Shown in pieces: positions 1 to 64,000 of a DNA stretch of 64,000 bases. The stretch is from Desulforamulus aquiferis (GTDB taxonomy: Bacteria; Bacillota; Desulfotomaculia; Desulfotomaculales; Desulfotomaculaceae). The notes below the pieces were generated by a model. The model was given only the letters and a program-made list of their open reading frames with translations, was not told the DNA's origin and searched no databases. Each line of letters opens with the position of its first letter. Positions within the stretch are counted from its first letter, which is position 1. The stretch is from assembly GCA_004143605.1 (NCBI GenBank), contig AWVY01000018.1, forward strand, positions 1 to 64,000, given 5' to 3'. Made by a program: the position numbers and the translations under genes.

Positions 1-4
1 GAAG

Positions 5-20
5 GTAGTTTCTCGACAAT
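5..20. repeat. End of a dispersed repeat element
   Basis: The 16 bases match, with at most one difference, the ends of the element copies at 5839-5854 (opposite strand) and 28824-28839. Most of this copy would lie outside the window. Confidence 0.55.
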
Positions 21-46
21 CATAGACTGCCGGTGGGCAGTCTATG
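21..46 (-). terminator. Hairpin at the end of the GH57 gene
   Basis: Perfect 11-bp stem (CATAGACTGCC with GGCAGTCTATG) and a 4-nt loop, overlapping the stop codon of the upstream-coded GH57 gene. No U-tract follows because the repeat end abuts the hairpin directly. Probably a terminator whose tail was displaced by the repeat. Confidence 0.5.
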
Positions 47-1665
47 ATATAGCAGTTTTAGTTTTATCAGCATGGGTTCTCCAGGAACGGTAGTCAATAT
101 CAGGGAAGATATTGTTCTGCCACTCCAGATGGGCTAGATAACCCTCATCAATTTTACAGTACTTTATTTGGTCGTAAAGCTGCAGGAAATTAGCCACATG
201 CTGTTTGGTTCTCCTAATGGCATAGGGTACCATAGTCCCGGTGGAGATAATGAAGGCCCAATCACTACTTTGAGCCAGAAGCACTTCTCGTCCTGCCTGT
301 TTTAAGGCCCTAAGCAAATTCCCCTCTGCCTTCGGAAAGCTATCTGCTAATTCTGTCATGCGATCCGCAATCATATGCAGATGCCTATAAATCCAATGGT
401 TTTTTTCATTTAACCAAACCTCATTATAGCCGGCAGCACCCCAGGTGGATTGGCAGGGGGTGGCGACTTGATTACATTTATGACGGGTTAAATAATCTGA
501 TGGGGTTATTAACTCAATGGATTTTTGATCAAAGGCAATTTTTCTAATTAACATCTCTAACCATAAGGGACCTTCAAACCACCAGTGTCCAAATAACTCC
601 GCATCATAGGGAGAAACAATTAAGGGTGGCCGATCCATATAATTTGCTAAATAATCCACCTGTTTTTCCCGGTTGAACATAAAGTTCCCGGCATGCTGTT
701 CAGCCTTACCCCTGGCCCATTCCGGATTATAGGGTTGTTTATCGGATAAGTCTACCTTTCCGGTTATCCGATGATACTTTAAACCTGTATGTATCCTAAT
801 GCCCTCGGGATGGATATAGTCCTTTATATATTCATGGTCAAGATCATATCCGATATCCCGATAGAACTCCCGGTAATCCGGATCACCCGGGTAGCCTTCA
901 TTTGCACTCCAAACCTGCTTGGAGCTTTCTATGTCCCGACCAAAGGCAGCAACACTTGAACGACAATAAATGGGTGCATAGACACCAAACTTAGGCCGGT
1001 GGGAAGCAAATAGCACCCCATGACTGTCGGTGAAAAAGAAATTTATACCGTATTCCTTTAAAATATCATCTACACCTTCATAGTAGCCACATTCAGGAAG
1101 CCAGATACCCTTAGGCTCCACTCCAAAATGATCCTTGTGTAATTTTATAGCTTCTTTTATTTGTGCCCTTACAGCTTGAGGGTTGATCATCATCAGTGGC
1201 AAAAACCATGGGTTGCAGCGCAGGTGGTAATTTCCAACCTACCCAAGTCCTGGAACCTTTTAAAGGCCGTTGCCAAATTGCAACCATAGTGATGCACAAA
1301 TATATCGTAGGCCTTCTGTAGCCTGGTTTTATACATCAAGGCCGCCTGATGGTAGGGAGTCCCATAGGTTCTGGATTCCTCTTTATGGGTTAACTCTATC
1401 AATTTCCCAAATGCTTTACATACCTCTGCTGAAGCAAAGGATCCGTAAACATTGATAAAAGAGGTGGCGAAATCGAAAAGGTTAATCGAAATGGAACATT
1501 ATCCTGGACTAGCCTTTCAAAGATTTCTACCATCGGTATATACGTTTCAGAAAGGGCTTCATAAAACCACTTTTCTTCTAGAAAATGTTCACTTTCCGGA
1601 TGCCTTACATAGGGAAGATGAGCATGTAGACTATAGCCAGGTATCCTTTGGCCAATCAAATTCAC
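42..1665 (-). CDS. GH57 1,4-alpha-glucan branching enzyme (frameshifted)
   Basis: Glycoside hydrolase family 57 enzyme of the TK1436-type branching group, which makes alpha-1,6 branches in glycogen-like glucans in the cytoplasm. The pieces are N-terminal 1399-1665 (HAHLPYVRHPE, then ETYIPM), middle 1193-1402 (ITTCAATHGF) and C-terminal 42-1202 (GIWLPECGY; SPYDAELFGHWWFEGP, holding the family acid residue region). Joined length is about 540 residues, normal for the family. Frame breaks lie near 1200 and 1400. The extreme N-terminus is probably also shifted, since a corrected frame reads GYLAIVLHAHLPY. A DUF4912 gene lies just upstream, a common partner of GH57 genes. It fits with the GT4 and carbohydrate-binding genes at 12-14 kb. 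Confidence 0.85.
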
Positions 1666-1672
1666 CTCTTCG

Positions 1673-2386
1673 TTATTTTTCTAAGCCAGGAGAAGATATG
1701 CCACTTGGAACGATTGATTCAATTCCAGCGATAATTTGTCTTTCCGTTAGAACCGGGGAACTCATGCCATATTTGACTTGACCAATGTACTGGTAAATAC
1801 CTTCTATCCACATCCATTCCTCATCAATCCTATCGGAAATTGTTGCCCTAGGAGTTGTTACTGTGTTGGAACGAAGTATAGGTACATATTTACCACTGGG
1901 TAAAAGTCGACCATATTCAACATAAAATTTGCGATCAGGCTTCCCCACTTCTATAAACCAGTTATCTGCCCAAGGATTAAGGAATAGTTCCCTAAAGCTT
2001 TGCACTGTTTGTTCCAGACTATCGGGCATACCTACAACCTCATATACCCTAATAATTGGTTTTGAGGAGTGCCAAAATTCGGCTCCATACAGGTTTGTAA
2101 ATTCATTCTGCCTGGTTGTGGATATCTCCCAGTAAGCATGAAGCCAATTCGGATCTTTGGCAGTTAGGACTAGTCGATCAATTCCATAATCATGTGGAAT
2201 ATGTGGTCCGTCATCCACCTTAGGTTTTAATTGCACTGCCACAGGAAAAATTTCTTCGGCATATTCTTCCTCTGCTTCAGGAAGTTCTGGCTTCTTAGGA
2301 GTAGTCCTGCGTATTATTGGCAGTATCAATGCAGCTATTACCGCTGCAACCGCCACTCCTATTAGCCAAGGCCACAAGTTATCCAT
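1673..2386 (-). CDS. DUF4912 domain protein with N-terminal membrane anchor
   Basis: 237 residues. Residues 5-25 form one hydrophobic segment followed by RR, then an acidic linker (PEAEEEYAEE) and a DUF4912-like domain from about residue 65 to 200 (HAYWEIS, RVYEV, WFIEVGKPDRKFYVEYGRL). The DUF4912 fold is thought to be an all-beta, possibly glycan-related domain; its biochemical role is not established. It ends 7 nt before the GH57 start, so the two are probably co-transcribed and may act on the same glucan. Intact reading frame. Confidence 0.75.
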   Translation of the reverse strand: MDNLWPWLIGVAVAAVIAALILPIIRRTTPKKPELPEAEEEYAEEIFPVAVQLKPKVDDGPHIPHDYGIDRLVLTAKDPNWLHAYWEISTTRQNEFTNLYGAEFWHSSKPIIRVYEVVGMPDSLEQTVQSFRELFLNPWADNWFIEVGKPDRKFYVEYGRLLPSGKYVPILRSNTVTTPRATISDRIDEEWMWIEGIYQYIGQVKYGMSSPVLTERQIIAGIESIVPSGISSPGLEK

Positions 2387-2566
2387 CTCTATACCCCTCC
2401 TTGGAAAATATGAACAGCTAAACCGGGACAGTATTTATCAATAAAGAGGAAATAATAAAAAAGGTCAAATTATAATGTCAATGACTTTCTTAGTATTGCC
2501 CAGCAAAAATGCCTTTATAATGATTTTTATTTTTGTTAAATTGGAATATAGCGGAGGGTGCTTTTT

Positions 2567-3246
2567 ATGAAGAAGGATATTACTATGAAGGAACTGTGGG
2601 GAGTTTCTGAGGTGTTGTGGGTTTTTTTCTGCGAATCGTCCTTGTTTTCCTTGTAGGAAAGTTGATATTACCTTACCTTCCGGGAATTTCGCCACGCCTC
2701 GTAGAGGTGGCAGACCGGGCTATTTTGCTTGGGTTAACACTTTTCTTTGTGCTGCGCCAGGGAAGTCTGAGGCAGCTAGGTTTTAATTTTGATCATCCTG
2801 GACGCCAGATAGGTTATGGCATCGCTGCCGCTATTCCTCTCTATCTCCTGGCCGAGGGGACTCAGCGAGCTCTGGTTTTTTTATTTGCAGCTGATACAGG
2901 TACAAATCCTCTGGTCAAAGCGGCTGCAGGAGCTGCCGGTCCAGCAGGGCTGCTTTTGCCAATAGTTATTGGTGGTATATTGGTTCCAATAACTGAAGAG
3001 GCCTATTATAGAGGTATGGCTTTTTCAGCCTTTGCTAGAAAATGGGGTATTGCCCTGGGTGTGGCAGTAAGCTCGGTCTTTTTCTCAGCAGCTCATTTAA
3101 GTGGTATTTGGTTTGCTCAGATTGCCGTGGTGGGTGCAGCATTAGCTATAATTTATCACCTAACCGGCTCTCTATTACCAGGAATAATTGCCCATGGTTT
3201 GGTGAATTCTGCCAGGCTCTTGATGGTCTATTGGGGAAATTTGTAG
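2567..3246 (+). CDS. CPBP-family intramembrane glutamic endopeptidase (frameshifted near start)
   Basis: Integral membrane protease of the CPBP/Abi (type II CAAX prenyl protease-like) family. It has several hydrophobic helices and the family motifs ITEEAYYRGM (catalytic EE...R) and FFSAAHLSG (catalytic His). The 209-residue frame starting at 2617 lacks a good ribosome site. An ATG at 2567, behind GCGGAGGGTG, opens a second frame that joins it at the seven-T run near 2628, so one base is probably miscounted there. Corrected length is about 226 residues. Substrate unknown. Confidence 0.8.
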
Positions 3247-3248
3247 TA

Positions 3249-3850
3249 TTATAAATTTAGTTTTATCAGGAAAGGCACTAAAATCGGCACCATAGTTGAA
3301 AGTACGGAACCATTGATAAAGGCTATAATAGCCATATCAGAATCTGTAGCTCTGGTAATAATCGGCAAAGTTGTATCCATTGTTGTGGCACCTCCCGGTG
3401 CAATTGTTGACAGTCTCCCTATATAGCGAGCCACCAGGGGAACTGAAATAAATGTCAGCAATTCCCTGGCAACATTGGTCATAAAAGCCAGGGCACCTGT
3501 TTCTACATTGTAAATTTCTGAGATGAGTATCCCTGATAAACTATACCAGCCAAAGCCTGCACCTATGGCTGTGGATTCATTGAAGGGAAGTCCTAGGATA
3601 TAGCCGGAAACGGCTGCTCCCGCCAGGCTACCAATAGCCACCAGCAGGGGCAGCATAAGAATCTTCCAACCCATAGCCCATAGTCTTAGCCATACTTCCC
3701 TCTGGCGACCTAAATCAACACCAATGCCAAAAAGCATAAGGTATAAAGCAATGGTGGTTATATTATTTAAGTAGCTGAGGCATTTTCTGAAAATAGCCAA
3801 TGGCCAGTAACTACACCTAAAAGTACAGCACCAATAATTACCCAGGTCAT
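3249..3850 (-). CDS. LysO-family exporter, C-terminal domain protein (frameshifted)
   Basis: Membrane protein of the LysO (lysine exporter, DUF340) family. Visible are the conserved GAGFGWYSLSGILI and NVARELLTFISVPL segments and the terminal APGGATTMDTTLP loop. The main frame is 3249-3800. The first ~17 residues (MTWVIIGAVLLGVVTGHWLF) lie in another frame up to an ATG at 3850, with the break near 3780. It is preceded by the short N-terminal partner, so the exporter is coded as two proteins, a known arrangement. The exported substrate is inferred to be lysine or a related amino acid. Confidence 0.75.
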
Positions 3851-3864
3851 TGTTTCACCTGCTT

Positions 3865-4166
3865 TTATAAATTCTGAGTAGTTTTATTACGATTACCTTC
3901 CAGCTGTTTATTAATATAGTTTTCTGCCAGACGGACAAGCATCAGACTTCCCAGGATACTGCCAAAGGCTAAAACCATAGCCTGCCAGCCAAGACGACTT
4001 AAGTCTGATACTAGTTTATCGTTTGCCCCTAATTGTGCACCCATGGCAAAGAGCATAATAATTAAACAAATGGCCGTAAATTACTGACGTAATTTTGGCT
4101 GTAGGGAAGTATTTTAAAACGACCTACTATAATTCCTATGGCCACGGCCAATAGTACTGAACCCAT
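3865..4166 (-). CDS. LysO-family exporter, N-terminal domain protein (frameshifted)
   Basis: Small membrane protein of about 100 residues equivalent to the N-terminal part of LysO: MGSVLLAVAIGIIVGRFKIL, then LFAMGAQLGANDKL and LGWQAMVLAFGSILGSLM. The visible frame 3865-4056 must be joined near 4070 to an upstream frame starting at ATG 4166. It ends 14 nt before the ATG of the C-terminal partner. The two proteins probably form one carrier. Confidence 0.65.
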
Positions 4167-4285
4167 TCAATCACTTCCTAGGGTAAATTACTGTAAAAGC
4201 CAACTGTTGACAGTCTTTGACGCACACTATTATACTTTATCATGGCTTGGATTTTTAGGTCAATATTGACAAAGGAGGAATTATT

Positions 4286-4705
4286 TTGTTCTCTAATCCA
4301 GATGATCATAAAATAAAAGAGCTTCTAAAGGAATGTAAAACTATCGCTGTTGTGGGGCTATCGGACAAGCCAAATCGAGATAGCTTTAAAGTTGCCCAGT
4401 ATATGCAGCAGCAGGGATATCGTATCATTCCGGTTCATCCCCGGGTTAAGGAGGTCCTTGGTGAGAAATCCTATAAAACCTTAGCTGAGATACCCGAGCC
4501 AATAGATCTCGTTAATGTATTTAGAAAGAGTGAGGATACTCCGGGAGTAGTAGAGCAGGCCATTCCCCTTGGTCCTAAGGCAATCTGGCTACAATTAGGC
4601 ATCGCCAATGACGCTGCAGCAGCACTTGCCTCTAATGCTGGAGTTACCTTTATTCAAGATTCATGCATCAAGGTGGAGCATGCCAGGCTGTTGAAAAATG
4701 GCTAA
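4286..4705 (+). CDS. CoA-binding domain protein (YccU-like)
   Basis: 139-residue protein made almost entirely of a CoA-binding Rossmann domain: TIAVVGLSDKPNRDSFKVA near the N-terminus, IIPVHPR, then a conserved C-terminal Cys-His region (QDSCIKVEHARL). It starts at TTG 4286, chosen because AAAGGAGGAA precedes it at 8-nt spacing. Its last codons overlap the nth start in ATGGCTAA, so translation is coupled. The family's in vivo role is unknown; CoA or acyl-CoA binding is the likely property. Confidence 0.85.
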   Translation: MFSNPDDHKIKELLKECKTIAVVGLSDKPNRDSFKVAQYMQQQGYRIIPVHPRVKEVLGEKSYKTLAEIPEPIDLVNVFRKSEDTPGVVEQAIPLGPKAIWLQLGIANDAAAALASNAGVTFIQDSCIKVEHARLLKNG

Positions 4706-5350
4706 CAAGGAGACCGTAAAAAGGGCCCAAATGATTATGGGTAAATTATCGGAGCTGTACCCTGATGCAGCCACAGAGCTTGAGTTTTCTACTTCCTTTG
4801 AATTACTCATAGCTGTAATCTTATCGGCCAATGCACTGATGTTCAGGTAAACAAAATCACCAAAAAGCTGTTTAAGAATTATTCAACTCCAGGGGATTTT
4901 GCCGGTCTAACACCGGAGCAATTGGCTCTGGAGATCAAGGGCTGTGGATTATTCCGCAATAAAAGTAGATTTATCGTTGATACCAGCAAAATCATTTTAG
5001 AGAGGTATCAAGGTCAGGTTCCTGATAAGCGAGAGGACTTAGAAAAGCTACCGGGAGTCGGCCGAAAAACTGCTAATGTAGTTTTAGGTGTAGCCTTCGG
5101 CCAGAGTACCTTTCCGGTTGATACCCATGTGCATCGACTGGCTCAGCGCTGGGGGCTATCCAATGGTAAAGGACCGGAGCAGTCGGAAAAGGATCTGTGT
5201 CAAGTTTTTCCCGAGGCATTATGGCAAAGGCTTCATCACCAGATGATCCTTCACGGTAGAAGGATTTGTCTGGCAAGAAGTCCCCGCTGTGAGCTTTGTG
5301 GTTTAATAGAAGTTTGCCCATCAGCAAATAATAAAGGAGCGCCAAAGTAA
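4698..5350 (+). CDS. nth: Endonuclease III (one frameshift)
   Basis: DNA glycosylase/AP-lyase that removes oxidised pyrimidines in base excision repair. Helix-hairpin-helix LPGVGRKTANVV with the catalytic Lys, FPVDTHVHRL with the catalytic Asp, and a C-terminal [4Fe-4S] ligand set C-x6-C-x2-C-x5-C are visible. The start ATG overlaps the previous gene. The frame breaks near 4830: adding one C to a CC run restores SAQCTDVQVNK, the family motif. About 217 residues after correction. Overlaps trmL by ATG within TAATG. Confidence 0.9.
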
Positions 5351-5808
5351 TGCATATAGTATTGGTAGAACCGGAAATACCAGCCAATACCGGTAATATT
5401 GCCAGGACCTGTTCGGTAACCGGGGCAAGCCTGCATCTAGTGAGACCCTTGGGATTTTCCACTGATGACCGCCACCTAAAAAGAGCCGGCCTGGACTACT
5501 GGCAGCAGTTGGATATCCATTACCATGATGATTTCCAGGCCCTTAAAGCTAAATACCCCCATGGACGTTTCTGGTATTTCACCACTAAAGCCAGTAAATC
5601 CTTTCATCAGGTAGACTTTCAACGGGATGATTTTATTGTCTTCGGCAAGGAGACTGCCGGTCTCCCCAAGGAGCTGTTGGCTGCCAATCCAGACTATTGT
5701 ATTAGGATTCCTATGTTAAGCAGTGTTCGCTCCTTAAATCTTTCCAACTCAGTCGCCATAGCAGTATACGAAGCCCTCCGTCAGCTGGACTTCCCAAACA
5801 TGCAATAA
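5350..5808 (+). CDS. trmL: tRNA (cytidine/uridine-34-2'-O)-methyltransferase TrmL
   Basis: 152-residue SPOUT-class methyltransferase that methylates the ribose of the wobble base of tRNA-Leu isoacceptors. The trefoil-knot motifs are clear: EPEIPANTGNIARTC at the N-terminus, FGKETAGLP in the middle and RSLNLSNSVAIAVYEALRQ at the C-terminus. Size is typical. Intact; starts inside the nth stop codon, so it belongs to the operon beginning at 4286. Confidence 0.92.
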   Translation: MHIVLVEPEIPANTGNIARTCSVTGASLHLVRPLGFSTDDRHLKRAGLDYWQQLDIHYHDDFQALKAKYPHGRFWYFTTKASKSFHQVDFQRDDFIVFGKETAGLPKELLAANPDYCIRIPMLSSVRSLNLSNSVAIAVYEALRQLDFPNMQ

Positions 5809-5811
5809 ACA

Positions 5812-5834
5812 AAATCCCACTTCATGTGGGATTT
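5812..5834. terminator. Bidirectional hairpin terminator, copy 1
   Basis: The stem AATCCCAC/GTGGGATT with A-rich and T-rich flanks follows trmL. A perfect 23-bp second copy lies at 6098-6120, on the other side of the element. Confidence 0.75.
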
Positions 5835-6097
5835 GCAGATTGTCGAGGAACTACCTATATTCGGGTTTTAATAATCCCTCACGACTCCTCTCTCCGCAGT
5901 GGACAGCGCTAACCGCTTGCTTCGGGCGAAAATGGGCCGCCTTCGAGTAAACATCGTGTTTACCTCAGGCTTGCCCGGACGTCCATGTCCGGGCACCCAT
6001 TTTCGCATCCTCAGCTTCGCGAAGCGCTGTTTTCCACTTCTCCGAATATCGCTGCTCGGGATTATTAAAACCCGGTTGTATCTTTTTCAACAGTCTG
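5835..6097. mobile_element. Small non-coding element with inverted ends (MITE-like)
   Basis: About 263 bp flanked by identical 23-bp hairpins. Its ends are imperfect inverted repeats that include a perfect 17-bp pair (CGGGTTTTAATAATCCC near 5863 and its complement near 6058-6074), with outer ends resembling CAGA(T/C)TGT(C/T)GA. The interior holds further palindromic GC-rich segments (around 5927-6030). It has no credible coding frame and no transposase. A partial inverted copy lies at 28749-28839 and an end at 5-20. It would need a transposase supplied elsewhere. Confidence 0.65.
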
Positions 6098-6120
6098 AAA
6101 TCCCACTTCATGTGGGATTT
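6098..6120. terminator. Bidirectional hairpin terminator, copy 2
   Basis: Identical 23-bp duplicate of 5812-5834, lying just after the ktrB stop on the minus strand. On the minus strand the hairpin serves as the ktrAB terminator. Confidence 0.75.
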
Positions 6121-6128
6121 TATTTTAT

Positions 6129-7465
6129 CTATCCAATTAAGATTTTTTCCTCTGCATATCGAATGTTTGGTTTCACATTCCTCCGGGCTAAGGCATAGGC
6201 CAGGGTCAAAGGACCTAAACGACCTATAAACATTGTTACTATAATTATTAACTTGCCTAAAACCGATAATTCTGCCGTTAAGCCCATAGACAGCCCAACT
6301 GTTCCAAAGGCAGAGGTTGCTTCAAATAAGACCTCAAGAAAATCCCTTTGGAGGCTATGTTCTGTAATTGTTAATAGTAGTGTTGAGGTCATCACCACTC
6401 CTAGAGAAATTATGATAACAGCAAGGGATCTAAGTATCATATCAGTAGCAACTGTTCTTTTAAAAACTGAAACCTCACTCCGCCCTTTAATAATATTTGA
6501 TAATGATAGAATTAATATTGCAAAGGTAGTTGTTTTGATACCACCGCCGGTAGAACCGGGGGACGCTCCAACAAACATTAGGAAGATGATAAATAGCTGA
6601 GAAGCAGCCATCATCTGTCCGATATCTATGGTATTAAAACCTGCTGTTCTAGTAACAACACCTTGGAAATAGGATGCCCATAGTCTTTCACTAAATGTTA
6701 AATCCCCAAAGGTTTTAGGATTTAGCGACTCCATGACTAGAACAAATAGAAAACCGGCAGCACAAAGAATACCTGTGGTAATTAAGACAATTTTAGAGTT
6801 TAAGGATAATTTTTGCCACTTTCTCTTTATGTATATGTCCAGGATGACAATGAAGCCTATCCCGCCGATTATAAATAAACTACTTATTACTACATTGACA
6901 ATGGGATCTCCCATGTAGCGTGTTAAACTATCCGGCCATAGTGCAAAACCAGCATTGTTAAATGCCGACACTGCATGAAACAATGCATAATAAAATGACT
7001 TCAAAGGTCCCATTTCTTCATACCAGTTTATTGTTAAAATCAATGTAGCAATTGATTCAAAAAGTAAGGAAATAAATAATATATTTAATGCTAGTCTTAC
7101 TAATCCAGAATTTGACATAGAATGAGTTGATTCTTGAATTAACAGCCTTTCTCTTAAACCTATTTTTTTCCCTAATAGAACTGCTGTAGTAACCCCGAGG
7201 TCATAAACCCCAAGCCGCCTAGTTGAATTAAAATCATAATAATAATTTGACCAAACAAAGTATAGTCTGAACCAGTGTCAAAAACAACCAGCCCAGTTAC
7301 ACATACAGCTGAAGTTGCAGTAAATAGCGAATCTAAAAATCCAAGGCGTTCACCGGTGGACGACGCTATAGGTAATGACAATAAAAGGGTTCCCAAAAAT
7401 ATTATTATTGCAAAGCCAATAATGATGAGGAAGGGAGGGTTGATTTTTTTTGAAAATGCCATCAT
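6129..7465 (-). CDS. ktrB: TrkH/KtrB-type potassium transporter membrane subunit (one frameshift)
   Basis: Potassium-translocating subunit of a Ktr/Trk system in the plasma membrane, with four pore-loop repeats. The first selectivity segment is TSAVCVTGLVVFD; later ones include FNNAGFA, TRTAGFN with GASPGSTGGGIKT, and SAFGTVGLSMG. The frames 7172-7465 (start ATG, GGAGG upstream) and 6129-7118 are joined near 7150-7190, where the conserved LGGLGFMT reading is lost. Total about 445 residues, normal for KtrB. Lies 18 nt after ktrA in the same operon, under the c-di-AMP riboswitch. Confidence 0.9.
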
Positions 7466-7483
7466 TTTGCCTCCAAAGGGCTT

Positions 7484-8135
7484 CTAAATATCAATAGTTT
7501 CAAACTTTTGAAGCTTTTCATTCTTACCAATAACCACCAGGATATCGCCCTCCAGCATTACTTGACTAGGGTGTGGTGAAATAATGATCTCTACTCCCCT
7601 GCGAATGGCTAAGATACTTACTCCATATTTTTGTCGGGCATTTGACTTCTCAAGGGATTTATTAATAAAATCAGGCGGCACAGCCATCTCCACCAAACTA
7701 TGCTCCGGGGAGAGCGCAATCTGATCCATTATGTTCTTAGAAACAAGGGCCTGGGCGACTTTTATACCCATATCCCGTTCAGTATACTACTTTATCCACC
7801 CCTACACGCTCTAGCACTTTACCATGCAAATCAGTCTGTGCCTTAGCTACTACCTTGTTTACACCCATTTCTTTTAGCATTACTGAGACTAGTATGTTTG
7901 CTTGGATATTCTTTCCTATGGCAACGACTACCACATCAAAATTTCTAATGCCAAGGGCTTTTAAAACAGGTTCATCTATAGCATCAACCTTCACCGCTTG
8001 TGTTAACTTATCCCCTAATTCGTTAACTCTTTCTTCATTAACATCAATTCCTAGAACCTCATAACCCATATTTATTAAGGTTGTAGCAACACTTGTGCCA
8101 AATCTACCTAATCCGATAATTGCAAATTGTTTCAT
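7484..8135 (-). CDS. ktrA: KtrA/TrkA-type potassium uptake regulatory subunit (one frameshift)
   Basis: Cytoplasmic gating subunit: an RCK_N Rossmann domain (IGLGRFGTSVA nucleotide loop, then GIDVNEERV) joined to an RCK_C domain (MVLEGDIL-type ending near SPHPSQVMLEGDILVVIG). The frames 7779-8135 and 7484-7771 join near 7775, so about 217 residues, standard for KtrA. AAGGAG lies 7 nt before the ATG. In the family the RCK_C domain itself binds c-di-AMP, so this operon is probably controlled by that messenger at RNA and protein level. Confidence 0.9.
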
Positions 8136-8153
8136 TTACAATCTCCTTCTCAT

Positions 8154-8183
8154 AAAAAACTAACGACACATGTGCCGTTAGTT
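8154..8183 (-). terminator. Rho-independent terminator of the c-di-AMP riboswitch
   Basis: Minus-strand stem AACTAACGGCACA with TGTGTCGTTAGTT followed by six T, placed between the aptamer and the ktrA ribosome site. This is the expression platform: ligand binding is expected to favour termination. Confidence 0.8.
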
Positions 8184-8204
8184 TATGCATTGCAAAGAAA
8201 TCCC

Positions 8205-8334
8205 ATTAATAATATGGAACAGCACTTCTACGCTTACGAGGTTAGCTGACGGATTCGGGTTGAAGCTTAACCCTACCAAATATGGATTCACCCCAAAAAA
8301 GTGGTTCCCCCGCTTCAAATGAATTCAGCGCTAA
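8205..8334 (-). promoter_or_regulatory. c-di-AMP riboswitch (ydaO-yuaA class)
   Basis: Reading the minus strand, the segment shows the family's conserved blocks in order: GCGGGGGAACC, GGGGTGAAT, then TTCAACCCGAATCCGTC followed by AGCTAACCTCGTAAGCG. It lies directly upstream of ktrA, the gene (yuaA) after which the class is named, and is followed by an intrinsic terminator. Known family behaviour is an OFF switch on potassium uptake when c-di-AMP is high. Confidence 0.93.
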
Positions 8335-8436
8335 TTTTTAGTTGTTACAAGTAAATATTACTCCTATTGTTTAAAGTTGTACATCTTTTTTTTTATAATA
8401 TTTGATAAATACTTAAGCTAAAGGCCCTATCCTAAT

Positions 8437-9648
8437 TTAACTATTCTTTATTAAATGTATTACTTCTTCCGTAAGCCGGTCAAGGGGCAGTTCCTGTGCC
8501 GCCCCCTGAACAAAACCGGAGCTTCCGCCACCCTTTCCCTTTAGTAAAGGCCAAATATGTTCTGCCAATTTGCTGGCCGGAACGGGAGTACTTTGACCGC
8601 AGGCGAAAACGACATTAAAAGGTCCCTGGCCTCCGGCTAATATCGTCACCTGGTTCTCTAGATTCAAGGAACAAGCTAATCCTCGAAGCATATCCATATC
8701 TGCATCATCAATATGCTGAATTATTAATGTAACGTCATTTATCCTTTGGGCTTTATTCCTTAGTTCTCCGGCAATAGCTTGATATTTGAATTTTAATAGC
8801 TCTTTGCGCTCCCTTTGGAACTGTTTAATTTCCTGCTCCCGTTTGTTTATTCTTGTGACAGCCTCGCTTCCCGCTGCACCAACGGCATCTTCTAAATCTT
8901 TCAGCAGGTTTGCTGTCCCTTGCATCCAAATGACCGCCCTTAGGCCGCATATGAAGTGGAGTCTCACATGAGTCCTCACCTTTTCAGTCTTCAGTAGTTT
9001 TATGGGTCCAACCTCACCGGTATATCTAGGGTGAGTACCACAGCAGGCATTTTCATCTATACCGGGTATAATAACGAGGCGGACTTCCGTCTGTTCCGAA
9101 GGAAGCTTTGCCATCAGCTCCGGGGCTAGCTGATCTCTTCGGTAATACTCGGTCTTTACTGGTAAATTTTCCATAACTATGTTGTTAGCCTCTATCTCCG
9201 CCTCTTTTAAAAGCTCTGGCGATAGATTCGAGGTTTTTAGATCAATGGTACAAGTTTCTTGTCCTAAATGAAAGCCAATTGTTTCAAAGCCATACTGCTG
9301 CTCAAAAATAGCAGAAATAATATGTTGGCCATGATGCTGCTGCATATGATCCCTGCGTCTTTCCGCATCTACCGTCATTAATACCTCAGTTCCCAAAGAA
9401 GGCATGGCTGTACCGGCAATCCAGTGGATAATTTGGCCATTTCTTTCTTCAACATGTAATACCTCGTAGGATCGACGAGCACAGACCAAATTTCCTTGAT
9501 CCGATGGTTGACCACCACCCTCTGGGTAAAACACAGTATTTTCGATTAAGATTCCGGTCTTTTCTTCCTCAGCAATGCTTCCTGTAACTTTAGACCTAAA
9601 CTGCAACAAATAGGGATCATCTTGATAAAGCCCCCGCAAGAAATACAA
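8437..9648 (-). CDS. Alanyl-tRNA editing protein, AlaX-L type with DHHA1 domain
   Basis: About 403 residues. It is related to the editing and C-terminal parts of alanyl-tRNA synthetase and hydrolyses Ser- or Gly-mischarged tRNA-Ala in trans. Seen are the N-terminal beta-barrel segment (TVFYPEGGGQPSDQG), zinc/editing motifs (HHGQH and CCGTH), a coiled coil around KREQEIKQFQRERKELLKF and a DHHA1-type glycine-rich end (GKGGGSSGFVQG). The aminoacylation core is absent. I prefer the TTG at 9648 because GGAAGAGAGGGG precedes it; the longer GTG start at 9672 has no ribosome site. Intact frame. Confidence 0.85.
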   Translation of the reverse strand: MYFLRGLYQDDPYLLQFRSKVTGSIAEEEKTGILIENTVFYPEGGGQPSDQGNLVCARRSYEVLHVEERNGQIIHWIAGTAMPSLGTEVLMTVDAERRRDHMQQHHGQHIISAIFEQQYGFETIGFHLGQETCTIDLKTSNLSPELLKEAEIEANNIVMENLPVKTEYYRRDQLAPELMAKLPSEQTEVRLVIIPGIDENACCGTHPRYTGEVGPIKLLKTEKVRTHVRLHFICGLRAVIWMQGTANLLKDLEDAVGAAGSEAVTRINKREQEIKQFQRERKELLKFKYQAIAGELRNKAQRINDVTLIIQHIDDADMDMLRGLACSLNLENQVTILAGGQGPFNVVFACGQSTPVPASKLAEHIWPLLKGKGGGSSGFVQGAAQELPLDRLTEEVIHLIKNS

Positions 9649-9717
9649 CCCCTCTCTTCCTGGATAATTCACTTATCTATTCGACAATGATACGATTTTC
9701 CCTTTCAAATAAGGCAA

Positions 9718-9743
9718 AGAGCCTAACCAAAAGGTCAGGCTCT
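9718..9743 (-). terminator. Hairpin terminator after the fusion gene
   Basis: Stem AGAGCCTGACC with GGTTAGGCTCT (one mismatch) and TTTT loop, three bases after the stop at 9746. The U-tract is short. Confidence 0.55.
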
Positions 9744-9745
9744 GG

Positions 9746-12188
9746 CTATTTGATTGATTTTTGGGCATATAGGTCTGTTAATTCCTCTGCAACCTCCATG
9801 GATATACCCTCAGTGAAAACTCGACAAATTGGCTCCTCTGGATCCGGTAGCACCAACGCCCAGCCATGGGGGTGATACACTTTTACCCCGTCCAGCAATT
9901 CCATTTTATCCGCCTGTTCTTCAATAAGTCTCCTTATCACACGGCCTTTAGCTTCCCACGGCACTTCAACCTCTTTCTTCTGCAGATAAAACTCAGGTAT
10001 TTCCGACAATAATTCTGATAAAGCAACGCCCTCCCTGGCACAAAAATCTAATACTCGGATTAGAGCTGAAAGGGCATCAAAATTCATCATTTGATGATGT
10101 ACAGGTTCACCAACCTGGTTACTATGACTCAGAATTTTATCTAACAGATCTTGTTGAGATGTCTTGGTTCTTACCACCCTTCCCTTGTACCGCTCTGCCA
10201 ATTCATCTATAACCCTGGGGGCAGTCACCGGAACTATGACCGGGCCAACCTTTTCCTTTAAGATGATTAGTGAAAGCAGTGCCGTTAGCATTTCATCACT
10301 TATGACGTTTCCTTTTCCATCAATCATGATCAGCCTGTCGGCATTAGGATCTATTATTGCACCGGTTGCCTTCCCATGACTTTCAACGGCTTTCTGCACA
10401 TCCTGCAACAGAGCTAAATAATTTTGCCAATCCTTTGGCTGATCATCTAGTTCTAAGTTTTCTAAGGTAATGCCTAGGGTGCCCAGGGTCTTAGAAATAA
10501 ATGGATCTAGATTGGTTCTATTATAGGATAATACTAAATGATGACCCGATTTCTTTATTGCCTCAGCATTTATACCATGAATAACATTTTCGATATATAA
10601 CCCTGCTACCACCTGGTCATTCTTTATGGGGATTATTTTTTTAGCATCCACCCGACGAGAATCTTCCCGATCCAAGGTTCCTTCAATTTTTCTCTCTTGA
10701 CCCCGTGAAATATTGCCTCCCAGCTCATTGGTAAATAATAGATTTATTTTATCCGAGCGGTGGGAATTAATTCTTACATGAATGCCACCCTTACAATTGT
10801 TGGCCCTGACTGCAAACCTGTGCATGGGAGTTATCCCTTGGCCAAAGTCTAAGACTTCAACACCTGACGACTGAAGACCGCTGGCTAGAGCAGATTTAAT
10901 CATGATTGAGGCAGGAAAACTATCACAGGATATGCCCACCTTTGAGCCTATACCTAGCCCTGCCCCGTAAGCTGCACCAACCCTACAGGCAAATTCAGGG
11001 GTAATATCAATATTAGCTAATCCGGTAATTCCCTCAATCCCAAAGAGGTTTTTAGCTTTGGCTGTTCCCCATACAAGGCTGCTCTCTACCGTTGCCCCTG
11101 CTTCTATAACTTTGCCGGGCCATAATTTAACGTCTGGTTTAAGTAGGCTACGTTCTTTTAAGACCGATTCATTTCCTACCACTGAGCCTTCATATATAGA
11201 GGCATTACTATTAATCTTAACCCCACTTGCAACCACAGCGCCACGTATTGAAGACTTAGGTCCAATATACACATTATCCCAAAGAACACTTCGTTTTATT
11301 GTAGCCTGCTCTTGAACCAAGCAGCCGTCACCAATTACCGAAAAGGAGTCAATCACTGTTGAAGCTCCAATAGTACAATTATTTCCTAGCAGGACAGGGC
11401 TTTAGCAGTGCCCTGGAATTAACCTCACAGTTTCACCAACCCATAAGCCAGGAGCAATTTCTTCACCGGGGATAGACACCTGAACTTGACCGGTCAGACA
11501 GTCATGCTGGGCTTGAACATACTGCTGCAGATTGCCAATATCACACCAGTAACCCGGCAAAGCAATGCCAAACATTGGCTGTTTATCCTTAAGCAGCCTG
11601 GGGAAAAGATCCTTGCTAAAGTCAAATTTTTGTCCTGGTTCGAAATAGTTTAATACTTCCGGTTCCAATATGTAGATGCCGGTATTGACTGTGTCACTAA
11701 ACACTTCACCCCAGCCCGGCTTTTCTAAAAATTGAGTAATTCTTTGCCCTTTATCGGTTATTACCACTCCGTATTCCAGTGGACAATCCACTTGTTTTAA
11801 ACCAGGGTTGCCATGGCACCTTTTGACGATGGAATTCCATAGCCTTACTCAAATCTAAATCTGTCAAAGCATCGCCACTAATTACAACAAAGGTTTGATC
11901 GAGAAACCTCTGGGCATTTTTAACACTACCGGCAGTTCCAAGGGGAACTTCTTCCACATAGTAACGCATATGAACACCAAAATCTGCGCCATTGCCAAAG
12001 TAATCTCGAATGGCTTCAGGGATATATTGCAGAGTAACTCCAATATCCTGCACTCCATGTTTCTTAAGAAGCTCTAAAATATGTTCCATCATTGGACGGT
12101 TAACAACCGGCATCATTGGCTTTGGTCTTTCACATGTCAAGGGCCTAAGTCTAGTTCCTTCACCACCAGCCATAATAATTGCCTTCAA
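9746..12188 (-). CDS. NDP-sugar pyrophosphorylase / phosphomannomutase-like fusion (frameshifted)
   Basis: About 815 residues after correction. Residues 1-235 are a nucleotidyltransferase ([38 protein letters not shown]). Next comes a left-handed beta-helix of acyltransferase-like repeats ([22 protein letters not shown]). Residues from about 370 to the end are phosphohexomutase-like ([34 protein letters not shown]-type substrate region). The usual mutase TASHNP serine loop is replaced by RINSHRSDK, so mutase activity is doubtful. Breaks lie near 11820 and 11400. The gene precedes AlaX and follows the GT4 gene on the same strand. The likely role is nucleotide-sugar supply for a glucan or mannan. 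Confidence 0.75.
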
Positions 12189-12215
12189 ACCTAATCACTC
12201 CTTGGATTCAGATAC

Positions 12216-13467
12216 CTAATGCCTAATCATGCGATTAAATTTGCCAAAAAGGTGACCTTTCTCCTGATATTGCCAAGGGGCATTTCTGTTTGCTTCGATT
12301 ACCTCCCGGTACACCTTTCTAGTTTGCCGGGCAATACCAGACCAGTTATAGTCCTGAATTACGTCACGGTAAGCTTTTCGCTCCATTTCCCCGGCTGAAA
12401 TTGGTCCATTAAGCAATGTAAGATGCTGTCTGCCAGGGAATTAGGGTTGCCTGTGTAAAATTTCATTCCGTTTATTTTATGATTGATTATCTCTCCCAGA
12501 CCTCCTGAATCCGATACCACCACAGGGGTTCTGGTAGCCATAGCCTCCAGTGCAACTATACCAAAGGGCTCGTAAAGGCTGGGAAAAACAGCCACATCGG
12601 CAAAATGATATAGGGAATTTCTTGTAGCATCATCTACATACCCGGTAAAATAAACCCTTTCACTAAGGCCCATTCTATTTACCTGCTCCTTTAAATTGCC
12701 CTCAAAGGTCCTTTACCGGCAATGATAAATTTGGTATTGGGGTGATAATTAATAATTTTAGGTATTGCGTCCAACAACACCTGGACACCCTTCTCGGGTA
12801 CCAAACGCCCTACATAATAAACAATCTTTTCCCCCGGGGATGCATAATTACCCCTTCTACAATTGTTACCTGGGTCATATTTAAAATATTCCGGGTTTAC
12901 GCCATTGGCAATAATTCTCAACTTATCCTCCGGCAATTGAAAAACCCGCCTCAACTCGTCAAACATATAGTGGCTGCAGCAAATTACCTTCCAGGATTCA
13001 TAGGTCAGCCACCATTCAATATCACTAATATGTCGCTGAATATCATTATGTAAACCGTTGTGTCTTCCCCATTCGGTTGCGTGGATTGTAGCCACCAGGG
13101 GTATTTTGTAGGCGTGTTTACATACCTTGGCAGCATAGGTTGCCAACCAATCATGGGCATGAACAATTTCCACATTGCCAAGTTCTTGGATTAGGGGAAT
13201 AGCTCTCTCAATCATTGCCATATTTAATTGCATAACCCATGTGACAAAATCCGTAGAGGAAACCTTAAAGGGATTTACCCTGTAAATTCTTACTCCCTTA
13301 ACTATTTCAAAATCTGGAGTGCCCTGATTACCCCGTGTGATTAGATGCACTTCATCACCCTGCTCAGCCATGGCAGCAGTTAAATCGTAGACATGCTGAG
13401 CCAGCCCACCTACACTTAAGGGTGGGTACTCCCACGAAAACATAAGAACCCTCAAACTTTCACGCAC
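12216..13467 (-). CDS. GT4 glycosyltransferase, glycogen-synthase-like (frameshifted)
   Basis: GT-B fold retaining glycosyltransferase, about 415 residues. N-terminal domain: FSWEYPPLSVGGLAQHVYDL and HAHDWLATYAA. C-terminal donor-binding domain: NGVNPEYF, YVGRLVPEKGVQVLLDA, SLYEPFGIVALEAMA with the family E-x7-E. Frames 12691-13467, 12359-12673 and 12216-12416 are joined near 12685 and 12400. This family in Firmicutes is often found with GH57 branching enzymes and makes an alpha-glucan. The proposed GTG start at 13467 has only a weak ribosome site. Confidence 0.82.
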
Positions 13468-13547
13468 CCTTCAATTCCGTTCTCTCACATTCTGAACTAG
13501 TATTTACCTAGCACATTGGAAATATGAGCATTTAATTAATAACCAAG

Positions 13548-13575
13548 AAAAAACCTGCCGGAGGTACCGGCAGGT
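13548..13575 (-). terminator. Rho-independent terminator after the carbohydrate-binding gene
   Basis: Perfect stem ACCTGCCGG with CCGGCAGGT followed on the minus strand by six T, five bases after the stop at 13581. Confidence 0.8.
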
Positions 13576-13580
13576 ATAAA

Positions 13581-13968
13581 TTAAAATTGCTCCACTATGC
13601 CATTATGAACTTGAAAGCTCCAGTTAGTACCGTTATTATTATCCCAATTTTGGCATTATCATGGAAACAGAAGTTGAATTGGGTCTGAGTATCTGGCATT
13701 GACATTGATTTAACAAAGCCAAAGCCCGTCCTAGCCATGCGTGTATCCTGTACTGCGTTCCAATGCTGGGCATCTCCAAAACCACAGTGGAGATAAATCT
13801 CCTGGGCGCCACTGTCCTTGAGTAGGCCATTATAGAAAACCACTATATCCTGACCTGCTGTTATAGGTGTTGGATCTACCACTACTCCTCCGGGGAAATG
13901 GGCATCATGCATGTCTTTTAGCCTGTAAGCACCCATGGTTGCTCGCCAAAATTAGTTCTGTTTGACAT
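13581..13968 (-). CDS. Stand-alone carbohydrate-binding module protein (CBM25/53-like, frameshifted)
   Basis: About 128 residues after correction, formed only of a starch-binding-type beta-sandwich: VVVDPTPITAGQDIVVFYNG, IYLHCGFGDAQHW, then NWDNNNGTNWSF, the last seen only after restoring one A in a four-A run near 13650. The start is ATG 13968 (MSNRTNFGEQP) with GGAGG upstream and needs one base correction near 13930. No signal peptide, so it should be cytoplasmic. It probably binds the storage glucan made by the neighbouring GT4/GH57 enzymes. Confidence 0.72.
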
Positions 13969-14087
13969 TAATACACCTCCTCAAAATTACATTGCGGTTC
14001 ATTTTTATTATCTGAAATAACCGGGTTCTTTATAGGAGGTAAATATTATCGGATTGTTACATTTAGAGGCATTATTTCCTTCTTACT

Positions 14088-14467
14088 TTACTTATTGTTC
14101 AAAGTGTCTTCCCTTATAATTATTCCAGTTTTCTCATAAAACTTATGGATTAATATTTCTCCCATCGCCACGGCCAGGGCAAAGCCCAGCATGACAAGCA
14201 TACTGACTCTCCCGGTCATCATAACAAAGTTTATTAAGTAGGCCATTGCAAAGGCAATTAGGCCGTCGGCTAGCAGCCCCAGGAAACTTCCATAGGAGCG
14301 TAATACCAGCAAATCTCCCACTAAGTAGCTTGCCGCAGTAACATCAATGGCCGCAGCTAAAGCCCAGCGCCAATCCATACCTCCCCAAAGGTTAAAGTGG
14401 CAAAGGCTAATACAGCAATTAAGCTAAATTTTACAAATAAAGGTATTAATATTCTGCGCAATTGCAT
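14088..14467 (-). CDS. DUF2512-like small membrane protein (one frameshift)
   Basis: About 126 residues with four predicted membrane segments: one in the first frame (MQLRRILIPLFVKFSLIAVLA) and three in the second (YLVGDLLVLRSYGSFLGLLADGLIAF). The join is at a GGGG run near 14385. The YLVGDLLVL...GLLADG pattern resembles the YndM/DUF2512 family of Firmicutes membrane proteins of unknown function. GGAGGG lies directly before the ATG. Confidence 0.6.
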
Positions 14468-14550
14468 CCCTCCTCCAAAACTATTGCTATTAGTCTGAAC
14501 TTATTAGAAGCTTGTAATGTTCATTAATGAAAATTACCATTATTTAACAT

Positions 14551-14590
14551 AATAAGCAAAGGACCACCCGAAGGTAGTCCTTTGCTTATT
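14551..14590 (-). terminator. Hairpin terminator of the leu-like operon
   Basis: Perfect 14-bp stem AATAAGCAAAGGAC with GTCCTTTGCTTATT, nine bases after the leuD-like stop codon. Confidence 0.8.
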
Positions 14591-14598
14591 ATATTAAC

Positions 14599-15098
14599 TT
14601 ACTCTAAATTAAAACCGCCGTACTTACGGAAGTGTGCTGCCAAACCACCGTCGGTTAATATTTTAATCATTACCTGGGGCAGAGGTTTGACAGTAATTTC
14701 GATATCTTTGGTCCTATTAATAATAATGCCGTTTGTCAAGTCCACATCCAAGACATCACCTGGATCAATAAGATCCGTATCGCATTCGATTACTGGCAAT
14801 CCAGTATTAATGGCGTTGCGATAAAAATTCGTGCAAAGGATTTTGCCAGAACAGCACTGATGTTAGCATGTTTAATTGCTAAGGGAGCTTGTTCCCTGGA
14901 AGAACCACAACCAAAGTTGGTGCCTGCAACAATAAAATCACCGGGGGTTACTTTATTGTAGAAGTCTGGGTCTAAGTCTTCCATGACATGCTTGGCCAGT
15001 TCATTCATATCCAGGGTTTTGAATTTATATTTTCCCGAAATAATGTAATCTGTGTTTACATCGCTGCCAAACTTATGGCTTTTTCCTTGATATTTCAT
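14599..15098 (-). CDS. leuD: 3-isopropylmalate dehydratase-type small subunit (one frameshift)
   Basis: Swivelling-domain subunit of an isopropylmalate/homoaconitate hydratase. Seen: [14 protein letters not shown] at the N-terminus, [18 protein letters not shown] (substrate loop) and AKSFARIF. The frame breaks near 14820, where SFARIFYRNAI is expected. About 166 residues, the short archaeal/clostridial form rather than the ~200-residue enterobacterial LeuD. It follows leuC by 8 nt. Because the operon starts with a NifV-type synthase, homoaconitase or another 2-hydroxy-tricarboxylate specificity is possible. Confidence 0.85.
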
Positions 15099-15106
15099 GA
15101 CCTCAC

Positions 15107-16363
15107 CTACTTTACGAATTCTCTTGGGTCAGTTATAACTCCGGTTAGGGCAGAGGCTGCCACCGTAGCCGGTGAAGCCAGATAGATTTCAGCATTGCGA
15201 TTACCCATGCGGCCTTTGAAGTTTCGGTTCGCTGTAGAAATAACAGTCTCGCCATCGGAGGGAACACCGTTGTGTGTACCAACACAAGGTCCACAACCGG
15301 GAGTTACCACTGCAGCACCTGCTAATACCAGTGCTTGGATAATACCTTCCTTAATGGCATCTAGATAAATTTTCTTTGATGCTGGAGCAACGATAAACCT
15401 TACGTCCGGGTTAATCTTTTTGCCAGCTAAAATGGAAGCAGCGATTCTCAAATCCTCTAGGCGACCGTTAGTACAGGTACCAATAACAGCCTGTTGTATT
15501 GGTGTTCCCAGCACTTCCGAAATAGGTGAAACATTGTCAACTGTATGGGGCTTAGCCACCTGGGGTTCGAGATCCGAGAGATCATATTCGAGAACCCTGG
15601 CGTAAGCTGCATCTGCATCAGGTGAAACAGGGGTGTATTCTTTATCGGTGTAATCTTTAAGCCAAGCAAAGGTTTTCTCATCAGCTTCCATCAGACCAGC
15701 CTTAGCACCCATTTCAACAGCCATGTTAGCAACTGTGAAGCGTCCCTCCATGGACAAAGCCGAAATGGCTTCACCTGTATACTCCGCTGCCATGTAGGTA
15801 CACCCATCGGCAGTCACTTGACCCATAAGGTAGAGAATCAGATCCTTAGCATAAACCCCCTTGGGAAGAACGCCCTTGCAGACAAACTTAACTGTCTCAG
15901 GGACTTTAAACCACATTTTACCAGAAATAAGTCCTCCGGCTAGATCTGTGGAACCTACTCCGGTGGAAAAAGCGTTTAATGCACCGTAGGTACAGGTGTG
16001 ACTATCAGCACCAATAACCAAACTGCCAGGTCCTACTTTTCCGCTTTCAGGGATTAGTTGGTGACAAACACCTTCTCCAATATCATAAATACGGCAACCC
16101 TTTTGTTTGGCAAAATTCCTCATAATGGTATGCAGGGCCGAAACCCCCTCCAGGGGGCTCGGAGAACTGTGATCAATAACCAGAGCAACCTTTTCAGGGT
16201 CAAATAATTCTTTGCCATCCATATTATTGTATGCCCTGATAGCCAAGGGAGATGTACCATCCTGTCCCATCACAAAATCTACCTGGGCCACCACAATATC
16301 ATTGGCCTGGCAGTCCTGGCCACTATGGGAGGAAAGTATTTTTTCAATGATTGTCTTACCCAA
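15107..16363 (-). CDS. leuC: 3-isopropylmalate dehydratase-type large subunit
   Basis: 418-residue aconitase-superfamily subunit, intact. [4Fe-4S] ligands sit in [21 protein letters not shown] and [11 protein letters not shown]. Length fits the short LeuC2/HacA-like group, which includes 3-isopropylmalate dehydratases and homoaconitases; sequence alone does not decide between them. It begins two bases after the end of the NifV-like gene, so it is co-transcribed with it. No leuB lies nearby. Confidence 0.9.
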
Positions 16364-16365
16364 AA

Positions 16366-17497
16366 TTAATCCCTCTTTCCAAAGTGGTCTTCGAAAATAT
16401 ATACCAGTTCTTTATCAAATAGGGAGCGCTTTAGGGATACAGCCGCTGAACGGATTTTTGGTAATAGTTCCTCTGCCTGCTCCTTGGTTAAATCAATGCC
16501 ATATTCGGCAAATTTCATGCGCAGGGAGGCAGTTCCAGAGTGTTTACCAATAACAATTTGGCGTTCCAAACCAACTTCTTCAGGCTGGAAGGCTTCATAG
16601 GTTTTTGGATTCTTAATGGCACCGTCTGCGTGAATACCTGATTCGTGGGCAAACATGTTGGAACCAACAATAGCCTTGCTGCAGTGCAGTTCCCGACCAG
16701 ATGCCCTGGACACATATTCAGCTACTTCCCGGAATATTTCCGTCTTATAGTTAAGATCTAAGTCATATAGGTGTTTTAAAGCCATAATTACTTCTTCCAG
16801 GGGGGAGTTTCCGGCCCGCTCACCAAGGCCCATAATAGTAACTCCAACCCAGTTAGCACCGGCCCTAACACCGGCCAGGGCGTTGGCGGTAGCATACCGA
16901 AGTCGTTATGGGTATGCATTTCAACTTCTATGTCTACTGATTCCCTCAGCAGCTTGATACGCTCAAAGGTAGTAAATGGTTCCAGGATGCCCACTGTATC
17001 ACAATAACGCAGTCTGTCCGCACCCGCTTCCTTAGCCGCCTTTGCAAACTGGATTAGGTAGTCCATATCGCTTCTAGAGGCATCCTCAGCATTTACAGAG
17101 ATGTACATACCTTCCTTTTTAGCAAACTCAGTTGCTCTAACCATATGCTCAACTACCCATTCACGGCTGGTTTTGAGCTTATGCTTGATATGAATATCTG
17201 ATGTAGAAATAGATATAGCCACCGCATCCACCCCACACTGGAGTGAAGCTTCTATATCTCTAATCACAGGGCGGTTCCAACCCATTACGCTAGCCCTTAA
17301 ACCCAACTGGCATATCTGCTTAATGGCTTCTTGCTCATCTCCGCCCATTACAGGAACGCCTGCTTCTATTTGGTCAACGCCCATTTCATCTAAATATTTG
17401 GCAATACGAACTTCTCACGGTTAGCAAATACCACACCGGCGGTTTGTTCCCCATCTCGTAAAGTTGTATCCACAATCCAGATTTTTCTCTTTTCCAC
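16366..17497 (-). CDS. Homocitrate synthase-like (NifV-type) acyl-CoA transferase, frameshifted
   Basis: HMGL-like TIM-barrel enzyme that condenses acetyl-CoA with a 2-oxoacid. It reads WIVDTTLRDGEQTAGVVFA at the start (GTG 17497, GGAGG upstream), then GVDQIEAGVPVMG, SVNAEDASRSD, VEMHTHNDFGM, GLGERAGNSPLEE and HESGIHADGA. About 376 residues, typical of NifV; the C-terminal LeuA regulatory domain is missing. Breaks lie near 17410 and 16880. Possible products are homocitrate, citramalate or, as in some clostridia, Re-citrate. The partner leuCD genes follow. Confidence 0.82.
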
Positions 17498-17842
17498 TCT
17501 GCCGCACCTCCAAAATCAAAGAACTATACTGATATATGTTACCACAATAACCACACTGAGGATATGCAAAAACCACATTTATACTGTATACATCTAAATA
17601 TATTATTTCCATCGATTTAGATAAGATTTTGCTAATTATCTCTACATATCTCATTTTTTCACACTCGTTATTTTGTGTCATTATTTGTGCATTTTTGATT
17701 GTACACTTTTGTTATTGTATATATTTTTATACATTTTTCAGTCCTGTAGAAAAAACCTCAGGAGACTGTTTTTATTATTAAACAATCTCCCGAATAATTA
17801 TGATCATTCCTTGAAGTTTTTGTACACTTCTTTGTATATAGA
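17498..17842 (-). other. Intergenic region between gatB and the nifV-like gene
   Basis: 345 bases, very AT-rich. It contains the gat operon terminator at its far side and the untranslated leader of the nifV-like operon. I see no T-box, no convincing -35/-10 pair and no plausible gene. Confidence 0.6.
17749..17790 (-). terminator. Rho-independent terminator of the gatCAB operon
   Basis: Minus-strand stem GGAGATTGTTT with AAACAGTCTCC (one mismatch), followed within six bases by a T-rich tract; 50 bases after the gatB stop. Confidence 0.8.
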
Positions 17843-19275
17843 TTACTGAAGTTTTTCCTTTAATAACTTATTTACCATTTCTGGATTTGCTTTACCCTTT
17901 GTGGCCTTCATCACCTGTCCCACCAGGAACCCGATGGCCCTATCTTTGCCGGCTCTAAAATCCTCCACTGATTTGGGGTTAGCTGCAATAACCTGCTCCA
18001 CTACGGCTGCAATTGCACCTTCATCGGAAATTTGGACTAAGCCTTCTCCTTAACAATCTGCTCAGGATCTTTTCCTGTGCTGAACATTTCTTCAAATACT
18101 GTTTTGGCAATCTTGTTACTGATTGTACCTTGTCCATTAATTTTAGCATATCGGCAGCTGTCCTGGATTAATTTTGCATTGTTCTATCTCCATGCCACTG
18201 GCATTTAGCAGCCTGGACATTTCACCCATCATCCAGTTGCTAACCACCTTTGGACCGTCATAATATTTAAGGGTTTCCTCAAAGTAATCGGACATTTCCT
18301 TGGTCAAGGTCAATACTGTGGCATCATAGGCCGCAGTCCCAGTTCTTCCGCATATCTGGCTTTACGTTGATCCGGCAGCTCGGGCAGTGATTGACGGATA
18401 AAGTCAACCCATTCGTTATCCAGCACCAAGGGCACCAGGTCTGGATCAGGGAAATAACGATAATCGTGGGCCTGCTCTTGCTACGCATGGAAAGGGTAAT
18501 GCCCTTGGCTTCATCCCAGGTACGGGTTTCCTGGACAATTTTGCCGCCGGACTCCAGCACTCCTATTTGTCTCTCAACCTCATAGGCTACCGCCCTTTGC
18601 AAGGCCCGGAAGGAGTTCATGTTTTTTATTTCAGCCTTTGTGCCAAATTCCTTTTGCCCTGTCGGTCTAACAGATACGTTGGCATCACAGCGCAGGCTGC
18701 CTTCCTCCATGCGGCAATCGGAAACACCGGTATATTGAATTATCGCCCTTAACTTTTCCACATAGGCCCTTGCTTCTTCCGGTGAACTAAGATCAGGTTC
18801 CGAAACAATCTCTATTAATGGTACCCCGGTCCTGTTATAGTCCACCAGGGAGTAGGGTGTGGTCATGATGTTGCCTGATGAACCAATTTTCCAGCATCTT
18901 CCTCCATATGCACCCGGGTAATGCCAATACGTTTTGTTTGACCATCCACCTCTATATCAAGGTAACCATGCTCGGCAATTGGCAAATCGTATTGAGATAT
19001 TTGATAGTTTTTGGGCAAATCAGGATAGTAGTAATTTTTTCTATCAAATTTAGAGAAGTTGGCTACCTGACAATTTAAAGCCAGGGATGCCCTCACGGCA
19101 TATTCTACTACTCTCTTGTTCAAAACGGGCAATGTACCAGGAAGTCCCAGACACACAGGACAAACATGGGTGTTAGGATCTCCCCAAACTCAGTGGTGGA
19201 GTGGCAGAATATTTTTGTATTAGTTTTTAATTCCACGTGAACCTCAATACCTATGACGGTTTCATATTGTGTCAT
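17843..19275 (-). CDS. gatB: Aspartyl/glutamyl-tRNA amidotransferase subunit B (multiple frameshifts)
   Basis: GatB recognises and phosphorylates Glu-tRNA-Gln or Asp-tRNA-Asn for transamidation. Visible segments: [17 protein letters not shown] (start ATG 19275), [52 protein letters not shown] and the C-terminal YqeY-like tail ending [10 protein letters not shown]. Length about 476 residues as expected. At least five breaks fall near 19170, 18895, 18480, 18350 and 18050-18190. The gene must be functional in the cell because gatA and gatC are intact, so these are best explained as sequence errors. Confidence 0.88.
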
Positions 19276-20745
19276 CTACTCCACCCCCTTAACTTCCGAC
19301 CATAGCCTGGTGTAGTCAGTATTCTGTTCCAAGGTATAGGCTGCCCTCAGCAGAGTTCCTTCATCAAAGGCCTTACCCATTAATTGCAGACCCACCGGCA
19401 GGTTGTTGACCAAACCACAGGGTAGGGATAGGGCCGGAATACCCGCCAGGTTTACAGGTATAGTGCAAACATCCTGTAGGTACATTTGTACAGGATCGTT
19501 CACCATCTCGCCAATTTTAAAGGCAGTGCTTGGTGATGTTGGGCTTAATAACAGATCATATTTTTCAAAGGCCCGGTCAAAGTCCTGTTTTATTAAGGTT
19601 CTTACCTTTAAAGCCTTTAAGTAGTAGGCGTCATAATAACCAGCGGAAAGGGAATAGGTCCCCAGCATGATACGACGCTTAACTTCGGTTCCGAAACCAA
19701 GGCTGCGGCTGCGCATATACATATCAATTACGTCCTCGGCATCTTCAACCCTCAGACCGTAGCCAACCCCATCATATCTGGCTAGGTTTGAGCTGGCCTC
19801 TGCGGTGGCTATGAGGTAGTAGGCAGGCATAGCATAGTCTGTGTGCGGCATACTGGTCTCTTCCACATAGGCACCCAGGGAGGTCAATTTATTTATCGCC
19901 TCCAGTATCCGTTCCTTTACCTGGGGATCGATTCCTTCGGCCAGATATTCCTTAGGTACTCCTATTTTTAACCCCTTAATATCATTAACCAGAGCTTTAG
20001 TATAATCAGATTGCTTCAAATTTGCCGACGTGCTATCTAAAGGATCATGTCCGCAGATGGCATTTAACATCAGAGCCATATCAGTAACATCTTTAGTGAA
20101 GGGACCGATTTGATCCAAGGAAGATGCATAGGCCACCAGACCATAGCGGGAAACTGCTCCATAGGTTGGCTTCATCCCAATTACCCCACAGAAGGAAGCT
20201 GGCTGTCTTATTGATCCACCAGTATCAGAGCCAAGTGCAACGATTGCTTCCCCTGCGGCAACGGCAGCAGCGGAACCACCACTGGAACCACCCGGCACCC
20301 TTTCTAAATCCCAGGGGTTATGGGTAGGAAAGAATCCTGAATTCTCTGTAGAAGAACCCATGGCAAATTCGTCCATATTGGTTTTTCCTACTAAGGCCAT
20401 ACCCGCAGCATAAACCTTGTCCACGGCAGTGGCAGTATAAGGAGGCACAAATTTATTTAAAATCTTGGAGGCACAGCTGGTAAGTATGCCCTCTGTACAC
20501 ATATTGTCCTTTATGGCGACAGGAATACCTTCAAGGGGGCCAATTTTTTCCCCTGCTGCTATTTTACGATCTGTGTTAGCTGCTGCAGCCTCTGCATGTT
20601 CCCGGGTCTGTGTAATAAATGACTTAACTTTTTCCTCCACCCTGTCGATGCGCTTAAATACTTCTGAAGTAATCTCAGAAGCAGAAATTTCCTTTTTGGT
20701 CAGCATCCCATGCAGCCGGTGGGCAGTTAGCTGAAAAAGTTCCAA
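19276..20745 (-). CDS. gatA: Aspartyl/glutamyl-tRNA amidotransferase subunit A
   Basis: 489-residue amidase-signature enzyme that releases ammonia from glutamine for GatB. The Ser-cisSer-Lys triad region is clear: IPVAIKDNM (Lys), and [15 protein letters not shown] with [16 protein letters not shown]. Intact over its full length. The TTG start at 20745 is supported by GGAGG eight bases upstream. Its stop abuts the gatB ATG directly. Operon order is gatC-gatA-gatB. Confidence 0.96.
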
Positions 20746-20807
20746 CAGGCTTACCTCCTTATAAATGGTTACAACCCACCGAAATCGGCGGGCGACTAGT
20801 TTCTAAA

Positions 20808-21089
20808 TTAAACAATTTTAGGGACTTTAAAGAAATTATCTTCCCTCTCAGGGGCGTTGGCCAGTGCTTCTTCCAAATTAATGTGTTCTCCAACCTTGTC
20901 TTCCCGAAACACGTTTTGTATTGGCAATACATGGGCTGTGGGAGGCACACTACTGGTATCTAAAGTTTGCAAAGCCCTGGCTGCGTCAAGGATTTTATTT
21001 AACTGCTCTGTATACAGTTCTTTTTCTTCATCACTAAGCTCTAAGCGCCCCAATAGGGCCACATGCTCAACGTCTTGTTTGCTTATCAA
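20808..21089 (-). CDS. gatC: Aspartyl/glutamyl-tRNA amidotransferase subunit C
   Basis: 93-residue GatC that wraps around GatA and stabilises the complex. ISKQDVEHVALLGRLELSDEE at the N-terminus and FREDKV...FFKVPKIV at the end are diagnostic. The TTG at 21089 is preferred over a longer frame: it has GGAAGG upstream and matches the family start. The promoter at 21124-21153 lies about 35 bases upstream. Confidence 0.93.
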   Translation of the reverse strand: MISKQDVEHVALLGRLELSDEEKELYTEQLNKILDAARALQTLDTSSVPPTAHVLPIQNVFREDKVGEHINLEEALANAPEREDNFFKVPKIV

Positions 21090-21123
21090 CCGGAAACACC
21101 TTCCTTTACTCAAAACTGACAAT

Positions 21124-21153
21124 ATTATACCAAATACTTGTAAAATGGTGCAA
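21124..21153 (-). promoter_or_regulatory. Sigma-A-type promoter of gatCAB
   Basis: On the minus strand TTGCAC and a perfect TATAAT are separated by 18 bases, placed just before the gatC start. Confidence 0.7.
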
Positions 21154-21188
21154 GTTAACCATTTTACTGAGATATGTACAATCAATTG

Positions 21189-21218
21189 TTGATTGTTATT
21201 ATTGTTTTGGGGTATTCT
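21189..21218 (+). promoter_or_regulatory. Possible sigma-A promoter of ridA
   Basis: TTGATT and TATTCT are separated by 18 bases, about 35 bases before the ridA start. Weak -10 match. Confidence 0.4.
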
Positions 21219-21253
21219 AGGCATTAATGAAAGGTAGTTAAGGAGGTTTACAT

Positions 21254-21694
21254 ATGCCCAATAAAAGAGAAATATCAACGGACAAAGCACCCTCAGCCAT
21301 CGGACCCTATTCCCAGGCCATTGCCTTTGGTCCATTGGTATTCACATCCGGACAAATACCCATCGATCCCGCCACAGGAAAAATAGTTACAGAGGATATC
21401 CAGGCTCAAACTAAACAGTGCCTTGAGAATGTAAAGGCAGTATTGGAGGCGGCCGGCGCAGGATTGGAGCATGTGGTAAAAACCACAGTCTTTGTCAAGG
21501 ATATGAATGATTTTGAAAAGATTAATCAGGTTTATGCCGAGTACTTCTTAGCTCCAGCCCCCGCCCGCTCCCTGGTAGAAGTAGCCAGACTCCCCAGGGA
21601 TGTGGGGGTAGAAATCGAAGTAATAGCCGCACCGGGCCACGGTGATGGTCATGGCCATCACTCAGGCGGCTGCGGCTGTGGCGGCCAAGGCTAA
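21254..21694 (+). CDS. ridA: RidA-family enamine/imine deaminase with His/Cys/Gly-rich tail
   Basis: 146 residues, preceded by AAGGAGG. Residues 1-126 are a normal RidA domain that hydrolyses reactive 2-aminoacrylate-type imines: [26 protein letters not shown], the catalytic Arg in [12 protein letters not shown] and a terminal VEIEVIAA. Residues 127-146 add a tail with six His/Asp-flanked glycines and two Cys ([18 protein letters not shown]), absent from ordinary RidA and suited to binding Ni, Zn or Cu. Divergent from gatCAB. Frame is clean through the tail and ends 12 bases before a strong terminator. Confidence 0.92.
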
Positions 21695-21706
21695 CACCTA
21701 CATAAA

Positions 21707-21755
21707 GACCGTCCCCAGCTCAACTAAGTCATCCGAGTCAGGGGACGGTTCTTTT
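21707..21755 (+). terminator. Rho-independent terminator of ridA
   Basis: Stem GACCGTCCCC with GGGGACGGTTC, then TTTTC. It may also serve the convergent S-layer-homology gene. Confidence 0.8.
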
Positions 21756-21767
21756 CTTATTCCCAAG

Positions 21768-23126
21768 CTATTGCCGCTGTATTTCCAATACCCGCTCTTC
21801 GAAGGGTCCTCCAATATAGGTTATTTTTACCTTGTCTCCTACATAAATATTGTTGATTTCGTCACCGCTTTTATCCACCAGCCGTCCCCAGTCCCAGGCC
21901 CAAAATTCAGTGGGCACATATTTGTTTTTATTGCCTGAGCCACTACTCTTTAATCTCAGAGTCCTGTCAAGGGATGAAACTTCTCCCGTAATGGTTTTTA
22001 CATCCAGCACCATTACAGTTTTAATGGTTTCTCCCGAGGTTAACCCAAGGCTGAGGAATTGCCCCTGTTTTAGCTTTTTGAGCAAATCTTTACTCTTGGT
22101 GGTTTTTCCCAGGGATTTTTCGTCGATTATATCGGCATCCCAGGCTATGGGATAGTCTTTTTCATCGGATTGAAGACTTTTAACTGTAAGAATAACAGGC
22201 TCTCCCTCTGCGATCCTTACAAAACTGGCGTACATATCCCTTTGTACAGGTGAGAAGTTTCTGCGCTCTAATAGCTCAACATAGGCCACCTTTCTTCCAC
22301 TATTAAGGATACCCTCTATCCTGTAATTGACAGTTTGATTTAAATCCATTGCTTGGCCCTGCCAATAGCTTCGACAGCTTGGATCTGCCAGCACCTTAAC
22401 GGTTCCGTAAATGTCAGTCAGTTCTATTTCTAATCCATTTTTTTGTTGAGACACATTGGATATCCAGCCGCTAACCTTTCTTTTGCTGTCAAGATGTATC
22501 CACCCTTGATCATAAAGCCTTCCCAACATTGATGCTATTTCTGCCCTTGATACTGCATTTTTAGGCCGGAAGGTACCATCAGGGTAGCCACCCATCACTC
22601 CTAAGTGATTTAGGGCAATTACTCCGTCCATATACTCTGGATTAAAAGCTGAACTATCAGTAAATTTAGGTGGTGTTTCTGTCCCCTTCATATAAAAAGA
22701 TTTTGCTATTAATTCTGCCAACTCTTCCCGGGTAATGGCCCGATCATGGGTAAAGTCGTTTAACATTAATTGGGGTATGAATTTTTTCTCCAGGGCAAAA
22801 TCCAGGTAATTCTGTCCCCAGGGTACTTGATAGGCACTGGGGGGAGAATTCTTGGGCCTTTTTATTTTGGAAACTTCACTTGCATAACCGGCTCCGTTTA
22901 ATACAATGGTAATTGCCTCCAGGCAGGTTACAGGCTGATCGGGCCGATATGAACCATCGGGATAGCCCTTTATCAGTTCCACTGCCTGAATCTTCTCAAT
23001 AGATTGCCTTGCCCAATGAACATCAATATCCGCAAAAGCGTCAGCGGCAGTTGCTGCAGACAGATTGGAAGCTAAAAATAGGAATAGGAGCATATTTACT
23101 ATTAAGAGCTTCTTTATAACATTCAT
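21768..23126 (-). CDS. S-layer-homology domain protein
   Basis: 452 residues, intact. A signal peptide covers residues 1-28 (KKLLIVNMLLFLFLASNLSAATA). Three SLH repeats follow: FADIDVHWARQSIEKI with GYPDGSYRPDQPVT, a weaker middle repeat (FTHDRAITREELAELI), and GYPDGTFRPKNAVSRAEIASML to about residue 200. SLH domains bind pyruvylated secondary cell-wall polymer. The remaining ~250 residues are unassigned beta-rich repeats (ITLTVKSL, KTVMVLDVKTITGEVSSLD). Its ATG overlaps the stop of the propeller gene (TAATG), so the two secreted proteins are co-translated and may act together at the envelope. Confidence 0.9.
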   Translation of the reverse strand: MNVIKKLLIVNMLLFLFLASNLSAATAADAFADIDVHWARQSIEKIQAVELIKGYPDGSYRPDQPVTCLEAITIVLNGAGYASEVSKIKRPKNSPPSAYQVPWGQNYLDFALEKKFIPQLMLNDFTHDRAITREELAELIAKSFYMKGTETPPKFTDSSAFNPEYMDGVIALNHLGVMGGYPDGTFRPKNAVSRAEIASMLGRLYDQGWIHLDSKRKVSGWISNVSQQKNGLEIELTDIYGTVKVLADPSCRSYWQGQAMDLNQTVNYRIEGILNSGRKVAYVELLERRNFSPVQRDMYASFVRIAEGEPVILTVKSLQSDEKDYPIAWDADIIDEKSLGKTTKSKDLLKKLKQGQFLSLGLTSGETIKTVMVLDVKTITGEVSSLDRTLRLKSSGSGNKNKYVPTEFWAWDWGRLVDKSGDEINNIYVGDKVKITYIGGPFEERVLEIQRQ

Positions 23127-24299
23127 TAACTAGTCTCCTTATAAATATCTTTAATTTTGTAAACAAATCCTTTATCGGAATAAATAAAGATATCTCCATC
23201 CGGGAGCAGAATTGGTGCCTGGGTAAAGGTATCTTTAATGTTTTTATTATTGTACACCATTATTCCCCGTCCTTATGCAATGTAGGGGGAGGTGAGGAGT
23301 CGGGAATTTTGTCCCACAACATTCTACCGTTGAAGCTGACACAAAACAGCCTGCCATCGCTACTTCCCGCATAGATTCTTCTTTTTTGGTCATCTATCGC
23401 CACACCAGATACAACATTTAATAGTGGTAGCTCCCAGTTCAGACTTCCTGTCTTTAGGTCAATAGAGTGGATTTGATTTTTGCCGGTAAAGAACAGTGTT
23501 CCTTCACCGGAGAAGCTTACTTTGGTCAAATCATTAGTCTTAACTGCATAGCTCCAGATTTCCTTTCCATTAGTGGCATTTATTGCCATTGCCTTAGCTG
23601 AGCTATTTCTATCCAGGTTAGCAGGATTAGTAATAATATAAAGGTTTCCATCTGGCCCTATGGTCATTTCAATATTTTTCAAATCATCTAAGTTGCGATA
23701 CCAAATGCGACTTCCAGTATGATCAAGGGCCCTAAGTATGTAGCCACTTTTCTTATCACCCGTGCATACATAAACATTTTCTTTGTCTCCCAATATTGCA
23801 ACAACATTTTTTTCATCTGAATATCGCCACTTGAAGTTTTTGCCTGGCTCCAGTGCGTATACCCCGTCGCTAAGCCAAAGTAAATCATTTCCCAGGCCCC
23901 TTGGTTACTAGCCTCCAACCTTATTGCCCCTTGCCTTTGGGTATAGTTTGTATATCCAGGTCAGGCTTCCGTTTGGTCGCATCTGTTGTAAGCCGTCCGT
24001 CCCTGTTACATAGATATCCTGCTCCGAAACCAATAGTGGCTCGATTATCTTGCCACCCATACCTGTACTTCTCTCCCATACCTTTTTACCTGAGGAAGTA
24101 TCATAAGCTATAATTTTACTGCCTATCGGGCAATAGATCAGCCCATTAGGTGCCAGGTTGGTTCTGTCGATAACTTCCCCGCTTTCTCCACGGACCACTT
24201 TAGCTGGGCATAGGGGGAAAACATACCTGCTGCCTCGGCCTGGCTTATGAGTAACAGCACTAGTATTAATGAAAGAAATAGCTTTCTTATTTTCTTCAC
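23126..24299 (-). CDS. Secreted PQQ-type beta-propeller repeat protein (frameshifted)
   Basis: About 390 residues after joining frames near 24210, 23910, 23750 and 23275. The GTG start at 24299 (GGAGAG upstream) opens a signal peptide KKIRKLFLSLILVLLLISQAEA. Repeated blades follow, such as DTSSGKKVWERSTG, NATNGKEIWSYAV and DLKTGSLNWELPLL, each with the G-x-x-W motif of PQQ/Kelch-like propellers. No catalytic residues recognised; likely a scaffold or sensor. Co-translated with the downstream S-layer-homology gene. Confidence 0.78.
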
Positions 24300-24665
24300 T
24301 CTCCTTTACCTCACAACAGTTTTTCTTCTTGGAAACTGTTGGAAATCCTTCTAGACAATGCGTTTTTGTAAAATCATGGTTATATTAATTTTTATCGGAC
24401 AGTATTATATCTTCCTTTATCTATAAATTTTAATAAATTGGCCTAGCTTAATGATCTGTTTACTTAATTAAAATTAATTCATCATTCTTTTGGATGAGTT
24501 TTGATACAACCATTACTCATACCTGGGTATGATGGAAATGAATGTATGTTATGGTAATATTACCTTGAGCACCTATTTCTAGAAATGTTTGGTTTATACT
24601 TTTAAAAATAAAGCTTTTTTAGCAATTAAGCATAAATAAAATTTAATGTTAGGAGGTTACCCCGT
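24300..24665 (+). other. Upstream region of the lasso-type locus
   Basis: 366 AT-rich bases between divergent genes. No gene visible. It holds the palindrome at 24517-24532. I could not identify a confident -35/-10 pair. An AGGAGG ribosome site lies at about 24651. Confidence 0.6.
24517..24532. promoter_or_regulatory. Palindrome, possible operator
   Basis: TCATACC-TG-GGTATGA, 7-bp arms with a 2-bp centre, 130 bases before the kinase start. The half-site TCATAC recurs in leaders at 48.8 and 50.3 kb. Confidence 0.4.
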
Positions 24666-25644
24666 ATGCTGCTGGAAGACCAATTCAGTTATTTGGGACA
24701 TGTGAAGCAGTTAGGCAAAACGGGTAAATGCTCTGGTCTTTATAGGTATAAGGTTTTCGGACTTCATGTTATTTCAGAAATTTTGTTGCCTGAACTATTG
24801 GTTACAACACCTAGAGATGATATACCTGAAGTTTGTATTAGTATTGGAAATGTTCCGGTTGGTATTGCCAATGCTGTTAAAAAAATCGGTAGTTATCACC
24901 TGGCATCTAATCAATTTCTCTTTGAAGTCACTGGAGTTGGCCGCTTTTACGTACCAACGGTAATTCTATACTTATTGAACCTTCAGAAAAGGCTGAAGAA
25001 CACTTGATCCGCCTTTTTCTGCTTGGTACCGCCTTTGGCGGGCTCCTTATACAACGGGGAATCCTTCCCATTCATGGAAGTGCTGTGGTTATAGACGGAT
25101 ACAGCGTACTTTTTGCCGGGGTAACGGGGGCTGGAAAATCAACGTTGTTAGCTGCCTTCAGGAAACAGGGCTATTCTTTTTTAACTGACGATGTGGCGGC
25201 CTTAACTATGGATCGAAATGGCATAGTATGGGTACATCCAAGTTATCCTCAACAGAAGCTATGGCGAGATAGTGCGGAAATAACCGGCGTCAATACATCT
25301 ACCCTAACGCCCTTTTACATTGGTTCTAATAATGAGAAATTTGCAGTGCCGATTAATTCAGGATTTTGTGAATCAGCAATGCCCTTGGCTGCTGTATACG
25401 AACTAATTTGGGGAAAATGTGAAGCTGTAGCCATCACGCCCCTATCCAATATAGAAAAGATGACAGTATTAATGGACCAAACCTATCGCCATTGGCTGGT
25501 TGATGGACTAGGACAAAAGATTAGTCATTTTAAACAATGTGCGCTGTGTCCAGGCAGATTACTATTTCCCGCTTAACCAAACCCATTGGTCTGCTAACCT
25601 TGGCGGAACAGGTAGATCTCGTACAAAGAGATTTAGCAGGTTGA
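24666..25644 (+). CDS. HPr-kinase-like lasso precursor kinase (PadeK-type, frameshifted)
   Basis: About 325 residues after joining frames near 24958 and 25535. The P-loop GVTGAGKSTLLAAF, preceded by the LPIHGSAVVIDG strand and followed by FLTDDVAAL, is the HPr kinase/phosphorylase fold as found in lasso clusters. The C-terminus restored by the second shift reads ITISRLTKPIGLLTLAEQV. The HPr-binding helix of true HprK is not evident. In paeninodin clusters the homologous enzyme phosphorylates the C-terminal Ser of the precursor; both precursors here end in Ser. First gene of the operon, 45 bases before B1/B2. Confidence 0.8.
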
Positions 25645-25689
25645 AAGTGGCTTGTCATAATAAGTTTTCTAAAGAAGGTGATATCGTAA

Positions 25690-26424
25690 ATGAGCTCTAA
25701 ACATGAAATTCGTCTGTATACTATCGTTTGGCATGCAGAAGGAATAGTTGCTGCCGATATGGACGGTGAAAAAGTCATGCTGAATATTGAAAAAGGCAAA
25801 TATTATGGATTAGATGGTATTGGCAGTCGCATCTGGGAACTTATTGAGGAGCCACATAGCATTCAGGAAGTAGTAACTGCATTGCTAAAGGAATATGACG
25901 TGGAAGAAAGTATCTGCCAGCATGATGTGCTAATGTACATAAAAAACTACATGAGCAAGGGCTTGTTGCAGTTGCTTAGATTGTTGAAAAACTTCATTAT
26001 TATGTCCTGGCGGGAGCAACGATTATTCTTGGAAGCATATTGCCTAACAGGGATAGTACGTTTGGCTATAATTTTATTTCCTTTTCGCCGGATCGCTCCT
26101 TTTCTTGGTAAATATATGGCAGAATCGTCAATGCTGGAAGATTCTGTAAAGCTAGCAATAGCCAGACGAATTGGTCAGCTAGTTACAAAAGCAAGCCGCT
26201 TCACCCCGTGGGAAAGTAAGTGTCTGGTCCAAGCAATGGTATGCAAAATAATGCTGCGCCGACGAAAAATTAACAGTACTCTTTATATGGGAGTTGGCAG
26301 AGATAAGATAAAAGGACTTGTGGCCCATGCTTGGTTAAGGTGTGGTAAAACTATAATATCAGGTGCTCAGGGAATTAAAAACTTTACTACGGTTGGAAAA
26401 TTTGCCGATTTAGATGGGGGGTAG
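25690..26424 (+). CDS. Fused lasso leader-binding B1 (PqqD-like) and B2 protease
   Basis: 244-residue single frame. Residues 1-93 are the PqqD-like RiPP recognition element that binds the leader (MLNIEKGKYYGLDGIGSRIWELI, then KEYDVEESICQHDV). Residues ~95-244 are the transglutaminase-like leader peptidase: SWREQRLFLEAYCL, FTPWESKCLVQAMVCKIML with the catalytic Cys, and GLVAHAWLRCG with the His, ending FTTVGKFADLDGG. B1 and B2 are usually separate genes in Firmicutes. The fusion could be real, or a missing base near 25965 may have removed a B1 stop overlapping a TTG start for B2. Confidence 0.85.
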   Translation: MSSKHEIRLYTIVWHAEGIVAADMDGEKVMLNIEKGKYYGLDGIGSRIWELIEEPHSIQEVVTALLKEYDVEESICQHDVLMYIKNYMSKGLLQLLRLLKNFIIMSWREQRLFLEAYCLTGIVRLAIILFPFRRIAPFLGKYMAESSMLEDSVKLAIARRIGQLVTKASRFTPWESKCLVQAMVCKIMLRRRKINSTLYMGVGRDKIKGLVAHAWLRCGKTIISGAQGIKNFTTVGKFADLDGG

Positions 26425-26449
26425 AAATCAAAGGAAAGGGGGTGGAGTG

Positions 26450-26604
26450 ATGAAAAACAATGGATTGAGCCAAAAATTGTAGAGATTGCGACAAGAAAGA
26501 CAGGAACTCAAGTAAAAAAAGGTGGTTCAGGTGATATGGATTTTAATGGTGTGGTACAAGGCGTCTTGGATCCTTGGGAAGATTGCTGCAATGTCTGTAG
26601 CTAG
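26450..26604 (+). CDS. Lasso-type precursor peptide 1 (one base missing near start)
   Basis: Very short gene behind GGGGGTGGAG. As given, ATG 26450 stops after ten codons. Restoring one A to the five-A run directly after the ATG opens a 51-residue peptide to TAG 26604. The leader runs MKKQWIEPKIVEIATRKT, with the W-x-x-P element read by B1 and a Thr at P+10, the place of the conserved leader Thr(-2). The remaining ~32 residues are Gly/Asp-rich and end in DCCNVCS: three Cys and a terminal Ser. It lies between B1/B2 and cyclase 1. The same leader pattern in precursor 2 supports the reading. Confidence 0.72.
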
Positions 26605-26684
26605 CCTATAGAATTATAAGTAAAAAAAGAGTTTTTAATGATACTTTGGTTCTAGCCCCGGCATCATGGAATTTTAGTTCCATT

Positions 26685-26730
26685 AGTGGTTCTTCTAAAT
26701 GCCAAGGTGCTTAGCTTGAACCGCTTTTTT
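26685..26730 (+). terminator. Terminator between precursor 1 and cyclase 1
   Basis: Stem AGTGGTTC with GAACCGCT (one G-U pair), followed by six T. It likely lowers read-through so that precursor RNA exceeds cyclase RNA. Confidence 0.65.
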
Positions 26731-26784
26731 CATGCCCTCTGGTTTCTTCACTTTAAAAAGAATTAATGATGGTGGTCATATAAT

Positions 26785-28765
26785 ATGAGTGCAATTTGCG
26801 GTGTTTTGTATTTTAATGGTAGACATGTTACACAGGAAACTAGTGCCAACATGATGCGGGAGTTTGAAATCTATCATGCAGACGCTGTGGGAACTTGTCA
26901 GAAGGAACAGATTTTTTTGGCTTGCCACGCACAACATATTACACCTGAGTCCGCCCAAGAAATCCTACCATACCATGATGTTCTTAGCGGTTTAATCATT
27001 ACTGCAGACGCCATTGTTGACAACAGGGCCGAGCTAATCCACAAGCTTGGTATCGAACATTCCTTCAGGAAGGGCATGCCAGACAGTAAATTAATTTTAT
27101 TAGCTTATTTAAAATGGGGTCATGAATGCCCAAAACACCTGGTGGGTGATTTTTCATTCGCCATTTGGGACGAAAGAAAACAGGAATTATTCTGTGCTGT
27201 GGACCATACTGGAACAAGGACCTTTTACTATTTTAGGTCTTCTACCCTATTTGCCTTTTCAACTTTAATTAAGCCCTTATTTTCATTAAAAGAAATACCC
27301 AGAAAACATAATGAGCTTTGGCTTGCAGATTTTTTAGCAATGCCATGTCAAAATCACCAATTAGACCCTGAATTAACTCCGTACCAAAATATTAGATTAT
27401 TGCCTGCAGGTCATAGCCTAATAGTAAATCCCTCTAGGTCAACAAAAAAGATTTATTGGCAGGTGGAGAAACAACAGGAATTAAAATTGAAGTCAAACTA
27501 CGAATATGAAGAGGCATTCAGGGAGGTCCTAGATGAAGCAGTAAAATGTCGTTTACGAAGCATTCGCCCAATAGGAGTAATGTTGAGTGGAGGTCTGGAT
27601 TCAACTTCAATTGCTTGTTTAGCCGCACGTGAATTAGGTTTGAAAGGACAACGGCTCCAGGCATTCAGTGCGGTACCAATGGCAAGCTATCGGGACTGGT
27701 TGCCTGCATGCATAGTCGCCGATGAAACACCATTTATTGAAGCCGTGCGGGAACATGCAGGAAATATTGATGTTACCTACTGTAGTTCAGAAGGCAAGCA
27801 TTCATTAAGCGATACTGACCGCTTACTTGCCAGCCTAGAGCAGCCTTATAAAATCTTCGAAAACTTATTTTGGATTGAGAGTATATTTACTGAGGCTCAA
27901 GGACGTAATGTTGGGGTTTTATTAAATGGGGCCGCCGGTAACGTGACTATTTCTTGGGGGCGTTTTGAACCCTATATGATAACCTTGCTCCGAACCGGAC
28001 AGTTGTACCGATTAATTCGTGAATGTTGGCTTGTTGCCAAACGTTTCAAACGTCCCCATAGAGTATTATTGAAAATGTTATGGACTCTGTTGCCTTATAA
28101 TATAAAAAATATGCTAAGTAAATTCAGTTACCATAAGTCTCAAAGGGAACTCCAGGCTTTGTCTCTGATTAACCCGGTTTTCGCCAGCCAAAGCTCAGTT
28201 GATAAACGGTTTCATCAATTTGGGTATGATAAGTTATTTGATAAATCCACAGACAGTTTGGAAGAGCGTAAAATAGACTTAATCCTGCCGTATTCAGTCA
28301 TGTTGGTGTCATTTCTACCAAACAGTCATTGACTTACCAAATGGCACGTCGTGACCCAACAGCCGATAAGCGTGTAATTGAGTTCTGTTTTAGTGTTCCA
28401 GACAACCAATATGTGCAGGGAGGCAGGGGGCGTTCTCTCCTTCGGCGTGCCATGCTGGAATTTTGCCAGAAAAGGTGCTTATAAATGAAAGGAAACGTGG
28501 CAGGCAAAGTGCTGATTGGGCTCAGAGATTACAACCATTTTGGCCGGAATTGGTTGCAGAGGTGCGGAAAATCGGCGAACTAGCTACTGAACGCAGCTTT
28601 CTTAACATATCCAAAATCCAAGATACTATTAATATTGTCAGAACAATACCTGACGATGCGGCAGATGATCCCAATCTCCGTATGTTAATTCGCAGCCTGA
28701 TTTTTAGCCGATTTTTAAGATATGAAGAGGTTATTAGTAACACTAATACGTCCGGGCAAGCCTGA
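26785..28765 (+). CDS. Lasso cyclase 1 (asparagine-synthetase-like, frameshifted)
   Basis: About 660 residues after correction near 28283 and 28456. N-terminal glutaminase-like domain: begins MSAICGVLYFNG, so the nucleophilic Cys2 of asparagine synthetase is missing and no glutamine hydrolysis is expected. ATP-pyrophosphatase domain: IGVMLSGGLDSTSIACLAA, LNGAAGN, then RRDPTADKRVIEF and GRQSADWAQRLQP. Lasso cyclases of this type adenylate an Asp/Glu side chain and form the macrolactam. About 60% similar by eye to cyclase 2. The last codons (after SNTN) come from the repeat at 28749, so the natural C-terminus may be altered. Confidence 0.85.
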
Positions 28766-28839
28766 GGTAAACATGATGTTTACTCAAAGACGGCCAATTT
28801 TCGCACGAAGTGAGGGATTATTTGTAGTTTCTCGACAAT
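28749..28839 (-). repeat. Truncated copy of the 5.8-kb element
   Basis: In inverse orientation it matches the interior and one end of the element at 5835-6097: the block CGTCCGGGCAAGCCTGAGGT, a GTAAACAT/ATGTTTAC palindrome, and the end GTAGTTTCTCGACAAT. It overlaps the 3' end of cyclase 1. Only about 91 bp remain. Confidence 0.65.
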
Positions 28840-28875
28840 AACAAAGGTTAATTTCATGACAAGGGATTAATAATC

Positions 28876-30657
28876 ATGAATATATTGTTGCTTTATATCA
28901 GGGAGTTTTATAACCTAGCTCCATTAAAATTTGTAACTAATATAATTTTAATGGTTATAATCGGCATGCTGGAAGGTTTAGGCATACTAATGATTATACC
29001 ACTATTGATTGTCGCTGGTATAATTCCTGGTATTAACACAAACAATGGGTTAACTGTCATACTTAATCATTGCTTTCAAATCATTGGTTTGCAAGTAAGC
29101 CTGCCTAATTTACTTATTTTATATATAGGTTTTATTTTTGGTCAAAGCTGGCTGCAGCGTCGCCAATCAATACTTAATCTTGATATTCTTCAGTCTTTTG
29201 CTATTTTTTTATCTACAAGGTTAATTAGGCTGGTTGCATCCGCCGAGTGGCAGCTTATCTTATCAAAACCAAATTCTTATATAACAAATGTCTTTATAAC
29301 TGAATTAGAACGTGTTTATGCAGGAATAAAGTTTTTTTACAAATGATTAGCATATCCCTGATCACTTTAATTCAAATTGTTATAGCCTTTTTTGTAGCAC
29401 CTAGCTTAACCTGTTTAGTGCTGACCGGCGGTGTGATCTTGTTTATATTTTTACAAACCTTCGCCAAACAAACCCGAAGTGTGGGGCAGGAGATATCAAG
29501 TTTAAATCGTGATTTGTTATTTAACCTAACTGAGCATTTGAACGGGATGAAGGAAATCAAAAGTTATGGCGTTGAAGCGGCTCAGATTAGTAATTTCGTC
29601 AAAATACGTAAAGAAATGAAGAAAAACTCAAATAGATTTAATCAAATACAAGTTAAGACCAACATGATTTATAAAATTGGTTCGGCTATTTTTATAAGCC
29701 TATGTTTATTTAGCGCCATAGAGATATTTACTTTAAATCCCCAAGATTTTATAGTTATTGCAGTTATTTCGGCCCGCCTCTGGCCAAGATTATCTTCCCT
29801 GCAAATAGGGTTGCAAAATATAAGTACCATGTTACCTGCTTTCCAGGTTCTTAGGGAATTAGAAAACCAATGTCTTGCGTCCCAAGAAGTCCTTGAAGCT
29901 GATACTCCCACAATAATTAAACTGGAACAAGGGATTGAATTCCGTGGTGTATCTTTTTATTACGAAAACTCCCGTACAAATTACGCTTTAAAAAAGATTG
30001 ACTTTTTTCTAACTGCTGGCACAACCACTGCCATAGTTGGCTCTTCGGGTGCCGGTAAAAGTACTTTAGTTGATTTGTTAATCGGTTTGTTACAGCCTAA
30101 AGAAGGAGAAATCTATATCGATGATCAACCACTATCAATAAATAAGCGCAAATGGAGAAATACAATAGGATATGTACCACAAGATGCTTTTTTATTTAAT
30201 TCCAGCATCAGAGAGAACCTACAATGGTTTTGTCCTGATAGCTCAGAGGAAATGATCTGGGAAGCCTTAAAGCTAGCCTCAGTTGATACCTTTGTAAGTG
30301 GACTGCCGGATGGTCTTGACACAGTGTGGGAGATCGAGGAGTACGACTATCTGGCGGCGAGAGACAGCGCATTGTGCTGGCAAGGGCATTATTGACGAGA
30401 CCATCAGTCTTATCTTGGATGAAGCCACAAGCTCACTAGATTCGGAAAATGAAAAACGCATTCAACATGCCATTGAAAATCTACAAGGTAGGTTAACCAT
30501 CGTAATTATTGCCCACCGCATTTCCACTATAAGGAACGCCGACAATATTATTGTAATAGAATCTGGGCAAATTGTGGAGAAAGGTACTTACAATTCTTTA
30601 ATGAAAAACAAGAATGGTCGGTTCAGTACTTTATCCTGCTTATGTAACAATAATTAG
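28876..30657 (+). CDS. Lasso peptide ABC exporter, membrane and ATPase domains (frameshifted)
   Basis: About 594 residues after joining 28876-29346, 29343-30395 and 30298-30657 (breaks near 29335, at a T run, and near 30335). Six-helix membrane domain ([20 protein letters not shown] and later segments), then an ABC ATPase: [20 protein letters not shown], Walker [17 protein letters not shown]-loop [17 protein letters not shown], Walker [16 protein letters not shown], and the switch His in [12 protein letters not shown]. The signature motif lies in the damaged segment. This is the D-type exporter giving export and self-immunity in lasso clusters. Confidence 0.85.
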
Positions 30658-30676
30658 ATTAAAGGGAGCATGCCTT

Positions 30677-31000
30677 ATGGTGTCTAATAAAATTTTTACA
30701 TTTGTTATGATATCCATGTGTATCTCAACTATATCATTAACAATAACTAAAAATAAGTTATTCTCCCCCCTTCGTTCCTTAGTAAGGAAACGTTTTAATT
30801 GGTTAGGGACATTGCTAAGCTGCCCTTATTGTATAAGCCATTGGCTTGCATTTTTTCTCGTTATTTTATTCTATCATTATACTCCCGTGATAATGGTTAC
30901 AGATTTAGTTTTTCTGGATATTATCATAACAATATTTGCAACAATTTCTCTGGCTACGATTATTACAGGTGTTATGTACTTTATAATAAAAAAATTCTAA
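30677..31000 (+). CDS. DUF1360-like membrane protein
   Basis: 107 residues, intact, AAGGGAG upstream of ATG 30677. Three hydrophobic segments: residues 4-22, 50-70 and 80-104. The loop LLSCPYCISHWLAFF has the CPxC...W signature of the DUF1360 family, small membrane proteins of unknown function found in spore-formers. Its place between the exporter and precursor 2 suggests a role in export, immunity or thiol chemistry of the product; that is inference. Confidence 0.7.
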   Translation: MVSNKIFTFVMISMCISTISLTITKNKLFSPLRSLVRKRFNWLGTLLSCPYCISHWLAFFLVILFYHYTPVIMVTDLVFLDIIITIFATISLATIITGVMYFIIKKF

Positions 31001-31102
31001 ACCCCATTTTGGTTTATATATCTCAATTTCTCAAGATGATACATAATGAGTATACTTTTGAATAATGTATCAAGAGAGCTTCTGATAAAGGAGGCAATTT
31101 TA

Positions 31103-31294
31103 ATGGAAAAAGTGGCAAAAAAGTTGCATTGGGTTGAACCTCAAATATTAGAAATAAAAATTCTTATGACTAAAATATCTACTGCTAAGTTAGAGTTTTT
31201 TTCTACCGATTCTTATGCACACGCTACTGATACATCCCTTATGTCATTAGGAGAGCTAAAACATTTGGACTATACAAATGCACTTTTATCATAA
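31103..31294 (+). CDS. Lasso-type precursor peptide 2
   Basis: 63 residues, intact. ATG 31103 is chosen because AAAGGAGG lies eight bases upstream; a longer frame from 31046 would include the ribosome site. The leader KKLHWVEPQILEIKILMT matches precursor 1 in W-[IV]-E-P-[KQ]-I-[VL]-E-I and in Thr at P+10. The following ~39 residues are Ser/Thr/Leu-rich with Glu/Asp at several places, no Cys, and end in ...TNALLS, again a terminal Ser. It sits 23 bases before cyclase 2. No database name known to me. Confidence 0.72.
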   Translation: MEKVAKKLHWVEPQILEIKILMTKISTAKLEFFSTDSYAHATDTSLMSLGELKHLDYTNALLS

Positions 31295-31317
31295 TTACAA
31301 ATTTTGGTGGTATTATT

Positions 31318-33257
31318 ATGAATGCAATATGTGGTATCTACATCGCGATGGCAAACCGATTCTGACAGCAACAAGTAATGAAATGATGAAAGCATTAGGA
31401 ATCTATCGGTCTGACATTTCAGGGTTATGGAGAAAAGAAAATATTTTTTAGGTTGTCATACTCAATACATAACACCGGAATCAGTGGGAGAAGCACTTCC
31501 CCATTATGATCATATTTCGGATTAACAATTACTGCCAGCGCAATAATTGATAATCGTCAAGATTTATGCGATAGATTACTGATTAATGGCCCTTATAGAA
31601 GTTACATCCCAGACAGTCTTCTCATTTTGAGAGCCTATATAAAATGGGGATATGATTGTTCAAAGCATCTTGTTGGGGATTATTCCTTTGTTATATGGGA
31701 TAAAAAGCGACAAGAATTATTTTGTTCAGTTGATCATACAGGAACAAATACCTTTTATTATTTCTGCTCACCTAATATCTTCGCATTTTCAACCTTGCTT
31801 AAACCCCTTTTTGTCTTACGGGAAATTACAAAAGAATTTAATGACACCTGGATTGCCGATTTCCTCGCCACCCCATCAGTAATGCATCAGCTAGACCCTG
31901 AACTAACTGTATATAAGGACATTTATCTTTTACCCTCGGGAACTAACCTGATTGTCCGTCCTGACAGTACTACAAAGAGGGTATATTGGAAAGTTGAACA
32001 ACAATCTAAACTATTCTTGCAGACTGACAATGATTATGTGGAAGCCTTTAGAGAGATCTTTTGTGAAGCGGTTCGTTGCCGATTGCGTAGTTCCCGGCCA
32101 GTTGGAGTGATGATGAGCGGCGGGTTAGACTCCACCTCTGTTGCCTGTATGGCAGCACAATTATTAGCCAAGAGTGGTCTAGAACTTCAGGCTTATTCTG
32201 CACTACCAATCCAGGAATATCGTGATAATTTACCCCTTGGTAGCCTGGCTAACGAGAAGCCATACATAGAAGCAGTCAGGGAGCATATGCCAAATATTGT
32301 TGTAAAGTATATTCGCTCAGAAGACAGGCACTCTCTAACTAATACCGACGTACTGCTTGCAATGCTTGAACAACCTTATAAAATTTTTGAGAACTTGTTT
32401 TGGCTTGACAATATTGTATCAATTGCCAAAACAAATAATATAGGTGTTTTATTAAGTGGAACATCCGGTAATTATACAATCTCATGGGGTTATTCTTTGA
32501 TTTACCTTATAACACTTCTTAGTTCCGGTCATTTTAATAGATTTTTTGATGAAATTCGTTTTACGGTTAGTAGATATAAACATCCCCTTAAATCATCTCT
32601 TGTCTTATTAAGACTCGCTCTACTCTATGTTGTAAAGAATAACTTTTCAAAAAATATTAACTATTTCTTTAGCAGACCTCATAAAACATCACCTGTAAAT
32701 CCTACCTTTGCTAAATGCACCAACGTCTTTGAGCGACTACGCAATTATGATGCAATATCCCTAAATAACCTGTCTTCCTTGGAAATACGCAAAAAACAAC
32801 TTAATCCCAGTTATTTCACCCACCTTGGAGTAATTACTACTAAACAGTCCCTGGCTTATGGATTGGCCTTACGTGATCCAACCATGGATAAGCGAGTAAT
32901 TGAATTCTGCCTGAGTTTACCTGATGATCAATGTGTACGAAATGGAAAAGAAAGGTTTTTAATTCGGCGGGCAATGAAAGGTCACTTGCCTAATAAAGTC
33001 CTTCTAAATGAAACTGTTCGAGGTAAGCAGAGTGCTGATTGGGTACAACGAATACAGCCCTCCTGGACAACACTATTTACTGAGCTTGGCAACATCGGAG
33101 CAAAAGAAGCTGAGCAAAAGTATCTTGATGTTAACAAAATCCAAAAAAAATTAAAAAATATAACGTATTGCATGACAATACGTTATATGACCCAAATCTT
33201 CAAATGTTGATCCGCAGCCTTATTTTCTGCCGGTTTTTAAATATTGTTAAAGGGTAG
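31318..33257 (+). CDS. Lasso cyclase 2 (asparagine-synthetase-like, frameshifted)
   Basis: About 645 residues after correction. ATG 31318 opens MNAICGIY, like cyclase 1, then breaks near 31342, 31448 and 31521. The long frame from 31627 carries WGYDCSKHLVGDYSFVIWD, VGVMMSGGLDSTSVACMAA, LSGTSGNYTISWG, LRDPTMDKRVIEF and GKQSADWVQRIQP. A last break near 33165 restores DPNLQMLIRSLIF and the stop at 33257. The Cys2 nucleophile is absent. Paralogue of cyclase 1; probably dedicated to precursor 2, which lies just upstream. Confidence 0.85.
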
Positions 33258-33305
33258 CAGTCCAATTTTAACAAATAGTCCCTTGAACATAATAAAAGTA
33301 TAATT

Positions 33306-34489
33306 TCAGGAAGTCTTGTTATGTTGCCACATATCCCGAATACACCTCATAAACCAACTAAAGGGACGAATAAAATAATAAACCATATATAGTTTATTGG
33401 GCAGTGAGATAATTCTCATATCGTCCCTTAAAGGCTGGAAAAGGTGAAATATATAATTTATTTTATTCTTCCAACCAATCTGAAACTGTAACTCATAATA
33501 CCTCCTCCGATAAAGCCAATCACGCTTAGTATATTGAGCCTCTAGATCTGTGTTTGACAAAAAAGGAACAGTCAATCGAACCAAATTCCAGGCATATCTA
33601 TCTTTTGCCAAAGAAGGTTCAATATTAGTTGGAACTGGTATTGATAATAGCATATTAGTTAGGATCAATGTCTGATGTAAAAGAGGCAGTATGCCCATAT
33701 TTTTAGCTAATGATACTACCTTTTCCCAGTCAATGCCTCCTTTTTGTACAAACTTTGCTATATCTACCAGCCATCGAATACGAAACCAAGCGTGACCGGC
33801 TCCATGAAAAATTAAATACAATAACCATTCCTCATTTGAAAAAACCGCCACTGGGTATCCCGCTACAACAATTCTATTAATCTTCGTCTTGTGGGGGAAT
33901 TTCCAGTCCTATATTACCTAGTTTCCAATGTAGTTCTAGATGTATATTTTGATCCCTTTGCCAATATTTAAAGTGATGATTGTATTTCAAATATCTTTGC
34001 AATTGACCGGCAACTAAAGGGTAATCTGGTTCAATTCTTTTATAACCTTCCCTTTCAATTATGTTAATTGCTTTTTCTAAATGGTTAGGTGGGAAGAAAA
34101 TATCAATATCTTTGGATGGCCTAACAGCTATATCTCCATATAACGACATGCCAATGGTAACCCCTTTAAGATAAAGGCACTTACCCCCTGGCTTTCAAGT
34201 TGTTTTAGAATCCTAATTGTTTCTCCCGTCATACTTATAGTTCGCATGGCATTGCTTTTATATTTTTGCTTTAGTAGCCTAAGAACATGTTCTGGCACAG
34301 CTTCTTTGTTTAAACTTTTTAGACTTCTATATATTATAGGATAAACACGATGGTGGACTGAAAGATCTATCAGCAGATCCCAGTTAATATCCCATTGCAA
34401 TAAATGTTCAGCTTTATCCAGTCTCTCGCTTACACATGCAAAAATAAGCCAAAGCTCAAGAGAAATCTCTTCAAAGAGATTTTATGCAT
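33306..34489 (-). CDS. Nucleotidyltransferase-fold protein (PadeN-like, frameshifted)
   Basis: About 394 residues joining 34489-34440, 34128-34400, 33877-34149 and 33306-33851. The core has ILKGLPLACRLYGDIAVRPSKDIDIFFP, a minimal nucleotidyltransferase motif with D-x-D, then HLELHWKLGN and a helical C-terminal half (WLLYLIFHGAGHAWFRIRWLVDIAKF), as in the uncharacterised nucleotidyltransferase family PF14907. Homologues accompany kinases in paeninodin-like lasso clusters. It is convergent to cyclase 2, 48 bases apart. Start ATG 34489 follows GGGGTGATAAA. Confidence 0.75.
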
Positions 34490-34506
34490 TTTATCACCCC
34501 GAAAAA

Positions 34507-36098
34507 CTACTTAGCATATTTTTTTAAACAGTATGTCTTATTTAACACATTCATAGATAAAGTTTTTAATATGTCTTTTATTGAAATTGTTGCATAATAT
34601 AACTCTTCTGTTCTTAGAATAAGTCCTATAACAAAAAAAATGGTCCCGCCGATTGCAATATCTATCAATAATCTTATAACAATAGACAAGCAAATGCTTA
34701 CAAGGAATTTATCAAATATACTTAATAAAACTCCCATTACCACAGAAGATAATACCACCTTACAACTAAAAACAACTAAACCATTATTAATATTACTTGT
34801 GACACGTTTTCTTAGCAGAAAGCCAAGTAATACAGCATTAATAGTCATGGCAACAGAGTTAGCAAGTGCTAACCCAAGATGTTCCATTCTCTTGATTAGC
34901 AATAGAGACAAAGCTATGTTTACAGTTACTGTAATAAACGTTACCTTAACTGGAGATAATGTATCCTGTAAGGCGTAAAATCCCCTGGTTAATACAGGGC
35001 TTAAGCACTGTCCAATTAGACCTAGGGATAGAAACAGCAACACTCCTGAAGTTAATGCCAATGCTCTTTCATCAAAGGCTCCTCGTTTAAAAAGCACCGA
35101 AACTATAGGCTCTCGCAAAACTATTAAACCTACAACACACGGTGCTGAAAGCAACAATATCATTTTTAATCCTTTTATTAATGTATTTGAAAATTGCTCA
35201 TATTTAAGGTCCACCACGGACCTACTTAGACTTGGAAATATTGCCGTGGCAACCGCCATTACAAATATTCCTTGGGGGAGCAAAATTAACTTGGTTGCAT
35301 AATTAAGGGCTGATATTGTACCTTCTACAAGTTCAGAACCTAAGTGATAGTAAATTAGTATATTAATTTGTCCTACACCACTACCTATTAATATTGGAAA
35401 CATTAATCCAAATACCCTACGAACTCCCTCATCTTTTAGGTCCAATACTGCTCGAAAATTAAAATCAGTTTTTCTCAAAAATGGTGCTTGAAAAAACGCC
35501 ATTATTAAAGTCCCTAAGAGAACCCCTATGGCAAGACCATAAACACCAAATGATTTTCCTATAGTATATGAGGACCCAATTATTACTGTATTTAATATAA
35601 CTGGAGCTGCAGCAGAAGGAGCAAAAATATTATGAGTATTTAGCAAGCCAGCAAAGAAACTTGCAAGTGCAAAAAACAATATGGAAGGAAACATTATTAA
35701 GGCTAAATTTGACGCTAATTGTGCTGTTTGCTGATCAAAGCCCGGCGCAAATAGGCTAATTACAAAATTTGAATTCCAGAGTCCAATAACTATGATACTT
35801 GTAAGAAATATAAGAAATATGCTAAATAAAGTACTAAATACCCGTCTAGCCTCCTCAGTTTTGCCATTAACTATACACTGAGTAAATACAGGCACAATAA
35901 CTATCACAAGTGCGGCATTAACATTCCGTTAATAATATACGGTATATTAAATATAACTAAAAATGCATCGGCAACACTTGTTGCACCATATTCTTTAGCA
36001 ATAACTGCTTCTCTTACAAAACCCAATAACTTTGCTAACATACTTAATATTAAAATGATAAAAGTGGCCTTAGCAACTTTTCCTGCTCTATTACTCAT
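34507..36098 (-). CDS. MurJ/MviN-family lipid flippase (one frameshift)
   Basis: MOP-superfamily polytopic transporter of about 530 residues. It starts MSNRAGKVAKATFIILILSM with LLGFVREAVIAKEYGATSVADAFLVIF, the MurJ N-terminal signature, and the frames join near 35910 (NGMLNAALVIVIVP). Many hydrophobic helices follow (SGVGQINILIYYHLGSEL, GQCLSPVLTRGFYALQDT). Position at the end of a polysaccharide operon suggests it flips the lipid-linked oligosaccharide, although the sequence resembles lipid II flippases more than typical Wzx. Confidence 0.85.
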
Positions 36099-36121
36099 AC
36101 ATAAATCTCCGATTCTTCATA

Positions 36122-36679
36122 TCAAACTCTGCCAGTCAATACAGTTTTTAGCTCTTTGATACTTGGCAATATAAAATTTGCTCTAGTCCCTCTAATATCG
36201 CCAATGTTATTTCCACTGCGAACCAGTACAGTCGTTCCGACCCCCGCATTGAGACCTGCCTCAATGTCCGACTCTTTATCCCCAACCATAATTGAATCGC
36301 CTAAATTTACTCCAAACTCAGACGAAGCTTTAATAAGCATACCCGGACCAGGTTTCCTACAGAAACTATCCTTCTTATAATTATTTATTCCAAAATGTGG
36401 ATGGAAAGGCGAATAATAAACCTTTGTAATATTAATACCTTCCTCTTTAAACTGCTGAAGCATCCAGTTACTAAGGATGAGAAAATCCTTGACTGTATAA
36501 TATCCTCTGCCAATGCCAGACTGGTTTGTAACTATAATCAACAAATACCCTATACTTTCAAAATATCTCAATATGTCAAATACACCATCAATAAATTCAA
36601 ATTCTGATATTTTAAATAGGTAATTCTTTTCTTTATTAATTACACCATCTCTGTCTAGAAACAATGCTTTATTCTTCAT
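36122..36679 (-). CDS. gmhB: D,D-heptose 1,7-bisphosphate phosphatase
   Basis: 185-residue HAD-IIIA phosphatase, intact. Motif I is FLDRDGVIN, motif [17 protein letters not shown], and motif [19 protein letters not shown]; zinc ligands sit in SPFHPHFG...CRKP. It removes the 7-phosphate of D-glycero-D-manno-heptose-1,7-bisphosphate. Its start overlaps the hddC stop by four bases. Part of the gene set gmhA-hddC-gmhB-hddA. Confidence 0.88.
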
Positions 36680-37367
36680 ATCAGGTTTACCATCTCGCTT
36701 TGAGCCCTAAGGTAATCACTAGGAATCCCAATATCAATAAAATAACTTTCTGATTTATATGCGGCAATTACAAGCCGCCCTAATTGTTGCGTTAGGAAAT
36801 CAGTTTCAAAGGAGAATTTATTCGGTAAAACTATATCGTTAAATAAGTGGCTTTTTGCTACATATACTCCACCATTAACACACCCTTTGATTGTAAACTT
36901 CTTTTCCTCAAATCCAACGACCCTTTCCCCGGTTGTTTTGACATTTCCGTAACGTTCAAAATTGATCATGGGTTTAATGACAAAGTGAGATCAGCATCTA
37001 TTGCCAGATGTTTAGAGTAGATATGATTTAGGTTAATATCAAAAAAGGAATCTCCGTTTAAAATAAAAACATCTTTTTCACTAACATTCTCCAGTGCCTT
37101 TTTTATCGCTCCACCTGTACCCAAAGGTTCATATTCAATAGAGTAATCTATAACAATTCCACCATATCTATAACCATAGTAATCCATTATTTTTTCATGC
37201 ATGTATCCCGTTGCTAAGATAACTTTTTTTATGTTATACTTGCTTAAATATTCTAAGAGATAAGTAAGAAATGGATACCCTCCTATCGCTGCCATTGGTT
37301 TTGGAACTTCTGAAACAATGGTTTTTAGTCTTGTGCCTAAACCACCAACAAGGACTATAGCTTCCAT
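36676..37367 (-). CDS. hddC: Heptose-1-phosphate guanylyltransferase-like (one frameshift)
   Basis: About 230 residues. Nucleotidyltransferase with [40 protein letters not shown] and [13 protein letters not shown]-terminal half [15 protein letters not shown] and [14 protein letters not shown]. The frame breaks at 36965. ATG 37367 with AAGGG upstream is preferred over a TTG two codons earlier. In context it activates D-glycero-alpha-D-manno-heptose 1-phosphate with GTP. Confidence 0.82.
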
Positions 37368-37369
37368 AA

Positions 37370-37954
37370 TCAAAATCCCTTACCGAATAGAGCTTCTTCA
37401 ACAACTGAGCATATAATGTGCCCTAATAAAATATGAACTTCTTGAATTCTAGGTGTTTCACTTGAGGGTACTCTTATAATGTAATCACAGTTACCAAACA
37501 TTTTTCCTCCTGTAAGTCCGGTTAAAACAATACTTGTAATCTCTTTTTTTCTACATTCATCAAGGGCCTTTAAAATGTTTTTAGAGTTGCCTGAAGTAGA
37601 TATGCCAATAAATATGTCCCCTTTTACCCCATTAGCTTGAATTTGCCGAGCAAACAAGTTATCGTAGCCGTAGTCATTGCCAATGGCTGTCAATATAGAC
37701 GTATCAGTGGTGAGGGCAATTGCCGGTAGACCTGGCCGGTCAAAATAAAAGCGGCTTACTAACTCTCCTGCAATATGCTGGGCGTCTGCTGCACTGCCAC
37801 CATTTCCTGCAATAATCACTTTATTTCCTATGCGATAAGCATCAATTATTCTTTTTGCTACTGTTTTAGTGATATGAATTATGCCATCGTCTTCAATAAT
37901 CTGATGCTTAAGACTAAACGATTTTTCGACTTGCTGTCGTATAAACCGCTCCAT
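37370..37954 (-). CDS. gmhA: Sedoheptulose-7-phosphate isomerase
   Basis: 194-residue SIS-domain protein, intact. GNGGSAADAQHIAGELVSRF at residues 50-70 and IGISTSGNSKNILKAL with EVHILLGHIICSVVE at the end identify GmhA. It makes D-glycero-D-manno-heptose 7-phosphate, the first step of the heptose pathway. Two bases separate its stop from the hddC start. Confidence 0.92.
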   Translation of the reverse strand: MERFIRQQVEKSFSLKHQIIEDDGIIHITKTVAKRIIDAYRIGNKVIIAGNGGSAADAQHIAGELVSRFYFDRPGLPAIALTTDTSILTAIGNDYGYDNLFARQIQANGVKGDIFIGISTSGNSKNILKALDECRKKEITSIVLTGLTGGKMFGNCDYIIRVPSSETPRIQEVHILLGHIICSVVEEALFGKGF

Positions 37955-37981
37955 CCCTTACACCGTCCTTTCCATCAACAT

Positions 37982-39013
37982 CTAGGGTCCATCCTGTGTT
38001 CCGTTTTTGGTGAAATGAAAATTCATAATAAAACCATCTAGCATGCCTAGTTCTTTTAATAGCCGCATCCTATGGACGGGGTTAACCATAAACATCATAA
38101 ACCCTCCACCACCCGCACCTGATACTTTACCAGCATAAGCACCTGCTTGTATTGCAGTATGATATATGGAATCTAATTTATTGTTTGTGATAACCGAGGC
38201 CATCTTCTTTTTAGCCTCCCAAGATTTTCCCAGGAACTCGGCAAATTTTAAGATATCTCCCTTTAACAGCGCTTCTTTCATTATCAAAGCATCTTCCTTT
38301 ATCTCATGCATAGCTGTAATTGATTTATGCTCCTTTCCCATTACGTTTTTTATTTGTTCATCAATTATCTTGGCTGAATCACGTGATGTACCTGTATAAA
38401 AAAGAACAAGTGAGTTCTCCAACTCGTTAATAATCCAGTTCTTAACTCGTAAAGGGTTGACAATCACACGTTCACCCTCATAAAATTCTATAAAATTAAA
38501 CCCTCCAAAGGTAGCTGCGTACTGATCCTGTCGTCCACCACTTAACCCCACATCTAATCGTTCTATTTTATATGCTAACTGGGAAATATCATAATCTCCC
38601 AGTGAAAAATGAAGCCATTCGTCAAAGGCTTTGATCATGGTTACAACCATTGTGGATGATGAACCAAGACCAGAACCTGCTGGTGCATCGGAATATGTAG
38701 TCATCATAAAGGATAATGGCCGACCTGCATTATATTGTTTAACAACACGGTTATATACTCCCTTATGCAAATCCATATTACCATCTAATTCTAGGTATTC
38801 AATGCTATCGCATTCCAAATATTCATTTCTGTCAGCAGCAAAAAATATAATTTTGTTATTATTAGTTATTTCAATAGTACAGTAAGCGTACATATCAATA
38901 GTTGCATTAAGAACATAACCACCAAAGTCATCACAATAAGGTGATACATCTGTACCGCCACCAGCCAGGCCAAGTCGTAGAGGTGCCTTTGCACGCACTA
39001 TTTGTTTAATCAC
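37982..39013 (-). CDS. hddA: D-glycero-alpha-D-manno-heptose-7-phosphate 1-kinase
   Basis: GHMP-family kinase of about 343 residues. [21 protein letters not shown] at the N-terminus, the ATP loop [14 protein letters not shown] and the C-terminal [16 protein letters not shown] are clear. The GTG at 39013 with AAAGGATGG upstream is preferred to the longer frame to 39076. The alpha-specific HddA type points to GDP-D-alpha-D-heptose, used in S-layer or capsule glycans, rather than the ADP-beta-heptose of lipopolysaccharide. Confidence 0.88.
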
Positions 39014-39039
39014 TTTTACCATCCTTTCACGGGTAATAA

Positions 39040-40316
39040 TTAAATCTCCAATAATTGATAAAATTGTCCTTTGCATAAATCAAAATTATGGTAACTATTT
39101 ACATAATCCCGTGCATTTTTAGATATATCTTGGCATATCTGTTCATTTTGAAATACTAACCTTACATATTTTAGAAACTCATCATCATTATTTGCGACAA
39201 ATATGTGTTTATTATTAGTCACCTTTAATCCTTCAACCCCTATGGCTGTTGTAATTACAGGTAACCCAAATCCCATGGCATCTATTATTTTGGTTTTAAT
39301 ACCTGTGCCAAAATATATAGGAGCAACAAATGCCTTTGTAGTATTTAATAAAGCTGAAAAGTCATCTAAATAACCAGTTAATATTATGTTACGGTCCCAT
39401 TTCTGTTGATGCTTTTTTATTGCATCTGTTGCTTTATCCCCAATAATATAAAGTATAATATCCGGATATTCGCTGACCAGCCTAGGAAAAATTCTTTCTA
39501 AAAACCTTAACAATCCCATTTCATTGTGAGGTATGTTTAATTTCCCCATAAACGCTAGGGAGTAGGGAGTTTTTAGTGCTTCAATATCTATGACAGGCAT
39601 TATATCTAGGGCTGGATATATACTATATATGTTTGATTTTTTGAGACTTGTTTTAGTTTTTCACGCTCAAAGGGCGATACTAGGAGTACTTTTTCAAAAT
39701 TTTTGACTGATGTCTTTTCCCTATGTTTTAATAATGCTGATTCATATTTCAATATTATATTTCTGATTAATTTATTTGCTATAACATCAATAATCCTTGG
39801 GATTTTATTTGAAAATTCCCCCAACACATTTACTTCATTGTGTTCTAATAAATGTCTATATCTTAAGGACAACAGATCATCCATATCCAGTATTATTAAT
39901 TGTTCCAACTTATTAGATGCATCTTCAAAGTATTGTGCAGTACGCAACATATCACAAAATATAATATTAGGTCTTATATTACTAACATCTTGCCACAGCT
40001 TATTTTTTATTGAGATGTTAAAATAGAAACATTCTTGTATTGATTTCTTTTTAATTAATGTATACTTTATTATATTAGTTGCACTATTAATAATATTAGG
40101 TAAAGCTATAATTTTAATCTCTTTAATCTTAGAGTACCTATTCAACATATATTCTATTTGCTGTTCAAACTTTGAAGGGTCTTTTTCAAAACAATACAGG
40201 TATATTTCAATATCTTGTCTTAAGGATAAAAACTCAAGGTATTGCATTAGTGTTTTATGCCTACCGTTTTTTACAGGATAAGGCATACAAGAAGTTAAAA
40301 ATAGTATTTTCTTCAT
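39040..40316 (-). CDS. GT4 family glycosyltransferase (one frameshift)
   Basis: About 424 residues joined near 39603. N-terminal domain: [42 protein letters not shown]-terminal domain: [21 protein letters not shown], then [28 protein letters not shown]. The latter is the usual GT4 donor-binding stretch, as in STP1/WecH-like enzymes. Sugar specificity cannot be read. Lies between hddA and another GT4 gene. Confidence 0.78.
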
Positions 40317-40336
40317 AATTATAGTTTAGACTCCTC

Positions 40337-41420
40337 TTATTCTATATATCTCAAGATTTCTCTCATTCTAAGAGCAGATTTATCGTAACTATATTGCTTT
40401 ACATGTTCTAATCCAATATTTTTCATCTTCTCTAGCAATGTCTCGTCAGATAGCATTTTTACTAATTTTTCAGCTATATCGCTAGTATCATCAGCCTGGC
40501 AATAAAGGGCAGCGTCTTTACATACCTCAGGTAAGCTGCCTGAGTTTGCTGCTAAAACTGGAGTACCGCATGCCATTGCCTCAAGGGTGGAGACCCAAAT
40601 CCTTCATATTTTGAGGGAAAAACAAATAATTTTGCACATCTATAAAGATTAATAATTTCATTATCATTTTCTATATAATCTAACATTTTAATATCTCTGT
40701 CTTTCAGATGTATGTTTTCTTTACTAAAACCTTTATTATTACCACCTACAATATACAGTTTTGTATTACCTTTCTTTTGATCATCTATTGCTTCCCACGC
40801 ACATATTAAATTTTTTACATTTTTTCTTGGATCTCTAGACCCTAAGTTCATTATGTACTTTGTATCTTGATACCCTTCAGTAATTTTATTTGTGTTATGA
40901 TTTAAAAAATATCACTTACACCAGGGTATACAACTGATATATTTGACGGTTTCCCTAAACCATACTTAATTATTTCATTTTTGGAGAAGTTACTTACAGT
41001 AAAAATATGTTTAACTCGACGAGTAAGTTTTGGTAATAACCATCTATAATAGGTACCACTAGTTTTAGAAAACCACTCAGGACCCTCAAACACTGCAGCA
41101 TCATGAAGAGTAACAACCTGATTTTCTACCAATAGGGGTCCTGTATTAGCCGGACTCCAAAGTAAGTAATCTTTATGTTCCTTGCATAATTTAGGTAAAT
41201 TACACTGCTCCCATAACCACCATTGGTTTAAATAAGAAAATTTATTTTTATCCTTAATAATTTTAAATCCCGAGATTTCACTTAATAGGCATTCTTTTGG
41301 GGCAAATATGATTATTTCAAGTCCCTCAATTTTTCTAAATCCTTTAATCATCTCATATGCATAACGCTGAACACCCGTTATTTTTTTCATTAGAAAAGTA
41401 CCGTTTATAGCAATTTTCAT
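40337..41420 (-). CDS. GT4 mannosyltransferase-like glycosyltransferase (frameshifted)
   Basis: About 360 residues from 40902-41420, 40552-40851 and 40337-40576. MKIAINGTFLMKKITGVQRYAYEMIKGF opens the acceptor domain; LHDAAVFEGPEWFSK and SVVYPGVSD mid-way; then LGSRDPRKNVKNLI, VFPSKYEGFGSPPL...AMACGTPVLAANSGSLPEV. This layout matches WbpY/MtfB-like mannosyltransferases. Breaks near 40880 and 40570. Confidence 0.78.
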
Positions 41421-41463
41421 TTACAATCCCCAGTCTCACTTATTTTTTATTTAAAAGAAGATA

Positions 41464-42732
41464 TTAACTCTTAGCATATAAAATATTTTGAAGGACTATT
41501 TTGTAATCAAACTTCGGATTAAGGGAATGAATATGAGCTATCAAAATACCACTACCAAAGGCAAAGTATGTATTTTCTAATACATTTGCTGTTATTCCAA
41601 ATGTCAATATTGATATTAATAAGACATATATATATTCATCAACCTTGTGGAGCTTCGGTTTTAGTAACCTGCTTCTACATAGTAGAAACGCTAAATAAAA
41701 AATTGCTGTAATTCCGAATAGGCTATAAAGATAGATAAAAATATTATCTCCTGGAGAATATCTAAGAGGTTCAAAATACTTTTGTGCTATGCCAATCCCT
41801 CCAACTCCTCTCCCAAAAGATATGCTGCCCTGATTATTAATCATTTCCATTGTTAATGGCCATATATAACTTATTCTTTGAAGAAAGGAGTTAAATACTT
41901 GGGGCATTAATTGATTTGATTCTATAGAGAAAATTGTAGATCCAACAGGTAACATAACAACTATTAAAAATACAGCTAAAGAAACATATATGTTGTAAAT
42001 TTTAATGGTAATTTTTTTAAATATAAATATTATTGATAATAAAGCGTAAGTTAGCATAAGTCCTTTAGTAGTTGTCAAGATAATTACTACACCTGCTATT
42101 AACCAAATAAACAACTTATAATAATAATTTTTTAGAAACACCATTAAATAAACTGATAGTAACAACACTTGACTTGCAGCCATATATGATGCCCTAGAAA
42201 AACCAGCTAGCCTTCTTATTCCCTCAGCAGTCCAATATCTTGACATTTCTATATCTATATCTCCCATTGCATAAGATACACCTTCCCAGGGATAAATAAC
42301 AAAGTAGTTAATAATAATTCCAATGCAAGATACATAGAATAATGGTATTATGTAACTCTTAATATTATTAAAACCTATCTGACATATAAAACCATAAATT
42401 GCTACCCCTAACAATATTGGTGTCAATACCTTTAGTCCAAATAGTACCTGAAATATGTTGTCCGTATAAATAAAACCAATTATAGAAAATAGTATAAATA
42501 TATATATTGCTTTTATATATAATTTATCTATGCGGACTTTTATAATAAATCTGGTTAATATAAACAACACAAATAAATCTCTTATGTAAATCAATTCCAC
42601 CATATTAATTAGTTGTAGACAATATCTAATCGGCGCCTCTATAACAAAACTCCAAAAATATATTATCAACATACAACATATTAATTTATTAATCATTTTA
42701 ATCACCATTATCAATTGAATTGACATCACCAT
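41464..42732 (-). CDS. O-antigen polymerase/ligase-like membrane protein (Wzy-type)
   Basis: 422 residues, intact, with about ten to twelve hydrophobic segments and a large extracytoplasmic loop. GKGLMLTYALLSIIFIFK-like and SFGRGVGGIGIAQKYFEPLRYSPGDNIFIYLYSLFG are the polymerase-like features near the C-terminus. Very AT-rich, with low sequence complexity, as usual for Wzy. The start may be the later ATG (MINKLICC), which has GGTGA upstream. It would join repeat units outside the membrane. Confidence 0.7.
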   Translation of the reverse strand: MVMSIQLIMVIKMINKLICCMLIIYFWSFVIEAPIRYCLQLINMVELIYIRDLFVLFILTRFIIKVRIDKLYIKAIYIFILFSIIGFIYTDNIFQVLFGLKVLTPILLGVAIYGFICQIGFNNIKSYIIPLFYVSCIGIIINYFVIYPWEGVSYAMGDIDIEMSRYWTAEGIRRLAGFSRASYMAASQVLLLSVYLMVFLKNYYYKLFIWLIAGVVIILTTTKGLMLTYALLSIIFIFKKITIKIYNIYVSLAVFLIVVMLPVGSTIFSIESNQLMPQVFNSFLQRISYIWPLTMEMINNQGSISFGRGVGGIGIAQKYFEPLRYSPGDNIFIYLYSLFGITAIFYLAFLLCRSRLLKPKLHKVDEYIYVLLISILTFGITANVLENTYFAFGSGILIAHIHSLNPKFDYKIVLQNILYAKS

Positions 42733-42735
42733 AAC

Positions 42736-43931
42736 TTATCTTTTAACTAAGGAAAGATAGATTTTTAAATAGCTCTTGGCAATCTTTCCAGGTAAAAACT
42801 CCATTGCTTTTTTCAAACAGGCATCTTCCATTTGCTCAATAAGTTCTGGCCTAGTTGCTATATCATTTATTATTTTCAATAAATTTTCTGGTTTCTCTGG
42901 ATCAAATAGAAACCCAGTACTTTCATTTTCAACCAATTCCGGTATGCCTCCACGACATGAGGCAATAACCGGTACACCATATGAATACGCCTCAAAGGTG
43001 ATTCGTCCCAACGGTTCATTCCATAGGGAAGGAATAATTAGAACGTCTATCTCTGGATAAAATTCTTCCACAGGAATAAATCCTAGAAAACTTATATTGT
43101 TCATTGAATATTTTTTTGACAATGCTTTTATATATTGTTTATCACCGCTGCCAGCTATTTTTAAAGTTATATTTTTTTTGTGTAATGGCAACTTATCAAT
43201 AGCCTTTAATATAACTTCAATTCCTTTGTTAGGTGTTATCCTTCCTATGAACCTAATCTAAGTCCTTGATCACTTTTGCTCTTTTTATAGTACCTTTTAT
43301 TTTCATATGCATTGTATATAGTTGAATGCTTTGCACCCTTAAAAGCACCTAGAGATAAATGTTTTTCCAAAATATAATTACTAACACCTACTACCGCATC
43401 TACAAACTTCGTAAAATATATCTTTGGAAAAGAATATCCTTTACAAATCAAACACTGTTTTTCACAATTACTGTATTTGTCAAACATCGTACATTTTGGA
43501 CATAATAAATAATAATCCCTAATGGTGTGAACTATTGGTATTGATAACTTTTTTATCTCAGACCATACTAACGGGGAAAAACACATCAGGTTATTCGTAT
43601 GAACAATATCTGGCTTTTCGGCTTTAATAATTTCTTTAATATATCTAACCATCCAAGGATTATATATATCAATTAAATGCCAAAGGGGTTTTAAAAACAT
43701 AGGATTACTTCTTTTTTTAAAGGGCCAATAGATATTTTTCAAACTAAGATAGTGTACTTTTACTCCATTTACATCCTGGGCTTCACAAACGTTTTTCTCA
43801 GAAGCTGATATTACCACTGCTTTATGTCCTTCTTTTACTAAGGCCTCAGCAAGGTATTGCACTGAACGTTCTGCACCACCCATTATATTAGGATGATAAA
43901 GAGTGTTTATAAAAACTATCTTCAAACTCAA
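42736..43931 (-). CDS. GT4 family glycosyltransferase (one frameshift)
   Basis: About 398 residues joined near 43240. N-terminal: IVFINTLYHPNIMGGAERSVQYLAEAL, with DIVHTNNLMCFSPLVW and a Cys-rich insert CPKCTMFDKYSNCEKQCLIC that could bind zinc. C-terminal: IAGSGDKQYIKALSKKYSM, IPSLWNEPLGRITFEAYSYGVPVIASCRGGIPELV. The GGAE motif is typical of GT4. The product sugar cannot be inferred. Confidence 0.8.
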
Positions 43932-43970
43932 TCACTCCGAATCTTTTGTACCAAAAACCATCTATTCTTT

Positions 43971-44825
43971 CTACATTGATTTACTTATCATGGCTTGATT
44001 ACTATCACTTTCTTTAGCACTTTTTGAAAGATTCAATACCTCTAAAATACTGACTAGCAATAAAGAAAGCATTAATCCTAAGGCAAATGCGATTAACATA
44101 TTTTTAAATAAATTAGGTCCTACCGGCCGCTCAGGACTTGTTGCTTCAGAAAACACCAAGAACTGAGTGTGCCCAATATTAATAGATCTGGCAATCTTTG
44201 TTTGTATAATTTTGTTTTCCAAAGATGAAACCATTTGCATTAGTAGGTTTTTATCGTAATCGGTAGTAGCTAATAATAATTGTTCGTTTAGTCTATCAAC
44301 TTCTCCAACCATTGATAAAATAGCTGAGTTAACAAACTGCAATCTCTTTTCACCCATCAATATCATGAATTCCTGACAAAAGGCATTTGCAATATCTGCA
44401 GCTAGAGCCGGACTATTATTCCTTACCGTGATTTCAAGTAAATTCGATTCTTTTGGATTGGTTACCCTGATTTGGCTTCTTATAATCTGGGACGTATAGC
44501 CCTTTTCCTCAAGCTTAAGCTTCTTAATTGTCCTTTCCATAAGAACTTCACTCTTTGCCTGTAATATATAACTATTCATAGTTAATACCGGAAACTGTGG
44601 AACGGCTTGTAAAATAAAATTAAAATCTGCCTTTTGATTATTACTCTCTAAGTTTTGAGTAAAAGAAGTTACCAAAATAACAGACTTTGTCTCATAAACT
44701 GGTGATAAGATATAGCTGCTATATAAACCGGTGATTACTACAAATGATGTTACAACAGCTATAATTAATAAAAATCTCCTTTTTAAGACATTAATGATAA
44801 TATAAACATCGATATCTTTTTCCAT
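43971..44825 (-). CDS. Wzz/YveK-type chain-length determinant
   Basis: 284 residues, intact. Two membrane helices bracket the protein: residues 17-38 (LLIIAVVTSFVVITGLYSSYI) and near 245-268 (NMLIAFALGLMLSLLLVSIL), with the proline-rich motif SPERPVGPN just before the second. This is the polysaccharide co-polymerase (PCP) plan without a kinase domain. It controls polymer length together with the Wzy-like protein. Confidence 0.87.
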   Translation of the reverse strand: MEKDIDVYIIINVLKRRFLLIIAVVTSFVVITGLYSSYILSPVYETKSVILVTSFTQNLESNNQKADFNFILQAVPQFPVLTMNSYILQAKSEVLMERTIKKLKLEEKGYTSQIIRSQIRVTNPKESNLLEITVRNNSPALAADIANAFCQEFMILMGEKRLQFVNSAILSMVGEVDRLNEQLLLATTDYDKNLLMQMVSSLENKIIQTKIARSINIGHTQFLVFSEATSPERPVGPNLFKNMLIAFALGLMLSLLLVSILEVLNLSKSAKESDSNQAMISKSM

Positions 44826-44851
44826 CAGCTTCTCCTCTTACAAACCCTAAA

Positions 44852-45823
44852 TTAATAGCTAGTTATATGATTTTTTTCAAGATTAGCAACCAGATGGTTA
44901 AAATATTCTATTGTCATATTTAGACCATCTACTAACTTAATTGCCGGTCTCCATCCGAGTTTCTCCATGGCTTTAGAAATATCTGGCTTTCTTTGCATAG
45001 GATCATCAGTAGGCAGTTTCAAATGGACAAGTTTTGAGTCGGTATTTGTTAATTCCAAAACTATATTAGCCAATTCTAAAATTGTAAATTCTTCGGAATT
45101 ACCTAAGTTAATTGGCTGAAAAATATCAGTAGTATTCATGGTAAGAACAATTCCATTAATTAGATCATCGATATAACAAAATGACCTGGTCTGTTGACCA
45201 TCACCATATACAGTCAAATCCTTACCCTTTAATGCCTGTACAATAAAATTACTCACTACCCTTCCATCGTTAGGATGCATGCGCGGACCGTAGGTATTGA
45301 AAATTCTTACAACCCTTATATCCGTACCGTATTGCCTATGATAATCAAAGAGTAGAGTCTCTGCACATCTTTTCCCCTCGTCATAGCAAGCCCTAGGCCC
45401 TATTGGGTTCACATATCCACGATAGCTTTCCATTTGAGGGTGAACCTGGGGATCACCATACACCTCACTAGTGGATGCTTGAAGAATTCTCGCCTTGGTT
45501 TGCCTGGCCAGTTCAAGCATATTAATAGTACCTAGTACACTGGTTTTAGTCGTTTTTATTGGATCATATTGATAATGAATTGGTGATGCAGGGCAGGCAA
45601 AATTATATATTTCATCAACTTCCAGAAGAATAGGCTCGATAATGTCATGTCTAATAAACTCAAATTTTGGGTTGTTCATAAGGTGGATTATATTTGCCTT
45701 TGAGCCGGTAAACAGATTATCTAAACAAATTACTTCATGTCCATCATTTATAAGTCTTTCGCACAGGTGTGATCCTACAAAACCTGCTCCACCAGTTACC
45801 AAAATCCTTTTTAAACTATTCAT
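44852..45823 (-). CDS. UDP-glucuronate decarboxylase (UDP-xylose synthase)
   Basis: 323-residue extended short-chain dehydrogenase, intact. NAD loop [11 protein letters not shown], then [24 protein letters not shown] and the catalytic YDEGKR in [16 protein letters not shown]: the UXS signature, not plain RmlB. Converts UDP-glucuronate to UDP-xylose. Its start overlaps the ugd stop, and Ugd supplies the substrate. Confidence 0.88.
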
Positions 45824-47149
45824 TATTGCCGTTCCTTCCTATGCAATAATATTCAAAACCCATTTGCTTCATTTTTTTAGGATCATACTGATTTCTTCCA
45901 TCAAATATTGTTGGTGTTTTCATTACCCTTAGCATTCTGTGAAAATCCGGTCGCCTGTAGTTGTTCCACTCAGTTAATAGTAGAAGTGCTTCCACCCCTT
46001 CAAGGGCGCTATAATTATTTTCATAGTAAGTGATGCCATGTTCACCAAGTAATTCTCTTGCTACAGAGATAGCAATAGGATCATGTGCATTAATTTTTGC
46101 ACCTTTTTCAACTAATCCGTTAATAATCTCTAATGAAGGTGCTTCCCTCATGTCGTCAGTATTGGGTTTAAAGGCTAGTCCCCAAATCGCAAAGGTATAG
46201 CCGGATAAATCTTTTCCATATTTATTGACAACCATTTCAACCAATAAGCCCTTTTGTGCTATATTAACCATTTCAACCGAATTTAATATTTCCGTTGGAA
46301 CCCCCAATTCATTTGCTGTACGTATCAAAGCCTGAACATCTTTAGGGAAGCAGGAGCCTCCATACCCAATACCAGCATATAAAAATGGCATTCCTATTCT
46401 CGAATCTGAACCAATACCAAGTCTAACTTGTTCGATATCAGCTCCGCTTGCATCACATATCCTGCTTATCTCATTTATAAAGCTAATTCTAGTGGCAAGC
46501 ATGGAATTTGCAGCATATTTAGTTAATTCTGCTGAAGATATATTCATTATCAAAACTTGATGCCCATTTCTTAAAAAGGGGCTATATAATTCCTTCATCA
46601 ATTCACCGGTTCTAACATTATCTGTTCCTATGACTATGCGATCAGGTCGTAAAAAATCTTCAATGGCTGCACCTTCTTTTAGAAACTCTGGGTTAGAAAC
46701 TACATCAAACTCTATATCCGTACGTTCTCTTAACAAAAGTTCTTCATAAATCACCTGTCTAACTTTTAGCCCAGTCTTTACAGGAACTGTTGATTTATTA
46801 ATAATTATTTTATAATTATTAATATTTTACCAATCTCCCTAGCCACACCTATTACATGTGTCAAATCAGCCGAACCATCTTCTTTTGGAGGCGTGCCTAC
46901 AGCTATAAATAAGAAAAGGCTATTTTCCATTGCTTCAGATAAACTTGTTGTGAAACGAAGCCTACCTTCTTCTTTATTCCTTTTTACCATCTCCTCAAGT
47001 CCTGGCTCATAAATTGGTATCACACCATTACATAACTTCTTAATCTTTTCCTCATCAATATCAACACACCAAACATTATGGCCCATTTCAGCAAAACAAG
47101 TTCCAGTTACCAATCCAACATAACCAGTACCAATAGTACAAATGTCCAC
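45816..47149 (-). CDS. ugd: UDP-glucose 6-dehydrogenase (one frameshift)
   Basis: About 440 residues. [24 protein letters not shown] is the NAD site; the catalytic Cys is in [16 protein letters not shown]; the C-terminal domain has [16 protein letters not shown]. Frames 46805-47149 and 45816-46754 join near 46780-46810, where KSTVPVGT-like residues are read in a third frame. Produces UDP-glucuronate for the decarboxylase that follows. Confidence 0.9.
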
Positions 47150-47177
47150 CTAATCTCCTCCCATTTTTATCTCATAA

Positions 47178-48695
47178 TTAATAAGCTCCTTTACCATTTA
47201 AAACAACTCCTATTGTCTTAATTAATAAAAACAAATCCAACCATGGTGACCAATTTTGTACATACCAAGCATCCAAGTCAATTCGTTGATTAAAATCAAG
47301 ATTACTCCTGCCAGAAACCTGCCACAAGCCAGTTACACCTGGTTTCACTGATAAGCCGATTTGGAATAATTCATTTTCTTCTAACCCATCAAGTTCGTAT
47401 AATGGCCTTGGCCGGGGACCTACAAGACTCATTTCACCTTTTATGATATTTATAATTTGCGGTAGCTCATCCAAACTAGTTTTTCTAAGAAATCTACCTA
47501 TCTTTGTGATTCTAGGATCCTTTTTGAGTTTAAAGTTGACTTGCCATTCCTTTCTCATATCCTCATTTTTATCTAGGGCTTGTTTTAAAACCTCCTCAGC
47601 ATTAGTAACCATGGTTCTGAATTTGTAGCAATTGAAGGTTTTGCCATTCACACCAAGTCTCTTTTGAATAAATATTGGACTACCCCTTGAATCCAATCCA
47701 ATTACTACAAATATTAATATTAATAGTGGCAAAGCAATTATAAATACGGTAGCTCCTAAGATTAGATCTATTGATTTCTTAATTAGTATGTTAGTTTGAT
47801 TATTTAGGTTGTTTTTAAATCTTAATATTAGAGTTTTGTCACTGAAGAAATAGTCTACCTCAACCCCTGAAAGAGGAGCCCTAAACAGATCTGGAATCAT
47901 TAATATTGAACAAGATACGTTATGTAAATGATTTATTAATTTGACAGTTTCAGTACTTGATAATCCATGGACTGCAATAATAACATCTTTAACGCCAGTT
48001 ACCTTCATCACTTCACTTACACCTAAAAAGTTGCCTAGAACTCGCAGTGTCTTATGCTCATGCTGCGAAACCAACTGTCCAGGTGAAATATTGTTATCTA
48101 TAAAACCAACAACTTCATATCCCATAGTTCTCTCTTTTTCCAATACATTAGCAAGTAATTTTCCCATCTTCGTAGCACCAATAATTAGAACGGAACAATT
48201 ATAAATGCTATATTTATATAAAGTAATTTTAGAGAAATACCTTGCAATAGGTATAAATATAAGTGTTAAAATCCATTGAGATAATATAATTGTTTGAAAC
48301 ACTTCTCCTTCCAATTTTGTTAAGAATAATATAGCAAGTGTAATCACAAATGCTAAAGTGCTTGAACGAATTAATTTCTCAAACTCCCTCCACCAAGTAA
48401 TTCTACTGGTATATAAACCGTCGAAAAATACACACATAACCATTATTATTGGATAACACACAAGGTGAGTATTAACAACAAAATTGATTAATGAATCTGC
48501 AAAAATATATGTTGTAATTACTACGGAAAAGCAACTTATAAGATAGAAAGCTATTAAATCAATAGCCAATAGTGTAGCTGCATGTAGAATTACTTTTAAA
48601 ACACTAATAAAACCTGATGTAAAGTTAATGCTTTTATTATCTAAATTTGAATATTTCATGAAAATTCTTCTGTTAAATTGGGGACCAATAGACAT
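47178..48695 (-). CDS. Polyprenyl-phosphate glycosyl-1-phosphate transferase (WcaJ-type initiator)
   Basis: 505 residues, intact, GGAGGAGG before the ATG. N-terminal half: four membrane helices then a CoA-binding-like Rossmann domain (VLIIGATKMGKLLANVLEKE). C-terminal bacterial sugar-transferase domain from about residue 300: KKSIDLILGATVFIIALPLL, NCYKFRTMV, DELPQIINIIKGEMSLVGPRP and KPGVTGLWQVSGRS. It transfers the first sugar phosphate to undecaprenyl phosphate and starts the operon. Confidence 0.92.
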   Translation of the reverse strand: MSIGPQFNRRIFMKYSNLDNKSINFTSGFISVLKVILHAATLLAIDLIAFYLISCFSVVITTYIFADSLINFVVNTHLVCYPIIMVMCVFFDGLYTSRITWWREFEKLIRSSTLAFVITLAILFLTKLEGEVFQTIILSQWILTLIFIPIARYFSKITLYKYSIYNCSVLIIGATKMGKLLANVLEKERTMGYEVVGFIDNNISPGQLVSQHEHKTLRVLGNFLGVSEVMKVTGVKDVIIAVHGLSSTETVKLINHLHNVSCSILMIPDLFRAPLSGVEVDYFFSDKTLILRFKNNLNNQTNILIKKSIDLILGATVFIIALPLLILIFVVIGLDSRGSPIFIQKRLGVNGKTFNCYKFRTMVTNAEEVLKQALDKNEDMRKEWQVNFKLKKDPRITKIGRFLRKTSLDELPQIINIIKGEMSLVGPRPRPLYELDGLEENELFQIGLSVKPGVTGLWQVSGRSNLDFNQRIDLDAWYVQNWSPWLDLFLLIKTIGVVLNGKGAY

Positions 48696-48790
48696 TTATT
48701 CCTCCTCCACTCGAACAATAAATAAAATATACAGTTATAAGGAGTTTTATTTTTTTATTTATCACCATTGTTTACTAATAATGACAAGAA

Positions 48791-48870
48791 CATCATACAA
48801 TATCATTCTTCTAATGCCATCCTTCTGAGGTATGATGTAAAGTTTGATTAATTTTTATAATCCATCATAC
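48791..48870 (-). promoter_or_regulatory. Polysaccharide operon leader with alternative hairpins
   Basis: Minus-strand segments A (48870-48863), B (48837-48830) and C (48798-48791) read GTATGATG, CATCATAC, GTATGATG. B can pair with A or with C but not both. Both loops contain further small stems. No U-tract follows C. About 95 bases before the initiator gene. Confidence 0.5.
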
Positions 48871-48910
48871 TTAGCTAATACTCATTAGTGATATTGGTTT
48901 TCTAAAATTA

Positions 48911-48933
48911 AAGACCTCCAAACAGGAGGTCTT
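48911..48933 (-). terminator. Hairpin terminator after the receiver-like gene
   Basis: Perfect 9-bp stem AAGACCTCC/GGAGGTCTT overlapping the stop codon at 48932, followed on the minus strand by TTTAATTTT. Confidence 0.65.
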
Positions 48934-49389
48934 AGTTTATACAAGATATTTCTGCTGCCACCGATTGAAAAGTCTCTTTCATCTTAGATTTAAACTCAGT
49001 ACTATTGCCAATTAGAAAAAAATAATCCGAATTGCAGGCTAGATCGGCTGCCTTACGTAATACACCTGGCCTAACTCTCCCTTGGATATAGCATGACACA
49101 GTAATAACAACTTCCTTAAATTTTCAAGGCTTACCGGGTTTCTTAAAACAAGTATAATTTTAGTCCAAGGACAATTTTGCTGAATATTTCCTAAAACATC
49201 TATATACTCCTCTTCTGTTTTTGTTATTTCAAAAACCAAAATATCAGGTTGCAATTCAAGGGCATTTTCAGTAGCTGGCTTACCTTCTATCCCAACAATT
49301 TCAAATCTGCCAGTGCATCTAAATATTGAAGCAAGACTATTATTAGAGATTTTACCATTGCTAGCTACCATGACAGTTTTCATTCTCAT
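48932..49389 (-). CDS. Stand-alone receiver-like protein without DNA-binding domain (one frameshift)
   Basis: About 152 residues. The fold is that of a response-regulator receiver and aligns with the N-terminal half of the neighbouring LuxR-type protein (LELQPDILVFEI versus IELQPDAILVDV). The phospho-acceptor Asp is replaced and the output domain is absent. The frame breaks near 49085; the restored tail reads KAADLACNSDYFFLIGNSTEF, paralogous to KTLELACQAGIFCLPGSY. ATG 49389 has GGAGGT upstream. Likely a pseudo-receiver or partner of the regulator. Confidence 0.6.
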
Positions 49390-49431
49390 AAGTACCTCCA
49401 AAAAACTAGTTAAAAAAACAAATAAAAAAGT

Positions 49432-49466
49432 AGAATTATTAAAGTATAATAACTCTACTCTAGAGC
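49432..49466 (-). terminator. Hairpin terminator or leader before the receiver-like gene
   Basis: Minus-strand stem AGTAGAGTTATTAT with ATAATTCTACT and six T. It ends the LuxR-type gene and lies about 45 bases before 49389. Its 5' flank TTGCTCTAGAGTAG also precedes the hairpin at 52070-52107. Confidence 0.65.
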
Positions 49467-49505
49467 AACTAATAGGTTAATACAATCAGTCAAAGAATTG
49501 AATAA

Positions 49506-50213
49506 TTAACTATAACTATTAGACTTTGGTATTATTAATGATTCTTTCACCAAGCCTGTTTTATAGGAGTAGATAATTGCCTGTGCTCTGCTGCTTTGAC
49601 CTAACTTTCTTAAAATACTGCTAACATGAGTCTTAACAGTTGGCTCACTTATGTATAGTTTAGTTGCTATCTCACGGTTAGAAAAATTGTTTGCCAGTAG
49701 TTGCAGCACTTCCATCTCTCTCTTTGTAAGATTTTCATTGTCTAAAACAACACTATGATCACTTTTACCAATAACATTCTCAGGCACTTTATTAAATACA
49801 TTTCCAAAAGGTACCGACCTCTTATAAGAACCAGGCAAACAAAATATACCTGCCTGGCAAGCTAATTCAAGGGTTTTTACCAAACACCCACGCATAATTC
49901 CCCTGGGTATAATACCATCTATAGTATTAATTAGGGTCTGAGAAATATCGGTCTGTTCACTATCAACTAATACAAAGATCATACTGCAGGGACATCCCTT
50001 TTTAACCTGTGCTATAGATAATTCATATGTAACCTCTTTATCACAAACATCAACAAGGATAGCATCAGGCTGTAATTCAATGCACTTGCTAATGGCTTCG
50101 TCAAATTTTAAATAACCTATAACGTCAAACATTGTTTCAGCTGAGAATATTGCAGTTAATCCTCTGCTCAATGGATAATCCTCACTTACTATTAACAGTC
50201 GAATCTTGTCCAT
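49506..50213 (-). CDS. NarL/LuxR-family response regulator
   Basis: 235 residues, intact. Receiver domain residues 1-120 with IVSEDYPLSRGL, the likely phospho-Asp in DAILVDV and the conserved Thr/Lys region less clear. LuxR helix-turn-helix at residues 170-232: LTKREMEVLQLLANNFSNREIA, TVKTHVSSILRKLG. ATG 50213 is preferred to the longer start because GGAGGT lies seven bases upstream. No kinase gene is adjacent. Position between the polysaccharide operon and the GGDEF/HD-GYP gene suggests control of surface properties. Confidence 0.88.
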   Translation of the reverse strand: MDKIRLLIVSEDYPLSRGLTAIFSAETMFDVIGYLKFDEAISKCIELQPDAILVDVCDKEVTYELSIAQVKKGCPCSMIFVLVDSEQTDISQTLINTIDGIIPRGIMRGCLVKTLELACQAGIFCLPGSYKRSVPFGNVFNKVPENVIGKSDHSVVLDNENLTKREMEVLQLLANNFSNREIATKLYISEPTVKTHVSSILRKLGQSSRAQAIIYSYKTGLVKESLIIPKSNSYS

Positions 50214-50234
50214 ATCTAACCTCCTATATTTCCC

Positions 50235-50358
50235 AAAAAATAACGGCTGCCTAGACAAAGAACTATACAGTTCCTACCTTCGGCAGCCGGTATATCATAC
50301 TTCTGTATGATTTTTAGGCATTGCATCTCCCACATGGAAGATACCTTTTCGGTATAGG
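50235..50358 (-). ncRNA. Structured 5' leader of the LuxR-type gene (riboswitch-like candidate)
   Basis: The minus strand can fold into a three-way junction: P1 GGTAT/ATACC, P2 TCTTCC/GGGAGA, P3 ATCATAC/GTATGAT, with joining segment TGCAATGCCTAAAA. A terminator-like hairpin follows (CGGCTGCC with GGCAGCCG, inner GAACT/AGTTC, then TTATTTTTT), about 25 bases before the ribosome site. An upstream ATACC-GAAAA-GGTAT hairpin competes with P1. I do not recognise the class. Confidence 0.5.
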
Positions 50359-50527
50359 ATAATACTTTATGTTTTTGATAAAATGTTTTTAAAATAACAT
50401 ATATTATTAATATAAATTATATCATGCAAACTATTGAAAAGGTTGTAAGAATATGTTATCAATTTTATAATATTTTCTATCTTTTACTACAAATTATCCC
50501 ATTCTTAGATTTTTTCCTCTAATTGAT

Positions 50528-52035
50528 TCATTTTAATATTTGCACAACAGAACTAACCAATACTGGATCAAATTTCACACCTGCATTATGTTGAATTTCC
50601 TTTACTGCTTCTTCATGGGATAGTACTTTCCTATGAGAGCGCTCGCTGGTCATAGAAATGAATGCATTAACAATGGAAAATATCCTGCATTCTAAAGGAA
50701 TTTCTACTCCCTGCAAACCCAGCGGTACCCCTGTCCGTTCCATTGTTCGTGGTGTTTTAAAATCAACTCAGCAATTGGTGCTAAATCCGGAACGGCCCAG
50801 GCTATATGAAACCCTATTTCACAATGCCTTTGGACTTGGATATATTCCTCATGGGACAGAATTCCGGGCTTTCTTATCGTTATTTCAGCTATTCCCACCA
50901 TACCAATATCATGATATTTTGAAAGCAAATTTAAATGCTGCCTGCTTTCAATTGGCAGTTTTAAAAACTCTGAGGCCTCTTTTATTAAACTTTCTAGTCG
51001 TATTACCTCTTGTCCTGTTACCCCATTTCTAATCAGTAAGTATTTTCTTAAGTTGTCGATCAAAGCACGCCTATTTTTACTTACTCCTTTATGTTTCTGT
51101 TTGTACATGCTCTTATCTGCTTCTTTATATAGCTCCTTCATGCTTTTTTGATTACTTTCCTTGAGAGCATAACCAAGGGAAATGCTCAATGGCCAGCCTT
51201 GATTTCGTGAGTTATAGAGATTTATTGATTCCTGAATTCTTTTACAGGCCTCTTCCAAAAGTTTTTCAGATGTTCTAGGGAAAAGGATGGCATACTCATC
51301 CCCACCAATCCTCGCTACAACATCCTCTTTTCTAAAACAATTTTTCAATATTCCTGCCATTGCAATTAATGCCACATCTCCATAGTCATGACCCATTGTG
51401 TCGTTAATTAGCTTTAGACCATCTATATCCCCAATAATCATTCCAACTGGGTAATGACGACTGTTTTCAAGTCGACGCATTTCCTCTTCAAAATAAGCCC
51501 GGTTGTGTAAACTAGTTACTGGATCATGCATACTTAGAAAAAGAAGTCTTTCCTGTCTTTGATTGCTTTCTGTTATGTCTATACCTGTGGCAATTAATAT
51601 TTCTGTAGAATAGTATGGGTCATCTATATAAGAAAAACGCCACATAATTAGCATTTGCTTTCCAGTATTGTTTGTAAGGTAGAAATAAAATGTTTGATTA
51701 TTGATTTGCTCTATATCACAAACACAAATGTTTTTGATATTTTCACTACTATGTTGTGAAATAAACACTTGCCAAAAAAACTTATCTTTAACTTCTTCTA
51801 AGGAATATCCGGTTAGTTGACTACATAATTTATTTATTTTGATAATTCGACAATGCTTGTCCATTATTACTACCATGGCAGTAATATGGTCCAATATTTT
51901 ATTTAGGTGGTATTGTTTATTGAGTGAAGTATTATCATCCGCTACAACTAGATCATTTGGTTTGCAAAATAGTCCTTTACCTTGGTGGATGACCGTATAA
52001 ATGCTTTCTTTGTTTCCACTATCATCTATTAACAC
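50528..52035 (-). CDS. PAS-GGDEF-HD-GYP protein (c-di-GMP turnover, one frameshift)
   Basis: About 502 residues. PAS region around residues 45-150 (DHITAMVVIMDKHCRIIKINKL). Diguanylate cyclase domain ~160-320: HDPVTSLHNRAYFEEEM, IDGLKLINDTMGHDYGD, RKED five residues before GGDEY (RxxD inhibitory site at the standard place). HD-GYP region after ~345: KYHDIGMVGI, where the usual HDIGK Lys is Met, and HHEQWNGQGYP. Frames join near 50725. GTG 52035 has GGAGGGGTG upstream. No signal helices, so cytosolic. Confidence 0.85.
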
Positions 52036-52065
52036 ACATCACCCCTCCATTGACCAAGTTAACAC

Positions 52066-52107
52066 AAAAAGAGTAGTATTATTCTTTATCTAAGATAATA
52101 CTACTCT
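52066..52107 (-). terminator. Rho-independent terminator of the ligA operon
   Basis: Minus-strand perfect 13-bp stem AGAGTAGTATTAT/ATAATACTACTCT followed by five T. It lies between ligA and the GGDEF gene and shares its upstream flank with the hairpin at 49432-49466. Confidence 0.75.
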
Positions 52108-52213
52108 AGAGCAATTTCAATTGTATTACAATCAACCAGAGGATGATTTTACATTTCCTACCAGACCTTGGGAAAATTAATACCAATCATACAAAAGTAG
52201 TAGCTCCTACTTA

Positions 52214-54226
<2,013 letters not shown>

Positions 54227-54247
54227 TATGGTTCTTCCTCCTTAATC

Positions 54248-55189
54248 CTAAAGCCCACCCCGGGCGATGATTTCTGCAACATATTTTATCACGTAGGCTG
54301 CAGGTACAAAGAAAAGCTGAGCAAGTAAGGTTCCGAGCAAACGGGTTAGGGCCAGGTAGAGGGACATTTGCTTAACATCCCTTTCCGGTCTCTCACCCCT
54401 CATGGCCTGGTCGGTAATACCAGCTGCGGTGGGGTCCACCACCGTTGCAAATAAAATAGTGGCCATTCCATTGATAATACCTGAAAGTAAGGTAGCCGTA
54501 GCCCTAAACTCAGGAAAAAGTGCTCCGGCATACAGAGAAGAAAGTACCGACGTGGTATATATTCCTGTCACTATTATATTTAAGACTAAAAACTTTCTCG
54601 GAATAGAGAGTTTTTCTCTAACAGCCTCTTTAATAAACTTCCCCTTGGGAACCTTGATTCCATCCCTTGCCATCTTGGCAACCTTTAGTGGTGAAAATAG
54701 CACCATACCAATCATTTTAGGTACTGATTTGACCTGGTCAAAAATATATATCCCTTTGGTAAAAAAGGTTATAAAGGTAGGTATAAAAATTGCCCCTATA
54801 AGGGTGCCCAGAGTTGCCCCCAATATGACCGTCCTAATCTGATAGTCCAAGACGACTAGTTCTTGTTGGTATACTGCGGTATGAATAATACCTGTGGCCG
54901 AGTTGGCTGCCTCTTGTCCTCTGGCGATGGCATGCTCGATAATTGAGGATAGAAGTGGTGCCTGCAGCATATTAGCTGTCTGGGCCACTAAAAAGATCAC
55001 ATTGAACAGGGAATAGGCAGTTGCCAGCCTCTGGGTTGTTACCCCAGCGGGTCTAACTGCATAGATTAGTGTATTTATTAGATGTATGATGGCGGTAAGT
55101 ACCACCACGGCCATTAAGCGGTCCATAATTTTGTTTAGTGATATGGTATCCAACTCTGCTACAATATCACCAAACTCCGCTCCCTTCAC
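54248..55189 (-). CDS. amj: Amj-family lipid II flippase
   Basis: 313 residues, intact, GTG start with AAGGGG upstream. Six or so hydrophobic segments. LSSLYAGALFPEFRATATLLSGIINGMATILFATVVDPT and RLLGTLLAQLFFVPAAYVIKYVAEII match the DUF2837/Amj family, the alternate lipid II flippase of Bacillus. It is 22 bases before ligA. Together with the MurJ-type gene at 34.5-36.1 kb the window holds two unrelated flippase families. Confidence 0.85.
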   Translation of the reverse strand: MKGAEFGDIVAELDTISLNKIMDRLMAVVVLTAIIHLINTLIYAVRPAGVTTQRLATAYSLFNVIFLVAQTANMLQAPLLSSIIEHAIARGQEAANSATGIIHTAVYQQELVVLDYQIRTVILGATLGTLIGAIFIPTFITFFTKGIYIFDQVKSVPKMIGMVLFSPLKVAKMARDGIKVPKGKFIKEAVREKLSIPRKFLVLNIIVTGIYTTSVLSSLYAGALFPEFRATATLLSGIINGMATILFATVVDPTAAGITDQAMRGERPERDVKQMSLYLALTRLLGTLLAQLFFVPAAYVIKYVAEIIARGGL

Positions 55190-55331
55190 AAGTAACCCCT
55201 TGGGTCACTATAATCTCTAGCTTTCATAAATTTTAATGTATCATTATTTACATTAAATGTAAAGTTAATTGGTTATCTTTTCCTGCATGATCAGAAAATG
55301 CCCAGGAGCGTTAACTCTTAGGCAGGTTCTT

Positions 55332-57494
55332 TTAGGTCACCTTTTCCAAGGGAGCATACTGTGCTATTAGTGTTTTTATGCCCTGGGAGGGAAATGCTAC
55401 GGATAACTCAGCCCCGGGGCCTTCCCCTTTAACCTTCACAATGACACCTTCTCCCCACTTGCTGTGACGAACTCGATCTCCCAATAAGTAATTTGTGTTA
55501 ACAGGTTTGGGTGCCTTAACCTCTCCGGAGGCCATTGGACCAGATGCTGCTGTTGTTAGCCCTTTCTTATTAACAGACTGACCCACGGTAAGCTCAATGG
55601 GTATTTCTTCAAGGAACCTCGACTTTGGATTCATATTGGTACGACCGAAAAGGGTTCTTTCCCAGCAATGGGTAAGATAAAGCTGCTCCTCAGCCCTAGT
55701 GATACCCACATAGGCCAGCCGTCTTTCTTCTTCCAATTCCGCAGCTTCATAAAGGGCCCGACTGTGGGGAAATACTCCCTCTTCCATGCCTGTTAAAAAT
55801 ACCACCGGGTATTCCAAGCCTTTGGCACTATGCAGTGACATTAGGATTACAGCATCCGCTTCAGGGTCATACCTGTCCATATCTGTAACTAAGGATATGC
55901 TGGAAAGGAAGTCTTCCAGTCCACCTTCTTCACCATGCTGTTTATCATAATCCTTTGTTACAGTAATAAACTCCTGTAAGTTTTCGAGCCTAGTGCGGGA
56001 CTCCACGGTATTCTCCGCCTCCAACTCAGCTTTATAACCTGTCCTACCCAGAACTTCCTCAGTTATTTCAGTGGTGGAAAGGAACTGAGACTGTTGCCCC
56101 AGGTTTTTAGCAATTCTGCAAGTTGAGCACACTGTTTTCTTGCTTTGGTGGGTAAACCTGGTATTTGTTCAGCCAGGGATAATGTATTTAAAAGTGTGTA
56201 TTCATTCACCTCTGCAAAGCTTGCAATTTTCTCTATGGAGGATGCTCCGATTCCTCTCTTGGGGACATTAATAATTCTACTGAGGCTTTGACCGTCTGAG
56301 GGATTGACGATAACCCGAAGGTAGGCTAGTAAATCCTTAATTTCCTTACGCTCATAGAATTTTAGCCCACCATAAATATTATAGGGAATACCCAATCTCA
56401 GGAAAACTTCTTCAAAAACCCTTGACTGAGCGTGAGTCCTGTAGAGGATGGCTATGTCCCGATAATTCTTATCACCAGATAATTTAATTTCCTTAATTCT
56501 ATCAGCTATATAATGGGCCTCAAATCTTTCACTTTCTGCCCGGTAAACATTAATTAACTGCCCAGGGCCCTGGGAGGTCCAAAGGCTTAAATCCTTAGCC
56601 TCCAGGTTGTTCTTAATCAATGTATTGGCTGCCTGCAGAATATTTCCGGTTGAACGATAATTTTGCTCTAATTTAACCACCTTGGCTTCGGGGTAGTCTC
56701 CCTCAAAGCTAAGGATATTTTCTATATTAGCACCCCTCCACCTGTAGATGGACTGGTTAGGGTCTCCCACCACGCAAAGGTTCCTGTGTCTTTCCGCCAG
56801 CATATTAACCAAAACATACTGGGTGTGGTTAGTGTCTTGGTATTCATCCACCAGGATATATCTAAACTTGGTCTGATAGTAACCAAGTACCTGGGGATTT
56901 TCTTTAAATAACTTTACGGTCAACATGAGCAGATCGTCAAAATCTAGGGCATTATTCTTAAAGAGCTTTGCCTGATACAGACGATAAACCTTGGCTGCCA
57001 CCTGTTCAAAGTAGTCATAGGCCTGCCGCTCATAATCCTCTGGTCCAAGTAATTTATTTTTGCACCTGAAATAGACGACAGCATACCTCTAGGCTGAAAT
57101 CTTTTTTCATCAATTTCCAGTTCCCGTAGGCACTCTTTAACAAGGGTTTGCTGATCGGCATCATCATAAATGGAAAAATTGGAGCCGTAGCCCAAGGTTT
57201 GTATTTCTCTCCTTAGGATGCGCAGGCAGGTACTATGGAAAGTACTAACCCATAGATCCCTTGCTTGATCTGGAACCAATCTCTCTACTCTGTTTTTCAT
57301 TTCAGCCGCTGCCTTATTGGTGAAGGTAATGGCCAATATATTATAGGGGGGGACCCCTTGTTTAAGCAACTGGGCAATTCGCGAGGTTAGTACCTGGTCT
57401 TGCCAGAGCCAGCGCCGGCCAGCACCAATAAAGGTCCTTCAGTATGTCGCACCGCCTCCGCCTGGGAGGGGTTGAGGTTCGCCAAACTATCCAT
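55332..57494 (-). CDS. pcrA: ATP-dependent DNA helicase PcrA/UvrD (multiple frameshifts)
   Basis: About 720 residues. Motifs in order: [21 protein letters not shown], Walker [76 protein letters not shown], then [16 protein letters not shown] and [13 protein letters not shown], with the PcrA C-terminal Tudor-like tail [21 protein letters not shown]. Breaks near 57390, 57050 and 56100. A superfamily 1 3'-5' helicase in repair and rolling-circle replication. ATG 57494 has GGAGG upstream. Confidence 0.93.
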
Positions 57495-57580
57495 AAATTC
57501 CTCCGATAAGAAAAAATGACAAGCAAAAACACTGTTCATTATATCATAAAATTAGCTGTTAATTTTAACTACCTGAGGAC

Positions 57581-57620
57581 AAAAAATAACAGGGTGAGTT
57601 AAACCTTCCAACACCCTGTT
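57581..57620 (-). terminator. Rho-independent terminator of the his operon
   Basis: Minus-strand perfect stem AACAGGGTG/CACCCTGTT followed by TATTTTTT, six bases after the hisIE stop. Confidence 0.85.
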
Positions 57621-57625
57621 TAAGT

Positions 57626-58313
57626 CTATTTTCTTCTCCGGGCCAATTCCTGATACAGTTCTTTGGCCTCAACCCCCTCATTGGCCAGTAATACCAGCAA
57701 ATGATAGATCAAATCCGCTGCCTCATAGGTCAGCTCTTCTTTGTTATTTTTAGCCCCGATAATAACCTCAGCACATTCTTCCCCAACCTTTTTGAGAATC
57801 TTATCGATACCCTTGTCAAATAGGTAGGTGGTATAAGAGCCTCTGGTCGCTCTGCCTTCTGCTCATAATTACTTCATATAAATGGCTTATTATCTCCGGC
57901 CCGGCAGCTTCATTTGCTTCCGACCGCATACCGTAAACTTCCGCCGGTTCAAACTTCTGCTCCCCCTCGGTAACCACTGAGCCATCGGTTTTTACTTTGT
58001 AGTGAAAACAGGATACATACCCTTCATGGCAGGCTGCTCCTCCCACTTGTTCCACCTGGATAAGTAAGGTATCTCCATCACAATCATAATAAAGGGACTT
58101 AACCCTTTGGATATGACCCGAGGTCTCACCCTTCTTCCACATTTTATTACGACTGCGGCTAAAGAACCAGGTTTCCCCACTGGTCATGGTCTTTTCCACA
58201 GCCTCACGGTTCATCCAGGCCATCATTAATACTTGACCTGTCTGATACTCCTGAACAATGGCCGGTATCAATCCAGCTTGGTTATATTTTAGACTTTCTA
58301 TATCAAATTGCAT
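57626..58313 (-). CDS. hisIE: Bifunctional phosphoribosyl-AMP cyclohydrolase / phosphoribosyl-ATP pyrophosphatase (frameshifted)
   Basis: About 229 residues. HisI part (residues 1-110): [45 protein letters not shown] and the zinc Cys in CHEG...SCF. HisE part after the break near 57835: [20 protein letters not shown] with the MazG-like EExxE/ExxD signature and [12 protein letters not shown]. Catalyses steps 2 and 3 of histidine synthesis. ATG 58313 preferred over TTG 58319. Last gene of the operon. Confidence 0.9.
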
Positions 58314-58371
58314 AAGCAACCCCCGACTTTATAAGTGTAGCATAATCGTGGCACAAGAACCTTCCCATATC

Positions 58372-59129
58372 CTAAATCCTTACAGGTACTCCCCGGTCCT
58401 TTAAATACTCCTTGGTCTGCCTTACGGTATACTCCCCGAAATGAAAAATGGAAGCGGCTAAGGCGGCATCTGCCATACCAAGGGTAAGTCCTTCGGCCAT
58501 ATGTTCCAGATTTCCCACACCACCGGAGGCAATGACAGGAATTTTTACTGACCGGGCAATGGTACTGGTGAGAGCCAAGTCAAATCCCTCCTTAGTCCCA
58601 TCCCTGTCCATACTGGTCAAAAGGATTTCTCCGGCACCCAACTCCTCAGCCTTAATCGCCCACTCCACTGCATCAAGTCCGGTTGGGTCCGTCCTCCGTG
58701 AATATACACTTCCCATTTTTCAGGCGCTACCTGACGGGCATCAATGGCGACCACTATACACTGGCTGCCAAACTTAATGGCACCTTCGGAAATGACCTCG
58801 GGATTTTTGATGGCAGCAGTATTAATACCAATCTTGTCTGCTCCTGCTTTGAGCATCAATCTCATATCATCCACCGTTCGGATGCCCCCGCCCACGGTAA
58901 AGGGTATAAAAACCTCTTCGGCTGTACGTCGCACCACATCCAGCATGGTTGCACGCCCATCGGAGGAAGCTGTTATATCCAGAAAGATGACTTCATCGGC
59001 ACCTTCCCGGTCATAGATAGCTGCCAATTCAACCGGATCACCGGCGTCCCTCAGGTTAACAAAATTCGTCCCCTTAACAACCCTACCCCCTGTAACATCC
59101 AGGCAGGGGATTATTCTTTTCATTAACAT
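58372..59129 (-). CDS. hisF: Imidazole glycerol phosphate synthase cyclase subunit (one frameshift)
   Basis: About 252 residues, TIM barrel. [23 protein letters not shown] with the catalytic Asp, [21 protein letters not shown], and after the break near 58690 [20 protein letters not shown] (second catalytic Asp) and [15 protein letters not shown]. Works with HisH. Its ATG is two bases after the hisA stop once the lost base there is restored; as given the two genes appear fused. Confidence 0.93.
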
Positions 59130-59130
59130 A

Positions 59131-59861
59131 TTAACCCTCCCCGCGGGCAATGACCAGGCATCGGGCAGCTTAACTGCACCCGCATATAATGCTTTGCCCA
59201 TAATGGCCCCCTCAACACCATCGGATTCCAGGTCTTTAACTGCTTGTATATCCTCCAAGGATGACACTCCACCTGAAGCAATAACCTTAAGACCGCTGGC
59301 CCTGGCCAACTCACCGGTGGCTGCTAAATTTGGGCCAGAGAGTTTACCGTCTCTCCGTATATCGGTAAATACTATCCTGGTGATACCCATACTTTTGACC
59401 TCCAGGGCCAGGTCCTGGGCTGTCCTTTGCACTGTTTCTCCCCAGCCTTGGATAGCCACCATACCGTCCCTGGCATCAATACCCACCAGTACCCTATCTC
59501 CATACCTTTGACAGGCCTCAGCCACCATATCTGGATTTAATATAGCCGCACTGCCAAGGATAACCCGATTAACTCCAATGGCTAGTAAATCCGCAACCGT
59601 TTCCAGATCCCTAACGCCCCCGCCAACCTGAACAGGCACCCTTACTGCTTGGACTATCTGAATTATTGACTCCCGGTTCCTTGGCTGACCGGCAAAGGCC
59701 CCGTCTAAATCCACAACGTGAATAAACTCCGCACCCTGCTCTTCCCAGGCCCGGGCTGTACTTCCTGGATCGTGGGAATATACAGTGGCGCTGTCCATGC
59801 GACCTTCAATCAGTCTAACACATTGGCCTTCCTTTAAATCTATGGCCGGGAAGATAATCAT
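59131..59861 (-). CDS. hisA: ProFAR isomerase HisA (C-terminus frameshifted)
   Basis: About 243 residues, TIM barrel. [19 protein letters not shown] with the catalytic Asp, [31 protein letters not shown] and the second Asp in FTDIRRDG. In the given sequence the frame reads on into hisF. Adding one C near 59155 gives the usual ALVIARGEG ending and a stop at 59131, so the apparent fusion is probably an error. Overlaps the hisH stop by four bases. Confidence 0.93.
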
Positions 59862-60466
59862 ACCGTCACCAGCTTTCCAAAGTTTTCTAGTATACGCAGA
59901 CCGAGGGTGCTGCTCTTTTCCGGGTGAAACTGTATTCCATATACCTTATCTCTACCTACTATCGAAGGGAACTTTAAACCATAGTCAGTATAGGTTACTA
60001 CTATATTGGAGTCCGAAGGCTCCACATAATAGGAATGGACAAAGTAAAAAGCTGATCCTTCAGGAATTCCCTCCAGAAGTGGTGTTGCTTTTTTATCTCC
60101 ACTTGATTCCAGCCCATATGAGGAACCTTTAAGGAACCAGCAGGAAATCGTTTTACCGTACCGGGAAAAATGCCTAATCCCTTTGTTTGGCCAATTCTTC
60201 ACTTGACTCAAACAAAAGCTGCTGGCCAAGACAAATACCCAGCAGGGGTCTCCCCTGTTCCACCACACGTCTTATGGCCTTAGCATACCTGAGCTATGCA
60301 AATTATCCATAGCATCGGCAAAGGCACCCACGCCTGGTAAAACTATCGCCGGTGCTGCATCAACTGCAGCAGGGTCCTGGACTATTTCGGACTGGACACC
60401 CACCCTGGCAAAACCCTTTTGCACGCTGCGCAGATTTCCCATACCGTAATCAATAATAGCAATCAT
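59858..60466 (-). CDS. hisH: Imidazole glycerol phosphate synthase amidotransferase subunit (frameshifted)
   Basis: About 202 residues, class I glutaminase. [31 protein letters not shown], the nucleophile Cys in [12 protein letters not shown] (read after a shift near 60275), and [12 protein letters not shown] with the triad His and Glu. A second shift affects the segment around 60060-60190. Supplies ammonia to HisF. Its start codon shares bases with the hisB stop. Confidence 0.9.
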
Positions 60467-61059
60467 TATAATACCCCCTTGGTAGAAGGAATACCGGTTA
60501 AACGTCCATCTTCTTTTATCCCCTGTCGAAGGGCCCGGCCCAGGGCCTTAAATGCCCCTTCGATGATGTGGTGGGTATTTCTTCCGCTAAACATGCGAAT
60601 ATGTAGTGTTATCCCTGCATTTACTGCCAGAGCCTTGAAAAACTCCTCAATCAGTTCTGTGTCAAAGGTTCCAACCTTTGATGTCGGAAGTGATAAATCA
60701 ATTTCTAGATGACCCCTTCCGCTGATGTCCAGTGCTGCTAATATTAAAGCTTCATCCATTGGGACCATGGCGTTTCCATAGCGGCAAATTCCCTGTTTGC
60801 TGCCAAGGGCCTCTTTGATAGCTAGACCTAGACTAATACCCACATCCTCCACGGTATGATGGTCATCAATATAGGTATCTCCTGTGGCCTTAATTGTCAA
60901 ATCCAGCGCTCCATGTTTGGCCATAAGACATAGCATATGATCCAAAAATCCAACACCAGTTTCAATTTGATATTGACCTGTACCATCAAGGATTAAATCA
61001 AGCTTAATTTTAGTTTCCGAGGTCACCCGCTCAATACTGGCCTGCCTGACCTGTTCCAC
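60466..61059 (-). CDS. hisB: Imidazoleglycerol-phosphate dehydratase
   Basis: 197 residues, intact monofunctional HisB. Manganese-binding repeats HHTVEDVGISLG and NTHHIIEGAFKALGRAL, and TGVGFLDHMLCLMAKHG. GTG 61059 chosen because GGGAGGG lies seven bases upstream; the start overlaps the hisC stop region. Sixth step of histidine synthesis. Confidence 0.95.
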   Translation of the reverse strand: MEQVRQASIERVTSETKIKLDLILDGTGQYQIETGVGFLDHMLCLMAKHGALDLTIKATGDTYIDDHHTVEDVGISLGLAIKEALGSKQGICRYGNAMVPMDEALILAALDISGRGHLEIDLSLPTSKVGTFDTELIEEFFKALAVNAGITLHIRMFSGRNTHHIIEGAFKALGRALRQGIKEDGRLTGIPSTKGVL

Positions 61060-61060
61060 C

Positions 61061-62151
61061 TTAATCCCTCCCAACTTGCTGCATGACTTGGTCTAAAGCC
61101 TGAAGGAACTTAGTGTTCTGTTCAGGAGTACCGATACTTACCCTCAAAAAACCTGGCAGTTCCGGCCTCCAAGGCTTCGTATGAGAACTCCCCTTTCCAG
61201 CAACCCTTGAAAGATTACTTTACTGTCATGATTCGTTCTAAAGAGGATATAGTTTGTAGCCGAGGGGTAAGAATCAACACCCTTTATCGACTTCAAGCCC
61301 CGCTGTACCACTTCCCGCTGCTCTAAAACTGTTTGTATTTGCTCCTTAAATACATCACGATTAGCCAATACTGTTCTGGCTGCAGCTTGGGAAAAGGCAT
61401 TTAAATTAAAAGGCTGTCTTACCTTCTGAATTTGACGTAATACATCAGTATTAGCCAGCATATAACCTACCTTAATCCGGCCAGGGCGAAGGCCTTAGAA
61501 AAGGTCCTAAGGATAATTAAATTAGGATATCTTTTCAAAAGTGGCAGGGCGTCTTCTCCACCAAACTCCAAATAAGCCTGGTCAACCACCACTAGACAGC
61601 TAACCTGCTGCAAAACCCCCTCAATCTCTTCAAGGGTGTAGAATTGCCGGTAGGGTTGTTGGGAGTGCACAAAAAACCACCTTTGCTTCGGGCTGTCGGG
61701 CATAGCATACCAGAGCCGGAACATCAATTGAAAAATCTCCTCTCCTAGGCACTGGGATAGGCCTTGCCCCTGCAATCTGGCTATGTATTTTATACATAGA
61801 AAAGGTAGGGTTGGTGATTAGCACCCGGCCCCCTGTTCCGAAAGTAAGGAGAATATTAAGGATTAGCTCATCAGAGCCGTTGCCAACCATGACCTGTTCC
61901 GGCTCTGTCCCTACATACTCGGCTATATCCCTACGCAACTCCAGAGCAGCCCCATCAGGATAACGACTTAGTACATCACCGGCTGCCAGTTCCCCTATTT
62001 TGCTGGAAAGGGACTCTGGAAAGGGGTAGGGATTTTCATTGGCATCTAATTTAATGGCCTCCGGGTACAGTTTAGCCTCATAGGGCATTAACTTTTCTAA
62101 TTCTGGTCTCACCAGGCCTGCTATGCTAAAGGACTCTCGCACACTGGTCAC
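61061..62151 (-). CDS. hisC: Histidinol-phosphate aminotransferase (frameshifted)
   Basis: About 363 residues, PLP fold-type [42 protein letters not shown] and the Lys region [13 protein letters not shown], then [10 protein letters not shown]. Pieces 61630-62151, 61467-61775 and 61144-61461 join near 61650 and 61465; a further shift near 61150 restores [16 protein letters not shown] and the stop at 61061. GTG start at 62151. Confidence 0.92.
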
Positions 62152-62195
62152 ATCCTTTGTCTATAGAAATAAACCTTATCAACCCTACTCTAAAC

Positions 62196-63471
62196 CTAAC
62201 CTAACTCGGACAGCATTGGCATGGGCTTTAAGCCCCTCAACCTCTGCCAGTCTAATAATATCCTGTCCAAGGGCCTGCAGGTTTTGCTGGGAAAAGGAAA
62301 TAACACTGGATTTTTCATGAAAGTATCCACGTTAAGGGGAGAATAGAATCTGGCCGTTCCATTAGTTGGCAAGACATGGTTTGGTCCCGCCAGATAGTCC
62401 CCCACCGGTTCCGGGGAATGATGACCCAGGAATATTGCTCCGGCATTCTTTATGCGGCCTAACAAATTAAAGGGTTCATCCACCATAATCTCCAAATGCT
62501 CTGGGGCAAAGGTATTGGCTAAATCCAATGACTCTCCCACATCACCTGTAATGATAATTGCGCTATAATTGGCTAGGGCTCCCTGGCCATCTTCTCCCTG
62601 GGAAGTTTTGAAACTTGACGTTCAATCTCCATAGCCACTGCCTCAGCTAATACAGGGTCATGGGTCAGCAGAATAGCTGAAGCCATGGAATCATGCTCCG
62701 CCTGGGAGAGCATATCTGCAGCCGCATAAATTGGATTTGCCGAACTATCGGCCACTACCAGGACTTCGCTGGGACCTGCCAGCATATCAATGCCAACCTG
62801 ACCATAAACCATACGTTTAGCTAAAGTAACATATATATTACCCGGTCCGGTAATTTTGTCTACCGGACGGATGGTTTCGGTACCAAAGGCCAGGGCAGCA
62901 ATTGCTTGTGCTCCCCCAATCTTATATATCTCAGTAACCCCTGCCTCAGCAGCGGCCACCAGAGAATAGGGGTTTATTCTTCCATCCTCCCCCGGTGGCG
63001 TAACCATGACAATTTGTGCTACACCTGCAACCTTAGCGGGAATTGCATTCATAAGAACAGATGAAGGATATGACGCTGTACCACCCGGCACATAAATACC
63101 CACCCTATCCAAGGGCAAAATCAGTTGACCCAGGATGGTACCGTCAACCTCTGGGTGAAACCAGGACTTGGCTAGCTGTTTTTGGTGAAAATCCTCTATG
63201 CGTTTACGAGCCACCCTGAGGGAGGCTAATACCTCCTGATCCACCTGCTGTAGGCCCACTTTATTTCTTCCTCACTAACCCGAAGCTGTTCAGGGGTAAG
63301 ATCAGCCTTGTCAAAACGCCTGGTGAAACCACATAGTGCATTATCGCCACTCTGTCTTACCTCATCCATAATAGCCGCTACTCTCCCGGCTATCTCTGCT
63401 TGATTAGATACACGACTGTTTAGCAATGATTGTAAAGATACTTTATCTGAAGACTGAATAATACGAATCAC
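62196..63471 (-). CDS. hisD: Histidinol dehydrogenase (frameshifted)
   Basis: About 425 residues. [79 protein letters not shown] and the zinc/catalytic part [16 protein letters not shown]-terminal [10 protein letters not shown] and [15 protein letters not shown]. Breaks near 63245 and 62560. Two-step NAD-dependent oxidation of histidinol to histidine. Its start abuts the hisG stop. Confidence 0.93.
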
Positions 63472-64000
63472 TTACTTTAAACCTCCCTCTTCAACAACCT
63501 GGCGAATCCTTTCCACCAGAGGGTTAATTCTTCCGCTTTTCAGCCTGTGGCTAACACGGTTAGCAATTAGCCTGGTGGTGGAGCTAAGTACATCTGCCAC
63601 CGGAACCAGCTTGTTCTCCCTGAGGGTTCTGCCGGTGGAAACCAGGTCCACAATCATTTCCGCAAGTCCTACAATGGGAGCTAACTCAATGTTACCGTGC
63701 AGCTTAATGATTTCCATCTGCATACCCTGCTGGAGGAAGAATTCTTCAGCAATGCGGGGAAACTTTGTGGCTACCCTGGTTTGATTCCAATAGGCAAGCT
63801 CCTTTGGCTTATCCTCCGGAACCGCCACCACAAACCGGCACCCGCCATATTTTAAATCTAGTAGCTCATAAACATCCTTATGTTGTTCAACAATGGTGTC
63901 TTTCCCAGATAAGCCTAAATCGGCAGCCCCGTATTCTACATAGGTAGGTATATCAGTTGGTCTGCATATGATAAAGCGAACAGCATCCTCTTCTGAATAT
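63472..64000 (-). CDS. hisG: ATP phosphoribosyltransferase catalytic subunit, short form (partial)
   Basis: The frame is open to the window edge; 176 residues are visible, the N-terminus is missing. [37 protein letters not shown] and [31 protein letters not shown] are the HisG donor-binding motifs. It ends soon after, without the regulatory C-terminal domain, so this is the short HisG-S form that needs HisZ. First step of the pathway and first gene of the visible operon. Confidence 0.93.

Follow-up and report, generated by a model that had tools for sequence, protein, structure and literature searches.

A paeninodin-like lasso peptide precursor of Desulforamulus aquiferis with a candidate ring acceptor out of register with the Thr(-2) rule

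Gene content of the locus

The window, i.e., the whole stretch of 64,000 nt of Desulforamulus aquiferis DNA that was analysed, harbors a lasso peptide cluster with two precursor genes and two cyclase genes:

24666–25644, + strand: HprK-like kinase K, broken into frames, with the His, Lys and Asp-Asp motifs present
25690–26424, + strand: B1 (PqqD/RRE) and B2 (transglutaminase-like leader peptidase) in one ORF (PF05402, PF13471, NF033536, NF033537)
26449–26604, + strand: precursor 1, in-frame start lost by a one-base offset in an A run
26785–28765, + strand: lasso cyclase C1, 2 frame breaks
28876–30657, + strand: MsbA-like ABC exporter D, 3 frame breaks
30677–31000, + strand: DUF1360 membrane protein (PF07098), present also in the clusters of Peptococcaceae bacterium BRH_c4b, G075 and G033 C80
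31090–31094, + strand: Shine-Dalgarno sequence GGAGG, read from the sequence
31103–31294, + strand: precursor 2, 63 aa plus stop, by ORF call and profile match
31318–33257, + strand: lasso cyclase C2 (NF033535, PF00733, PF13537), start and end read from the sequence
33306–34400, - strand: NTP_transf_5 (PsmN/LppN-type) gene in three frames (PF14907 on 33306–33851), with homologues in the clusters of relatives

Genes for B1, B2 and the macrolactam synthetase are all in the cluster, with cyclase C2 broken in this assembly: its frame shows several breaks near the start and one near the end, and the longest open part spans 31627–33210. Cyclases of the order were recognised by high NF033535 scores together with adjacency to a precursor; the curated cut-off of NF033535 was reached by neither window cyclase, nor by any intact cyclase in the order. 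In the cyclase tree the window lineage (its order plus Formimonas) was grouped with a support of 100/99. The placement of C1 and C2 within the lineage was not settled in this tree, and C2 was not assignable to one precursor type. The single B1-B2 ORF of the window, compared to separate overlapping genes in BRH_c4b, may be a true fusion or the result of an indel.

Precursor 1 (WIEPKIVEIATRKT) has its Thr at Pro+10. The region 26425–26604 contains no in-frame start, and a nearby ATG lies one base out of frame at the A run. By the Thr(-2) rule its nearest acidic residues stand at positions 10 and 12, off the rule. By inspection, polysaccharide genes come after the lasso locus, and genes resembling those for GDP-D-glycero-D-manno-heptose (isomerase, kinase, nucleotidyltransferase, phosphatase) adjoin the cluster on the minus strand (36122–39076); they are a possible sugar donor source for the NTP_transf_5 protein.

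Precursor 2 and the quality of the assembly

The 63-codon ORF of precursor 2 encodes MEKVAKKLHWVEPQILEIKILMTKISTAKLEFFSTDSYAHATDTSLMSLGELKHLDYTNALLS. Its ATG at 31103 lies 8 nt downstream of the Shine-Dalgarno sequence, and its stop codon (31292–31294) is separated by 23 nt from the ATG of cyclase C2. Against all 1,751 ORFs read from the window in six frames we ran a precursor profile of 11 relatives, with precursor 2 left out of the build. Precursor 2 ranked first (E 1e-8) and precursor 1 second (E 5e-6), while all remaining ORFs had E values of at least 0.4. The core of precursor 2 alone scored 8.2 bits against the core profile of the relatives, compared to 7.1 bits for the top of 2,000 shuffles, and this match was carried by F-S-T-D-S-Y-A-H-A-T. 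Because of the top profile rank and a core score exceeding every shuffle, we concluded that precursor 2 is a genuine gene of the lasso precursor family and not a chance ORF. A reading made earlier from the sequence only had named lack of conservation of this frame in relatives as grounds for rejecting the gene; the leader, the F-S-T-D-x-Y block and the final Ser were found conserved in frame.

The genome of the window is 72% complete, and many frames of the window are broken. Non-cluster coding regions had 17 frame breaks in 19.2 kb (0.89 per kb) when compared to proteins of the same genus, and the cluster had 7 in 5.9 kb (1.19 per kb) when compared to the BRH_c4b proteins. In the window alone the pcrA gene is fragmented; it keeps an open frame of 725–758 aa in 8/8 other genomes of the genus. 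The pseudogene reading of the cluster was dropped as the main reading, since pcrA, ligA, gatB, hisD and a leuA-like gene are also broken. As housekeeping genes break at a comparable rate, the frame breaks, about one per kb throughout the window, point to assembly-wide sequencing error and not to decay of the cluster. At about one indel per kb there is some risk of a base error within the precursor 2 ORF as well, although a 9-nt insertion would be an atypical kind of error. This risk is limited by the conservation of the leader, the block and the final Ser in a single frame. The sequence-only reading had overlooked the assembly-wide nature of the broken frames, as well as Asp36 and a C-terminal Ser that fits the kinase.

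Leader, core and ring acceptor

The following features were assigned within precursor 2:

31130–31171, + strand: recognition segment of the leader, W10–T23, from the WxxP motif through the conserved Thr; W, P and T invariant in the alignment
31184–31210, + strand: segment proposed to form the 9-residue ring, Ala28–Asp36 (AKLEFFSTD), with predicted cut, from the core profile test and from K29 and D36, invariant in 11 rows
31193–31195, + strand: Glu31, formerly proposed as ring acceptor
31250–31252, + strand: Gly50, formerly proposed as alternative core start
31289–31291, + strand: C-terminal Ser63, expected phosphorylation site by comparison with Ser-ending precursors

A WxxP leader with Thr at W+13 was present in 25/25 precursors tabulated, precursor 2 included, and W10, P13, E17, I18, T23, K29 and D36 were invariant in the 11-precursor alignment. 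The lasso-type leader that had been read from the sequence was borne out by this conservation in relatives, as was its likeness to precursor 1, with Thr23 at Pro13+10. WxxP is nearly invariant in the paeninodin-like leaders of Bacillota (PMC13381572). The final Ser was found in all 25 tabulated precursors and in 11/11 further precursors from Bacillota, and the cluster pairs it with an HprK-like kinase gene. PadeK and its relatives phosphorylate the C-terminal Ser on the precursor, and PsmN adds a hexose onto the phospho-Ser (PMC9266682). Ser63 of precursor 2 is likely phosphorylated, given the final Ser of all these precursors, a kinase with its motifs and the precedent of PadeK.

Paeninodin itself follows the Thr(-2) cut rule. 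By this rule, which was established from earlier lasso precursors (PMC10368454), the core of precursor 2 comprises Ile25–Ser63, in agreement with the earlier description of a long core (39 residues) lacking Gly or Ala at its Thr-defined start. The only acidic residue at positions 7–9 is Glu31 at position 7, and the conserved Asp36 stands at position 12, which is 13 residues past Thr23 compared to the usual 10. The core-profile match and its invariance mark Asp36 as the candidate acceptor of the family. In passages of a review, lasso rings are named with 7–9 residues (PMC13352647). Since Asp36 at position 12 exceeds such a ring, the leader would probably be cut about 3 residues later than Thr(-2) predicts, or else the ring would be unusually large. 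A cut before Ala28 would give a 9-residue ring; a cut before Lys29 is another possibility, placing Thr27 at -2 and giving a ring of 8 residues. Several points count against the assignment: the Thr(-2) rule is established and only Glu31 fits under it, nearly all precursors tabulated from other families of Bacillota outside Clostridium follow it with Asp at 9 (see below), none of the relatives has Ala at the position aligned with Ala28, where N, D, T or S is found, and the alignment is gapped around residues 24–31.

The ring formerly proposed, Ile25–Glu31 with 7 residues, would follow the known cut rule (PMC10368454), and 7-residue rings are known from the xanthomonins, as cited in the review (PMC13352647). 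Against it, Glu31 is conserved in no relative, being unique to precursor 2 in the alignment, and an acidic residue falls on positions 7–9 in 35% of shuffled cores. Moreover, the rule is impossible for five cyclase-adjoining precursors of the lineage, so that we regard a strict Thr(-2) cut with closure at Glu31 as unlikely. The other proposed start, Gly50, would leave a 49-residue leader and a 14-residue core, Gly50–Ser63, with a 7-residue ring closed at Asp56. Gly is the favoured first core residue, and the second precursor of BRH_c4b (A2), which has the same gene position, offers a Gly start with Asp at 8, followed by a 7-residue tail whose last residue is Ser. Gly50-Glu51-Leu52, however, aligns with the tail motif Gly-Asp/Glu-Ile/Leu of the relatives, most of which lack an acidic residue at 7–9 after the aligned Gly, and the conserved F-S-T-D-x-Y block would fall into the leader. 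A late Gly start with Asp or Glu at 7–9 arose by chance in 16% of the shuffles, and such a late core is likewise improbable. With shuffle rates of 35% and 16%, both earlier ring readings build on weak coincidences.

We also compared the spacing between Thr and acidic residues in other precursors. Clostridium aside, Asp was at exactly position 9 by Thr(-2) in 11/12 precursors tabulated from other families of Bacillota. Within the window lineage 16 precursors adjoin a cyclase; in ten of these an acidic residue stands at 8 or 9, five have none at 7–9 (precursor 1 of the window, BRH_c4b A2, G075, G018 and one of G032), and precursor 2 of the window has just the unconserved Glu31. In Clostridium, 4/4 tabulated precursors, each beside a cyclase, have Asp at 10. 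The only acidic core residue is at 11 in G018 and at 10 in the Clostridium manihotivorum precursors, and as this single residue lies outside 7–9, these precursors require a later cut or a ring of more than 9 residues. BRH_c4b A2, which occupies the corresponding position in an identical gene order, lacks an acidic residue at 7–9 by Thr(-2) and reads G-K-I-S-T-G-N-D followed by A-F, so that this choice is forced in at least one relative.

A cyclase tolerating larger rings, with precursor 2 cut strictly at Thr(-2) and closed as a 12-residue Ile25–Asp36 ring, would accommodate the candidate acceptors at 10–12 in Clostridium, G018, G075 and G032, and also the cores of G018 and C. manihotivorum with their one acidic residue. 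On the other hand, the ring sizes named in these review passages end at 9 residues (PMC13352647), and a Gly start shifted one residue downstream accounts for the spacing in Clostridium; the large ring therefore seems quite improbable. For the off-rule precursors a later cut would be the simpler reading. With it, Gly would be the first residue of the Clostridium cores and Asp their ninth, BRH_c4b A2 would read GKISTGND-AFGLGHS, and precursor 2 would read AKLEFFSTD-SYAH... with 36 residues. Three tandem precursors of C. manihotivorum (L113, 9041–9600) have Asp at 10 and Gly at Thr+3, giving a 9-residue ring, which suggests Thr at -3. We tentatively propose, as a possibility short of even odds, that lasso precursors of the Desulfotomaculum relatives and Clostridium depart from the Thr(-2) rule, and that the distance of the cut after Thr varies and is dictated by the core or the ring segment, often of the form X-Lys with Asp at 8/9. 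Our literature search retrieved no published account of Thr(-3) or of variable leader-core spacing. Viral contigs yielded no relative, and the full precursor profile, run over an even sample of the phylum, gave weak matches only.

In the relative G033 C80 (L093, 2625–6961) the kinase, B1, precursor, exporter, B2 and DUF1360 genes were present and no cyclase was found within the 10 kb read; the precursor core NYQAHGLNGPHLPNLPHGSNGPQGPHTLQVIS (after Thr-Glu) contains no Asp or Glu. Ring acceptor and cyclase are jointly absent there, and the product is perhaps a linear phosphopeptide. That precursor 2 stays uncyclized, as a dead gene or as an LPP-like linear phosphopeptide, would fit the broken cyclase C2 and this cyclase-less relative but is very unlikely, as housekeeping genes are similarly broken (see above), precursor 2 does not have the LPP leader motif, and no SpI peptidase was seen among the large ORFs of the cluster region.

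Proposed maturation and known systems

With its long core and its candidate acceptor out of register, precursor 2 belongs to the paeninodin-like lasso precursors. The gene, its membership in the cluster and the conservation of the leader, the Asp36 block and the final Ser are directly supported. Our best reading, to which we assign a probability of about 0.58, is that of a paeninodin-like substrate with the leader cut past Thr(-2), best at Ala28, and a ring closed at Asp36. For the enzymatic steps, the cut site and the threading of the product we infer the following. The B1 domain would bind the WVEPQI leader, and the HprK-like kinase would phosphorylate Ser63; the NTP_transf_5 protein may put a sugar on the product. 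B2 would cleave off the leader, and the adjacent cyclase would link the new N-terminus with the side chain of Asp36. A cut at Ala28 would result in a 36-residue core with the 9-residue ring Ala28–Asp36 and a loop and tail of 27 residues, and the exporter would secrete the finished peptide.

The unusual point of precursor 2 is that its likeliest ring-closing residue lies further from the cutting signal than the textbook rule permits. Genome-mining tools and readers locate lasso cores via the Thr(-2) rule. If the spacing is variable in this lineage, its precursors would be systematically missed or misread, and whether Thr or the core positions the cut could be tested with precursor pairs from one cluster. 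The class itself is already known, and precursor 2 is a mildly new variant of it.

The window shares WxxP, Thr at W+13 and the final Ser with the phosphorylated lasso peptides paeninodin and pseudomycoidin of Bacillota, as well as genes for an HprK-like kinase, B1, B2, a cyclase, an MsbA-like exporter and NTP_transf (PMC9266682, PMC13381572). While Bacilli-type relatives mostly have Asp at 9 by Thr(-2) and tabulated cores of 22–25 residues, precursor 2 has its conserved Asp at 12 and a core of 36–39 residues. The gene order of BRH_c4b (L095), K B1 B2 A1 C1 D DUF1360 A2 C2, is that of the window. BRH_c4b A2 has a short core and a long leader-core spacer (GKISTGNDAFGLGHS), whereas precursor 2 has a long tail.

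With LPP clusters the window has in common an HprK-like kinase, an RRE, an NTP transferase, an MsbA-like exporter and the setting in a polysaccharide locus; this setting and the accessory genes are known for both paeninodin-like and LPP clusters (PMC13381572). LPP leaders carry the motif YxxPxVLxHQxIxFETxxS and are processed by an SpI peptidase (PMC13381572), and LPP clusters have no cyclase, in contrast to WxxP, B2 and the cyclases of the window. The motif is absent from precursor 2, and an SpI-like peptidase was not seen among the large ORFs of 24.6–34.4 kb, which are accounted for by lasso genes, cyclases included. The cluster fits the paeninodin side rather than the LPP side, since WxxP is near-invariant in the former and YxxP together with an SpI-type peptidase characterizes the latter.

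Like precursor 2, pandonodin is long-tailed; with 33 residues in total it has the record longest tail according to the review (PMC13352647). A phosphorylated lasso peptide of 36 residues would exceed this and extend the known size range. Pandonodin is proteobacterial and has a disulfide in its tail, while the core from the window has no Cys and a predicted length of 36–39 residues.
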